64,000 nt of DNA from Chlorella sorokiniana. Lineage: Eukaryota > Chlorophyta > Trebouxiophyceae > Chlorellales > Chlorellaceae. The stretch's first letter is position 1. Every line of letters starts with the position of its first letter. The notes under the pieces are model-generated. The model had not been told where the DNA came from. It did no database searches and saw only the letters and a list, made by a program, of their open reading frames with translations. The position numbers were made by a program, and so were the translations under genes. The stretch spans positions 124,001 through 188,000 of the forward strand of contig CP084616.1 in NCBI GenBank assembly GCA_025917655.1. The letters are read 5' to 3'. Below are positions 1 to 64,000 of the stretch, one piece after another.

Positions 1-3000
1 GGATTACATCGGCACGGGCGGCGCCAGCGGCATCCTCGCCCTGGACGTCGGGGCAGGCAAGACGGCGGTGGCGCTGGCGCTGGTCGCGTGCAACCCGCCG
101 CCGCCCAGCTGGCGCGCCGCGGCGCCGTGGCGGGAGCCCGCCCGGGAGACCAGCTGGGTGAGCCTTGCTGGCGCTCTGCATCGGCCCTCGCTTGCAGCGA
201 CGGAACGGCCCGCCCATCCATGCCAGGCTGCTGCCGCCAAGGTTGTCGGAGGGTGTTGCCCGCGTGCAGCGGCCATCAAGCGCAACCTGTGGCACGGCGG
301 CACCCTTGTCGTGGTGCCCTCATCGCTGATCCGCCAGTGGCAGCTCGAGTGCGAAACCTGGCTGAAGCAGGGAGGGGCGGCGGCGTGAAGGTGGGCGCCA
401 CCCAGGGCTGCGGGACGGTGGCTGTACCGCAGCAAGGACTCTTTGCACTCGCCAGCGTCGACCCTTGCACCATCCTCTTGAGGCTTCTTCGCTCGTAGCG
501 ATGGCTTTGCAGGGGCATCGGATTGCTCGCCGCCTCTCGCAGGCCGCACGGTCCAGGCCAGCTGCTCTTGCGTCACCTGCTCTTGCGTCACCTGACCCTC
601 TGCCTCCCCCCCCCCCCAATAAAAACAACAACAACAACCCAATCCCTTTTCCTGCCCCCTCTTCGTTCCGGGCGGTACAGGTGGTGGTGTGGGATGGTGC
701 CGCGCGCCACCTGGAGCACAGCATCGCCGACCTGGCCGCCGCCGACGTAGTCCTCACCACCAACGGCGTGCTTCGCACCGAGTTCGGCCAGTCGCAGCGG
801 GAGTCTGGGGCGCGGGCGCGCCGCGCCGCCTGCCCTGCATGCGCTGGTGGCGCATCATGGTGGACGAACCGCAGTACTGCGGCATGGGCAACCTGATGGA
901 GGGTGGGCGGGCTGGTGTTTGCAGGTCATCTGGACCGCATCTTCTTCTTCTCCTAGACCGCATCTTCTTCTTCTCCTTCTTCTTCTAATTCTCCTTCTTC
1001 TTCTTCCTCTTGTTCTTCTGGTCTTCTTCTGCTTCTTTTAGAGGGGTAGAGGGGAGGCCATGGGCGTCGAGATGGGACGTGTCCAGCGGGCTGACCCTCC
1101 TGGGCACAAGGCTGCCAGCCGGTGCGTCTTGCTTGTGTCATCACGCCGGTCTGCTGCTCTGCCCCCTGCCCTGTGCAGAGAAGGGCGACGATTGGAGCGC
1201 CCAGCACCGCTGGTGCCTGACGGGCACCCCGGTGCGGGACGCTGTGGACGACATGCACGCTGCGGTACAGTTCCTGGGCCTGGGGGAGCTGTACCGCCTC
1301 AAGTGGCGCCCACGCGAGTTCGGCCACGTGCTGCAGGCAAGGCTGTCGCAGAGCAGGCGCTTGCAAGCATGGGCTCGGCAGACTCGGCCAGCACTGACTG
1401 TGCTGCTGCCTTCCTCCTCCTCGAGCGTGTGTGCACGCCGGCAGCGCCGAGCGTGCACCGCGGCGGCGGCCGGCGCGTGCGGCCTGTGCGGCTGGCGCCA
1501 GGCTGGCGGCCTCAGCTGGGAAGCTCATCCAGCTGCCCACCCTCTGCCACAGCCTCCTCACTGCGGGTGCCCTGCTGCAGTCCCTTCCCCTGACCTCGCC
1601 TGGATGGGGGCTGCGCTGGCAGCAGCCAGAGCTGATGGAGCGTGCCGCCTCCCCCTTCCTGCCTTCCTGCCGCAGCACTCTATGATCCGTTACACCCCGG
1701 AGGGCATGCTGGATGGGCAGCGCAATCTGGTGCTGCCGGGCGTGCGGGAGACAGACGTGCTGGTAGGCCTTTCATCCTAACATGTTCATCAAGCATGCTG
1801 CAGCGTACAGCCACATGTTTCACAGCCGCCAAGCAGCTGTTTGACCAGGAAGCTTGCCAGCCTCGGCAGGTGCTCAATGCGCGTGCCTTGCCATGCAGTC
1901 TGCAACCAAAGTAAGCTCTCTCAACCCCCCGCCTGAGCAGGTTGAGCTGGACGAGCAGGACATGGAGCGGTACCGCCAGCTGGAGCAGCACACCCTGAAG
2001 CGCGCCGCCGCCGCCATGCGGGAGGTGCAGCGCTGCGAGAGGGAGCTGGAGAGGCTGCGCAGCAGGTGAGGCCGTGGCAGCGGCGAGCGGCCGGCTGCTG
2101 AGGAGCGGCCATCTTGGGGTGAATGGAGTGTGCGTGTATGTGGGGGTGGGGGTGGGGGGGGGTGGGTGGGGGGGGCTCAAGAACTCAAGAACCTGCACAG
2201 CCGACCGGCCAGCGGGTTCTCTTCGTCCTCACAGCGAGGGCCATGTGCAGCACACGCGCAAGGAGGCAGCTGGCCAGTGCTGTGCCCGCCCGTCTGGTGC
2301 AGGAACCGGGCAAACGGGCGGCCGCAGGACGATGGCGAAGCTGCCGGTCAGCTGTGGTGCATGCTCCAGCAGCGGGCCAGGCTGGCCAAGCTGGTGGCGC
2401 CGCTTCAGAGCGCCTGTGCAGGTGGGGAGACGGGACCCGCGGGGGAGGGGGATGGTGGTGGTGGTGGTGGTGGTGGGGTGGGGTGGGGTGGGGGGCCAGG
2501 GGAAGGGGTAAGAGAACAAGGGGAGATGGGATGGAAGAGGAACGCAAGAGGGGCAGCCCAGTCATGCTTGCTTTGCAGCGACGGAGTGGCTGCAAGAGCA
2601 GCCCCTGCAGGCTGACACCCCTCTCGCCAGGCTGGCTGGAGGGCCTCCTGCAAGACGCAGCCCCACCGTCTGCGCTGGTGTGCCGCCCTGCTGCGCAGGC
2701 CACTACACCGTTCCCAGGACCGAGGACTGGCGCGGCTGCCGGGCCAAGGGCTGCACGCTTGGCGGCGAGGCCAAGCTTCGGGCGTTGGGGGAGCAGCTGA
2801 AGGCGCTGAGAGAGCGGCGGCCGGACGACAAGGTGACGCCGCCGACAATTCTCACACGAGCTCTGTGAGGGCGGCGAGGGGGTCGGCCATAGCAGCCACC
2901 GTTGCTGGCATGGCCGGCCGCCGCTGCCTGCTGTGGCTTTCCTGCGCACCCCCTTCTTCTGTGTGTTCTTCCTGTCGTTGTTGGCCGGCCGACTGCTGCG

Positions 3001-4094
3001 TGCGGGCGGTGCGGCAACCAACCCCGAGCAGGTGCTGGTGTTCAGCAGCCGCCGCACGATGCTGGCGGCGGCCAAGGAGCACCTGGCATCCCCGGATCTC
3101 GGCATAGACTGTGTGTGAGTGGCAGGGGCAGACAATGCCACGCACGCGCTGCAGTCACGCGGCGGCGGCAGCGGGTGCAGCTCACAGATGCCGCGCGGCC
3201 AGCCGATTCTGGCTCATCCTCCGCTGCCCGCCGCTGCAGTGCCATCATGGGCGGCATGGGCTCTGCCAGGCGTGGCAAGACGCTGGAGGCCTTCTGTGGG
3301 CCGGGCGGCCCCGCCGTCTTCCTGCTGACGGCGCGGTGAGCGAGCGAATGTGGCTGGATGGATGGCACCTGGTCGTGTGGCCTGCCCTCCATCTCTGGCT
3401 CCAAGTGCCTGCCCTGCCCGCGCAGCCGGGCCGCTTCGAGTCGGTCTGCGCTGCATGCCGCCCCCTCACCCGCCTGCACCCGTCGGCGCCCGCAGGAGCA
3501 ACAGCGCGGGTCTGCACCTGGCCGCAGCCTGCCACGTCGTGCTGCTGGACGGCTGCATGGAGCCGCTGCTGGAGGTGCAGGCGGTGGGGCGGGCGCGGCG
3601 CATGGGCCAGACCAGCGAGGTGTCGGTGACCCGCCTGGTGGCCAAGGGTGGGCGCCCGGCGGCTGCGCCCCCTGCAGCTTGCAGCTGGGCTGCGCCGCTG
3701 CGCCTGCCTGCCCGGGGGCTCGCCGTTTGCTTGCCGACGGCGGCGCGGCAGATGGCCGGGCCGTGCGTTGGGCTGCCGCAAGTGCCGGCCTTCACCCCAG
3801 TTGCAGCACATACCGTAACACAGACGTGAGGTTCTGACATCCGCCGCCGCTTTCGCTGCCGCAGGCACTGTGGAGGAGCGCGCGCGCCAGCTGGCGGGCC
3901 AGCGCCCGCTTGGCGCCGCCACGCAGCTGCAGGCCAGCTTCCTCGGCCTCGAGGGGCTGTCCGTGCCACAGCTGCACTGGCTGCTGGGCGCCGAACCGCA
4001 GGCCGGCCCCCGCCCGCAGAGGTGCCCAGCGAGCCGGCGGGCCCAGCAGCGCCCGGCGGGCGGCGGCGAGCGGGCGGATGCCGTGGGCGCATGA
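1..4094 (+). CDS. SNF2-family DNA helicase/translocase, RAD5/SHPRH-like (5' end outside window)
   Basis: ATP-dependent chromatin or DNA-repair translocase, missing its N-terminus. Motifs appear in family order over about a dozen exons: Walker A-like DVGAGKT (about 45-65), LVVVPSSLIRQW (about 305-340), DVVLTTNGVLRTEF (about 745-785), WWRIMVDEPQ as motif II (about 844-873), HRWCLTGTP as motif III (about 1207-1233), VLVFSSRRTML (about 3033-3065), and C-terminal AVGRARRMGQ as motif VI (about 3583-3612). The WWR...DE and HRWC.TGTP contexts resemble SHPRH/RAD5 more than core remodellers, but no RING finger was seen between the lobes. The intron after 1336 appears to use a GC donor. Motif II reads DEPQ where the family has DEAQ or DEGH. 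The reading frame breaks just before motif II, probably from a base-level error. The last exon (about 3865-4094) ends in a proline-rich tail. The SNF2 assignment is secure; the subfamily is an inference. Confidence 0.8.
925..1041 (+). repeat. TTC/CTT-rich polypyrimidine tract in a SNF2 intron
   Basis: About 100 bases of nearly pure pyrimidine on the + strand, built from CTT and TTC units. A block of about 22 bases starting GACCGCATCTTCTTC is present twice in tandem (about 932-953 and 956-977). The tract lies inside an intron and is low-complexity sequence, not coding. Confidence 0.8.
1337..1675 (+). other. Putative GC-AG intron in the SNF2 gene
   Basis: The upstream exon ends ...GTGCTGCAG and is followed by GCAAGG; the acceptor is CTGCCGCAG at 1675. 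Both flanking exons are in phase 0 and join REFGHVLQ to HSMIRYTPEG without a stop, in the position where SHPRH-like proteins continue into the linker after motif III. No GT donor near 1336 keeps the frame equally well by eye. Confidence 0.5.
2138..2180 (+). repeat. G-rich tract in a SNF2 intron
   Basis: Runs of three to nine Gs separated by single Ts (GTGGGGGTGGGGGTGGGG and onward). The pattern would permit a G-quadruplex. A second similar tract, beginning as (TGG)n and ending in TGGGG units, lies at about 2451-2495 in another intron of the same gene. Confidence 0.75.
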
Positions 4095-4361
4095 AGCGCG
4101 CCGTGGGATGATCTGCGGTTCGCCTGTAGGTGCCGGCCGGCGTTGGCTGTACTTGCCTTGCAAAGCTATGTATTTTACGAGGTTTAAAAGTGTCAAGGGA
4201 TGTTGCCAGGATGCTAGCAGCTGCTGCAATGCAGGCAGGCCACCACCAGGGGCCACTGCTGCTGCCTCGTCACGCCTATCAGCCAGGAGCGCCCATTACC
4301 GTGCTGTTCAGCCAGCGTGCTGAATCGGTCGGTGACCCTCACAGATCATGTGCCGAGGTCG
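4095..4361. other. Short gap between convergent genes
   Basis: Holds the 3' ends of the SNF2 gene and of the ApaH-like phosphatase, which converge here. No open frame or structured repeat of note was seen. Confidence 0.6.
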
Positions 4362-6789
4362 TCAGCCTCGCCGCAGTCCAAGGCTGCGTGCTCGACAGCA
4401 CCGCATGCTGCTGCCAGACTGCGGGTAGGCACCCCGCTGCGCTACCCGTCCGGTTGACACCACTCCTGCTGCGCCGGCACCGACACCAGCCAGGCAGTGA
4501 GGCCGGTGCAGAGGGTGAAGGGGCGGGCGTCGGGGGGGCGGCGCCGCCGCGTCCGGCACCGGCCGCCCTGCCACGTCGAGGGGCGGCAGGATGGCGGCGC
4601 AGAGGCGGAAGCCGTAGACGCAGCCGCCGTCCAGCCCGGTGGCAGCCGGCTCCAGCTGCACCATGCTGCAGGAAGGGAGAGATCGCAGCGGCGCGAGGCC
4701 GGGGAAAAGGTTGGTTGGGTGAGACGAGGAGGAGTGGCGGGTGGGGAAACGAGCCCTAGCGCGGCCGCTGGCCCCGCAAACCCAGGGCAGCAACGGGACA
4801 AGGCAGTACGATGCGCAGGCGCGGGCGGGCGTACCGCTTGGCGTCGTGGCCGAAGAAGACGTGGGGGGCCGCGCCAGGCGGAGGCCCAGGGCACGCCGCT
4901 GGAGGAGCGTTCCGGCACCGGCTCCCACCGACCCCTGGGCGGCGGCGGCACCAGCCGCTGCTGCTGGTCCACCTGCTGTTTCTGCTGCTGCGCTCCCGCC
5001 GCGCCTGCGCCTCGAACCAGGCTGTGGGTGGGGGTACTGCGGCCGCCGCAGCACACGGTCTAAGGAGCCGCGCCGCCGTGCCCGCTGCCCTTCCGGCGGC
5101 TGCTGCCCCGCCCGCGTGCCTTGCTGCTGCTGGTGCGGCTGCGGATGCTGCGCTCCTTGCCGCTGCGCCGTCTCCGGCCGCTGCCCTGACGCGCTTTCCG
5201 GCGGGCCGACGCCGCCGCCCGTGCTGTTGGTGCTGCCGCTGGGACCGCTGCCGCTGGCGCCGCCGCTCTGAGCAGCGCCGTCTCCCATCTGAGCGTACGC
5301 CAGCAGGGCAGCCTGCCAGCTCAGCTGCCCCGCCCCCGCCGTGCCGCTGCCCCTGCTCGGCGCGTGGCTACCGCCCGCGCTGCTGGGGGCGCCGCCGCTA
5401 GTGGCGGCGTCGCTGCCTGCGCTTCCCCGCGCCTGAAGCACGGCGCGGGGGCTGCCGCTGCCGTCGTTGCTGCTGCCATCATCGGTCGCCGTGTGTTTGC
5501 CTGACGGCGCCTCGCCGCTACCAGGCTGCTGCTCCGCCCCTTCGTCCTCAGCGCGAGGCAAAACCCCTCCTCCTCATCTTCACTCGCATACAGCGAGCCA
5601 AAGGCGTCTTGCCCCTCCGCACCGGCCCGCTCGCCGCCGCCACCGCCTTTCGCCACGGCCGCGTCCCCCGGCGCCGCCACGCAGCGCAGGTGCACCAAGT
5701 CTCTCAGGCGCTGCCGCCACAGGGCAGGCCCGGCACGAGGCCGGCGTGCACCACAAGCACATCATAAGCTGGCAGGCGGAGGGAGAAGGGCAGGCGGTGC
5801 AGGGTGCGAGCCAGCTCGTCGGGCAGCTCTGTGGCCCAGCTCAGGTGGGGCTTGACCGGCAGGCCTTCCCTGCAGGGGAAGCAGGCAGGGCAGGCGAGCT
5901 CCCTGAGTCAGACCGGCGGCGGGAGGGGCAGCAGAGGGGGAGCGGCTCCAGTCAGACAGCAAGGGGGGCCCAGGAGGGAGCGCAACGCCCCAAGCAGGTT
6001 TATATGAAAAAAATATGGATGAAGCTGGCAGCAGCCAGCGGGCAGACCTGTGCCGCGCGCTGGTCGCCAGCGCCACGTCGTCGTGGTTGCCGCGCACGGC
6101 ACGAACAAGCGGGCCGCTGCGCCGCAACCACTCCACCACCTGTAAATTGGGGGCAAGGAGCATGGCTGGGAAAGGAAAGTGAAAGGAATACGACAGGCAG
6201 CATAAGGACATGGCATGGAGGAATGTGGGGTGGGTGGTTGCGCCAGCGGGCCAGCGGGCGCACAGCTGGCCAATGCAGAGCCTGTGGCGGTCGCATCCCC
6301 TCCTCCAGCATTGGCAAGGAGCATCATCTGCCAAGCACTGCAAACCCACTGAGAGCGCCCCAGCAGTGCGGTGTTTTCCCGTCCAGGATGCACCCAACAC
6401 ACCTCCGCCGACCGTGGGCCCTTGTTGACGAGATCGCCAACCAGGATCAGCACATCCTCGCCTTCCCGGTAGCCGCACTTGCGCAGCAGCTCCTGCAGCT
6501 CCTCGAAGCAGCCGTGCACGTCCCCCACCAGCAGCACGCGGCGCCCAATCGTCAGCTGCTCGTCCACCACCTCGTGCAGGCGCGGCGGCAGCGGGTTGCC
6601 TGCGGCGCGGCGGCGCGGGCGGCGGATCAGCAGACAAGGAGCAACAGGAGTTGCAGCGATGTCGATAAGCTGCGCTTGATATGGGGAGCACAAAATGCAG
6701 GCGTCGAACTCACCGCAAGGTGTGAGGAGGGCGCCCCGGCACGCTTGCAGACAGCGGCGCGCCAGCAGCCATGTCCCGATCAGCAGCAT
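4362..6789 (-). CDS. ApaH-like phosphatase (ALPH), metallophosphoesterase superfamily
   Basis: Member of the ApaH-like branch of PPP-type phosphatases; such enzymes hydrolyse phosphoanhydride bonds in nucleotides, caps or polyphosphate, so the substrate cannot be fixed here. All five metal-site motifs are present: LLVGDVHGC and GDLVNKGP (exon 6403-6599), GNHDD (6048-6139), VVHAGLVPG (exon from 5869), GHDAKR (about 4833-4850), followed by the family signature ATGLDGGCVYG (exon from 4665). The start at 6789 gives a hydrophobic N-terminus (MLLIGTWLLARR); exon 1 (6714-6789) joins exon 2 in phase 1. Unusual: about 200 residues of Ser/Gly/Ala/Gln-rich sequence between VVHAG and GHDAKR. The frame breaks near 5722-5724 (LPLWRQRL context) and 4863-4868 (WRGPPHVFFGH context), both at G/C runs, so base-call error is likely. 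The family is secure and the exact 3' end less so. Confidence 0.8.
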
Positions 6790-7198
6790 ATCTTGTTGGC
6801 GCCTGCTGCTCCTCAGCCCCCAAAGGCTGGACGCCCACGAGGCGGGGCTACGCACCGGAGCGCAGGACGACCTGCAGATGTTGTTTTTACAGCCAAACGC
6901 ATCGATACATGATGAGCAGTGCGCCGAATGCTCGTGCAGGTTGTCTTGCCCAGTGTATCAGGTGCAGGGGCCAGCTGTCAGGCCCTCAGCATGCTCGTCA
7001 GCGTGGGAAAATTTTGGGTGCGCTTGCCTGCACCAATATTAACGTTTACAGATAAACATCCAGCACATAGCACATAATAGGTCCCCAAAAATGCAGATAC
7101 ATGATCAGGAGAGCTGTCGCGGGCTGGCAAGCAGCCGTTCACGCCGCAGGTGGTCTGTCACGCCGCTTGATCAAGTTGTGCGCCACGATTGGGTGGCT
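6790..7198. other. Gap between two minus-strand genes
   Basis: Upstream region of the ApaH-like phosphatase and 3' flank of the repeat-protein gene. It is clearly more AT-rich than the neighbouring exons, especially about 7005-7090. No coding exon is supported and no defined promoter element was recognised. Confidence 0.5.
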
Positions 7199-10100
7199 TC
7201 ATGCCCCCGTCACCCAGATCCCTGCAGCGAGGCGGCAGAGCCAGTCATGAGACATGCATACAGCATGGAAAGGCAGCATCGGAAGCGTGCACGTCACGCG
7301 GATGCATGCAAGGGGCTCAGCGGCGCCGCTGCAAACAAAGAAGAGCACGGGCCCCACCGCGTTGGCCCACGCGTCTCGCTCCCGCTCCAGCTTGCTGGGG
7401 GCAGCCTTCTTGAGCGCCTCCCCAGCCCCTGCTGGGCCCCCGCCGCCGCCTCCTTGGCCTCCTTGGCCGCCCTCGCCTTGGCCAGAGCCGCTTTCATGCG
7501 CTCCGCCTTCTCGGCAGCCGCCGCCGCCGCATTCTCCAGCTGCAGGCGCGACTTGGGCGGCGCGGGCGCCACCACCACCCCCCCCGCCGCCTGTGCTGCC
7601 GCCCTGGCAGCCTCCTGCTCCCGCTCAAGCTTGCTCAACCGCTTGGTGCCAAGCGCCTGCCGGGGGCACGGGGTGGGGAGAGGTCAACCAAGGCAGCGCT
7701 GCACCAGCCAAGCCGAGCGCGCAAGCCTAGGCCCCTCAGCGCTGCCCCAGCGCGCTCCCGGGCTGCCCCAGGCACAGCAGCACACTGCCTGACCACCCTC
7801 GAAATGCTTGCAAGCACGCTTGCACACCAGGAGCCTGACGGCCGAGCAGGTTGCTGCCAGGAGGGCGCCCGCACGCAGCACCCACCTCTTCCAGGCTGGG
7901 CCCCTCGTAGCCGCTGCTGCGCGCCGCGCCGCCGTGGCATCCGCCTCCACGCTGACCCCCGCAGCTGCCTTGGCGGCTTCCTTCATCAGCTCCAGCGCGC
8001 TCCTGTGCTTGACCAGGTCGTCCAGCCCGCCGTCGGCCGCAGCAGCAGCGTCGTGCTCAAACGGCGCGGGAGCGGGCGTGACGCGCGGCGCCGCCGCCGC
8101 CAGCGCCGCATCGCGCTCAACCTCCAATGCGCTCTTGTGCTTCACCAGGTCGTCCAGACCGCTGCCAGGTGCCAACTCAGCGCCATGCTGCGAAGCGGCG
8201 GAACGAGGCATGATGCGTGGGGCCGCCGCCGCCAGCGCCGCATCGCGCTCAGCCTCCAGCGAGCTCTTGTGCTTCACCAGATCGTCCAGGCCGCTGCCGG
8301 CCACCAATTCAGCTCCGTGCTGCGAAGCGGCGGAACGGGGCATGATGCGCGGGGCCGCCGTCGCCAGCGCCGCGTCGCGATCAGCCTCCAGCGCGCTCCT
8401 GTGCTTGACCAGGTCGTCCAGCCCGCCGTCGGCCGCGGCATCAGCGTGGTGTTGCGAAACGGCGCGGGAGCGGGCGCAACACGCGGCGCCGCGGCCGCCA
8501 GCGCCGCGTCGCGCTCGATTGCCAGGGCCGTCTTGCGGTGCACCGCCTTGTACTCCTCCAGCCCCGGACCCGCCTCCGGCTCCGGAATCGAGCTGCGCGC
8601 CGGCACGCGCGCGGCGCCGCCGCCGCCAGCGCCGCCTCGCGCTCCAGCTCCAGCCGGCTCTTGCGGCGGCGCAGGTCGGCGAGCGACACGCCGCGGAAGG
8701 CCCCCGCCGCCGACACGTAGGCCGCGTCGCCCGCGCCGGTGGCCGCCGCCGCCTCGGCCGCCGCCGCCTCGGCCTCGGCCGCCGCCAGCGCCGCCTCCAG
8801 CTCCTCCATGGACAGCCCCGCCAGGGGATCGTCTGGATCCTCACCCTGCCACACAAACTCTGCTTCCTCCGCCTCCTCCTCCTCCGGCACGGCTTCCTCC
8901 TCAGCTTCCGCCTCCGCAGCTGCCCCCTCTGCCGCCTGCTCCAGCTCCGCTCCTTGCGCCCCCTCCGCTGCCCATGCAACCTCTGCATCGCCCTCCACCG
9001 CGGCCCCGCTGGCATCCGTCGCCGCAGCTGCGCCGCCAGCGTCCGCCGCCGCTGCGCGCCGCCGCGGGCCTCGCCTACCAGCCCCGCCGCCTTGAGTGCC
9101 TGCCACTCCTCTTGCTCTGTCTCCAGCCGCGACTTGGAGGGCTGGATCAGCGCATCCAGCGACTCACCACCCCATGCCTCCGCCTGCTGCTCAATCAGGA
9201 CTGCACGCAGGGGGCAGCGGCGGCGGCAGGCAGGGCTCGAGGCAGGGAGGGCGACGGCACGCAGCTTCCGCTGCGAGCCGGTTCCCTCGGGACACCTGCC
9301 ACCCAGCGCGGTTGCTGTTTGCTCCCACAGCTGGCAGGCCGGCAGGGGCGCGGCGAGGGGCGCAGGGCAACAGGGCGCCCGCGGCCAGCGCAGCGCGGCT
9401 GCGAGGCCCAGGGGAGACGGGGGGCGCACCCTGAGAGGACGCCGGCGGCGCGGGCGCGCGCTCGGGCGCGCGCGGCGGCGGCCTCCCGCAGCCGGGCCTG
9501 CTTCTCCTTGTGCCGCTGCAGCATCTCCGACAGGGCCTCGGGGGTGGGGCCGGGGGAGGAGGAGGGGCGTGCCGCCTCATCCTGCTGCAGCCAGCAGGCA
9601 GTCAACAGCACCGCCTCAGGACGCTTCTGTACAGCTGCAGCTACCCTACTGCCCAACATCCCATCCACAGGTGGTGCCCCACGTCGGTGGATTCAACCGC
9701 TGAGCTGATGTGGGCCTTTGGTTGCAGAGCATGGCATGCCACACCCGTCGGCGGCCACATCAGCGCAGCGGAGGATGGCACCCCCACCCAACGCTCCCAC
9801 AGAAGATGGCCGGCGTGTGCGCGGCAGGCCGGCAGGCGGCCGCTCGCTGTTCCTATCTCGCGCTGCGCCCCCTCACCTGGGTGCCGTTCCCTTTGCCGGG
9901 AGACTTGGCTGGCGAGCCCGAGCGCGAGCGGTGGCTGACGCTGCGGTCCGCGCTGCTGAGCTCGTTGCGCCTGCAGCCGGGGCGGGGGGTTGAGGGCGCA
10001 TGCCAAACTCAGCGTGACACAAGACTCAGTCGCTGTTTGGCCAAGAGACGTATTGTTGGCGGCGGAAGAGCCGCCATGCTCGCAGCGGCAAGCCAGCACA

Positions 10101-11463
10101 CGCCACCTGCCCTGCACAGCTGCCGGAACCAGCAGCTGCCAGCGATGAGGCCCCCGCCATCCCGCTCGTCCGCTCCGTCGCCTGCATCCCGGCAGCTCCC
10201 CACTTCTCTGCCTGCCCACCCACCTGAAGTCGGTGAAGCCCAGCTCACGTTCCAGTCGGGTGGGGGTGGGCTTGGGGTCAAGGGGATGCCGCCCCAGGCC
10301 TCTGCCTGCGCGGCGGGAGCGGCAGGGAGGACGCGGGAGCGTCATGGCAGCAGCGGGAACGCTTCACCTCAGCAACCCTTCACCCCAGGCACAGATGGGT
10401 GCGGCATCCCGGGAATCAAAACCTGTATGCTAGCAAGACGCATCCTCCCCTGGACCTCCCTCCTGAACCGGTCACCCAAAGAAGAACACGAAAAACAGCC
10501 AGGTGTCCCCTCCCACAGCCACCCGCGCCCCGGCTGCCTGCAGCACCCACCTCCAGCTCCTTGATCTTGCGCTGAACCGGGCTGACGCTCTTGCTGCGCG
10601 GGTAGAAGCCCTCGGGCTGGGCGACGCCTCCGCCTCCGGGTCGGCGGCCAGGCGCTCGTACAGCTCCGGGAGGGCTCTTGAGACTGCGGGGGGCAGGGCG
10701 GGCAGTGGAAGCGTGACGTCAGCGTGCCCGGCTGAGGCCTGAAAGGCAGGCATGTAACGCATGGCTGCAGGTAAGCCTGGGGCGCGGGGTAGTTGGCCGT
10801 GCAGCTGCGCTGGAGCGAGACGGAGCCAGCAGGAAGGGGCAGGGCGTGCAGCACCCACCGCCAAAAAGTTGGCCTTGCCAGGGGTGGCTGTCGACGGCAG
10901 CTCTTCCAGGCCCACGGTGCGGCGGCGGCGGCTGCGCTGTCGTCGCCATCGTCCCCATCGTCGGCCGCTTCGGGAATGGGAGGCGGCTGAGCTGGCGGGA
11001 GACAGCGGCCATCTTGTCCTCCGTCGCCCCCTGCTCCTCCCCCTCGCCGCCGTCGCCGGCCAGCGCCACGGAATCCACCACTGATGCCTCGGCAGCCTCC
11101 TTTACCTCGGGCTCTTCCGCGACGGCGGCGGCGGCAGGCTCTTCAGGGTCCTCCGCGCCGATCGGCTCAGCAACACTGCTTCCCCCAGCAACCGCCGCGA
11201 TGGCTGGCACCGCCTGCTCTTGCGGCAGCTCATCCGGAGCCGTGATTGCCGACTGGATGGATTCCTCAGGTTCAACAGCTTCCTGAGAAGCTGCACCCTC
11301 TGCAACTGGCAAAGCCTCCTCCGCGCTGATGGGCACATCCGCTGCTGCCGCCACAACTTCCTCAACCACCTCTGGGTCCACGGCGTAGTGATCGCGTGCC
11401 GTGTGCATCTCAGGCTCGCTCTCTTCAACGTCCTCCAGCCCCTGTTCCTCGCTGGGCTCCATC
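7199..11463 (-). CDS. Unrecognised acidic protein with tandem coiled-coil-like repeats
   Basis: I do not recognise this protein. From the start at 11463 (MEPSEEQGLEDVEE) the first about 120 residues are strongly acidic and Ala/Pro/Glu-rich. A middle part has short charged exons, for example RSVSHRSRSGSPAKSPGKG (about 9895-9970) and ALSEMLQRHKEKQARLREAA (about 9480-9545). The C-terminal part (about 7990-8690) is an array of about 40-45-residue units with the core GLDDLVKHKSALEVERDAAL followed by AAAAPR; six units are clear, with diverged relatives at about 9110-9180, 7550-7640 and 7350-7410 (SKLERERDAW). The repeats are rich in Lys, Glu, Leu and Ala in a heptad-like pattern, so helical coiled coil is plausible. 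An upstream in-frame Met at 11627 exists. The end at 7199 assumes one frame break near 7440. Shared flank with CRTISO. Confidence 0.5.
7990..8690 (-). repeat. Protein-coding tandem repeat array, units of about 120-137 bases
   Basis: Six in-frame units are marked by the codons for DLVKH-like segments near 8020, 8150, 8280, 8412, 8550 and 8670. The inner units are closest to each other (GLDDLVKHRSALEADRDAAL, GLDDLVKHKSSLEAERDAAL, GLDDLVKHKSALEVERDAAL), and the outer ones are more diverged (GLEEYKAVHRKTALAIERD, SLADLRRRKSRLELERE). This gradient suggests recent expansion from the centre of the array. Confidence 0.8.
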
Positions 11464-11825
11464 GCTAAGGCTCCTGCAGATCGTGAGAAGACAGGTAAGT
11501 CAGGCCCAACTGCAGCTGAAACTGCCACCGGATGCCGCCCTGCATTCGTCGAAATGGGGCCCCGAGTCGGCTGCGCACCCAGCAGTTGAGACGGCGAGTC
11601 GGGGCCTGGCAGGAGTTGCAGAATCACGCTCCGATCGACTACCTAGCTCCTGGGCCTGGAAAACGTCGACGGGGACGGCCGGCATCCCCTGTTTTGATAT
11701 CGGAGCGTACTGCAATGAGGTACTGCAGGTGAGGGTCTCGCTTCTGGCGATCATGCTACGCGCATTGAGCGATATCTGCACTTTAACAGAGTCAAAATCC
11801 CCCGATTTGGAGCCATCTGACCGAT
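11464..11825. promoter_or_regulatory. Shared divergent promoter region, repeat protein / CRTISO
   Basis: The 362 bases between the two start codons must carry both promoters and 5' leaders. The segment about 11740-11825 is more AT-rich than its surroundings. No TATA box or known motif was recognised. The assignment rests on geometry alone. Confidence 0.45.
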
Positions 11826-14800
11826 ATGGTTTCCTGCGCTGCAGCCTGCTGCGCCCAGCCGACTGGGCAACGGCTTGGTGCCGGCAGCAGGCGCACAACA
11901 GCCCTTGCATCGCCACAATCGGCCCGCCAGCAGCGCTTGGCACAGGCGCAACCGCGGCGGCAGGGACGACGTTCCCTGCCGGGCGGCGGCAGCGGCGGCG
12001 GCACCTCCCGCAGCGCAGGAGGCCTCCGCCAGCAGCGGCAGCGCCCCACAGACATCGAGTACGACGCGGTGGTCATCGGCAGCGGCATGGGCGGCCTGTC
12101 GACCGCTGCGCAGCTGGCGTCCAAGGGCGCCAAAGTGGTGGTGCTTGAGAAGTGCGCTCGCCGCCGACACTGCCCTGCGTGCTGAGGGGCTGGTCCACAC
12201 ACGCCCTGCTGCAGCACTCATCTCCTGTCAGATTTCGCCTGGCGGCGCATGATGAAACATCGTCCATCGTCCCCGCCGCCGCTCCCCGCCTCCTTGTCGC
12301 TCCCCTCTTCACCCCGCCGTACAGCCCTTCCACCCCGCGCAGGTACATCATCCCCGGCGGCTCGGCGGCCCACTTCCACCGCCAGGGCTTCACCTTTGAC
12401 GTCGGCTCCTCCATGATGTTCGGATTCGGCGACAAGGGCACCACCAACCTTATGACGCGCGCTGGCGGCGGTGGGCAAGCAGCTGGAGACGGTGCCTGAC
12501 CCCACCCAGATCCACTACCACCTGCCCCCGGGGCCGCGCCACCCCAGGTGGGCAAGCGCCTGCACCGCCAGCTTCACCGCGGAACCCCGCCGCTGGCTGC
12601 TGCGTGGAGGTGTTGTCGGGGGCATGAAGCGGGGGAGGGGGGGGGGGGTAGGCCCCTGCCGCAGCCACTATGTTGTGGGGACGCACGCTTGCCCAGCCCT
12701 GCCCCCGCGCCTGCCCGCCTTCCTGGCGCCGGCCTGCAGGGCTGGCAGGTCAAGGTGTGGCGCGACTACGATCGGTTTGTCGAGGACCTCACCGCCAAGT
12801 TCCCGCACGAGCGGGAGGGCATCCGGAAGCTGTACGACGAGTTCTGGAAGGTGGGGGAAGCTGCGCGGCGCATTTGGGCGACAGGGACGGGACTGGCACA
12901 CGCAGCCGCGCACCCAGCGCCTGCTTGCGACCGCCCCTGCGCATGGGCCTGCTGCCGCACCTGCAGCGACCGAGCGGTCCGCCGCCGCCTCCCGGCCCAA
13001 CTCTTTCCTGTGCCATTGCTGCCTGGAATCCAGCACCCACACCCCGTGCACCCCACCCTGTTGCTCAGGGTTTGTGGCTCTCGTCACAGCTTCAACACAG
13101 CTTCCCGCCCGCCACCCCGCAGGTCTTCAACGCCCTCAACTCCCTGGAGCTCAAGTCGCTGGAGGAGCCGCGCTACCTGCTGGGCCAGTTTGGGCGCAAC
13201 CCGCTGGCCTGCCTCACCCTCGCCTCCTGCGTGGCCGCCAACACGGGCGACGTCGCACGCAAGTGGATCAAGGTGGGAGCATGGAGTGGAGTGGCATGGG
13301 CGGGATGTGTCATTGACATCGCAGCTGGGAGGGGAAGGGGAGGCGGGGCGGCAGCTGTTTGGTGCGCGCAGCTGCTGCATCGCCGGCGGCGCGGGGACCA
13401 GAGGCGGGATGGGTGCGATCTCACTCGTTAGCGAGTCTGTGCTTGTGGTTGGCGCCGCCTGCGTGCCCAGACCACGCCGCCTGGGTTATGGTTTAAAGAG
13501 GTGCAGATAGTGAGGAGATCCAGTGTCGCCCCCCTCTTCTCCCCGTCCAGGACCCCGAGCTGCTGCGCTTTGTGGACCTGGAGTGCTTCCTGTGGTCCAC
13601 CGTGTCCGCCGACCTCACCCCCTCATCAACGCCGGCATGGTCTTCTGCGACCGCCACTACGGCGGCATCAACTACCCGGTGAGGGGGAAGGGCGGAGGAG
13701 TGTGTGTGGGCTGGGTCCCCGGGCGGGTGGGGAAGGGACACTAGTGCCCGGCGTGCAGCGGGGGCGGGGACGGAAGGGCGGGCCCTGTATCGCTCGGGGG
13801 GGCTTTGTTGGGCGGCGCGCTTCACAGCCCAGCCGGACATGCCCTCTGGGCTGGCAGCCTCCCTTTGAGAGGTTGACCTGGCACTGCGGCGGCTGGATGG
13901 GCCTTTCAGACTGTCATTTGCTGCCTCCGCGCTGCAGGTGGGGGCGTGGGCCGCATCCCAGAGGTGATGGCGGAGGGCATCCGGGAGCACGGGTCGTACG
14001 TGGAGTACAAGTGCAACGTCAAGGTACCGCTGTACCGCTGTACCGCTGCTGGGCTGTGGTGTGCCAGGGCTGCCGCCGCCATCATGCCTGCAGAGCATGG
14101 CCGAGCGTGCGGCCCATGCCCGGTGCCCCCTTGCCCTGCCGACATGCCCCCATCTGGCCCCCGCCGCCCCGTGCTGCAGGAAATCATTGTGGAGGGCAGC
14201 GGGGAGGAGGCGCGAGCGGTGGGTGTACGGCTAGCAGACGGACGGGTGTTCAGGTGGGCATGGCCCGCGCTGCGGGAGGTGGGCGCTGAGCCGGCCTGAT
14301 GAATTTTCCCTGTTGTGCGGCCAGCAAGCTAACAGAACCAGGGCTGACCTGCTTGGCTGCATCGCTGCGATACCTCCACACTGTGCTGTGTGTCACCTCG
14401 CACACCCCTGCTTTGTTCCGCAACCCGCAGGGGCAAGACGGTAGTCAGCAACGCCACGCGGTGGGACACCTTTGAGGGGATGATCGGCGAGGACAAGCTG
14501 CCAGAGTCAGGTGGGCAGCTGGGGAAGTAGGCGTCCTCCCTTGCTGGTGTTGCGCCTGCAAAGCGTTCTGACTGCTCGACGGCTGCAGCACTTGGTTCAG
14601 TAACAAGCCGGGACCGTTGCGCCAGTCATGCTGGGCATACATGTGTTTCTTGCATGGCAATCAATGGCCGCCTTGTTTGTGTACCGCAGAGAAGCTGTTC
14701 CGGCAGCGGTACAAGAAGGCCCCCTCCTTCCTGTCCATCCACATGGGCATCAACGCCGACGTGCTGCCCCCGGCTCCGGTGAGCCCTCGACTGCCTGCTG

Positions 14801-16287
14801 CCCAGCCAGCCGCTGGGCGGCCCTCACAAAAGGCGCTCGGCGAGCTGGCGCTTTGCTGCCCTGCTGCAATGGTGTTGCAGCGTTGCACCTGGGGCCCCTG
14901 CCGGTGCCCTTCCCTGGCAGAGGCGAATTATGGCTGCTCCCGCGCACGCTTGCCCCCTGTACCTCGTCCCCCTCCCTGCACCCCTTACGCATCGTCACTA
15001 CATGCAAAGTTGGGGCGAGCTCCTCGCCCTACCCTTGCCGCTGCCCTCTGCTGCCCGACCTCCGTCCTCCTTGGGCCGCCCGCCCCTGCTGCCGCAGAGT
15101 GCCACCAGATCATTGTGGAGGAGTGGGAGCGCATGGAGGAGCCGCACGGCACGCTGTTTGTGTCCATCCCCTCCCTGCTGGACCCCTCCCTCTGCCCCCG
15201 GCACACACACCTTCCACGCCTTCACGTGCGCCGCGGGCCGGCCTGCGGGGGCTGGCCTGGCTGGGGGAGCGGGCGGCATGCCATTCAGGGTTGGGGGGCT
15301 GGGGGCAGGAGGGAGGGGGAGCTCGCCAATCAAACTTCCTCTCTGGCGGCACCAGAAAGAAGCTGCAACCCCTGTGCTGGCCCTGCTCCTGCGCATGGCC
15401 CTCCTGCCCCGGCTGCCCACCCACCCCACCGACACGCTGCCAGCACCACACAGTTTTCGCCAAGGACGGGAGCACTCCTCCCACCCCAACCCCACCTCTG
15501 CAGGCCTGACTGGATTGACAACTGGAGTGGGCTGGAGCGAACGGATTACGAAAAAGAAGAAGGAGGAGGTGGCGGATGCGCTCGTGGCGCGACTGGAAAA
15601 GGTCTTCCCTGGCCTCAAGGCTGGCACGATCTTCAGGCGGGTGCTGGGGGCAGTGGTGGCGGGCAGGATCAGCGGCGGGAAGGGCAGGCTTGTGATGACG
15701 GCGCGGGCTGGGAGCAGGCGCCACCTGAGGCACAGAGACAGGCTGTGCGGCGGCTGTGTGCCCTGCTGAGCCGAGCTCCCCGCTGGTGCCGACACTCTTG
15801 CCCCCGGCTGTGTGCTTCCAAATTACTTTTCCTGCAGGGAGGTGGGCACCCCACGCACCCACCGCCGCTTTTGAACCGCACCGACGGCTCCTACGGGCCC
15901 ATCCCCTCGCGCCGCCCGCTGGGCATGCTGTCCATGCCCTTCAACCGTACCGCGTTGAAGGGGCTGTACTGCGTGGGCGACTCCACGTTCCCTGGGCAGG
16001 GCGTGAATGCGGGTGAGGCGCGGGGACGGAAGGGCAGGGAGTGGGGAGGAGGGTGCCAGCCTGTCCTTTCCTACCTAAACCCCCTCCCAGCCCATCCAGC
16101 CGGAATCCTGCACCTCTTCACTTTGCGGCTACCTTGTCACCCACCGTTTCTTTATCCCCCTGCAGTCGTTTTCTCCGGCTTCGGCTGCGCCCACCGTGTG
16201 CTGTGCGACCTGGGCAGGGAGCCCACGCTGCCCGGCATCGACGAGGGCTTCAACGCCCTGCTGGCGGCGGTGCGCGACCGCTCCTGA
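11826..16287 (+). CDS. CRTISO: Carotenoid isomerase (prolycopene isomerase)
   Basis: Plastid FAD-dependent enzyme that converts tetra-cis-lycopene to all-trans-lycopene. After an about 75-residue Arg/Ala/Ser-rich transit peptide comes the dinucleotide-binding motif [14 protein letters not shown] (about 12073), then [14 protein letters not shown] across intron 1 (12152-12342) and [15 protein letters not shown]. Further blocks match CRTISO in order: [104 protein letters not shown] and FPGQGVNA. About 13 exons. Two frame breaks lie in conserved sequence: 12453-12465 ([14 protein letters not shown] context, two bases short in a GC run) and 13618-13622 ([10 protein letters not shown] context, one C short). 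Both look like consensus errors. Stop at 16285-16287. Confidence 0.93.
14020..14046 (+). repeat. Three tandem GTACCGCT units at a CRTISO splice donor
   Basis: Immediately after the exon ending CNVK (TGCAACGTCAAG) the intron opens with GTACCGCTGTACCGCTGTAC. The first unit forms the 5' splice site itself. The same octamer TGTACCGC recurs at several 3' splice sites elsewhere in the window. Confidence 0.6.
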
Positions 16288-17166
16288 GAGCGTTGCGGTG
16301 AGCTCCTGGCGGCGCCGCCCGGCCGCTTCCAAGGCGGCATCCTGGTGTGCACCCTCTTCTGGGACGCCGCGGGCAGCTCGCTCCAGCTGCCGCCAGGGAG
16401 GCCCGCAGCGCTGCCCAGCAGCAGCAGCAGCAACAGCAGCAGTAGCAGCAGCAGCAGCAGACTGAACCCTTGCCAACATCAGTCGACTGAGCGCATGAGA
16501 GCGGTGGTAGCCTATTCTTGGCGTCATACATTCTGTACACGCAACAGTTGAACAACAAGAGGAATTAATATACAGTAAGATGAGGAGGCAGCTGGCACAG
16601 CTGGTGGGCGTGCAGGAAAAAACTCGCTAAATGTGGCGGTGCCGTTTTCCGTCACCGATGTTGCTGCGCACGGCGCCACCAACAGAGACCGTCAGTGACT
16701 GTACCACTGTAATCGAGTTTCAGATTGTGCCTGGACGCTCACATCTCTGTCATGTGATTGACGCACGGTGCAGGAGGCACCGCAGCTTGGGTGGAGCAGC
16801 CTCAGGTGGAGACGGCGCAGGCGCCGTGGCGGCGCTCCTGCTCCTGGCCCTCCTGCTTGTGGAAACGCGGAAATGCCCTGCGGATTCTTTTTATTCTCCA
16901 TGCAATGTCTTATCAAGGCTCAGACTCGAGACAGCGGGTTTGCAAGGGTTGTGCAGGCCGGCGACAGGTGAAAGTTGGGAGCGGCGGCGGGTTGGGATTT
17001 ATATTATAATCAATTCTATTCGGAAAGCCATACAATGCGGAGAAAGACAGTCAGAAGCCCTCCTAGGTTGCCTGCCAGGCGGGCTTGCCGGGGTCGCATG
17101 GCCCCTCTTAGGCCGCTCCCCCGCCTGCTTCTGTCCTTTGGGCAGTGGACGAGCCCATCCGTCACC
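16288..17166. other. 3' flank of CRTISO and upstream region of RPL4
   Basis: Contains a CAG/CAA/TAG trinucleotide stretch at about 16418-16462, beyond the CRTISO stop. Nearer RPL4 an AT-rich element, TTTATATTATAATCAATTC, lies at about 16999-17017, some 150-165 bases before the RPL4 start; it could be a TATA-like element. No coding exon is supported. Confidence 0.5.
16412..16462 (+). repeat. CAG-type trinucleotide repeat in the CRTISO 3' flank
   Basis: About 15 units, mostly CAG with single CAA and TAG interruptions. It lies about 125 bases after the CRTISO stop, so it is probably in the 3' untranslated region. The interruptions argue against recent rapid expansion. Confidence 0.8.
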
Positions 17167-20100
17167 ATGGCGTCCCGCCCTCTCCTGAGCGTCTTCGATG
17201 GCGAGGCGGCCGTCGAGCAGGCAAGCGGGGCGGGGAGCATGTGGTGGGCAGCATGGCGGCCGCTGCCTATTTCAACAGCACGTCCACAGGTTGTTGACAC
17301 ATTGGGCATCCAGCGCTGGCCCGTATGGGTCGGTAGCCCACCGCCAGCCCAGCATCGATCGGCCATGCAGCGCTTTCTGGCCCCTGCCCGGTCCGTCAGC
17401 TGCCACAGAGACTGGTTGTCGACTGTCAGCGTCAGCCGGACAGGCGTCAGCGCCGCACTTGCCGCCGGCATGGTGGCCAGCCTTGCGCCTCGCACTCTGG
17501 GGTGCTGCCAGCGCTCTGATCAGCTACACGGCGACCAATGTTGCGTACAGCGAGCGCTGCGGCACCAGCGTCTATCCAGCACTGCTGGCTGTGCCATGCC
17601 GCCGTTGGCTAGCAGCTGGGGTTCCAACCGGCAGCACAGCCTTGATTTACATGGGAGTCGAGCTGTGGGATGGCAGGCCTTTTAGTGAAGCGCACAGGGT
17701 GCAGCCGTTTCACTGCAGCCGGCTTTCGGCGCAGCCCCCACGTCCCTGCCACCGTGTGCTGAGCTGCATCCGCCATCCCCGCCCGGCCCGCAGGTGGCGC
17801 TGCCCGCAGTGTTTGCGGCGCCCATCCGCTCCGACATCGTCCAGACGGTGCACACCCACATGGCCAAGAACCACCGCCAGGCGTACGCCGTGATGGCCAA
17901 GGCCGGCCACCAGACGGCGGCCGAGTCGTGGGGCACTGGCCGCGCCGTGTCGCGTATCCCTCGTGTGCCCGGTGGCGGCACCCACCGCGCCGGTGAGCCG
18001 CAGCTCCTGTCTTAGTCTTAGCTGCTGCCAGGGAACATGAAGGGGGTGCTACGGTGTGCTGCCAGCACGCGTGTGCGCTGTCGGCGCTCGGAGCGGCAGC
18101 GCTGGCATCGGGCGCAGCCAACGCAGCATGTGACGTCGCTGGCAGCCAGCTCTAGAGGCATGAGAGGGCTGCTACCCACAGAACGGCCTGATCCTTTTCC
18201 ACGGCACATTATCTCATTGCCAGAGGCGGCAGCAGGAGTGCGCGTGCGCAGCTGCCGATGGGGCAGCCGGCGCATTGAGGCCGCTGCCCTGCCCAGCCAG
18301 CCAGCCGCAGAACGTGGCAGCCTCCGCGCTGTGCTCTGGCCAGCGCCCACTGTCCCCGCCCATCAGCCCCTCCCCTTCATCACCCCGCCAGCCTCCAACG
18401 CCTGCATCGCCGCCGGTCTCCCTCTCTGTCTGCAGGCCAGGGTGCCTTCGGCAACATGTGCCGTGGCGGCCACATGTACGCCCCCACCAAGACCTGGCGC
18501 CGCTGGCACCGCAAGATCAACGTGAACCAGAAGCGCTACGCCGTGGTCAGCGCTCTGGCGGCCTCCGCCCTGCCCGCCCTGGTCATGGCTCGCGGCCACA
18601 AGATCGAGGCGGTGCCGGAGGTGCCCCTGGTTGTCTCCGACGGCGCCGGTGAGCACAAAAGCGGACAAATGGGAGGGAGGAGGGCTGCGCGTGCCACAAG
18701 TTTTGGTCCTTGCATTGCGTTCCGCTTGCCCCCTCTCCTCTCGGCCTTCCCTCTTTGCCGCCGCGGCGGAGCTGGGCGCCACTGCTGGCCTCGGCCCAGC
18801 GACGGCGACCACAGCATGCAGCTGGGCAGCATGCGGGGGCAGGCCGTGGCAGCGCTGTGAGCTGCTGCATCCCTGCCGACGTATTCACAGCTGGGGCGGG
18901 CAGCGGCGGCAAAGCCTGCAGCAGCAGTGACAGCAGGCGCCAGGCGTCAGTGGCAGGCTGCAGTACAGTGCCTCAGGTTCAGGCAAATACAGATGCCGCT
19001 CTTACAAGCGCTTCCTTTGGCAGCATCACAGTCTAATTGAGAATCAGCTGCGCAGTGCATCACCTGGCCAGGGCCGCTCCAAGGCAGCCTGCCAGCAACC
19101 CGGCCAGCGACCCTATTGTCCGCCTTGCCTCCTCCCTCGTTCCTTCCAGCCGCCCCTTCCACTGCCCCTGCCTGTGCTGTATCCTGCTCACCAGAGCGCC
19201 ATTCCGCCGTGCCGCAGAGTCTCTCACCAAGACCAAGGCCGCCGTGGAGCTGCTGAAGAAGGTGGGCGCCCTGGCCGACGTGGAGAAGGCGGCGGCGTCC
19301 AAGAACCTGCGCCGCGGCAAGGGCAAGATGCGCAACCGGCGGTACGTGCAGCGCAAGGGCCCCCTGGTCATCTACGGCTCCGACTCCGGCATCAGGTGTG
19401 TGTGTGTGTGGTGTGTGTGTGTGGGGGCGCCCGGCGAGAAAGAGGTGCTGCCACACAAGGCGGGGCAGGGCCAGCGGGCGGCAGGGGTCCTATGCAGGGT
19501 GCTGCGCTGCCTGCGATATGCGCTGCCTCACACCCTCGGCATCCCACCCACTCCCGCGCTTGCCTGCCTGCCTTTCTAGTCTTTGTCCCCAACGCACAGC
19601 TAGCAATGGCAGCCGCGCTTTTGCAACCCGGTTTTGCAACCCGGAACCTCTGTAGCAACATGTCAGTCTGATCCTCTCGCGTTCCCCGCCCCCTGTGCAG
19701 CCGCGCCTTCCGCAACCTGCCTGGCGTGGAGGTCTGCTCCGTGGAGCGCCTCAACCTGCTGCAGCTGGCGCCCGGCGGCCACCTGGGCCGCTTCTGCATC
19801 TGGACCAAGTCCGCGGTGGAGAAGCTGGACAGCATCTTCGGTGAGATGGGCTTGTCGATTGTGATTTAATATTGCGCGTGCTCTCTGGCCGAGCTGGGTG
19901 GCATGACGCAAGTCCGCTCAAAAGAGTGCAGATGCCCTTCCCTGCTGCTTTTCTCCGGCTGCCCTGCCCTGTGCAACGGCATGCCGTTCTTTGCCCGCCC
20001 ACCCCTCCACCACCGCCACCACCACTCGCGCTGAACATGCCCTCACCCCCTGTGGTATCTCGGACTGTCCCTGCAGGCACCACCGAGACCGCGTCCGAGC

Positions 20101-20890
20101 AGAAGAAGGGCTACAAGCTGCCGCGCCACATCATGGCCAACGGCGACCTCGCCCGCCTCATCAACAGGTGCGTCACGGCTTTCTCCGCCTGCTGCGCTGG
20201 CTCGCACGGCTGGGGCACCAGCCCTGCAACTCATTTGGCCTGCATCCGCGGCACGCGGACGCCCCTCTTTGTCCCATGCGCCCACCAGGGCCCCTCAGCT
20301 TTCCCTCACATTCTCCCTCCCGGCCGCCCTCTGCTCCTCCCCCTGCAGCGACGAGATCCAGTCGGTGGTGCAGCCGCAGAAGGGTGTCCCGCACGCGCGC
20401 CCCGCTGAAGAAGAACCCGCTGCGCAACCTGGGCGCGCTGCTCAAGCTCAACCCGTACGCCAAGGCCGCGCGCCGCGCCGAGCTGCTGGCCGCCACGAAG
20501 CGCGCCGAGGCCAAGGCCAAGCGCCTGGAGGCCGCCCGCAAGGAGCGCTCGGGCGTGAAGAAGGTGTCCAAGGCTTTCTACAACACCATGACCACCGAGT
20601 CGGGTGGGTGCCGGGCCGGCGGCGATGCCCGCGTGCGATGGGGCGGGGGCGCCGCGGGCGCGGCCGCCTGCCTGGGCCCGACGCGCTGCTTGTACCGCGC
20701 TTTGACGCCAGCCGCTGCCCAGTTCAGGGCCGCCTGTTGAGGGGGCTGATGTGCCCTGGCTTGTACCCCCATTGAGCTCCTGGCCGCTGCCCGCTCTGCC
20801 CTCTGCTAAACTGTCCCATCGCCGCCCCCTGCAGACTACGTTGGCGAGGACTACGAGGTGTTTTCGTCGTGGCTGGGCACCACCCAGTGA
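17167..20890 (+). CDS. RPL4: Cytosolic ribosomal protein L4 (uL4)
   Basis: Large-subunit protein lining the exit tunnel. Exons: 17167-17220, 17794-17992, 18436-18648, 19218-19395, 19701-19840, 20077-20167, 20349-20603 and 20835-20890, about 394 residues, normal for the family. Diagnostic blocks: [126 protein letters not shown] and [20 protein letters not shown]. Intron 1 uses a GC donor. One surplus G at 20382-20384 breaks the frame between SVVQPQK and APLKKNP; total exon length is one base over a multiple of three, as that predicts. The C-terminus [18 protein letters not shown] is algal-specific as far as I recall. TGTAA at 21012-21016 is a likely polyadenylation signal. Confidence 0.96.
17221..17793 (+). 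other. GC-AG intron 1 of RPL4
   Basis: The donor is GTCGAGCAG|GCAAGC and the acceptor GGCCCGCAG. Flanking exons join in phase 0 as [20 protein letters not shown], matching the RPL4 N-terminus. A first intron right after the first 18 codons is typical for ribosomal protein genes. Confidence 0.8.
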
Positions 20891-21346
20891 GCGGCTTCGT
20901 CGTCGCTCTGCTGGGTGCTGGAGGGGTGGCCCGGCTGCGCGCTGCGACGGCTGGGCCACCGCCTCTGCCCTGCACATTCAGCTGCCCCTTGAGGCTGGCT
21001 TGGTATCGCAGTGTAACACACATTCTCGCAGTGCCGTCGGCCAAGAGAGCAAGGCACAGCGGTGGACACTGTGATGTGCTGGCTGTGTGCGTAGCATGGC
21101 AGGACATGGCAGCTGACCGTGGAGGGTTGCGGATGCTCAGAGCCCTTTGGCGATATTCGGACGAAAAGGAGCGCTGCAAACAGCGTCCGAGAGACATTGC
21201 CTCCACTCGAGACAGCGGCCGCCCGTTCTGTGTTCGACCCGGGAGTTGCCTGGCGATGCGCTCAGGCTAAAGTCGGAGACCGCGCCGGGTCCTGCTGTCT
21301 CAGTCGCCCTTCAATCTCTCCCCGCTTCAGGCACACGCAGAACGCC
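20891..21346. other. Gap between RPL4 and PsbQ
   Basis: Carries the RPL4 3' untranslated region, with TGTAA at 21012-21016, and the PsbQ promoter and leader. No exon or repeat was recognised in it. Confidence 0.5.
21012..21016 (+). terminator. Likely RPL4 polyadenylation signal TGTAA
   Basis: TGTAA is the usual chlorophyte poly(A) signal and lies about 120 bases after the RPL4 stop. No cleavage site can be placed. Confidence 0.5.
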
Positions 21347-23052
21347 ATGCAGACCGCCGTTGCGCAGAAGGCAAGCTGGGGGCAGGGCTTCCCATGTTGG
21401 GATCAGCTCGAGTGTGTTCTGGGGAGCTGTAACATGGCAATCTCGAGTGCCGGATCGGCGTTACAACTGTCCCTTGGCAGCCGGGCCCCTGTAAGCCAGC
21501 CCAGCGCCGGGTAGACGCGGGCCCTATCTCACCCTTATGCTGCCCGCCCCCTCTCCCGCCCCGCAGGCCTTCGCCGGCCAGGCCGTGCGTGCCGGTGAGC
21601 TCAGTTTATCAGCTGCAAGGGGGCCACATGCTGCGCAGCCCTTGCTTGCGAGGAGGCGGCGGCACACGCCCTGCCGCGCTCAGCTCCCTGCGCTCGCTTC
21701 TGGGTCGGCAATGACTAACCCCTCTTCTGCCTTCCCTTTTCTGTGCAGCCGCCCCTACCCAGCGCGCTGCCCGGTGAGCGACGGTCCGAGCCCCTTGCAA
21801 CAGCCACCTCTGCTAGCGCTGCAGCGCTCGGGGAAACGCAGCAGAGAGCCACAGCAGCCGGGCAGGCGCACCTGGCAGTTAGACAGTCCTGGAGGAGCCC
21901 GCACGCGTGCCGTAGGCTAAAGCCATTCACGGTCTCCGCGCTTTCTTCCGACCCTTCATTCGCCCTGCTTTCTCTCTCTTTGGTCCTGCAGCTCCGCCAT
22001 GGTGGTGCGTGCCTCTGGCGAGGAGAGCCGCCGCGCGGTGCTGGGCGGCATGCTGGCGGGCGTGGTGGCCCTGACCGCTGGCTCCGCGCAGGCGCTGGAC
22101 CTGATTGACGACCGCGCCGCCCGCTCCAAGGGCTTTGACATCATGTGAGCTGCCCTCTTAGGGGCTCGGGGTGCCGGTCGTGCAGAAGCTGGCCGCCCCT
22201 TACAAGACTGCATGACAGCGGGGCGGCCAAGCAATCTTGGAATGGCGTTTTGCTGGGTTTAAAACCGTGCATCCTGCCTTGCCGTGGCTCTGCACGCTCA
22301 GCCTTGTGTGTCATCCACCATCCCCCCCCTCCACAGCCCCCCACACACACGCTTAAGGGCCTCACCCCTCCCTGATCCTGTCTGTTAACTTCCCTCCTTC
22401 CTCCCCTCCCCCGGCAGCTACGAGGCCCGCGACCTGGACCTGGACCAGCGCGTGCGCGACGGCCTGTCCCAGGTGCGCGAGAACCTGGACGTGGCCAAGA
22501 ACCGCATCAAGGAGAGCGAGAAGCGCATCGACTCCACCCTGCCCAACTACATCTCCAAGGGCTACTGGTGAGGGAGGGGGAGGGCTGTGGCTGTGCTGGG
22601 CTGGGCTGCTTGGCGCCATACACTGCAGTCAGGCTTGGCAGTCCCTTTGCGGCGCCCATTCTTTAGCTACCTGCTGGCTGCATCTTTGCGTCGCTCTGAG
22701 CCCTCGCGGGCAACCATCACCCCATTCACCCACCCGGCTGTCCTCCCGGCCTGCCTGCGATGGCCAAACCGGAACCTGGATCTGACCCGCCCCATTCCTT
22801 CCTCGTGTGTCCAGGACCGAGGGCCGCAACGAGCTGCGCCGCCAGATCGGCACCCTGCGCTTTGACATCAACGCGGTTGCGGACACCCTGCCCAAGGCCG
22901 CCAAGAAGGACGTGCTGGCTGCCAAGGACGACTTCCTTGCCGCCGTCGACAAGCTGGACTATGCGATGCGCAAGAAGAACGGCGATGCCGCCTCCAAGGC
23001 CCTGGACCAGACCCGCGCCACCCTGGACGCTGTGATCGCCAAGCTGGCGTGA
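21347..23052 (+). CDS. psbQ: Photosystem II extrinsic protein PsbQ (OEE3)
   Basis: Thylakoid-lumen subunit stabilising the oxygen-evolving complex. Exons: 21347-21370, 21567-21594, 21749-21773, 21992-22144, 22418-22567 and 22815-23052; they sum to exactly 206 codons with no frame break. The N-terminus is bipartite: stromal transit residues (MQTAVAQKAFAGQAVRAAAP...), then SRRAVLGGMLAGVVALTAGS ending AQA, a twin-arginine lumen signal with an AxA cleavage site. The mature part (IIYEARDLDLDQRVRDGL, RIKESEKRIDSTL, YWTEGRNELRRQIGTLRFDI, KKDVLAAKDDFLAAVDKLDY) aligns by memory with Chlamydomonas PSBQ along its whole four-helix bundle. Three introns fall within the short transit peptide and the first of them has a GC donor. 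TGTAA at 23424-23428 is a plausible poly(A) signal. Confidence 0.95.
21371..21566 (+). other. GC-AG intron 1 of psbQ
   Basis: Exon 1 (eight codons, MQTAVAQK) ends CAGAAG and is followed by GCAAGC; the acceptor is CCCCGCAG. Phase 0 on both sides. The whole transcript is in frame only with this junction. Confidence 0.75.
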
Positions 23053-23685
23053 GCTGGCGCAAAGCCAGCCCGAGGGCAGTGCCGGCAGCGGGCGATGGCG
23101 ACGTCGCCCTGCTGACCACTGTCCCGGATCATTCCTGCATGCCTGATGCGCCAGCATCCGGCACGCAGCCTTGAGAGCGGGGGGACCCCCTCCTGCGCCA
23201 GATTTTTGGTCGTACCCCAACCTCCCTTTTACCTTGGTGGGTCAGTCCACTGGCCGGGCGGTGCGCTTCCGTCCCGCAGCGCCCGCTCTTGCCCGCAGCA
23301 GCTGCAGCCTTTCACTCCTTGTAGGTTCCCTTCACTCCTTTGGCCCAGCCACCCCAGGCGGCGGGGCTGGCGGGCGTGTGCTTTTCACACCAGACCGTCT
23401 GATGTATACTGCACAGCTTGCTGTGTAACGAGAAGAAAATTGAGCAATGTGGGCATGGCAACGGACACTGTCAAGTTGCATAACAAAGGACTCAGGGAAG
23501 CATTCTCAAGCGTTCGGGCAGCGCCGGGCCACCACGAGATGTACCTCTTGCCGTCCTGCTGCTCCAGCCTCAGGATGCCCGAAGCAGCCTGATCGCATCG
23601 GAACTGCAAGCTTGAGGCCACAGATCGTCTGCAGGAGCATCCCTGCCCTGTCAGGCCGCCGCAACTACCCCCGCCACGGGGCTCT
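23053..23685. other. Gap between psbQ and the twin-CX9C gene
   Basis: Carries the psbQ 3' untranslated region with TGTAA at 23424-23428, and about 250 bases of upstream sequence for the next gene. Nothing else was recognised. Confidence 0.5.
23424..23428 (+). terminator. Likely psbQ polyadenylation signal TGTAA
   Basis: TGTAA about 375 bases after the psbQ stop. The distance is long but within what chlorophyte transcripts show. Confidence 0.4.
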
Positions 23686-24102
23686 ATGAGCCGGGGCAAG
23701 CCACAGGACAGAGTAACTTTGGCTTTCAGCGAGGCTCTGCGATCCTGCACAAAGGAGGCAAGTGGGCGGGCCATCGCGTGCCAGTCAGCAAACCGCGATC
23801 GCTGCGTGTTGCTGGGCAGGGCAAGGCGTCAGTGAGCTGCACGTCTCTGCGGGGTGCAGGTGCAACAGTACGGGATCTGCCTCAAGGCCACTCTGCCAGA
23901 GGTGAGCGAGGGACGACTCGGGCGCCTGTCGCGAGGACGGAGGCTCGTGCGCTGCGGCAAGGGGGCTGCCGCAGTTTGCCCCTCCCGGCCAAGCTCGTGC
24001 TGCTGGCTGCAGGTTGAGAAGGGCGTGTGCAAGCGCGAGTTCGAGCAGCTGCGCGCCTGCTGGTTCAAGGCCTTCCGAGCGGCGCTGCGAGCCAGCAAGT
24101 GA
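23686..24102 (+). CDS. Small twin-CX9C protein, NDUFAF8-like complex I assembly factor
   Basis: A 67-residue protein from three exons: 23686-23757, 23860-23901 and 24013-24102, all phase 0, 204 bases in total. It carries two CX9C pairs: CTKEVQQYGIC and CKREFEQLRAC. Spacing and the residues inside both motifs, especially YG before the second Cys and REFE.LR.C in the second pair, match human NDUFAF8 (C17orf89), a mitochondrial intermembrane-space or matrix partner in complex I assembly. Twin-CX9C proteins fold as disulfide-linked helical hairpins. Exon 1 (MSRGKPQDRVTLAFSEALRS) is joined through a GC donor. The start has no strong context evidence. It lies only 61 bases before the next gene's proposed start. 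Orthology is inferred from motif resemblance. Confidence 0.65.
23758..23859 (+). other. GC-AG intron 1 of the twin-CX9C gene
   Basis: The donor is ACAAAGGAG|GCAAGT and the acceptor GGGGTGCAG. This junction restores the first CX9C motif (C-TKEVQQYGI-C); without it the first cysteine is lost. Confidence 0.6.
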
Positions 24103-24163
24103 CGAAGCAGCACCCGCCTGATCCCCGCCTGGCACCCGCCCGCCGTGTGAACGCCCTTCAGCC

Positions 24164-27100
24164 ATGGCGCCGGCGGCAGCAGGGGGAGACCTGCGGGGGA
24201 CCTCTTCTCAGGGGATCCCCTGAAGCAGAGCGCCGCCCTCATGAACGTGCTGGCCGCGCTGTCGGCCGGGCGCGACGTGGCGGCGCTCGTCAGCGCCTCG
24301 CTGCAGCTGCTGGGCAACCCCAGCACCGCTGCGGAACCCAAGCGCCTGGCCTACGACCTCGCCAGCGCGGCGCAGCTGGCTGATACGGGTGGGTGGTGCC
24401 GGCCGCCGCCAGGTGGCGCCGACGCCGGCTCATCTGGGTAGCGAGCAGCAGCCGTGGCCGCGCGCAACAGAGAGATCATGAGGCTGTCAAAGTTTGGCTG
24501 CCGTCCCTGCTGGCACAGGCGCACCTTGTCGCAGTGTTCGGCGTTCTCGTGTTCCACACCCCCTCCCACACACTCACAAGACTTTCTCACGCACCCAACT
24601 GCTTGTCGCGCTGCAGACGTGGCTCGCCTGGCGGCGGCGGTGCAAGCCGACCTGCAGCGCGGCGTGCCGCACGAGGTTCGCGTCAAGGCGCTGCGCGCTG
24701 GGCGCGCTGCCCGGACACCGCCTGGAGGCGCTGCTGGCCGACGGCGGGGTGCTGGAGCGGCTGGTGAGCGCACGCTGTGCACGCGGCGTTGCCGGCTGTC
24801 TCAGCGTCGCAGAGGGCTGGAATTCCTTTGAAGAGATTCTTGCTAGTATGGGGCGCGCAGCAGCTGCACTGGGATTTCGGCCATGCGGTCTGCAGCAGCC
24901 GCGGTTGTTGGGACGGCCGTTACCATGGCGGCAGGTCAGCGGTCAGCAGCTGCATTGCCCAGCGGGCACCCACACTGCCGCCTGCTCCCGCCTTGCTTCC
25001 GGCCTTCCCCCGCAGTTCTCGAACCTGCGCAGCAGCAACGACGCGGTGCGTGCCGCGGCGATCGACGCGGCGGCGGAGCTGACCGCGCGCGAGCGCGGGC
25101 TGCAGATGGCGGCGGGCAGCCCGCGCTGCTGTCTGCCCTCATAGACCTGTGGGAGGGCATCACCGACGCGCTCACCGGTGGGTGTATCGCACGTGTACCG
25201 CGCCGCGCTGTGCTGCACCCGCTAGCTTCGTCGCGCTCACTGCGCGGGACAGGCATCACACGCAATCGCGTCAATATGCACCTGAGAACACGCAAATGCG
25301 CCCCCCTTCCCCCTCCTTCTTTTACTCAGACGAGACTGACCTGGTGTGCGCCAGCGCATGCGGCGCCCTGTCGGCGCTCCTCCTGGTGGATGAGCCGGCG
25401 GCGGCGCCGCTGCCGGCCGCCGCCGCCGCCGTGCTGTCCAGCCTGACCGACGCGGTGCACAAGCGGCTGGGGGGCTGCTGAGTGTGGCGCTGGCGCGCTT
25501 CAGGTGCGGCGCTGCGCCGCCGCCACACAAACCTGGCTGCACCTGACTTTTGCCCTGGCTGGCGGCTCGCAGCTGCTAAACCTTCCAGTGCTTGGCCTGG
25601 GCCCCTCATCGGCCTTTCAGCCTCGCTGCAGGGGCCTGCGATGCGCCCACTCACAGCTGCGCAGGGCAGCCCGCCACCCGCTGCCGCTGTCTCACGCCGC
25701 CGCCGCTCCCACGCCCCCCCCGCCCTGGTCGCAGGGCCCTGGGCACCGTGCTGCTGGTGGCTGTGCCGCCGCTGCTGGTGGCTTACCTGCGGGGCCTCAG
25801 CCCGCTGCCAGAGGAGCGCCGCCTTGACGCGCTGCCCGGCGACGTGGCCAGCGGTGGGTTTTGCCGGCGGCTGCGTCGCGGGAAGGGGGTGCGGAGGGCG
25901 CCCTGCTCGAGCGCTTGTTTGGCTGCCATGACCGGTCTTTCCGGCCTGGCTGGGGCTCGGGTCGATTCTGCACTGCAGCCTGCAGGATGCAGAGCACGCT
26001 TGGCTGCCCCCAGAATGGCCCAGCGACTCAGCTTTGAGCTTTCAAGGAGGCAGCCTCGACCACGCCCCGCCTGCCCCACCCCCACCCCCTGCCGCAGTCG
26101 GTCGCTGCCACGCGTATGAGGAGTGCTGCTGCCTGCTGGTGGAGCTGCTGCACAGCCCCAACGCGGCGGTGCTGCTGGCGGCGGCGCGGGCGCTGCTGGA
26201 CTTGGCACAGGTGGGGACTTGGGGGAGGTGATCAGGTGTGGGTGGGTGGGCGGGGGAGCAGGTTGCGTGCGTGTCATCACATGGCTGGAATTGACCCGCG
26301 CTGCTGCTTGCCAGCCTGCCGGCAGCTCGACGCCTTGCCGGTGTGTTGCTCGCCCTGCCTGCCTCACCGGCAACCACCCCACGGTACTGCTGTACCGCAG
26401 ATGGACGGAGGTTCGGCGGCGGTGCTGGCTGTGCTGCCCAAGGCGGCCAGCGCGATCATCAGCGCCGCCACCAGCCCCGAGGGGCAGCTGTCGGCGGCGC
26501 AGCCCGCGGTGCTGGCCCTGCTGCTGGAGCACTTGCCGGTGCTGCCGGCGGTGCAGCAGCCGCTGCTGTTCCGGCGGCTGCTGCCGCTGGCGGCCGCCAT
26601 CCCCGCCGCGGCGCAGCGCACCCGCGGCCTCGCCCGCCTCTGGTCCGCAGTGCTGCGCTACGACTGGGCGGCGGCGGGCGGCGGCCGTGGCGGCCGTGGG
26701 GGCAACGCCGCGCAGGCTGGCCCCCGCCGTCGCAGCTGCAGGCGCTGCTGCTGGAGCCGGGGGTGAAGGATGCGGTGAGTGGGCAGCCCGGCAGCGGCGA
26801 CGTCGGGCGCGGCGCTGACGGCGGCCGCTGCCGCCGCGGACGCCCCCGTCTTCCCCGCCTATCGCGAGGAGCTGGTGGGCTCCCTCCTCTACGTCCTGCT
26901 GAGCCACCCCGCGGAACGGCGGCGGCAGGCAGCGGCGAGGCCGGCGCCCGCGGCGCTCCAGCCTGCTGGCAGAGGCTTCGGAGACCCAGTCGCTGGTGGA
27001 GGGCGCCGAGTGGCTGGCCAGCGCCAAGACGGCGCTGCAGGTGCGCGCGCCGGCCGCTGGCTTTGCCCGCGCAGGCTCGCTGCCGCTTGCCTTCCCTCGG

Positions 27101-30100
27101 CTGCCGCTGCTCCAGCCTGGCTGGACGCCGGGAAGTCCTTGCACCTGGCCTCTTTCGTCTCCCAAACTTCCCCCAACCTGGTCGCTCACAGCCGCGAACA
27201 GCCCCTCCACACGTCGCTCCCTCCCCCATCCGCCCCCCCGCAGGGCACTAAGGCCTGCCTGGGCTGGGACCGCGTGTCCACCGCCCTCACCACAGGCACT
27301 ACCGCCGTGGTGGACCTCTGGCTGCAGCTGCTGCTGCGCTCAATCCTGGCGGCGGCGGCGCTGCAGGCGCGCCTGGCGGGGCGGCAGCACGAGCTGGCGG
27401 CGGCGACGCAGGTGGGCGAGCATGATGTGGGGGACGAGAGGCAGGTGGCACGCCAGTTCCATTCCCCGCGGTAATACGGCTGCAGCAATCATCGCCGAGC
27501 AGTTCTTTCACTATCAAGCAGTGCGCTCACAACCCTCCTGTCCGCTTCTGTGGCCTGTGCGCTTCAGGCTGCCGACGGCGGGCGCCAGGCGGTGGCGGCA
27601 CTGGCTCAGTCGGTCCAGCGCCGCGTGGGATCCACCTACATGGACCTGCAGGTGGGGGTTGCTCTGCTCTTTTCTTATCCTTCCGCCTCTTTTTTATTTC
27701 AGAGTTGGTTGTCAGAAGGCAGCGAGTGTGTGCGTGTTTATACGAGGGTCACTACTTGGATGGATAGCGGGTTTGTTGGCCCCAACCCCTGCCCCAACCC
27801 CACCCCTTGCAACTATCACCATCATGCCCCCCCACCCACCACCACCACCAAGCAGGGCCTGCTGCTCCAAATTGCCGCCAACTGGCGTGCGCTGCACCCG
27901 GTGGTGCGCCCCCGCGCGGTCTGGGTTTGCTGCTGCCACCTGCAGCTGAAGAGCGTGCTGGACGCGGCCTGGAACAGCTGCGTCGACGCCAGTGAGCCGC
28001 TGCCGCACCGACTGCCTCCCTGCGGCGGCTGTGCTGCTGCTGCCCTGTCCCTTCTGGTTGGCAGGGTTTGAGCGGGGGCCGCCGCTGCCGCTGCTGCTGC
28101 TGCTGCGGTGTCGGAAGGGGGTGTGCGAGGGTGCCAGGGAGGCGCGGCAGCTGCTGGGGCTGCACCTTGCTCACGAAGCGGCGGCTGCTCCTTGACCTTC
28201 TCGTCTTGGCTCCTCACACTCACACATACTCAATCGCATCACCCCCGGCTCGCTGCAGTCCGCGGGCTGCTGCTGGAGTCCCGCAAGGCTCAGGGCGGCT
28301 CCCACCTGACCGCCGTGGCGGAGGGGCTGCTGGCGGCGCCGCCCGACGCGGGCGCCGCCAAGGGCGGCCGCCACGGCGCGGGGCTGGCGGCGGCGTCGGG
28401 GCAGCAGGTGGAGGTTGCTCTGCTGTGCCTGGAGCGCCTCGTTTCCCTGGGTGAGCCGGGCTGTTGCATCAGCAGGGGCGCATGCAACCGAACAGCGGCG
28501 CGGCCACATAACAGCGTGCCAGTCTGCCGACCTGGCGACGCTGCTGCACCCCTTGCTGGCTGCGGCACCTCAAACATTCCCCGCCACCTTGCCCTGCCCC
28601 ACCCACACCACGCCCCGTTGGCCCCCGCCGCAGTCGCACACAACAACAAGGGGCAGCTGGCGGGCAGCTGGCGCCCATCGGCGTGCTGCTGGAGAAGCTG
28701 TGCCGGCTGGAGCTGGACGGCTCTCCAGGGCCGGGTGCGTGCGATGGTGCCGCCGACGGCGGCGCTTCCTTGCTGCAACTCCTGCTGCAACTCCTGCTGG
28801 CTGCTGTGCGTGGCATGGCAGCCTGGCTGCATCGACGGCTGCCGCCAGTAGAAACACACACATTGGGAACGGCTTTGGGACCTCGAGGCAAGCAGCACAG
28901 GTTCGCTCCCCACTCGACTCATACTTCTCTCTGCCCTTGTGCAGCCCTGACGGAGCGCCTCGGCCGGCTGCTGGCAGCGGTGCGCCCGGTGGCCACCAGC
29001 GGCAAGGAGAAGGGGCGGGGCAGCTACACCCGGGCGGCTGCTACCACGATCAGCATCCGCAGCCGCCCTGTGGAGCAGGCGGCGGTGGAGGACGCGCAGA
29101 ACGGGCGGGCCGAGGCGCCGCTGGTGGTTGAGCTGGAGCCGGATCCGGCCGCCCCGTGGCGGCGGCGTACCCCAACACTCTCCCCGCTGCGGCGGCGCTG
29201 TTTGGTACCGCAGAAGCCGTGCGGTACGGTCACTTCTTGGAGCAGCTGCAGCGGGCGGCGTGGCAGGACGACGATTCCGCGGCGGTCGGCGCCGCGACAG
29301 ACGACCTCGACCCTGTCGTCGCCGCCACGGGCGACGCAGCCGCCGGGCTGCCCTCGCTGCTGCAGCTGACCTCCCTGCTGGCGAGCGACAGCGGCGGTGC
29401 CGCTGGCGGGGCTGCTGCGCCTGCTGGAGGGCTGGAGGTCACCGGGCCCTTTGCGCCGGTGTCCCTCACGCTGAGCCACAGCGTGGACGCCGCGCAGCGC
29501 AGCATCACGCTGCGCTGCGCTGTGGTCAATCGCACCATGGAAGAGATCCGGGGGTGGAGGTGGGTGTGGGCTGTTTGTGGCTGTGTGTGCTGGTGGCGTG
29601 TCAAGTGAATCATGCGCAGCCGTCGTCCGGAACGGTGCTTGCGAGCCATCTCGCCCGCATGCTCTCAGCCCACCGTCAACGTCGCAAAGCTGTTGGGGCG
29701 CCCCTTGATGCGCGGGGCTGGCTGGCCACATCATGTTGCCTGCTGCATCGACACGCCCCTCACCGTCTGCCTCTGTCCTGGCCCCGCTTCCTTCCTCAGG
29801 TGGAGCTCACCCTGGGGGACCAGTGGCCCCGGCCACCGTCGCCCGCTGTCCTACAAGCTGGACCCCCTGGGCCCTGCCGCATCCACGGCCTGGGAGACCG
29901 AGCTGCGGGTGGCGGGCTTTGGCTGGCCCGCGGTGCAGGCAGCCGTCCTCCTGCCGGTGAAGGTGCGGCGGCGGCAGCGGCATCGGCTCCTGCTCGAGGG
30001 GAGGAGGGGCCCTGGACTGAAGGGCATGCATGCCGGGGGAGCGCCTGAAGCGCCACCCCAACTCTGTGGCTGCGTGCTGGCTACAAAAGCCATGGGCAGT

Positions 30101-31470
30101 GTGTCCAGGGCTGCCGTGCCAGCCAAGCGCCTGCCGCCATCGCTCCAAACCATGACTCGGTCCTTGCCGCCCCCTGCAGCTGCCCGGCGGCGAGCCGGCG
30201 GCGCTGCGCTGCAAGCTCTACTCCGTTTCCCCCTGGCGCTGCTGGCGCCGCCCAGCCACGCCGTCACCCCCGCCGAGTTCTACCAGCTGTGGCAGGCGCT
30301 GCCGTACCGGGCTCAGGTGGGCTCCCACTCAGAGAGTACCAGCCAACTCCCGCACTGTCCCTCACCACCCGCTCGCTCTTTCAGCCCAACTCACACCCAC
30401 ACCTCCTTCCCATTAACAACCACCCAACACCCACCCGCCTGCACCTCCATCCCCACCCATACACCCACACCTCTTTGACCCCCAAAACCACCCGCCCTGC
30501 AGCTGGCGGCCCGGGCGAGCGAGCCGGGCGGTGCGGGGCTGCAGCGCGTGCTGGCGGCCATGGAGGGCGGCGCCATGCTGTGCGTGCTGCGCGCATCCGG
30601 TGAGCCAACGCCAGCGTCTGTTTCGCCTGGTGTGCTCAACTCTTCAGGCCCTGCCAGCGCCAGGAAAGGCCTTCCCTTTCCAGCTGCTCTGTTGTTGCTG
30701 CATGCAGCGAATGGCTCACTTTGGCACACCCTCCCCCGCCCCTTTCTCTTCCTCAACCCCAACCCGCAGCCCCAGTGCACGGTTCCGCCCACGCCGCTTT
30801 CAGCGGCACCAGCTGGGACGGCCAGCGCATCGCGTGTGTCGTGACGGGGGTGGTGGAGGCGGCTGCGGGCGGCGGCTTCAGCGGCGCCGCCGCTCCGCAG
30901 CACGCCCGCCTCTCCTTCCACTTCCGATCCGAGTCTGCGGAGGTCATCTCCCACGTGCAGGTGGGCAGTGGGTTTTTGATGGGTGGGGACACCCTTGACA
31001 AAATACCGAGTGCAACAGTGGGGCTAGGAGGGGCACAGGCAGGCACTTTGATCGAGTCCCCCGCCAGCCTGGCGTTTCATATGCACCTTGATGTCCCGCT
31101 GGTCTGCTGGTCTGCGTCCTGTCCTGACAAACAATCCTGCTTTCTGCTTCGTTTGTTCTTCTCAGGGCCACGAGGTCGAGCTGCTGGACCAGCTGACCGG
31201 CGGCCGTGTGGTCCCCACGGCGGCGGGAGAGGGCGGCGCCGCCGCTGACGACGCCCCGCGCCCGCGGCTGCGCCAGAGGCGGAGGCCTTCCGCCCCTCCA
31301 CCTTCTCCTTCCTGCGCAGCGTCACGCTGCGCTCCGAGGAAGACGAGCGGGCAGAGGAGGGCGAGGCAGCGGAGAGCGTGGACCCGGCGGCGGCCGAGGC
31401 GACGCGCCGCGCCTTTGACGCCGCCGTGCTCGCGCAGTGGCAACGCCTGCGCGCGCTGCGTGTGGGCTGA
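24164..31470 (+). CDS. TPLATE: TPLATE, subunit of the TSET/TPLATE endocytic adaptor complex
   Basis: Large adaptor-like subunit acting at the plasma membrane in clathrin-mediated endocytosis. About 20 exons encode roughly 1,000 residues. The N-terminal segment PLKQSAALMNVLAALSAGRD matches the plant TPLATE start (RQSSALL...SAAGRD); DVARLAAAVQADL, FSNLRSSNDAVRAAAIDAA and ALLEHLPVLPAVQQPLLFRR continue as an adaptin-type helical solenoid. The appendage part is diagnostic: CAVVNRTMEEIRG (about 29518-29550), GGEPAALRCKLYSV (about 30185), HAVTPAEFYQLWQALPYRAQ (about 30259-30315), SGTSWDGQRIACVV and LSFHFRSESAEVISHV; the C-terminus VLAQWQRLRALRVG ends at 31470. Frame breaks occur near the start (24183-24200), 24690-24700, 25120-25130 and 25470-25478, mostly in G/C runs. 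The start codon is uncertain: ATG 24164 needs one break, ATG 24241 would truncate the conserved N-terminus. Confidence 0.85.
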
Positions 31471-32182
31471 TGGAGTGGCGCTGGCTGAGAGCGGGACAGC
31501 CGCGATGCGGCGGTGCAGCCTGTGCTGTGGACTGTGTTCAGAAATGTCGGGAGCGCCGCCGTGATGACACTGACCTAAGCTTGATGAAGCGATGCAAAGA
31601 TGGACGGTGCCGTCACGGCAGGTACATCACACACAGATGTGGAGTCCAGGCAGCCCGCAAAGCGATGCGTGGCAGCGCCAAGGCGTGGTCAGCGGAACAT
31701 CGTGCGTGCGGCTCCGGCACCGGCCTCAGACACAAAAACTGATTGCAGGAAGCTTGCCCTTGTTGTGCTCAGGGACCACGACCGGCCTCTGCTTGCCAAA
31801 GGCTCTCAGGCTGCTACTGTTGTGACTGCCGTGGAATTTTACAGCTAGTTGGCATGTTGATGGGGTTGGGTTTCCTGCTGGATTTGATCAATCAGCGCTT
31901 GGGCTGGCGTAATGGGACTGAATCGTGAAAACGGAGCAAGAAAGCAAATACATGGACCCAAAGCAGGGCGTGTTGATGGCCGCCACTAGCGCCAAGCAGA
32001 TGGCCGCATGCTGCACTGCTGATCCTTGGCAGTGGTCTGGCACCAGTGTGCCTGGGATCATTCGTTTCGTTGGCTGCGCAGGCAGCTGGGGCGCTGCAGG
32101 CTGGGTTGCGGGTCAGGCGCAGCAGGGCTGTGGGGCGACAGACGTGCAGGAACTGTTGCACAGCGCTGCAGCCACAGGCTGA
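31471..32182. other. Gap between convergent TPLATE and thioesterase genes
   Basis: Holds both 3' flanks. TTACA at 31839-31843 on the + strand is TGTAA on the minus strand and could serve the thioesterase gene, though it lies about 340 bases past the stop. No exon is supported. Confidence 0.5.
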
Positions 32183-34084
32183 TTAGGCCTGGGTGCGGCG
32201 CCGTGACACGTGACCAACCGCAGCGTGCAAGGCATGGCGCGGATGGGTGTCAGCGCGCGCAGCGCCCAGCTTGAAGATGCCTGTGGCGGAGGCCAGCAGC
32301 TTCTCGTGCCCGCCCAGCGAGTGGTACAGGTTCATGTCCACCTGCGGTACGGATCGGTACAGGATGCGGTACCATTCAGGTCGTGTCGTCAGACCCTGGT
32401 GGAGGATGTCAAGCGAGGGGGCGACACCCAGCACAAGGTGTTTTGAGGTGCAGCCCATCCTGGGACCAGGCAGCCCCTCTGTGCGTGCCTGTGCCTGCAG
32501 CAACGATCTCAACACGCACGCTTCCACACACACACACACACACCTGCACCGTGGCCTTGCTGCCGGGTGTGTCGCTCTCCTTGATGCGCACGATCTGGGA
32601 GCGCAGAATCAGGGGCTCGTCCGGAGGGGTGGCCTCCTTGAAGGTGGTCTGAGTGTCAGGAGGGGGAGGGGGAGTGAGCCCGGGGACGCATATGGCAGCG
32701 CTGCCCTCCCAGTTCGCCTCGGAAGCGAAGCTGGCACGCAGCTGCTTGCCTGGCTGCCAGCCGCGCTGGGCACACAAGGGACTGGAGCCTAAGGGAAACC
32801 TTGAAACACAGCATAAACGGAGAGGAACAGAAGCGGGGCGCACCAGCATTTCGTAGGTCAGCGTGAGGGGCGGCTTGGGCAGCGCCGCCTTGTCCATCAG
32901 CGCGATGGCGGCGGTCCAGTTGCCGTGGCAGTCGAAGAGCGCCGACACCACGCCGCCATTCATGATGCCTGCCCAAAAGGGGGCGGGGGCACATGGTAGA
33001 TGTGAAGGAGAAGTGGCGCAACTTGGTGCTCAAAGCAGGCTTCCAGTTACACGAAGGGAACACGGGAAAAGGGTGGGGGGGGGAGGGCAAGCTAAGCACA
33101 GCAAGACGGGACGGCCGCACGGAGGGGCAGCGCAGCTCCCTTCCCGCCAGCCTCCTGTCTCACCTGGGAAGGCGCAGTACTTCGGATCCAGGACCGCCGT
33201 GGCCTCCAGCCCGCCTGGGATGCGGTAGCTCTGCAGGAAGAGGCCGTCGGCGGCGGCCGGCCCTGCAACAAGGGGTGGGGCGGGAAGCGGCAGTCGCTCG
33301 CGGCACGGCAGCAACAACCGCGGGCTTCTGATGCAACGACTGGCAGCGCTGCTCAGCATGCGCAGCCTGCTGGCATGCGCAGCCTGCTGCCGGCCTTCGC
33401 AGCAGGCGTGCCGGCGAGCTGGGCCGGCAGCCGGGCGGCTGCAGGCGGCGGCGGCGGCGGCGGCAGGCGCACCGCAGCCCCAGCAGGTGCTCTCTGGTGT
33501 GTAGGCCTCCTGCACCGACACCTCCTCCTCGCTCTCCGGCTCTATTCCCGCCTCCGTCACCGACGGGTGCAGCTTGCTGTTGCAGGGGTTCACCGCAAAG
33601 CCCTGCAGGGAGGGGCCAGGAGGGCAGAAATGAGCAGCCCGGGGTGGCCAGGAGCAGTCGGGTCGAGCTACGCACAGGCGTCCCAGCTAGCCGTTCCCTG
33701 CCTGACGCTGCGCTACAGAAGGCTGATAGGGGCGTGCTGTGAGCGTGTGTGAACGCATGGCTGGAATGGCCAGCAGCTGGCAGAATGGTCCCTGGTGCAA
33801 TCTGCAGCAGCGGGGACCAAGACCCCACCGTGGCGCCCAACTAAGGGCCGGCTGGGCGGCGGCGCGCCCACCTGATTCCGCAGCACCTCCCATTGGCTGC
33901 CTGACAGCCGCGTCTTTCTAGTGGGAGTGTACAGCCGGCTGCCTATGCTGCGCTCTGCATCCACGGCTGCAACCTGTCCGCCAGCTGCCCAGGCGGCAGC
34001 AGCGGGGCCAAGCCAGCTGCGGCACGTGGCCAGACCCGCCTCCCCTGAGCGCCGCGACGCTGCTACAAGTGCCGCTCGCAACAT
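32183..34084 (-). CDS. PaaI-like hotdog-fold thioesterase
   Basis: Probable acyl-CoA thioesterase of the PaaI/4HBT superfamily; the substrate is unknown. Exons on the minus strand: 33872-34084, 33473-33602, 33164-33262, 32844-32968, 32544-32648 and 32183-32341, giving exactly 277 codons with consistent phases and no frame break. The N-terminal about 70 residues are rich in Ala, Arg and Ser and look like an organelle transit peptide. The domain begins near CWGCGPAAADGLFLQSYR; the helix-bearing core is PGIMNGGVVSALFDCHGNWT, with Asn-Gly-Gly and Asp in the places of the catalytic loop and hotdog helix, followed by LPKPPLTLTYEMLT and EPLILRSQIVRI. Plant genomes have the same CWGCG...NGG...DCHGNW architecture. 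Head-to-head with the RpiA-like gene. Stop at 32183-32185. Confidence 0.8.
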
Positions 34085-34462
34085 GCTGTGCCTCTGGCGA
34101 CGTGGGGCGATCGGATTAGCAGGTGGGTAAGGCAGCTCTTGGCTCGAGCAACCCCTGGGCTTTTGGGGCGCCGCGCAGGGCGTCACCCGCGACTGAAGAA
34201 GACCTGGCCAGACGCGGCAGGGCGCGGGTTTGAGCCTCAGGGCTTGGTTTTCCAGTTGCCAGGTCAGATGCAACTGGACACTTGTGCGCCTGGAAATCGC
34301 CGTTTAATGGTCTTGATCGTACTGCTCGATATTATCTCGCATCGACTGACACATCAAGCGATGCCGAGGCGGGTCTTCACCACACAGGCAGCAGCGTCGC
34401 CGGCTTGCCGTGTGCCGCGCTCCCAGTGCTTTCGACCCGTCGGTAACGTCCGCAGAACTACG
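34085..34462. promoter_or_regulatory. Shared divergent promoter region, thioesterase / RpiA-like
   Basis: 378 bases separate the two start codons. The part about 34280-34360 is locally AT-rich. No defined element was recognised; the call is positional. Confidence 0.45.
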
Positions 34463-36755
34463 ATGCACCAATCAGACCCGCGGAGCGTGGCTCCTCAGGC
34501 TGCCGCTGCCGCTGCCGCCAGCCCTGTGACTGCACCGCGCAACCCTAGCAGCCCTCTGGCTCCTGCGCTGCATCAGGCCGCTGCAAGTGCGTGGCCCGCC
34601 ATGAAGCAGCAGCGGCAGCAGCGTGGCTCCGCTTGTGCCACTGCCAGCGGTCAGGACGCCGGGGCAGGAGCGGAGGCGGAGGCCGGGACGGTCGCCCGAG
34701 CAGCGCATTCGCGCTGCCGCCAAACTTGCGGCAGACACGTTCCTGCGCGACGAGATTGCCCTGGGCATCAGCAGCGGCGCCGCGGTGAGCTGCGGCTGGC
34801 TGTGAAGCGCACGCAACGCGCCAAATGCGGATACGGCCAGCCCTGGTCCCTTGGTCCCTTGGTCCTGCTGGGCTGCCTGCTGCTGTTTGCAGTCTGGCTT
34901 CACGCCTGAAGCTCCCCCACTCCCACAACCTGCCTGCTGGCTCGCTCTTCGTCCTCATGAAAGCTCGCTCCTCGTCCTCATGAAAGCTCGCTCCTCGTCT
35001 TTATGAAAGCTCGCTCTTCGTCCTCATGAAAACCGCACCCCGCAGGTCGGCTACCTGCTCGAAGAGCTGGCGCAGCGGCTGGCGGCTGGCCGCTTGCGTG
35101 GCGTGCGCTGCGTGCCCGCCAGCGATGCCGCCGCCAGCGAGGCCGCCTTCCACGGCGTGCCGCTCACCACGCTGCAGGTGGGAAGGATAGCAGGATGAAA
35201 ACTTGGAAATTTTGAGCATGCTGACCCTTTGCTGTTAGCCGTGAACAGCCTGCTTTGCTCCGCGCCCCAGTCACCCCGCCAACAGAGCCCCCGCCTGACC
35301 GCCCGTGCATCTCCCCTGCCCTGCGGTATGGTACCGCAGGAAGCGGGACGCCTCGACTTCTTCGTCCAGGTGGCGGATGAGCTGGCGGCGGACCCGGAGG
35401 CCAACCTGGCTTTCATCGTGGGCCGCCAGCAGAAGCCAGCACAGGCAAGCCACCCTTCCGCCCTGCTGTCAGCCTGTGTTTCTGTCAGTACAGAGGATAT
35501 CGGGAGCCTTGAGCTGCTCCAGGCGGGTGCTGAGAGGCCGCGCAACAAGCCTTGCTTCTGTGGGGCAAAGGGCGGAAGTCGCGCTGGCGGGCAGCGTTTG
35601 CAGCTGGGCATGCGGCTGTCGGGCGGGGCTGGCTGCGGGCTGGATGGGGGCGCGGCTGAGCTGCGCTTCTGGACAGGCTGCAGAGGCAGCGCTCGCAGCA
35701 GCCGCCATGAGCCTTCCTCTGTGCCGCCATTTCGGGGCCGCTGGCCGTTTACGCCCATCGGCTGCCATGTCCTCTCCCACACCCGTCCCCTCCTGTTCTC
35801 CCCACACCTGCCCCATCAGCCAGCGCTGCTCCGCGCACGCGAGCTGGCTGCTGCCGCCACCGCCAACATTGTGATTGCGGAGGACCCTGCTGTGTTGGTG
35901 CCCCGCCTGGGCGGCACGCTGCCCGTGGCTGTTCAGGTGAGCAGCGCAGCGCAGCTCGGTACAAGGTTGGAGCTGGCGGGGATAGTGGGAGGGGGATGGC
36001 CGAGCTCGTCGGCCCCCATGCCGCCGCTCCACGCAGCTTGCGTCCCCCCGCCTACACACTACATCGCATCTGCCGCAGGAGGAAGGGTGGGAGGACATCG
36101 GCGAGGAGCTGGACGACATGTTCCTCGGGGATGCGGAGCTGTGGAGGTGAACGCCCTGTGCGCCGTCTTGCTGAGCGCGTACGCCGGCCTGCCTGTGCGC
36201 AGCAGCGTGAACCCAGCCGGGCGCTGCCAACCCGCGCTGCAGGCGGTCGAACGAGGAGGGGGCGGGGCCGCGGGGCGGCGACAGCCCGTACGTTTCGCCC
36301 GAGGGCCACGCTCTCATCGACATCCGCTTCTGTGAGCTGGCTGCTGCCTGCTAATCTGTTTGCTGTGCTGCTGGCTGTGCTGGCCCGGCTGCGACCGCCC
36401 CTTCTGCCAGTGCTTTTACCTCCTGCCGTGCCTGCTGTTTGGCTGGGGAAGCCTGGCCCAGCCGCCAGCTGGCCAGCCATGGCAAGGGATGGGGAGGGTG
36501 CCGCCCTCGACACGCTCCAGCTCCCTCCCCTGAGCAGCCCCTCCCTGTACCCCCTGCCTGGATGCGATACGTACCGCAGACGAGGGCCTGAAGCTGTACG
36601 GAGAGGACGCCGACTACGGCGCCATCGCCCGGGAGATAGAGGGGGTGGAGGGCGTGGTGGCACACGGACTGATGAGCAACGTGGCGGCGGCCGCGGTGGT
36701 GGCGGCGCCCGACGGGCCGCGCCTCGCCTGGCGCGGCGAGGACCCGCGAGGCTGA
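34463..36755 (+). CDS. RpiA-like protein (plastid RPI4 type), probable pseudoenzyme
   Basis: Homologue of ribose-5-phosphate isomerase A with most catalytic residues replaced. Exons: 34463-34784, 35046-35177, 35340-35444, 35820-35936, 36079-36146, 36243-36331 and 36580-36755; about 336 residues. After an Ala/Ser-rich transit-like N-terminus come EQRIRAAAKLAADTFLRDEI and ALGISSGAAVGYLLEELAQR, where active enzymes have GTGSTA; RLDFFVQVADEL where they have VDGADE; IVGRQQKPAQPALLRAREL where they have IKGGG..LTREK. EELDDMFLGDAELWRR, GGDSPYVSPEGHALIDIRF and EGVEGVVAHGLM complete the fold. By recalled alignment, E. coli Asp81, Lys94 and Glu103 are lost and Asp84 kept. It resembles plant RPI4. Exon 1 carries one frame break near 34675-34695. 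Intron 3 has a GC donor. Confidence 0.75.
34941..35032 (+). repeat. Four 23-base tandem repeats at the end of RpiA-like intron 1
   Basis: Units at 34941-34963, 34964-34986, 34987-35009 and 35010-35032 follow the pattern CTCGCTCYTCGTCYTYATGA plus AAR. They end 13 bases before the acceptor at 35045 and supply much of the pyrimidine-rich sequence that precedes it. Confidence 0.9.
35445..35819 (+). other. GC-AG intron 3 of the RpiA-like gene
   Basis: The donor is CCAGCACAG|GCAAGC and the acceptor CCCCATCAG. The join is phase 0 and gives GRQQKPAQ-PALLRAREL, continuous with the RpiA fold. Confidence 0.7.
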
Positions 36756-37256
36756 GCCTGGCTGATATGTCGATTCTTTGCTGACAAAACTAGTGCTTCC
36801 TGCTTTAATTGCGTCGGCAGCGATGCCCTGGAGGCGGGGAGGGGATGTGCCTGCTGGGCGCTGTGATGTCGCAGCAGCGCAAGGCCGTGGGATGCCGCTT
36901 CACCCCAACTCGAATACCTCACATTGCGAGTCATCAATTTTCTTGTCGAGTCTCAACAACGTATTCACACGAGCCGGCGCGGGAAGAGGAACCACAGGTG
37001 GGCACGCCTCCGGGCACGCCAACCCTGGCGTTGTGCCTTCGCCCGGACCCGTATTCTGCAGGTTTAGGCGGTTCATGGGCCAAGTGAGGCGTGTCGCGCT
37101 TCCCGTCCCCAAGGTCCTCAACTGCGCCACATCTTCCCGCTCGGCGGCGGCGGCGGGCCAGGGCTGCCTGTTGCTAATCGTTTCGAAGGGGATACTATTG
37201 CTGCGATATGAGCTGCCGTTCATGCATACGCCACGATTGCCTGGATGCTCCTGCAG
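36756..37256. other. Gap upstream of the first secreted paralogue
   Basis: 3' flank of the RpiA-like gene and promoter region of the secreted-family cluster. GC content is lower than in neighbouring exons (notably about 36900-36970). No exon or known element was recognised. Confidence 0.5.
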
Positions 37257-38717
37257 ATGGCTTCCTATGCGGTCGCTGCCGTGGTCTGGGCAGCATGCCT
37301 CGCAGCGGCAGCGCAAGGCAAGCACGCCAGCCATGCGGCGACGCTGTGCAGCAGCCACAAACCGCCAATCCCCTGCCAACATGCTGCTGCCCTGTGCGCC
37401 CTCACGCGCTTTTCCACTCCCCAGCAGCCAGCCTGGAGCCGTTTATCAACGACGGCGCCCGTTCCGAGCGGCGGGCCCCTTTGCCACGACGGATGTGGCC
37501 ACCACCAGCCACGACGGCACAAACGTTCCCACCATCGGCGGCATGTTTGTGGGGCCCGCATACCTGGCCGTCTACTCGGCCAACTCCAGCAGCAGCGAGT
37601 TTGTGACTGTCTACGAAACCGCATTCGGCACTGAGCTAGCCATCGAGCGGGGTGGGTGGCGGTGGGATGGCAAGGGCAGGCACAGCAAGGGCAGGCAGCC
37701 TGGCAAGCAAGCAGCCACAGCCAGGAATGCGATTCAAAGACGGCTGCGCCTGCTGGAAATGCAAGCCGGCGCGTGCCCCCACCACCACCACCACACACAC
37801 ACACGCATGCACACATACACGCGCCCCCCACACACACACACACACACACACCCACACACACCAACAGGTGTGTACTCCAGCTGGAACTGCAGCGAGGCTC
37901 ACGGCACCTACACCGCCATCGTGCAGGTCAACACGACCGCGCCCAACGGCACCAGTGAGCCGCCTGACCGCACGTCGGGAGCGCCGCTGCTGCGCAACCC
38001 CACCCCCACTCAAACCTAGTCGCCCGCCACTGGCAGCCCAGAAGCGCCCCTTGCTGCCCCATCCCCCTCTCAGCCACTGCAAGGCAGTACTGCGAGTACG
38101 GGAGGTGATGGACGGCCAATCCATCGCCTGGTGCGCCAGTCAGTCAGCATGACCTGCCATGCTTGCTTATGCGTGCTCGGGCTGCCTTGCACGCACGCCA
38201 GAGCGCTGCAGCGGGCGGCGGCCCGCAAGTCATGTTGCACCTGGTGGCATCAAATGCTGCCCCCTATGCACACACTCACCTGGGCTCACTGGCCCCCGCC
38301 TGCCGCTGTGCCCGCTGTGCCCGCTTTCAGGGACCGCGCCGAAGGCAGGTGCCCATCCACACGCTACCGTTACTACACAACTCTCAGGTCGGCGCTGCTC
38401 GCCCGCTCTCGTGGCGGCCGCCAGGCTGGCGGCCTGCTGCACGTCGGCTGCTGGGCCGCCGAATCAGCTCCAGGAAGCCGGCACTGCAGCAGGCTCCGAG
38501 CGCGGCTCGGCATGGCTGCATGTGGCGCACCAAACTTCGCAGCAGCAGCGCTGCCCTTTGAATCCATCACCCTTGCCCTTGCTGCAGTATCCCGATTGAG
38601 GAAGCGCCCTGCGGCTTCAGCAACGGCATTCAAACAGCAACTTCGGGCGCAACAGCCCCAGCCACAGGCACCACGGATTCGAGCGATGCGGCAGACGCCC
38701 CAGCGCCTGGATTTTGA
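37257..38717 (+). CDS. Secreted four-cysteine family protein, paralogue 1
   Basis: I cannot name this family. Exons: 37257-37317 (signal peptide MASYAVAAVVWAACLAAAAQ; an in-frame Met also lies at 37245), 37428-37651, 37868-37954, 38074-38130, 38331-38387 and 38588-38717. The mature protein starts ASLEPFINDGAR, continues through PTIGGMFVGPAYLAVY and ends in a Thr/Ala/Ser-rich tail (TSGATAPATGTTDSSDA). Four cysteines sit in WNCSE, QYCEYG, GRCPST and APCGFS. IVQVNTTAPNGT is shared word for word with paralogue 2 and contains potential N-glycosylation sites. Intron 1 has a GC donor. Exons 2 and 4 each break frame at a G/C run (about 37470-37485 and 38099-38104), so the gene may be intact with two base errors or damaged. 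Confidence 0.7.
37318..37427 (+). other. GC-AG intron 1 of secreted paralogue 1
   Basis: The donor is GCGCAAG|GCAAGC and the acceptor CCCCAGCAG. The junction is phase 1, as in paralogue 2, where the equivalent intron has a GT donor. Exon 1 is 61 bases in both genes. Confidence 0.6.
37786..37867 (+). repeat. CA/CAC-rich simple repeat in paralogue 1 intron 2
   Basis: Alternating CA and CAC units, with interruptions, run up to the acceptor ACCAACAG at 37867. Simple intronic repeat. Confidence 0.8.
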
Positions 38718-39680
38718 TGCAGATTGCACGGGAATCCCAGTCCGCCGCGGGTGACTGGCATGCAAAATGTGTCTTGCACAATGACTCGCCGTGAATCCCA
38801 GTCCGCCGCGGGTGACTGGCATGCAAAACTTGTCTTGCACAATGACTCGCCGCCTGGGCGTCCGCCGTTTCATTTTGCGGCTGACCGAGCCACGAGCGCA
38901 GCGGCGGAACCTATCTGATAGGACCGCTTCTCTGTGTGTCGTGTATACTCCGTTCTTTGTTGCACCCGCAGTTGGCCTTCCATGGGAGCAGGGTGCCGGG
39001 CGGCACACTGCAGCTTGAGAGGGCAGCTGCGGCCCACCGCCGCTGCGGCAGGCGGGCACCTGCGCTCTCTCTTGCAGATGCTGCAAAGAGGGGGTTCGCT
39101 GTCGGCCGGCACCCGTTTCATTCGGTGTGCTCACACCCGCTTGCGAGGCTCACAGCTCCACAGATCCAAAATTCCGAGAAAGTAGGTGACATATGGCTGC
39201 CCATTATACTCTGGCAGCCGAAGGTTGTTGCTTCGCGAGCGATCGTTCCGTATGCCTCTGTTTCCTGCTATCTGAGTGCTACAAGTCGTATTTAACGACA
39301 CAGGTGGGCTTAAGGAGGTAGTGTGGTTGCCGGCATCTCCGCATGTCAACCGGGGTGCCGCACCCTTGCCGCACCCGGTTGTCAGCGCGTGTAGTACTAT
39401 TCAATCGGCTTGATGGTGCGGGTACACAGGTTCCACAGCCTGCAGCCTGCCTCGTACCCAGTGCAGGGCGCTCCTCGAGCGAGTCTCCGGCCACATAAGG
39501 CGAATCAAGGCATTTTGCAGTGGTGCGCCATGAAGGGATTGCAGCCCCGCCCTGGATCCAGCCGCGTCCCAGTGTTGGCCCTGCGGCGGCACCGCCCGCT
39601 GCCTGCCTTGATGGGCAGGCAAGTGCAAGGCGATGCAACCTGCTGCCAAACACGGGCGCTTGTGCCCCTTTCCCTCGCAG
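38718..39680. other. Gap between secreted paralogues 1 and 2
   Basis: Starts with a two-copy 61-base duplication (38732-38852), followed by about 800 bases with lower GC, most AT-rich at about 39170-39320. This should include the paralogue 2 promoter. No exon is supported. Confidence 0.5.
38732..38852 (+). repeat. 61-base tandem duplication just after paralogue 1
   Basis: Copies at 38732-38791 and 38793-38852 begin GAATCCCAGTCCGCCGCGGG and differ at only two positions plus the junction. The first copy starts 15 bases after the stop codon of paralogue 1. Confidence 0.9.
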
Positions 39681-41117
39681 ATGGCTCACCGGCTTGTTTT
39701 AACTGTGGCTGTGGCGGCATGCCTGACGGTTTTCGCGGCTGGTGCGTGCCGCTCTGCGCGCCCGTGTGTCGCTCGCGCCCCATTGCATGTCGGCTTTTGA
39801 CATCTGGTTGAGTTTCTGCCACTCTGCCGCCGCTTGCCGATGCAGCCCAGATTCCTGCCTCCCTCCCAAACCCTGGCGCGCCGTACATGCTGGAGGGTGC
39901 CTTCATAGTCTACGACGGCTCGCAGCAGCTGGAGGACGGCACCAGCCCCACGATTGCGGGCGGCTGGTCCACCGGCGGGCAGTACACAGCAGCCACCGGC
40001 ATCAACGGCGGCGCAGCCGCGGCGATTGAGACGGGTGAGGGGCGGCCGGGGCGCTCAGCCGTCGCTGCAGCCCCGTTGGGCAGCGTGCCCCGGCTGCTCT
40101 GGCTGCCTGTGTGCGCACAACCTTGTTTGTCACCGCCCTCCATCACCGCGGGCCCACGCAGGCCTGTTCACCAGCTACGAGTGCGGCGACTCCAACGGCA
40201 CCTACATCGCCATCGTGCAGGTCAACACGACTGCGCCCAACGGCACCAGTGAGCCAGGCTGCGCAGCATGAGGGGGCGGGATCTGCTGGGCGCTGCACGT
40301 TGGGCGGGCACCACAATTCAGCTGCCCTTCCTCTCTGGTTTGTTGCGGTTCACGAGAGCGGGCATGCCCCTGCCCCCTCTCCTTCCCACCCCCAGCACAC
40401 ACACCCTGGCCCACCCCCAACCCCCTGCCGCAGCCACGAGCAAGCGTTATTGCGAGGTTGGCGGGGTGGATGAGTTCACCGTCTACTGGTGAGCCCTCAG
40501 CCGGCAGCAGCAGAGGCAGCATGGGTGGGGGCACGCTGCGGGCAGGGCCATCCGCCTCCTAGGCCCCTGGGAGGTGCTCTGCTGCGGGCCAGCCCGGTGG
40601 GGTTGCGCGACAGGTGCACGAGCCGTGGTGCAATGTTGTGGCTGTGGCTGCGCTGCAGGGACCGATCCGAGACCGCCTGTCCCACCGCCAACTTTCGCTT
40701 CTCTCTGGACCTCCGGTGAGCTGCGCAGCGCGGCTGCCTGGGCCCCCGCCAGCGCTGCAACGCGCGTGCCACGTCAGCAGCCCCCTGTGCATGCCGGGCA
40801 CCACGGGCGGCAGCGTGGGAGGCGCGTGCCCGCGGGCCGGCTGCATGCACCGCCCGCCGCGCGCGTCAGCGTCACGTCGTTCTTGCTGCCGCCGCCGCAG
40901 CGCCCCCCTGGAGGACCTGCCCTGCGGCTCCGTCAGCTCCAGCTTCACCGGCACCACCAGCCCTGCCACCTCCCCCACCGACGCCGCCACCGGGTCCACC
41001 GTCACCGTGACAGGCACGTCCGACTTGGCGGGCAGCCCTCCTGCCTCCGGCGCCGACATCGACTCGCCGCCTGCCGCCGGCGGCGCCGCCGGCGCCCCTC
41101 TCACGCCCGGCGCCTGA
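39681..41117 (+). CDS. Secreted four-cysteine family protein, paralogue 2
   Basis: The intact member: exons 39681-39741, 39846-40034, 40162-40248, 40434-40488, 40659-40715 and 40901-41117 sum to 222 codons without a frame break. Signal peptide MAHRLVLTVAVAACLTVFAA, then AQIPASLPNPGAPYMLEGAF. Cysteines occur in YECGD, RYCEVG, TACPTA and LPCGSV, the same four places as in paralogue 1; IVQVNTTAPNGT is identical. The last about 60 residues are Thr/Ser/Pro/Ala-rich (TSPATSPTDAATGSTVTV) and could be O-glycosylated or sit in the wall. Intron phases are 1,1,1,2,2, as in paralogue 1, and exons 1, 3 and 5 (61, 87 and 57 bases) have identical lengths in both genes. No enzyme motif or membrane anchor was seen. 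Function unknown. Confidence 0.8.
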
Positions 41118-42131
41118 TCGCGGGTGTGTTTGGAGCGGCAACAGGCGGCAGCAGGACTGGCGACACATGGCGCCGTGGCTTGTGCGCAAGGGAGCGCGCC
41201 TGCGCCGTGGCAAGGTCTTACAGGCAGCAGCCGTGCCTGCAATTTTGAGTGAGATTTGCTGTCGTGATCTGTGTGCACAGAACAAGTCGAACCAGTCGCG
41301 GCTGAGGCCTTTGCCCCCGTCAATTTTCTGCAATGGAGCTCCGGCTGCAGGACCTCCCCCTGGGCGGGGCAGCGCACAGCCAGCGGGGCAGAAAGGCGGC
41401 AGCGATGGATTGCAGTTCGCTCTGTCTGTGGTTCATACTTGAAAGACGTGGCTCCAGCCACTGTGCCCAGCATCTGGCACTGCTGTCCCGGACAGAAACA
41501 AGCTGACTGCCGCTGCAGCGCCGCCCCCGACGACGGCGGCGGCACCTGCCGGGGAGGCCCTCCGGCGCTGCTAAACGAGTTGAATTTTGCGTGTGTGTGC
41601 TAGGGGCTGGTTGTGTAAGGGCCTTCGAGGCCGCGGCGTGTGGCGGGCCTATGGGGCCCTCCTGCACAGTCCAACGGGGCCGCCTGCATTGATCACATTG
41701 CAACTCAAAATCTTGCGTTGTGACGGAAAGCAGAGCGGTGGTCCCAACAGGGGGCATGTGGCTCTGCAATTCCTGCGATGCGTGTCCCGCCCTGAATGGA
41801 CCCCCGCGACCCAAGTTTTCGCCTGCTCGCCACGTGTTCACCTGTTATTATCGGCTGCTACGCTGCTTACAGCGCTCCGCTTTCGATTGGTACAGGTTTG
41901 CCAGCTTCCTCCCAGGCCAGCCCCTCCTTTGCCGGCCTTTGAGTTCTGAGGTGCGTTCTGGCACTAAATAACGGTGTTACGGTGTGATGGAGCGCCATCC
42001 GCCTGGTGAATTGCTCTGCAGGGCCATCACCTCCCTCCCCGTGCGCCGGCGCCGTGCTGCCTCCTCTGTTGCTCATCAGAGGGCCCTGCATGCTCACCCC
42101 TTGCAGTGGCCTGCCAAGCCCAATCCCACAG
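41118..42131. other. Gap between secreted paralogues 2 and 3
   Basis: About 1 kb with moderate GC. TGTAA at about 41614-41618 could end the paralogue 2 transcript. Open frames here have no recognisable product. The second half should contain the paralogue 3 promoter. Confidence 0.5.
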
Positions 42132-44799
42132 ATGCACTTCCTTTCAGCGCGGTCGGCGCTGCTCTTTCCTTGCGGCGACGTGCGTGGCAGCACCGGCAGC
42201 GGGTGCGCCGCCGCCGCCTGGCGCGTGACGTCTGTGGCCGGTGGCCAGCCTTCCAGCAGCCTCTAGCCCACCACCTCCCCTCATCTTGTGCCGCGCTCTT
42301 TTCTCCAGCAGCATGTCCTGCGGTCTCTTGAGCAGGGAAGCGGCCCCCGGTTCCGGGCACGTCCAGCCCATTCACCCCTGCCAACAACACAGTGGCCCCT
42401 GGCCTGCTCCCCCTCCCCCTCCACCCTGCTCCCGCGCCTGCAGCCCAGATCTTGGTGGCCATCCCCAACCTCTCCGAGCAGGGCGCCCCGCCTTTCCTGG
42501 ACTCGGTGGTTTACGGCTACGCCCCCGACGACGGCGGCGCGGGCAGCGCCGACGGCGGCATCGTGCGCAACGGGGTGCACGCCGGCGACCGCTTCACCTA
42601 CACGCGCTACTACGCCGACGGCCCCCTCACCCTGCTGGGGCAGTACCTGTCCTGGGACTGCGTGGACCCGCAGAACGAGCCGGGTGAGGCGTCCCGCAGC
42701 TGCTCGGCAGCTGCCTGCGACGGCAGCTACGTCGAAGGGAGGATCGGCATCCTGTGAAGGAGGGGGCTTGGGTTGGTGGTGCTGGTGGTACGGTTGCCAG
42801 GATGTGTGTGTTTGTGTTTTTATGGTCGTGGGGAGAGGGGGCGCGGTCGGTGCGCGGCCTGCACGCTTTGACCTGCCCTCCTCCTCGACGCCGCCCTTCC
42901 CTCTCCTCCCCCTCGCACCATTCCTCCTACCAGTGCTTTGCTGCTTAGTGCTGTGCCCCGCCTTGTCACCGCCTACCCGCACTGCAGGCGCGTATCGGGC
43001 GGTGGTGGCGGTGACCAACGTCATTGCAGATCCCGCCACCAACCGTGAGTTGCTGCAGAGGCGCCGCCCGCTCGCCCGCTGCGGTTCCACCCTGCAGCGG
43101 CGGAGCTCAGCGGCGGTGGCGCGCTGAGGGCCCGCCTCTCTTCTGGCTTCCTTCGTCTGGAAGCTGGCTGGAAGCTGGCATGGAGTGCTGAGCTCGTGTG
43201 CAGCGCAGGCGCCTCGCCTCAGGCGGCCCTTGAGAGCCTCGTTGCGTTGCCTCCTGCCCCTCGTTGGTGCCCTCTTCTTCCGATCCCCCTCCCCCTGCAC
43301 CAGCCTTGCCTCGCCTGCTGTCCGTCCGCCTGTAGGGCTGGCGAGGAGCTCGCCCCTCTACTACTGTGAGTTCGGAGTGGTCAGCCCGGCCGAGAACACG
43401 CACGCCTGGTGGGCACTGCCGACGCCGCGGCGGCGCTTTTCCTCGAGACCTGCGCCACGCTGCCATGCCGTTTCGGCCTGCCTGCCGCCGCTGCCTGCCC
43501 GGTCCCTCTTCATCTGCTCTGCCCCGCTTGCAGCACCAGCACCCCGCCCTGAACTGTACTGTGTTGTGCGTGAGCCCAGCCGACGCCTGCTCTTTTCTTT
43601 GCCAACAACCTGCCCACGCCCGCTGACTGGCTTGCAGGGCGTGGGGCCGGATCGAGATGAATGACACCGAGTGGGAGCTGGTGTGCCCGCAGGCGCCGCA
43701 GCGCATCGACTATCGTGACTGGTGAGCCAGCAGCTGCCGAGAAGCTGCTGCACAGCGGCGGCAGCGCTGCCCCTGCTGCGCCAGCTGGCACACAGGGCGC
43801 GGCCGCCGCCCCGCCCACTGCCCTGCCTGTTGCTTGGGCTGCCACACCGTCGGCTTTCAGCTGCGCCTTGCTGTGTGAGGAGGGGCATGAGGCGCAGCCC
43901 CACACAGGCCATGCAGCTGCGACGGCGGGACATGCAGGGTGGCACCGCCTGCAGAACCTTCTTGGGGGCTCGCCCGCTGCTGTGACGCGGCCTTTGCATC
44001 CACACCCCCGGGCGCTACCTTGGCGCAACGCCCGCCTGCACCGCCGCTTCCGCGCTGCCGCCCCCGCAAGCCTGCTGGCCGGCCTCCCTATGCCGCAGGG
44101 CCAGTCCCAACAACAGCTACGTTTGCGGCGAGCCCGACTCAGTGACGGCTGTCGGCACAGCGTCCACGGGGACCAGACCATGCCCGACGACCAGCCCGTG
44201 GCGGCGGCCGACTTTGACGGCGACGGGAGGTGGGAGTGGCGGCTGCACCGCTGCCGCATGCTTCGGGCTGCTGCCTGCTGCGCATGGGGGATCTTGACTG
44301 CCTGCGTGCTGCGGAGGGCGGGCCGGCCGGTGGCACTCTTTCAGGTGCAAAGGAGCGGCTGCTGGTGCAGCCTGCCTGCTGCCGTGGCTGCCGCAGCGCG
44401 CTCCAGCCCTGCCCACCAGCCGCTGTGGCCCCTTTGCAGGCGAACATTTTCGATGCGGACAACGACGGGGATGGCGTGCCTGATGTGACAGGCAGGCCGC
44501 GCTGCGCCTGTGCCCTCTGCCTGCTGAGAAGAGCGATCAAAATCCCTCCCAACCACCGCGCCCAGCCTTGCAGCAAGAGCGACAGGGTTGGGGTGTTATC
44601 TCCCTACCCTCCACGCGCCCCCGTCTGCCCCCCAACCTCCCTCCTCTGAAGCACAAACCACAAACAATCCACACGCACCCCGCCCCTCTCTGCAGACACC
44701 GACAGCGACGGCAACGGCGTGCCGGACGGGCAGGCGGCGACGCCCACGCCCACGCCAGCTCCCGCACCAGGCAGCGGCCGCCGCCTCAGGGCGGATTGA
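42132..44799 (+). CDS. Secreted four-cysteine family protein, paralogue 3, with C-terminal Ca2+-binding-type Asp repeats
   Basis: A diverged, longer member. Exons: 42132-42202, 42444-42683, 42988-43044, 43336-43408, 43638-43721, 44099-44229, 44440-44484 and 44696-44799. Signal peptide MHFLSARSALLF...AATCVAAPAA, with a frame break near 42165-42171 inside it. AQILVAIPNLSEQGAPPF aligns with the mature start of paralogue 2. The four cysteines recur in WDCVD, YYCEFG, ELVCPQ and YVCGEP. Unlike its neighbours it ends with DFDGDG, FDADNDGDGVPD and DTDSDGNGVPDG, the pattern of thrombospondin type 3 or dockerin-like calcium loops, then a Pro/Thr/Ala tail. Frame continuity across exons 6-8 is not perfect by my reading, so the C-terminal junctions are approximate. 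Function unknown; an extracellular calcium-binding role is plausible. Confidence 0.65.
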
Positions 44800-44840
44800 C
44801 AGGCCGGGCGCAGCCTGATGTGTGGGCTGCACTCAGCGCG

Positions 44841-44928
44841 CTTGCTCCCTGTACTGGGCGTACCTGCTCCCTGTACCGCGCGTGCCTGCTACATGTACCG
44901 TGCATGCCTGCTTTCTGTACCGCGTTCC
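44841..44928 (+). repeat. Four 22-base tandem repeats in the 3' flank of paralogue 3
   Basis: Units at 44841-44862, 44863-44884, 44885-44906 and 44907-44928 follow CCTGCTCCCTGTACCGCGCG with substitutions; TGTAC is kept in every unit. The array starts 42 bases after the stop codon. Confidence 0.9.
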
Positions 44929-45194
44929 TGGCCAGCGAAGCCCGATGAGAACAGTGTGAAGCGTGGTAGCCCCGGCCCCCAGCACCCGCCATGCACCCGC
45001 CTGCCGCCCCTTTGGCGCCCCCACCGTGCGCAGCCGCCACATCTTTTGCCCTGTTCATGTGGACCATACTGCTGACCCTGCTGCTTTTCAACCCCAATTT
45101 GATTCCTTTCTTTCCTCACTCTTGTACAACACTAGCGCCTGTGAACCTAATCCGCAACAGCCCACGAGCGACGGGGCTTCATGCCGCGGCGGCG

Positions 45195-45199
45195 TTACA
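45195..45199 (-). terminator. Likely THOC1 polyadenylation signal TGTAA
   Basis: TTACA on the + strand reads TGTAA in the sense of THOC1, about 65 bases past the proposed stop. Confidence 0.4.
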
Positions 45200-45262
45200 C
45201 GCGGCCAGCAACCGGATGGCGCAGCATTGCAGGACGGGATGGTTGGTGAGGGGAGGCTGGCC

Positions 45263-48200
45263 TCACTCCAGCAGCGCATCGGCTTCCGCCGCCGCATCGC
45301 CCTCGCTGCCCGCAGCTTCGCCCTCCTCTGGGAGCTCCCCCCCTCCTCCTCCTCAGCCGCCGCCGCTGCTGCTGCCGCCCCCACAGCGCCCTCCTCCCCT
45401 TCCTCCAGCTCCCCCGGCTGCCGCGGCGCCGCCGCCAGGCGTGCCCCCCGCCGCAGCCGTGTCGCCGTCACCGCCCGTGGTGGCGGCTGTGGTGTCGGCG
45501 GCGGCGCCTAGGCTGGGCGCCCGCCAGGCGTGCCATCGCCCGTGGCAGCAGCCTCTCCAGCAGCGGCAGTGGGGGAGCGGCGGGGGCGGGGGGCACTCGG
45601 AGGGATACATTATGCGGGCCGCAACTTCGAGATCTCCTCCCTTCTGCACGGCCTGCAGATAGTACAGAGAACAGCAAGAAATCAGTGAAAAGAAGTGAAC
45701 TGGCGTGTGGCAGCAGGGCGCGCCTTCACACTGGAGAGCCCCCTGGATACCCCGGCACAGCAGGTAACAGGGAGTGTAAAAGCAGCAGCCGCTGATCGTC
45801 AACAACGCGGGCAGCGCCGGCGAGCGCTGGCTGCAACAAGAAGCAAACCAGGCAAAAGCAGCGCCGCACCGCTGCAAACGCCTGCAGGTTGGTGCGCGCC
45901 ACCGCCCGCAGCGCCTTCCAGCTGTACAGCTTGCTGCGCGACTGCAGCCGGGGGATTTGGGTGGAAAAAAACACGTTGTTGCGCTTACAGGCGGCTGCGC
46001 TTGAGCCAGCCAGGTCCGGCTTGCCATCAGTGCCAGCTCATCAGCCGGGAAACTCGGCCATCTTCCCTTTGCCCCCTCCCGCCCACCGAGCCGACTGCCA
46101 CACACTCTCACACACTCCAACTCCCAACGGCCCAACACACACACATGCGACAGCAGCCGCGCTGCCACCCAGCCGCCACTCACCGCTTTCATGAGCAGGC
46201 CGTCGTCCTCCCCGCCGCTGCCTCCCGCATCTCCTCCATCACTGGCTCCATCAGCTGGCGGCAGCTCTTGAACCCACCGCGGTCGTCGGCGCTCAGGGCT
46301 GAAGGGAGCGCGGGCGGGGTGGGGGGCAGGGGGCATGGGGGTGAGATGGGAGGCGGGGGGCGAGAGGGCAGAGCAGGGCAGGGGGAGGGGAGAGGGCAGA
46401 GCAGGCGGGGCGAGCAGGGTTGCCCGAGGATCGGCTCCGCTTCAGCAGCCCTGGCGCACCAAGTGGCCCCGTCCACCCTGCTTCAGCAGCCCGGGCGCCC
46501 CAACCGCGCCCCCGCCCACCCCCACAATCGAGTTTTCTGCGATTGAGACCAAGGCAGCACAACGGCCCTGCACCGTGCCGCTCACCCGACAGGTTGTCCT
46601 CAGTCAGGTTCCACAGGCGGTCCAGCTCGTCGGTGCCCACCCGGATGCCAAACACGGCGTCGGAGCCCAGCTTGCGGCGCTTGGGGGCGGGGGCGGCTGC
46701 GTGGCGGGGGCGGGGAGGGGGCGGAGTTGACACCCGCATGGGGGAGGGGTTGGGGGCGGAGTCGATACCCGGGTGGAAGGCGGCGGGGCCACAGCGACAA
46801 CGTGCTTGCTGTGACCGTTTGTAAAGAGGTTTGAGTCAAAATGCAGGCCCCGGGAGGGGAGGGAGGCAGGCAAGCAGGCAGGACAAACGAGCCGCCGCCG
46901 CCGCTCACCGAGGTCGGCGTCGGCGGCGCCAGCTGGCGGCGCGGCCGGCGGCCGCTCCAGCGCGGCGGGCGGGCAGCCCGCCTGCTTCCAGGCCGCCCAG
47001 GAGTCTTCCCAGCGCAGCAGGTGGCGCACGGCGGCGCCAAACTGGGGGCCGCCGTCGGGAGTGGCCTCCAGCGCGGCAAACACCTTGGACCGCAGGTCCT
47101 GCGCGGAACACAGCGGTACACAGCGGTGCGATGTCAGCGAGGCATTACACTCTATGGGATTGTTGGCGGAGCGGGGCCGAGTAGGAAGCCAGGCCGTAGG
47201 CTGCCGACACAACAACGCATCCCTGCGCTGGTACCCAGTCCAGCTGCCCATGGCTGGCGGCGCCACGTCGGCCACAGCAACCCCGCTGCGCAGCATTGCC
47301 ATGCTGATGGGCTGCACGCGTACTGCCTACAGGGCATGCTGTACCGCCCGCACCTGCAAGTCCTCCAGCAGCTTGGCCTTCAGCCCCGCCTTGTCCTTCT
47401 GCCGCGGCCGCTCACACCACTGCGGGTTGGGCAAGCGCATGACGGCGGCATGAGGGGACGGAGCTGGCAGGCAGGGTGCACGGTTGCAGGCGCAGCGGGG
47501 ACAACACGTTACCGCCAGCCCCACAGGCCCAGCAAGCAGAGACGAGCTGCGTGTATGCCCGACAAACCAGCGGCCAGCCAACAAGAGGAGGATGAGCATC
47601 CAAACCAGGCAGGACAGCGCTTGCCTGCATGAGCAGCAGGCACTGCAGCAGGAAGTGGCGGCGGAAGGCGGCATCCCGCAGCTGTAGGTTGATGAGGCGG
47701 GCGCTGCTGAGGTACTTGACGCCGCGCGCGCCCGCCGCCGCCGCCGCCGCCGCCTGCGATTCCGCAGGGGGAGAGCGGGGTTGTGTCAGGGCGCTTCGTT
47801 TTGATTCCAGGCAGAAGTCGAGAAGGGAGGGGGCCGAATGCGATGCGCTGCAGCTTCGCGTGATGGTCCACAAGCCAGAGCTCATGCTGCTCTCATCTTC
47901 GTAGCAGCACCCAGGCTGAGTGCGAGAGCTGCCCGTGCAGGGCTGCGCTTCCCTGCTCCCCTCTCAAGGCCCCCTCATCTGCCCCACTCGTCCTGATTGA
48001 GAAACCACCCCGCCGTCGTCGCACCTGCACCGCCTGCCTCCGCCACAGCGCTCTCCCCTACAGTAACCCGCTCCTGCCGGAACTTCTCCAGCACGCGGCG
48101 CACGTCCCGCGACACCTCGCCCCACTTGCCCGGCTGCAGCGCGGCGGGCGGGTTGCTGCGGGAAGCGGGGCAGGAAGACGGGCGCAGCGGGCGTGAGCGC

Positions 48201-49974
48201 ACAGCTGCTGTTTGCGACAGACGCACACAGCTGCTCTGGGCAGGCGGGGGAGCGAGGCGACAGGCGTAGACAGGAACCAGGCGCTGCCGCCGCGCATCCG
48301 CCCAGCATCCGCTGAAACCTTGCAGGTGTTGAAGGCCCATGCAACCGCCTCCTGCAGCCGCGTGTGTGGCGCCCACCTGAAGAAGGCCTGCAGGCCCCAA
48401 AAGGTGCGGTAGAAGGCGGCATCCACCGGCTGCCCCTCAGAGTCCAGGGCGCCCTGCGGCACAGCACCCAGGTGGCGGGCGTGGGCGCGCGTGGGTGCAG
48501 GCGTGTGCGCGGGAGGGGTGGGGCGACGGAGTGCACGTGCGTGCTCTGGCACTGCGCAGTGATCTGGCCAGCGCACAGCACACAGCATGCCACTGGGCGG
48601 CCACATGCCGCGTGCGTCGGCCCGCCGCCAGCTCGCGAGCGGGGCAGCCAGAGGGAGGCCGCTAAGGGCCGCTGCTGACGCCTGGCAGCGCTCCATCGCC
48701 CAGACCCCTCCCCCTGTTGCTGTGGCCACGGACCGGCTGCCGGCAGCCTCGTCCCAGCCCTTGCCAGCTTCCGGGCAGCTGCCCACCTCCGCCACCTCCT
48801 CCACCGGCGTGTCGTTGTCGGCATTGAAGGCCCCCGTCAGGTTGACCCCGGACCGCTCCGTCAGCGGCAGCAGCTTGGCAAGGAAGAGCAGCACGCGGCC
48901 GCACAGCAGCGCGTCGGCGCTCTGCAGCAGGAACTCGGAGCGTGTGCGTGTCGAGCAGAGGGGGACGGAGGGACGCCCAGGGGCGCTGTCTGCCGGGCCG
49001 TTCGCCGACAGCTGCTGCCCCCTTACGCCCCAAATACCACACACACACCCTCCCACCCACACGCAGCCCCCCGCTGCTGCCATTCCTTTGCAGCGGTCAG
49101 CGCCGCTGCTGCCCAGCTGGCCCCAAAACCCACCTTGGACAGCCGCTTGAGCAGCATGTTGCAGGTGCGCAGCAGCGTGTTGCGGCAGCGCGCCTCGGCG
49201 AGGGCGGGCGACTTGAAGGCGGCGGTGCGGGAGTCCAGGTAGGCAAACACGCCGCCGCAGTCCTGCACCGACGTGCCCTCCGTCACCTGCGGGGGAGTCA
49301 GAGTCAACAAGAGGGGGATGCTGAGCGAGTGCGTGTGGGGAGGCAGAGGTGGGCGGCACGGCCGCAAGGCCAGGCCGCAAGCACAGAGGGCTGACAGCAG
49401 GCTGGGCACCACAAGGAGCCTGCGGCGATGCATACTAGAACCAGACTGCTCGCACCTGCTCCAGCAGCTGCGCGGGCAGGCCGACATCAACGGGGTGGGC
49501 CGCTGCGCCGCCAGCCACAGCACCGCATCCACCAGCTCGGCCACGGTCGGCTGCTCGCGTGACTGCACGACTTTGTACTGCATGATTGGCACTCCCGCTG
49601 CCTTGGCATCCTCCAGCAGCTGCCCCGCGGCTGCATGCAGCGCGTTGTGCAGCTGCTCCTGCTGCGCGGCGGGGAGAGGGCGGAAGGCGGGCGGCGCGTC
49701 GTCCGCCACCGCGGCGGGGAAGGCTGCGCGCACCACTTGCGTTGCCGCCGCTTCGGGCTGCTCGTGCTGGCGCAACGCATCCAGCACCAAGCCCTGGTGT
49801 CCGGCAAGGATTCAGACAGGGAGGGAACTCAAGGGCTAGGCTACACACGGCAGGCACCCAGTGGCGAGAGCGGGGAGGCAAGCCCTGCCCCGGCTGTGGT
49901 GTGTAGGCGGCTGCAGTCATGACCATCACGTATCACACCTGTAGACGTGCAACCTCTTTGTCGTAGGCCGTCAT
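45263..49974 (-). CDS. THOC1: THO complex subunit 1 (HPR1), TREX mRNA export
   Basis: Nuclear subunit of THO/TREX, which couples transcription with mRNA packaging and export. Minus-strand exons include 49939-49974 (MTAYDKEVARLQ), 49456-49793, 49134-49286, 48787-48921, 48377-48453, one from 48155, 47625-47753, 47354-47419, 46909-47098, 46586-46696 and 46184-46298, then SRSKLYSWKALRAVARTNLQ (about 45860-45950) and a last exon from about 45655. Segments matching plant HPR1: RTCNMLLKRLSK, CGRVLLFLAKLLPLTERSGV, FYRTFWGLQAFF, VKYLSSARLINLQLRDAAFR, RHLLRWEDSWAAWKQAGCPP and ELDRLWNLTEDN. The tail is acidic and Gly/Ala-rich (ELEEGEEGAVG). Frame breaks lie near 49480-49490 and 46205-46220. The stop at 45263 depends on the frame chosen in the low-complexity tail. 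The intron at 47420-47624 has a GC donor. Confidence 0.87.
47420..47624 (-). other. GC-AG intron of THOC1
   Basis: In the sense of the gene the donor is CTCATGCAG|GCAAGC and the acceptor CAACCCGCAG. It follows the exon ending RRHFLLQCLLLMQ and precedes WCERPRQKDKAGLK. Confidence 0.65.
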
Positions 49975-50557
49975 CGGGGGCTGCAGGGTGCAGGCCACAA
50001 TGGTTCGATCGCGCCGGACCCTGCAACCGCACCGCCGCCGCTGCAACAGAGTCAAAAATGATGCTGGGCTCAAGCAGTATACATGTAAGCTGACTGGCTA
50101 GCTGCGCACAACTTGTGCAAACACAGCGCGGGCATGCGATGGGTGTGAGGGTGCGTATGCACAATAATTGAATACGATGTGGATGCAGGTGCTCAGGAGC
50201 GTGCTGATTATAGCTCGAAAAAGTACACCCTGCAAGGCCGGTACAGCAAGCGAAACCCGTGCCTTGGTGTTTAGGGCATGAAGGGGCCTCTCAGTACTCC
50301 CATTCTTTCGAGAAACTTTTTCTGGTGACCAGCAAACTCACGCAGGCCAGCGACCGCCGGCGCAGCGAGGACAGCACAAACCAGAGTTTGGCTCCCACGC
50401 CGCACTCAGTTGACTTTGTTACTTACACACAAAAGCAGCAGCACACCATGGGGCCGGCTGGCGCAGGTTCTCTGAGCAGGCAAGCCCAGCTGCTGCCAAA
50501 CCGTTACCCGCGGCCACTGCGGCGGGCCTGCCCCTATGGGCTGGGAAGCCCTCCAAC
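49975..50557. promoter_or_regulatory. Shared divergent promoter region, THOC1 / BAR-like gene
   Basis: 583 bases between the two proposed starts, distinctly richer in A and T than the genes on either side (about 50050-50450). No element was recognised by sequence. Confidence 0.4.
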
Positions 50558-53397
50558 ATGCGATTCATATCGTTTGGTTTAAGTAAAACCTTACCGGGAG
50601 CAGTATCGCTGGCCCCGCGCTGCAGGCCAAGCAGAAGTGGCACCTGGGGGCGAGCGAGACTTCGTGGCGACGCCCAACACCAGGTACAGCATATTAGAGC
50701 GCAGCTGGGCAGCATGTGGCGCGGGGGCTTGCCCCGCCTGGTGCCGGCTGTCGCCCCCTGCCGGCGACAGCCGGTGCCATGTGTGGCGGCAAGCTCAGCA
50801 GCTGACACGTGACGGGCCCCTTCCACCCGTTGCAGGAATGAGATGATGCTGCAGGAAGCTGGCGAGTTTGCATCACATCTCCGGAAGATTGAGAAGGACA
50901 TCCGGGGCCTGAAGACTGCCACCGAGGGTGCGCCGCCTCTCTTGCTCCTGCCAGCTATAGCCGCGGCGTCGCCTCTGAAAGCCGCCAGCCTGCTCGCGCC
51001 TCAATCACGGCCCTTCTCACCTGATTTGCCTGCCGCGGTGGCCCGCAGGCATCCTCATGTCCACCAAGGCCGTGCTGTCTGCGCCGCTGCCGCGCGTGTA
51101 TGAGGAGACAAGCGGCGGCAAGGTGGTGCCGCTCAACGCGAGCCAGGGCGCGGGGCAGGTGGTGCTGCCCATCGGCGGCACCGACTTCAACGCCGAGGAG
51201 CTGGCCAAGATCAGCAAGGAAACCAGCAAGAAGCTGGAGAGCGAGGTGCTGGCGCCCATGGAGCGGTGGATGAACGCCTACAACCTGGTGCAGGTGCGGG
51301 GATGGTGTGGTGGCGGCTGGGCAGCAAGCGTGGCTGCAGGGCTGTTGCCCTCGGCATTTGCTGGTGGCGGCAAGCAGTGCGATGGTGGCAGCCAGCTGCA
51401 CTGACCTGTGATGTTGTCGACGGGCAGGGCTGGCGTGCGCAGGTTGTATAACCGCTGTTGGCTGGTACCTCGCTGCGCCCTGCGAGTTGCCCGCCCACTG
51501 TGCTGGCGTGCTCCCCTGCTGTGCTCTGTGCAGAACCGCATGAACAAGCTGGAGAGCCTGCGGCTTGAGGTGGACTCACGCCGCCGCACGGTGGCCAGGC
51601 TGGGCAAGAAGGTGGGACAGGGGTGGTGTGGGGTTGCTGGCCCTGCTGCCTTGCAGGCGACCTTGCAAGCCGGGAGAAGCAATGTGCAGGGCGCTGTTTG
51701 GCTTGCCTGACCGCGCCGCTGCTTCGACACGCGAATGCTGCCTCTTGGCAGGGAGCGTTGTCGGGCAGGAGATGCCTGCCTCACTCTGGTGCCGCCGCTC
51801 CCGCTTGTTTGTTTCCCAGGTGGACATGCAGCGCGCGCGGCTGCCCCAGACGCGGGCCAAGGGGAGTACGAGATGGAGAACACGATCAAGGTGCTGCAGC
51901 ACAAGGAGAGCAAGCTGAGCGCGTGCCGCCAGTCGTTCAAGGAGCACGAGGCGCTGGTGTACCACCAGCTCACCAACCTCATCCGAGACACCGTCTGGCT
52001 CAAGAGCTACCTGTCGGGTGCGGCGGGGGCTGCCCGGAGAGGGGGAAAGCAAAGGGGGCGCTGGGAAGCAGAATCGCCGCTCTACGGTCGTGGGTGTTAT
52101 GCCCAAGCTTGGCGGGGCGCGGGCATCTTGCTATGGCTGTTGGCTCCTAGCCCTGGAGAATGGAGACCAAGCTGTTTTGCAGCCTGTCAGCGTCAAATTT
52201 CTGCATTTCCACTTGACGCCATCCCCCCCCCACCGTTTCCCGTCCGCAGCGGTGCTGCGAGTGCAGACCGAGGCGTTCCAGGCGGCCAACGTGGCGCTGG
52301 GGCAGATGAAGGCGGCGCTGCCGGCCCCCTCGGCAGACGTGGGCGTGCCGCTTGGCGTGGCGCAGTCCATCCCTAGCACACCAGAGGCGATTGGCGCGGG
52401 TCGCGACGCCACGCCGCCGCACCTGCAGGTGCGCGGGTTGGAAGTGTGTTGGGTGTGAGGGAGGCAGGCTCTGCTGCACGGGACTTTGAACTCAGGGCAC
52501 TTTGCCTGCTGAGGGGTTTGCCTGGTGCATCTGCTGCCGTGCTTTGTTCTAGGGACGAGGCCCAGCGGTGGCCGCGTGGCCATGGCCGCGGACCCATCCA
52601 TCGCATCGTCGCCCGCCTGCACTTATGCCGCGCCGCGCCGGGCCCCCGCCCCGCCGGCCCTGCAGGCTAACGTGCACGACATCTCCCGCAAGCTGCAGCG
52701 CAACACGCTCAAGGAGAACGGCGCGAGCATGGCGGTGACCGCGTCGGCGCTCGGCTCCAAGGACTCGCTCTACACCATCCAGGATGCGCCGGCGGCGCCC
52801 ACCACCCGCATCCCCGCTGCACAGGTGAGGCTGATTCCGAGGGAAGCTTTGCAGGGGGAGGGGCAATGTCAGCGCTGTGAGGCAGGCTGGCAGCGGCTGA
52901 TGCCCTGTGAGCTGCACTGTGCTCAGCTGCAGCTCTCGCACCTCCACCTGCAAGCTGCTGAAGTGCCTTTTTGTCAACAACTCCCCATCCCTTGCAGCCC
53001 GCCTATGACCGGTATGGCGAGCAGGCGTACAGCCGCAACGCTGCCGTGCCTGCGTGGTGAGCGGCGGCCGGTGCGCCGGCACCGCAGCGTCAGCCCCGTC
53101 TCTGTGTACTCTCCGTCTCTTCCTCCCCCAACTTCCGGGCAGCTTGTTACAGCTGCAGAGGCAGGCAGCAATTTCTGCGGCAGAAAATGGCGTCCAGCCC
53201 TCGGTGTGGGCAGTCATGCCTGCCCCATGTCGGCATCAGGCGCATTAGCACGGCCAGGCATTCCACCCCATCAATGGTTCTTCGCGGTTGGCAGACGGCA
53301 GGATCCCGACGCGGCCTTCACGGCAGCTGCAGCTGCTGCCGCTCCGGTGACATTCGCCCACCCCTTGGTTGACCAGGCATTCAGTCACTCTGCCTGA
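50558..53397 (+). CDS. BAR-domain-like coiled-coil protein
   Basis: Probable membrane-curvature protein. Exons: about 50558-50683, 50836-50927, 51049-51293, 51534-51611, 51820-52017, 52250-52428, 52666-52824, 52998-53053 and 53295-53397. RDFVATPNTRNEMMLQEAGE opens a long helical region: FASHLRKIEKDIRGLKTATE, LAKISKETSKKLESEVLAPM, ERWMNAYNLVQNRMNKLESL, RLEVDSRRRTVARLGKKVDM and KVLQHKESKLSACRQSFKEH then ALVYHQLTNLIRDTVWLKSY. Order and composition fit a BAR dimerisation bundle (RMNKLE...D.RR...L). The C-terminal part is Ala/Pro-rich, ending FAHPLVDQAFSHSA. One frame break at 51861-51864 (AKGEYEMENTI context, one G short). The start MRFISFGLSKTLPG is the least certain part. TGTAA at 53602-53606 may be its poly(A) signal. 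Subfamily not identified. Confidence 0.65.
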
Positions 53398-54023
53398 GAC
53401 TCCTCTACTGGTGGAATTATTTGGGGCATCGCGTTGCTCAGTTGCTGGTTGCCTCTCCCTTTGCTGGCAACGCCGGCTGTTGTTGGCGGTGACGTGTCTG
53501 CACGGCCCGCTGTGAAGGCAGCCTGTCCTTCCCTGATTCTGTGCATTGAACATGTCTAGCTCGTGCCTTCCCTTTCAACGCTGGGGTACCCTTCCTGCTT
53601 TTGTAACCTTTGCCGCTTGGAGCGGAGCCAGTATGGATGCAGAGCATCGGCAGGCGCAAGACCAAGAGGCAACCCTTGAAAGCTGCCCATGTGCAGCGCA
53701 ACCACCTTGCAGCTCAGCAGGGGGAAGGTGGGAAGCCTGCTGCTTGTGACGCCACAATGGCGCTCCGGCCTGTGATGTTGGCCTAGCACTCATTTTGGAT
53801 GGTCAGCACCTGTTATAGATCAGCATGGATAATATCAAACAGGCAACACCCGAATAAGTTCATGAACAAGTTCAATCCGCTTCATGATTGTCTGCTTCCA
53901 CGGGCGCATCCCTCCCTCGTGGCGGCACGCCGACTCGCTTTGAGCTGGAGGGATTGCATTGCTGTCCGCCGGTTATCGCGCATTTACCTGACAATTGGGT
54001 ACCGGTGTTTGGTTGCGTAATTC
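53398..54023. other. Gap between the BAR-like gene and SPP
   Basis: 3' flank with TGTAA at 53602-53606, then an AT-rich stretch (about 53800-53880 and 53980-54030) that should hold the SPP promoter. No exon or repeat was recognised. Confidence 0.5.
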
Positions 54024-57000
54024 TTGATTGGTGCGGTTGCTCAAGCGGCGGTCGATATGGGTGCGGTGGCCAGAGCTTCACCGCCTGGCGGGCCAATTGC
54101 CCAATCGAACCCACAACGCATAGGATTGAAGCGCTTAGGATGCATCGACATCGCGTTTGCACGCGGCGCTAGGCTGCCAGCTTACCGGCCAGCGGCACGG
54201 CGGCAGGCGCTGCCGCCGCCGCTCCGCGCCAGCCAAGATGAACCCCCTGCGGGCGCAGCCGTGGCTGACGAGCGGCCGCTGGTCAACCCCGCGGTTGTTT
54301 CTGCGGCTGTGGCCAACGTCAAGTGCGTGGGGCGCCAACGCCGGCAGGGATCGCAGCGCCGACCGGATGCAGCAAGCCTTGCCCGCTGCCCCTGCTGCTC
54401 TGTTCTGCCCGCAGGCGCTTCCAGCAGCCCGTCTGGCGATGGGAGGAGTCCGACGACGCGGTGCGTGCCTACGGCGCTTTCTTCGGGATACTGGCGCTGG
54501 GCCTGCTCCCCGTGGTGCAGGTGGGTGCTGCCTGCAACCGCACTGGTGCCGACGCCGCCCGGCCCTCGGCGCATGCGCAAGCCCTCCGGCCGGCGGCCAG
54601 CGCACCGTCTTCTGGTGCCGAGCGCCCGTCGGCGTCAGGGCCTTGGCCCCTGCGGTTGCTGGACGGCGCCATGTGTGCCGCACTGTACCGCCCTGCTGTA
54701 CCGCAGGACAACCGCTACGCCGACCTGCCGTACTTCATCGGCCTCGCCGCCATGACCATCTACGTGGGTGCCCACCGCGGGCTCAACTCCAGGCAGCGCC
54801 AGCAGATCAGCATCAAGGAGGGGCTGCTGGCCCCGGTGCTGGCTTCAGGTGCGGCGGCTGCTGAGGCCAGCACCGCGGCTGCGGCCACGGCGCCCGGCTG
54901 CATTACTGTTGGGGGTGTGGGTGTGGGTGTGGGTGTGGGTGGGTCTTGATTAAACGGGTGGCGCTTGTGAAGCACTGCTCGCCTTGTTGTCGACGCCGCT
55001 CTAAAACAGCCCCCTCCTTTCCTCCTGCCTTCTCCTGCTTCCTGAACCCCGCAGCCTCCCTGTTTGGCCTCTACCTGCTGCTGAAGTTCCTGCCAGACCT
55101 CAACCTCCAAACACTCCTCAACGCCTACTTCTGGCTGCTGGGCTCCATCTCGCTCATCGGAGCGTTCGGCCCCACGCTGCGCACGCTGGTGAGCGGCTCA
55201 GCTGGCACGGTACCCGGGTCCACCGCCGCATCAGCCACGACTGAAGGCTGTAGGGTTCCAACGGGTCGGGCGCTCGTGTCGCTCTGCGAGGAGGAGAGGG
55301 GGCACCGGTGCCAGGGCGCGAGCATCGCGCCGCGCGGTGCAGCGCAGCGTGGTCGCGATGCACCTCTAGCCAGCGAGCTCTGCAGCCTGCGCAGCCAAGG
55401 CACGCGTCACGGCACCCTCAGGCCTGCTCCACAGCGCTTTCTTCCTTGCTCCCGCGCAGGGCAAGGGTCTGGAGCAGCCGGTGTGGCGCTTCCAGCTGCC
55501 GCGGTGGATGCAGGTGGAAGACGAGCGGGGGAGACCGTAAGCCAGGGCGATTTGGCGCCCTCAGGTGCGACGACGTGAAGCTGCGGTGCCCCGCACTGCC
55601 GCACCCTCAGACCCAACAGATCTCCAAGAGAGCGGCAAGCACCGAACGCTGGAAGAGAGCTGCGCATGTGTGGACGGCCGCCCCTGGCCTGGTCCAAACA
55701 GAGGACAGCTTCGCTGGCCCACCACTTGTGCGGCCTCCTTGCCGTTGACACCCATGCAATCCCCCCCCCCAGACGTCCTGAGCCTTGTCGCTGCGCTGTC
55801 CATCGCCACGGCAGACGCGTACGCCAACCACACCAACTTCACGCTCAACAACATGATCGCCTGCCTGATTGCAGCGGGTGCGCTACAGCCAGGGGGAGGC
55901 AGGGGGGCGGGCAGCACGTGCACGTGCAACAATCAACAATGCAGCTGGCCGGCATGCAGCTGTCACGGCGTCGGTGCCCTGAGCAAAGCCTGCCCCCACG
56001 GCATCCTCGACCTGCCCAGCCACCCCTGAACGCACGCTCTTTCCTGCTGCAGACATCCTGCAGCTGGTGGGGCTCAAATCGTTCCGCGTGGCCGCCGTGC
56101 TGCTGGGCGGGCTGCTGGCGTATGGTGCGTGGCCTGCAAAGAATGCAGCCAGCAACATGTGTGGCCTGTTGTATGAAGCCATGCCACCCGCAGCCACCAA
56201 GCCTCCACCCGCAGCTCTGATTGTGCACCCCAGTCACCCCTCAACGCTTGTCTCCCTTCCCTGCAGACGTGTTCTGGGTGTTTGGCTCGCCGGCGGTTGT
56301 GGGAGAAAATGTGATGCTGCAGGTGGGTGGCAGGAAAGCAACAGTCTTTGGGAACCTTTGGCGGGCAGCGCTTCTGAAGCGCAAGGCCAACTGGGTGTTT
56401 CATCAGAGGGACCCTGGGTTCATTGGCCTTGTTTTTTTTTGGGGGGGGGAAGTCGAGAACCCTTCCATTCCACGCGCACACACTCTTGAAGGAGGACCGC
56501 AGCTGCCCGCCTCAACAGCGCCCAGCCGCGCGCTGCAGGTGGCGACATCCGACATCCTCACGGGGCCCATCCGCCTGCTCTTCCCGCGCCTGCCTGGCTC
56601 CATGGGGAGGCCGCTGATTTCCCTTTCAGCCTGCTGGGTGCGCTGTGGCTGCCGCGCTGTGCTGTGATCACGTCGCTGCACTCGGCTCGTGCCGCGCTGC
56701 AAGCTTGTGACGTTCGCGGCGGGTCAGGCCCAGCTGGCGTGCTAGGCTCGTCTGTGTACCCTCGAGCGCACCCAAACATGCACAGTGACACTGCCCCTAT
56801 AGCTCCGCTGCCAGCCAGCACCGCTGCCGCCGCCGCACATGCCCAGCATTATCACCTCACTGCTGCACGTGCCCCCCACCCGCTGGCCCCCAGGCCTGGG
56901 CGACGTCGCCATCCCCGGCCTGCTGGCCTGCCTGGCGCTCCGCTACGATGCCTCCCGCGCAGTGGACCTGCGCGCGCGCGGCGCTGCCGTGGCCTCCGCC

Positions 57001-58376
57001 CTGCAGGACGCCCTGAGCTCCGTGGAGGCGCGCCGCTGCCGCCGCCTGCTCGCTCCGCTGCTGTTCTGCCGCCGTGGGGGCCCCCGTCTGGCTGCTGCAC
57101 AGGCCGACCGTCGACTGCTTGCCTGGCTGTGTTTCTGTCCGCGAGCGGCCCGGCCTTGCACACTCTTGGGAGCTGCCGGCCTGCCAGCTTCCCGCATCAC
57201 ACGCCCACAGCCTGCCTCCCAACTCTCCGGCATCCTGTTCCCCCCCCTTGCCTGCTCCCGCGTGACCCCCCAATCAGGCCCAATCAGGGCAGCCCCTTCC
57301 TGGCAGCTGCAGGGCTCTTGCGCGTCAGGGCCGCCCTAACTTGCAGCATGCCGTTGTCTGGGCCCCACCCCCACCCCCACCCCATCCACCCACCACAGAA
57401 GGGCGCCACGCGGGCTGAGATGGGCGAGGTGGCGGTGAGCGCCGCCGAGAGCGCATACGACGCGATCGCCGACGTCGAGGCGGAGCAGCAGGCGCGCACG
57501 CAGGGGCTCAGCGCCAGCGGCAGCACCCAGACCGTCTACCTGGCTTCAGGTGCGCCCGGGAGAGCATGCAGCCGGACATCGTTTTTGGCAGCTGGACATG
57601 GTTTGTGGCAGCCGGACATGGTTTCTTGCCTTGGCCCGCTTTCGCATGCTGTGTGGCGCTCCGGTCTGCTGGTTGCGGGTGCAGCGGCACGGTACCTCTG
57701 CACGCAGCCCGACAGCATGCATGCACCCCCTTCAACAGACGCCGTGCTGCACCAGCGCACCTACTTCACCCCGGTGATGGTGGCCTATGTGCTGGGCCTG
57801 GTGGTGGCGTTCGGGGTAAGTGAGGGAGCTAGCCCGTTTGGGGTGCGGGGAGCTAGCCCATTTGGGGTGCGGGGAGCTAGCCCATTTGGGGTGAGGGGGT
57901 TAGCCCAGCGTGCCGCCTTGTTCGGCAGCCACGCAGCAGCTCGCGGTGCGCATGGCCTGCGCTGGGTGCGGGCTTCAGCTCTTCGGCTGCAGGGCATGCG
58001 GCGGCGCAGGGGAGGGGGCTCGACGCGGCACGCATGGCCCTCCTTTGCGGCAGCTTTACCGCCCAAGCCACTTACACACACACCTCCGTTGATCTCACCC
58101 GCGCACACACCCGCACACACACATTTAACCCCCCTCCCCCTTCCACCCACCCCCGCGCACCTTCAGGCCAACGCCATCACGGGTCTGGGCCAGCCCGCGC
58201 TGCTCTACCTCTGCCCCCTCACCCTGGGAGCTGTGCTGGCCACCGCGGCATCCAGGCGGGACCTGGGCCGCATCTGGTCCTTCACCGACACCACGGCGGC
58301 GCCGCCCAACCCCAAGCAGGCAGAGGCGGGCGGCGAGCAGCAGCAGCAGGAGCGGCAGCAGGAGGGGCAGCAGTGA
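54024..58376 (+). CDS. SPP: Signal peptide peptidase (intramembrane aspartyl protease)
   Basis: Multi-span ER aspartyl protease that clears signal peptides. Exons: about 54024-54322, 54415-54520, 54707-54848, 55055-55188, 55460-55536, 55773-55877, 56053-56124, 56267-56322, 56539-56637, one from 56894, 57399-57549, 57739-57815 and 58167-58376. The catalytic YD is in LLAYDVFWVFG, split by the intron at 56125-56266; the second Asp is in FSLLGLGDVAIPGLLA, across the intron at 56638-56893; the PAL motif is in GLGQPALLYLCPLTL. ILTGPIRLLFPR and LACLALRYDASR also match. A hydrophilic Ala/Glu-rich stretch of 50 residues or more (exon 57399-57549, EMGEVAVSAAESAYDAIADV) lies between GLGD and PAL, which I do not recall from plant or animal SPP. 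The frame breaks at 56604-56607 (one G short) and probably near 55528-55536. The start at 54024 is uncertain. The C-terminus is Gln/Glu-rich. Confidence 0.85.
54906..54947 (+). repeat. GTGTGG-type repeat in an SPP intron
   Basis: GGGGGTGTGGGTGTGGGTGT continuing to GGGTGGG, within the intron after 54848. Four or more GGG runs with short spacers, so G-quadruplex formation is possible. Too short and too internal to be a telomere remnant. Confidence 0.75.
57571..57630 (+). repeat. Three 20-base tandem repeats in an SPP intron
   Basis: Units GCCGGACATCGTTTTTGGCA, GCTGGACATGGTTTGTGGCA and GCCGGACATGGTTTCTTGCC at 57571-57590, 57591-57610 and 57611-57630, starting 21 bases after the donor at 57550. 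Confidence 0.9.
57827..57899 (+). repeat. Three 24-base tandem repeats in the next SPP intron
   Basis: Units at 57827-57850, 57851-57874 and 57875-57899 have the core AGCTAGCCCATTTGGGGTG. They begin 11 bases after the donor GTAAGT at 57816. A partial fourth copy (TTAGCCCA) follows. Confidence 0.9.
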
Positions 58377-58648
58377 GGGGGCCGTCGCGGCGCGGTGGAG
58401 GGGCTCGGGCGTGTGCCACGACCAACGCGCCGCCGTGTTCTGTTACTATCCGCGCATCGCATGGCCCTTCCCTTTCCACGCCCTCCCAACCCAATTAACT
58501 CAACTGAAATCTCTTCTCAATGTGACATGAATCGTCATAGCGTGGTTGGCAGAGGTTGGGAGGCTCCTCCCCAACAGCAGTTGCTGACCATGAGCGCGAA
58601 AAGTGCAGGAACAGAATCCTGGCTAAGCGTAAGGTGCCGAGGATAATG
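58377..58648. other. Gap between convergent SPP and SUMT genes
   Basis: 3' flanks of both genes; no TGTAA signal was found for either in this stretch and nothing else was recognised. Confidence 0.5.
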
Positions 58649-60912
58649 TTACAGGAAGCCGGTTTCGGGCACATGCGTCCGCAGCAAACAATTGCGGCTG
58701 TACCCTTTGCTGTTGACGACTAGCTGGCGCGTGCGGCCGCTCAGAGCGGCTGGCTCTCCCGCTGCCGAAGCTGCTGCGGCGCAGCCACGCGCTCCGCCGC
58801 CTCAGCCGCCCAGCCCACGCCGTCTGCAAACATGGCTGCGTGCTGCGCTGCCGCCGCGGCCGGCGCATCCAAGCTGACGCCAGTGTGCTGGTAGCGGCGC
58901 CAGCCGGGGCCAGGCACACCACCTGCCCGATCACGATGAGCGTGGGGAGGTGAGGGCGGCGGCCGCCACCTCGGCCTGCAGCTGACGCAGCGGCGCGTAC
59001 ACCGCCCGCTGCTCCGGGGTGGTGCCTCGCTCCACCGCCACTGCAGGCGTGTCCAGGCTGAGGCCCGCGGCCTGCAGCTGGCGCGTGAGGCTGGGCAGCG
59101 TGCCCAGGCCCATGTAGACGACCAGGGTGGTGTGCGGGTCGGCGCAGGCCGCCAGCGTGGCGTCCAGCTCGCCCTCGCCGCCCTCCCGCGAATGTCCCGT
59201 CAGGAAGCGCACGCTGGTGGCCAGGCCGCGGTGCGTCAGCGGGATGCCCAGCTCGGCTGCGGCGAGCAACGGGGCGGGAGGCGTGCGGCGGGTGGGAAGG
59301 CGACGGAGCGACGACGCAGGCGGCGCTAAAAGCAGCAGCGGCGAGCAGCTGGCCCCGAAGCAAGGATCCGCCGCCGCCCAACTCTGCAGCGCGCGCCTCG
59401 GGCACCAGGCCGCCGTTGGTCCCGGCGCATGCATCCTCCCAAACCCTGCACCCACAATCCTGACGGCCCACCCACACCCTTTCCCCACCCACCTGAGATT
59501 CCGGAGGCCGCAGTGATGCCTGGCACCACTTGTACCGCCACACCGCGCTGCTCCAGGTACTGCACCTCCTCGCCGCCCCGCCCAAACACGTAGGGATCCC
59601 CTCCCTTGAGCCTGCGCGAAGGATGGGGGTGGGGGCGGGGCCAAGCGGGGTGGGTATTTGGGTGTGCTTGCGGGCTACAGGGGCGGTGCGTGGGGCCGTC
59701 CAGAAGGGAGGCTGGCGCACGCGGCGCAGCACACTGCTCAGGCCCAGGCCAGATGTGCATGGGCTGGTGGACGCCAGGCGGACAGGGGCGGCAGGCGGGC
59801 ACAAGCAGGGCAGGGATGCAGCAGGCTGCCGCCCGCCGCCCGCGGCTTCACCTAAGCACGGTGGCCCCCTGCGCCGCAAACAGCCCCAGCAGCTCGTGAA
59901 TCTCCTCCTGGCTGCGGGTGTGGAAGCCGCGCTGCTTGCCCACGTACACAAGCAGCGCACCTGGGTGCACCAAGCCCAGAATGTCCTCTGCAGGGGTGAT
60001 AAGAGGGACAGGGGAGAGGGTGTCGGCGCTGGTGCCAGTCGGCGGGTCTGGGCAGTGGCCAGTGGGACAGGAAAAGACCCCGGAAACTGACTCGGGTGGA
60101 TGCAGGAATGGGGGTGGTGGGAGTGGGAGGCATGCGCTTGCCTGGACGGGACCCAGTCTGTGCCAGCCGCAGGGGCGGCGCATGGCGGGCAACCAAACCC
60201 CGGCAAGCGCACAGCATGCAGATGTGTGGGGTTTCAAACTCATCCCGCACCTGACACGAGGCGGTCGTACAGCACCACGTCGGCGGTCTGCATGAGCCGC
60301 AGCGCGCGCAGCGTGAGCAGCGAGGGGGTCGCCCGGCCCCGTGCCCACCAGGTGCACCGTGCCCAGCCGCCGCTGCGGCTGCCCCCTCGCCCGCTGCTGC
60401 TCCCAGCTGACCGCCGCGTCTTGCTGCACGCGCTGCTGGGGCAGGGAGGGGTCTGCAGGGGCATGGGGGGAGGGCGGGGTGCTGAGGGGGCGTGGCGCTG
60501 CCAAGGGGCCAGTTTTTGTTTAAGGGGCACTGCAGCTGCTGCAGGCGGCTAACTCCCGTTCAGGCGCTTGCTTTGCACCAAACTTGCAGCACACAAAAAC
60601 AAACAGTGCAACGCCCTCGCAGGGCCATGAACTGGCACAGCCACCCGGCACTGGCAAGCTCACCGGCTGCTGCCTGCACCGCCTGCCGCCGCTCGCGGAG
60701 CAGCTGCAGGAGGTCGTCGGGAGAGGCTGCGCTCGCTTGGTACCAGTTACTGCCGCGCTGAGAAGCCTCCACGCTGCAGGTCAAGCGCTGCGGGCGCCCC
60801 TGGCCGGCGTGCTGGCAAAGTGCCGGCGGCCACCATGCCGAACGGGTTGCATGGGAGCGCTGCTGGAACTGTAGGAAACCCTCATGGCGCTGCAAGCCAT
60901 AGTGGCGGCCAT
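58649..60912 (-). CDS. UPM1: Uroporphyrinogen-III C-methyltransferase (SUMT, siroheme pathway)
   Basis: Plastid SAM-dependent enzyme making precorrin-2, the first committed step to siroheme for nitrite and sulfite reductases. Minus-strand exons: 60664-60912 (transit peptide from [20 protein letters not shown]), 60252-60452, 59852-59987, 59494-59611 and 58649-59256 (boundaries within a base or two). Family motifs in order: [106 protein letters not shown] and [12 protein letters not shown]. Four apparent frame breaks sit at G/C runs: about 60780-60790, 60324-60328, 58944-58947 and 58906-58909; the last two restore TLIVIGQVV and [12 protein letters not shown]. After the catalytic domain an Ala/Arg-rich tail ends ETGFL with stop at 58649-58651. 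Head-to-head with the RsmB-like gene. Confidence 0.9.
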
Positions 60913-61196
60913 GGCGCCGGTTGGTGTTGGGTATGTGGGGGTGCCAAAACGAGGCTGCCTTGCGACGCAAACAGGCGGCTGGTCGCAGCAAGAATAGTGA
61001 TCTGGATGTCCAGCAACGCGAGTAAATGTAAACTAGTCGAGCTGCACACCAGGACCCCATGTTGAGCAAAGGGGTGACAGGATGAGCAGGAAGAGTTACG
61101 GGCACCCATTTGCCTTTGTTGTTACATACTGCACAAAATCGCACATAATCAAAGTTTAAGTCGGCCGGAAGCCCCTCAAAGCCGCTGCAAGCCACA
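60913..61196. promoter_or_regulatory. Shared divergent promoter region, SUMT / RsmB-like
   Basis: 284 bases between two start codons, the shortest head-to-head spacer in the window. It includes AT-rich sequence at about 61000-61030 and 61125-61160. No motif was recognised. Confidence 0.5.
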
Positions 61197-64000
61197 ATGC
61201 ATGGTGCCGGCACGCTCTCGGCAGCGGCACGGGGCGCCCAGTCATGTCGGGACAACCACCGACACGCATCTATTCACGCAGCACGTTCACGCCTGGCAGC
61301 AGCAGCAGCAGCGCCGCTGCCGCCGCCGCCTGCCGCCACCTGCCGCCAGCGGCAGCAGCGCTGTGCAGTTGCTGCTGCAGCGCGACCCGCAGCAGCAGCT
61401 AGCGAGGGTGACAGGCGGACCAGCGACCAGCTACAAGCTGGCGCGAAAGATGACCTGGAAATGTGTGTAACCTTGTGGCGAGGGCTGCCCGCGGGAGCTG
61501 CCTGGCCCTGCTGCCGTCTGTGCCGTGGCCCGGCTCCCCAAGGCGCTGTCCCCATGCCCCCTGCCGGCAGGTGGATGGAGCGCCTGGAGCGCATGAAGCC
61601 CTCCGCTCGCTCCGTGGCACTGCTGCAGCTGCTCCGCGTTGAGCAGGAGGGAGCCTACGCCGGGCTGGTGGGCGGCTCCCCCAGCGGCGGCGGCGGCGCC
61701 AACGACGGCGGTGAGCTCGACCAAGAGGACGACGACAGCGATCGCAGGCCCCTGCACGCACGGCTGGACCCAAGGTGAGCCCGCTGTGTGCTGTCGCCGC
61801 CGCCGCTACGATGGGCTTGCTGCCGGGTGGGCCGTCATGTGGGTTGGCGGCGCTTCACCGGGCAGGCTTGCAATCCTGCGCCCTGTGCCCATTTCCCATC
61901 CCTCCCTACTCTGCCCCCCTTCCTCCCAACGTCTCCACCCCCGAGCAGCCAGGCTCGGGCAGTAACAGAGCTCGTGGGCAGCGTGACGCGCTGGCGCCGC
62001 CGCCTGGACTACGCCCTGGCGCCGCTGGTGCGTGGGCGGGGGCTGGAGGGGCTGGATGCCCCCGTGCGCGTGGCGCTGCGCATGGCCCTTTACGAGCTCA
62101 CCGAGCTGAAGAGTGAGTGGGAAAGGGGAATCTTGAATCTTCTCAAATACATAAAAAGTCAGTTGGGGTTTGCACTAATCTGTTCTGCAGTGATTGTTTG
62201 CCTGTTTGTTTCATCACCCGGCCTCGGGCTGGCGACCCCTCAGCAACAGCACTGCACGCCATCCGCTCCACGCCCGCCCCGTGCCCCCTGCTCTGCAGAC
62301 GCGGGCTACGGCGTGATCGACAGCTACGTGCAGCTGCTCAAGGGCGCGGTGCACCAGGGTGCCGCCAACCTGGCCAACGGCGTGCTGAGGTGCGCGCTGC
62401 AGCCAGCCTGGCGGAAGGGGGTGTGGTGTGTGTGGTTGTGTGTGGATGTGTGTGTGTGTGAAGGGGGGCGGGGGGCTGCTGCCTCCCTGCCGCCCTGAAA
62501 GGCCGCTGAGGACCCTTCTGTTGTGTTTCCACGTCATGAGCCAGTCTTCTTGGCGCATCGTTTGTATTGTCCACTGTGCTCAAATGCTAACTTTTCTTAT
62601 CAATCAGTGTTCTCGTTGCTCGCCGGCTTCTCTGCCCAGCAGGAGCGCGGTGCGGGCGCTGGAAGCGGGCGACCTGCGGCAGCCGCCGGCCCCCGCCCGC
62701 GGCCAGCCGCCGCAACAGGTGGCTGAGGCGCTTGCCATCGGCGCCTCCCACCCCACCTGGATGGTGGCGGGCTGGCTGCAGCAGTACGGCCCCGCCGCCA
62801 CGCTGGCGCTGCTCAAACACAACAACGCGTGAGTGGTGTTGGCGCCGGGCTGAAGCGGGCGGGGCTGACAGCGCACCAAGCATGGAGGGCGTTGCGGACG
62901 CAACCTTCGTTTGAAGGCTGAGAGGGCACTGATGCGTTGACTGGTGCCCTGGCACATCAACAACAAACTGAGGAGAGCTTTCTGCTCTCCACGCCCGCTG
63001 CAGGCGGCCCCGCTTCTCTCTGCGCCTGTCCCCCGGCGTGGATGCGGGGGCCTTCTGCGAGCGTCTGGCAGCGCAGGGCGTGCAGGTGGGCTGAAGCTGA
63101 TGGCTTTGCCTTGGGCAGTCGCCCCCGGCTGGAAAAGGGGCCGATGATGTGTTTTTCAGGAGCCACCCAGCTTACACCAAGCAGCCCAACTGTACCTCCC
63201 CTTCCTTCCCTTTCATCACCTCCTTGCCCCTCTTCCCCCTCCTCCTCAACCCCGCAGGCCTCCCCCTCCCGCTTCCTGCCAGCGGAGTTTGTGTGCGTGG
63301 GCGACCGTGGGCTGCAGGGGCTGCTGCGGGAGGGGCTGGTGGCGCGGGGGAGGCGGGCGTGCAGGTGCGCTGCGCGCGCTGCGCCTCCCCGCTCAGCATG
63401 CTGTGGTTGGGAGCTGCTGTGTGTTACAAGAGTGCTTACCGCTGCCCACCGCCCTGCTGCTGCTGGATCTGGCCGAGGGCATCGGGCGCAGGTCCGCGCT
63501 GGGTTGGGGGCGTGCCCGCCAGGCTCCCCTGCTCGCCCAGCTGCTCTGCATGGGGCCCTATCAAATACCTGTGGCGCGAGAGGAGCTCAACTCTTCTTGC
63601 TACTGTGCCAGAATCAGCGGCTTGTATATTCTCCTTGCTCGCCATGCCCCACGCTGCGCCGCGCTGACCCCACCGCTGTGCAGGACGAGGCAGCGGGCCT
63701 GGTGGTCGCCATGCTGGACCCGCAGCCCGGGGAAACGGTGCTGGACGCGTGCGCGGCCCCAGGCGGCAAGGCGCTGCTCGCGGCGGCGCGCATGCGGGGC
63801 CGCGGCCTGCTGCTGGCCCTGGACGCCTCGCGCCGCCGCCTGGCCTCCCTGCGCCGCGCGGCGGAGGGGCGGAGCACGGCGGGGTGCTGCGCACGCGTGC
63901 CGCCGACCTGCGGGACTTCGCCACGCAGCGGTTTGTGCCGCACGCGGCGCCCAGCGAGGAGGAGCGGGCGGCGATGGAGCGCGGCGGCGGCGGCGGCGGC
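61197..64000 (+). CDS. RsmB/Sun-like rRNA cytosine-5 methyltransferase, probably plastid (3' end outside window)
   Basis: SAM-dependent RNA m5C methyltransferase with an N-terminal NusB-like RNA-binding domain. Exons: 61197-61462, 61571-61774, 61949-62112, 62299-62389, 62640-62828, 63004-63085, 63258-63364 and 63684-64000 onward. Exon 1 encodes an Ala/Arg-rich transit peptide. The NusB part includes KPSARSVALLQLLRVEQEGA, RAVTELVGSVTRWRRRLDYA, RVALRMALYELTELK and GVIDSYVQLLKGAVHQGAAN. Then ASHPTWMVAGWLQQYG, LLKHNNARPRFSLRL, VQDEAAGLVVAMLDPQPGE, the SAM motif VLDACAAPGGKALL and ALDASRRRLASL. The catalytic PC motifs lie beyond the window. Frame breaks at 63346-63350 (one G short before VQDEAA) and near 63860-63890 (VLRTRAADLRDF context). 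Orthology to bacterial RsmB and plastid location are inferred from the domain order and the leader. Confidence 0.85.

Follow-up and report, generated by a model that had tools for sequence, protein, structure and literature searches.

Does a trio of neighboring genes in the DNA of a Chlorella-like alga represent an unnamed family of secreted proteins and, if so, what might such proteins do? In the 64,000-nucleotide stretch that we analyzed (the window), the three genes lie on the plus strand between positions 37257 and 44799, and all of them encode a four-cysteine domain. As originally predicted, the domain carries exactly four cysteines in genes 1 to 3, with NCSE, ECGD, or DCVD around the first, followed by YCE[YVF]G, [RAV]CP, and [PV]CG. 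The description of the locus as a tandem cluster holds for these adjacent same-strand genes but is incomplete, since a consensus search of the alga's own genome revealed a fourth, dispersed member outside the window on contig C6. The resulting family size of four genes (three clustered and one dispersed) is a lower bound from this own-genome search.

Gene 2 (39681 to 41117, plus strand) splices cleanly into a signal peptide, the four-cysteine domain, and a Ser/Thr/Pro tail through GT-AG introns in phases 1, 1, 1, 2, and 2. Exon 1 (39681 to 39741; 61 bases, phase 1) encodes the signal peptide with its hydrophobic stretch VLTVAVAACLTV, and exon 2 (39846 to 40034) encodes the N-terminal half of the domain. 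The first cysteine and IVQVNTTAPNGT are encoded by exon 3 (40162 to 40248; 87 bases), the second cysteine, within YCEVG, by exon 4 (40434 to 40488), and the third, within ACP, by exon 5 (40659 to 40715); exons 2 to 5 are placed by the splice model together with profile matches. Exon 6 (40901 to 41117), placed by the splice model, supplies the fourth cysteine, within PCG, and the Ser/Thr/Pro-rich tail.

The domain common to the members (the head) spans ~140 residues, and its four invariant cysteines occupy the same columns of a multiple alignment in all four genes. When the products of genes 1 to 4 (P1 to P4) were compared by local alignment, 0 of 1,000 shuffles reached the score of P2 with P3 (z = 10.0) or, using the gene 1 model of the original prediction, the scores of P1 with P2 (z = 37.8) and P1 with P3 (z = 6.2). 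Introns 2 to 5 have phases 1, 1, 2, and 2 in all four gene models, which are splice models from sequence; in genes 1, 2, and 4, introns 2, 3, and 4 fall in matching columns, and the positions of intron 5 differ by at most 3 columns. The column of gene 1 intron 4 is gap dependent, falling 10 columns off that of gene 2 in the three-protein alignment. In every coding model (gene 3 without its 5' exons), G+C content is higher at codon position 3 than at positions 1 and 2. Each protein has a hydrophobic N-terminal stretch (best 12-residue means of 2.40, 2.58, 1.93, and 2.27 for P1 to P4, with P3 the weakest), and no such stretch occurs in the tails (best means of 0.28, 0.64, -0.24, and 1.18). Gene 2 clearly has a phase 1 intron at the signal peptide boundary; such an intron is plausible in gene 3 and model dependent in gene 1, and gene 4, which encodes signal and domain in one exon, has none there.

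A profile built from the cluster genes alone scored gene 4 at 63.0 bits, whereas the best of 2000 shuffles scored 7.0. This alignment covers positions 3 to 123 of 148 and ends short of the fourth cysteine, which is placed only by the multiple alignment. Gene 4 retains all four cysteines, albeit in looser contexts (QCGP, TCELG, ACP, and QCGE), as well as the 87-base exon 3. Since gene 4 is independent of the cluster and has the same cysteines and intron phases, it strengthens the case for a family with a fixed four-cysteine signature and bears out the claim that an unnamed family exists. Judged by its sequences, the four-cysteine gene family is real.

Gene 1 (37257 to 38717, plus strand) was placed by splice modeling and homology to gene 2, and its start and exon 4 are uncertain. 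A GT-AG model gives exons at 37257 to 37345, 37425 to 37651, 37868 to 37954, 38074 to 38104, 38331 to 38387, and 38588 to 38717, the third of which (87 bases) encodes the first cysteine and IVQVNTTAPNGT. Genes 1 and 2 had been predicted to match in the lengths of exons 1, 3, and 5 and in intron phases; gene 2 has these values, but gene 1 needs a doubtful model to attain them. Its 61-base exon 1 is possible only with a GC donor, and its exon 2 is in the right frame only from the acceptor CTGGAG, which lacks a pyrimidine tract; the GT-AG alternative yields an 89-base, phase 2 exon 1. The stretch matching the 55-base exon 4 of gene 2 is 57 bases long with an in-frame TGA, and gene 1 exon 4 needs to stop after 31 bases. 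The two genes do share IVQVNTTAPNGT exactly, as had been claimed, but gene 1 is near-identical to gene 2 across the 3' part of exon 3 and on into the first bases of the intron that follows. Given that the exact match sits in near-identical DNA, the shared sequence looks like the product of gene conversion rather than of protein constraint.

Gene 1 may be decaying. It is quite possible, albeit not the outcome we lean toward, that gene 1 is a pseudogene and that the tandem cluster then consists of two working genes: the homologous exon 4 carries an in-frame stop, exons 1/2 and 4 require splice sites that are not homologous, the donors of introns one, four, and five are atypical, and third-position G+C is lower in the last exon (0.55). 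Nevertheless, a complete open frame with all four cysteines can still be spliced, and assembly error could mimic the shifts.

Gene 3, on the same strand, retains the cysteines, as predicted, and the phase 1 signal intron claimed for it is plausible, but no in-frame ATG lies within the signal-like exon, so an extra 5' exon is assumed. The proposed 5' exons, with the signal-like RRCSFLAATCVAAPAA, are tentatively placed at 41987 to 42040 and 42148 to 42202 (41987 to 42202 overall). The domain exon (42444 to 42683) encodes the first cysteine; intron 2 is displaced relative to genes 1, 2, and 4, lying 15 columns away from its position in genes 1 and 2. Subsequent exons encode GAYRAVVAVTNVIADPATN (42988 to 43044), the second cysteine in YYCEFG (43336 to 43408), the third in VCP (43638 to 43721), and, tentatively, the fourth in VCG (44099 to 44141), where the donor at 44141 retains the frame into the tail. 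Splice modeling supports all of these, the last only tentatively, and profile matches cover the exons of the first three cysteines. The tail follows in an exon with a GC donor (44440 to 44491; ANIFDADNDGDGVPDVT), which resembles TSP_3 below the Pfam cutoff, and in a last exon (44696 to 44799, from the splice model) that encodes DTDSDGNGVPDGQ, TPTPTPAPAP, and the stop. A DFDGDG reading at 44210 to 44229 was excluded from the model, its frame differing from that of the cysteine exon.

That no named family would be recognized was also correct, for searches of Pfam, NCBIfam, and PDB gave no credible match, and the Pfam scans of the proteins placed them in no known characterized domain family. P1, P2, and P4 had no Pfam match at E ≤ 10, and P3 had chance-level matches only, none of them to PF12499 at E ≤ 10; HMMER filters discard most matches above 0.1 in such scans. 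An NCBIfam scan of P1 to P3 returned no credible relative, and a PDB sequence search with P2 alone gave no match; the PDB matches seen otherwise (glyceraldehyde-3-phosphate dehydrogenase, ribosomal protein L4, a capsid protein, antibody chains, and others; best E of 0.056) were rejected as chance. In the open-access literature, mostly at the abstract level, no description of the four-cysteine family was found. The head could still be a diverged form of a known extracellular fold beyond the reach of profiles, such as a carbohydrate-binding module of the beta-sandwich kind or a domain of the pherophorin type. This explanation is consistent with stretches of the head that alternate between hydrophobic and polar (e.g., GTYIAIVQV and GAYRAVVAV), and profile sensitivity was low because the profiles contained just four sequences; in view of the Pfam scans and the chance-level PDB matches, we regard it as possible but doubtful.

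The prokaryote and viral collections yielded 44, 20, and 85 pattern matches, none of which was confirmed, and the phage collection yielded no match to P3. Scanned against Pfam at a cutoff of 0.1, all 10 frames that lie over the cluster (7 minus, 3 plus) came back without a match. Profile searches of the 200 kb that flank the window (20 of 20 pieces) found no further member, the best E values being 0.86 with the three-gene profile and 0.31 with the four-gene profile. Three own-genome matches, each to one query only and all absent with consensus queries or P4, were set aside. By eye, the one on C9 (L007; E = 0.33) resembles a cation antiporter gene and the one on C12 (L040; E = 0.03) a gene for a multi-pass membrane protein; the third, on C10 (L012; E = 0.02), lacks the cysteine pattern by eye and is not formally excluded.

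The tails vary from member to member, being Ser/Thr/Pro/Ala rich in genes 1 and 2, Asp rich and calcium repeat-like in gene 3, and AP rich and then Lys/Gly rich in gene 4. Their net charges are -3, -4, -9, and +11 for P1 to P4, their S+T+P content is 22 to 48%, and they contain 3, 6, 5, and 8 [AST]P dipeptides. The Thr/Ser/Pro tail predicted for all three cluster genes was thus present in genes 1 and 2, but that of gene 3 is Asp rich before its short TPTPTPAPAP end. The cluster domains contain 4, 3, and 3 N-glycosylation sequons.

From these features, we infer both secretion and function. The explanation we favor, although we give it slightly less than an even chance, is a modular extracellular-coat family of secreted, probably N-glycosylated proteins with a common head and differing tails, clustered by duplication and conversion. 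The head would fold in the secretory pathway with two predicted disulfides and might bind a common partner, either a glycan of the wall or some other coat protein. Through its tail, each member would present a different surface (an O-glycosylated spacer, a calcium-dependent surface, or a polybasic surface for acidic polysaccharide), and we therefore propose that the members jointly build or tune an extracellular coat. The cluster itself would be the result of tandem duplication, after which genes 1 and 2 would have undergone gene conversion. The Pfam and NCBIfam scans found no wall-associated domain linking the family to the coat. Passages from a review of the green-algal matrix describe hydroxyproline-rich glycoproteins for Chlamydomonas and Volvox and name no Chlorella coat proteins (PMC10762512), which suggests that knowledge of coat proteins in a Chlorella-like alga is scant. 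One head with chemically distinct tails provides candidates that can be tested directly for roles in wall assembly, in the response to calcium, and in recognition at the surface.

Less probably, these are not coat building blocks but secreted lectins or factors that act in mating or in the recognition of a partner or a virus. A recognition role would fit the way in which tails vary on a common head, the strong divergence of the neighboring copies (35% and 43% identical to P2), and the conversion-like tract in genes 1 and 2, but no Pfam lectin profile matched, and divergence alone does not demonstrate positive selection; we consider this explanation unlikely. That the gene models are artifacts, open frames that a G+C-rich genome produced by chance, is scarcely credible, for although the window holds 221 stop-to-stop frames of at least 150 amino acids, the independent gene 4 contradicts it by repeating both the cysteines and the intron phases.

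The coat family that we favor can be compared with three known systems. Thrombospondin type 3 repeats bind calcium and have a characteristic Asp spacing, which DADNDGDGVPDVTDTDSDGNGVPDGQ in the gene 3 tail fits; on this spacing, the tail may bind calcium. Unlike these repeats (PF02412, TSP_3), the gene 3 tail contains only about two units and falls below the curated cutoff of 25 bits: PF02412 was the best Pfam match of the tail fragment, a composite, at 18.9 bits, and the spliced protein scored 9.4 bits. The Asp repeat was not among the matches of an own-genome TSP_3 search, and the best NCBIfam match, at the P3 tail, was a myxobacterial cohesion protein with thrombospondin-3 repeats (E = 0.045). 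By eye, genes 1, 2, and 4 have no such repeats in their tails. The [AST]P dipeptides recall arabinogalactan- and extensin-type wall glycoproteins, but the four-cysteine proteins differ from these in having a cysteine head, a modest Pro content, and no GPI-type hydrophobic C terminus.

Pherophorins of volvocine algae are secreted members of an extracellular-matrix multigene family in which a cysteine-bearing globular head is joined to a low-complexity Pro-rich stretch. The likeness to them (PF12499/DUF3707) is one of layout; P1 to P4 had no DUF3707 match in Pfam, and by eye their tails lack a long PPSPPP-type Pro-rich rod. An own-genome DUF3707 search gave no match, which does not imply absence given that 14 control genomes were likewise silent. 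A bolder version of the coat explanation, which we think rather unlikely, is that an undescribed disulfide domain serves as the universal head of this lineage, with tails of opposite chemistry (O-glycan type, acidic calcium type, and polybasic) swapped for coat assembly, as an independent counterpart of the pherophorins. Our best reading of the sequences is that the family is pherophorin-like in layout, yet not a member of the pherophorins.

The three neighbouring plus-strand genes at 37257 to 44799 (genes 1 to 3, encoding P1 to P3) belong to a real, small family of apparently secreted proteins that is an orphan in the collections searched. The original prediction of a tandem cluster of three thus identified a genuine family but an incomplete set, as a fourth member (gene 4, encoding P4) lies dispersed on another contig, C6. 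The genome comprises 38.8 Mb in 15 contigs, and the window, bases 124001 to 188000 of contig C11, carries intron-rich genes at a G+C content of 63 to 74% (2-kb steps), features that suggest a green alga.

The gene 2 model is sound. Its six exons (39681 to 41117) are joined at GT-AG junctions throughout in the predicted phases 1,1,1,2,2, and they encode 221 residues arranged as a MAHRLVLTVAVAACLTVFAA signal, the four-cysteine domain (the head shared by P1 to P4) and a Ser/Thr/Pro-rich C-terminal tail. Gene 1 is homologous to gene 2 but irregular. Alignment of the P1 and P2 domains scored 255, whereas shuffles averaged 32 (z = 37.8; 0 of 1000 shuffles as high). The 61-base first exon proposed for gene 1 is doubtful, since it requires both a GC donor at its end and an acceptor lacking a pyrimidine tract; a GT-AG alternative has a first exon of 89 bases, ending in phase 2. 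The gene 1 counterpart of gene 2's 55-base exon 4 is 57 bases long and contains an in-frame TGA, so that exon 4 of gene 1 must end after 31 bases. All five gene 2 donors follow the pattern GTGNGN, from which three of the five donors in the gene 1 GT-AG model (GTGCAG, GTGATG and GTCGGC) deviate. The irregularity may reflect drift to new splice sites, decay or a local assembly error.

A 417-codon open frame (36766 to 38016, plus strand) spans gene 1 exon 2, intron 2 and exon 3 in a single frame, and intron 2, which contains a CA repeat, is 216 bases long, a multiple of three; its retention would therefore leave the frame intact. Directly 3' of gene 1, two head-to-tail 61-base copies (38729 to 38850) are 95% identical, and a genome search found no further copies elsewhere.

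The exact peptide match reported between P1 and P2, IVQVNTTAPNGT, was confirmed, and the underlying DNA is near-identical too, reaching the first bases of the intron. With gene 1 in its GT-AG model and a MAFFT alignment, codons at identical residues differ at 2 of 19 positions in exon 3 versus 29 of 58 in the remaining exons (Fisher p = 0.0026). Exon 3 contains 28 whole codons, of which 11 differ between the two genes, 10 of them altering the residue, and these differences sit towards the 5' part of the exon. A short gene conversion tract would fit this pattern better than selection on the peptide; constraint on DNA or RNA is an alternative.

Homology of the gene 3 domain is clear (z = 10.0 for P2-P3 and 6.2 for P1-P3, with 0 of 1000 shuffles reaching the score in each). 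Gene 3 had been described as diverged, with the cysteine domain and phase-1 signal intron retained. The domain is indeed present, and the signal-like segment RRCSFLAATCVAAPAA joins AQILV in phase 1, like gene 2, but this segment lacks an in-frame ATG; adding an upstream exon (41987 to 42040) yields an open model of 253 residues. A donor at 44141 preserves the frame into two tail exons, encoding DADNDGDGVPDVTDTDSDGNGVPDGQ and then TPTPTPAPAP. Adjoining the last cysteine exon, an Asp-repeat-like reading in a different frame, DFDGDG (44210 to 44229), may represent a repeat exon, either alternative or decayed.

Searches of the genome with P2, P3 and P1 returned mostly the query's own exons. Since P2 missed gene 3 and P3 missed genes 1 and 2, single sequences are too insensitive for counting the family. 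The consensus of a profile built from P1 to P3 recovered all three genes in six of its seven matches, and the remaining match (E = 0.083) led to gene 4, on the plus strand of C6 at about 1,380,907 to 1,382,353 (L045:1176-2622). The gene 4 model runs from signal peptide to stop, with the start codon in a further 5' exon outside the model. It reads AQQFLDFANAGG, WQC, TCELG, ACP and QCGE, so the cysteine contexts are looser than originally stated; exon 3 is 87 bases, and introns 2 to 5 have phases 1,1,2,2. The spliced product scored 63.0 bits against the profile from P1 to P3, to which gene 4 had not contributed (best of 2000 shuffles, 7.0), in an alignment that stops short of the fourth cysteine, which was placed by multiple alignment. 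As a query, P4 retrieved the five exons of gene 4, followed by genes 3, 1 and 2 (three of eight matches; E = 0.00045, 0.015 and 0.031). The four-gene consensus, at a limit of E = 10, gave six matches, all within genes 1 to 4; because only the best candidates were scored, the family has at least four members.

When all four proteins are aligned, genes 1, 2 and 4 have introns 2, 3 and 4 in the same columns and intron 5 within 3 columns; gene 3 introns 3, 4 and 5 fall within 4 columns of these counterparts, and its intron 2 is shifted by 15. The three-protein alignment places gene 1 intron 4 10 columns from that of gene 2, indicating that its position depends on gap placement. Gene 4 encodes the signal peptide and domain start in one exon, so not every member of the family has the phase-1 signal intron.

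Consistent with the prediction of no named family, Pfam gave no match for P1, P2 or P4 and a chance-level DUF5348 match for P3 (E = 0.03 to 0.05), nothing approached a cut-off in NCBIfam (P1 to P3), and PDB sequences matched at chance level (best E = 0.056). No relatives were found in prokaryote genomes, viral contigs or phages. Downstream lie a THO complex subunit 1 gene (46607 to 49811, minus strand; PF11957 in 3 of 10 frames scanned, two over the cut-off and one just below) and, beyond it, a plus-strand frame whose end matches signal peptide peptidase (56490 to 58373; PF04258 in 1 of 10 frames). The frames scanned gave no sign of a functional link to the cluster.

All four products have a hydrophobic N-terminal stretch, weakest in P3, and tails without a strongly hydrophobic stretch. 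From P1 to P4, the tails carry net charges of -3, -4, -9 and +11 and contain 39%, 48%, 29% and 22% Ser, Thr and Pro; that of P4 has AP repeats and then a Lys/Gly-rich end terminating in RRKLLAW. The domains of P1 to P3 contain 4, 3 and 3 N-glycosylation sequons. We infer secretion, disulphides, glycosylation, calcium binding and a coat location, and favor a reading in which a common disulphide head would dock in the coat and carry interchangeable tails of differing chemistry. In a green alga, a family of this kind is nothing unusual, and its head-and-tails layout is of moderate interest. The P3 tail does not reach the Pfam cut-off for thrombospondin type 3 repeats (TSP_3, E = 1.1 in the spliced model), and when the genome was searched with TSP_3, the single, weak match (E = 0.97) lay elsewhere and the P3 tail was not recovered; the Asp spacing of DADNDGDGVPDVTDTDSDGNGVPDGQ is, however, like that of thrombospondin type 3 repeats.
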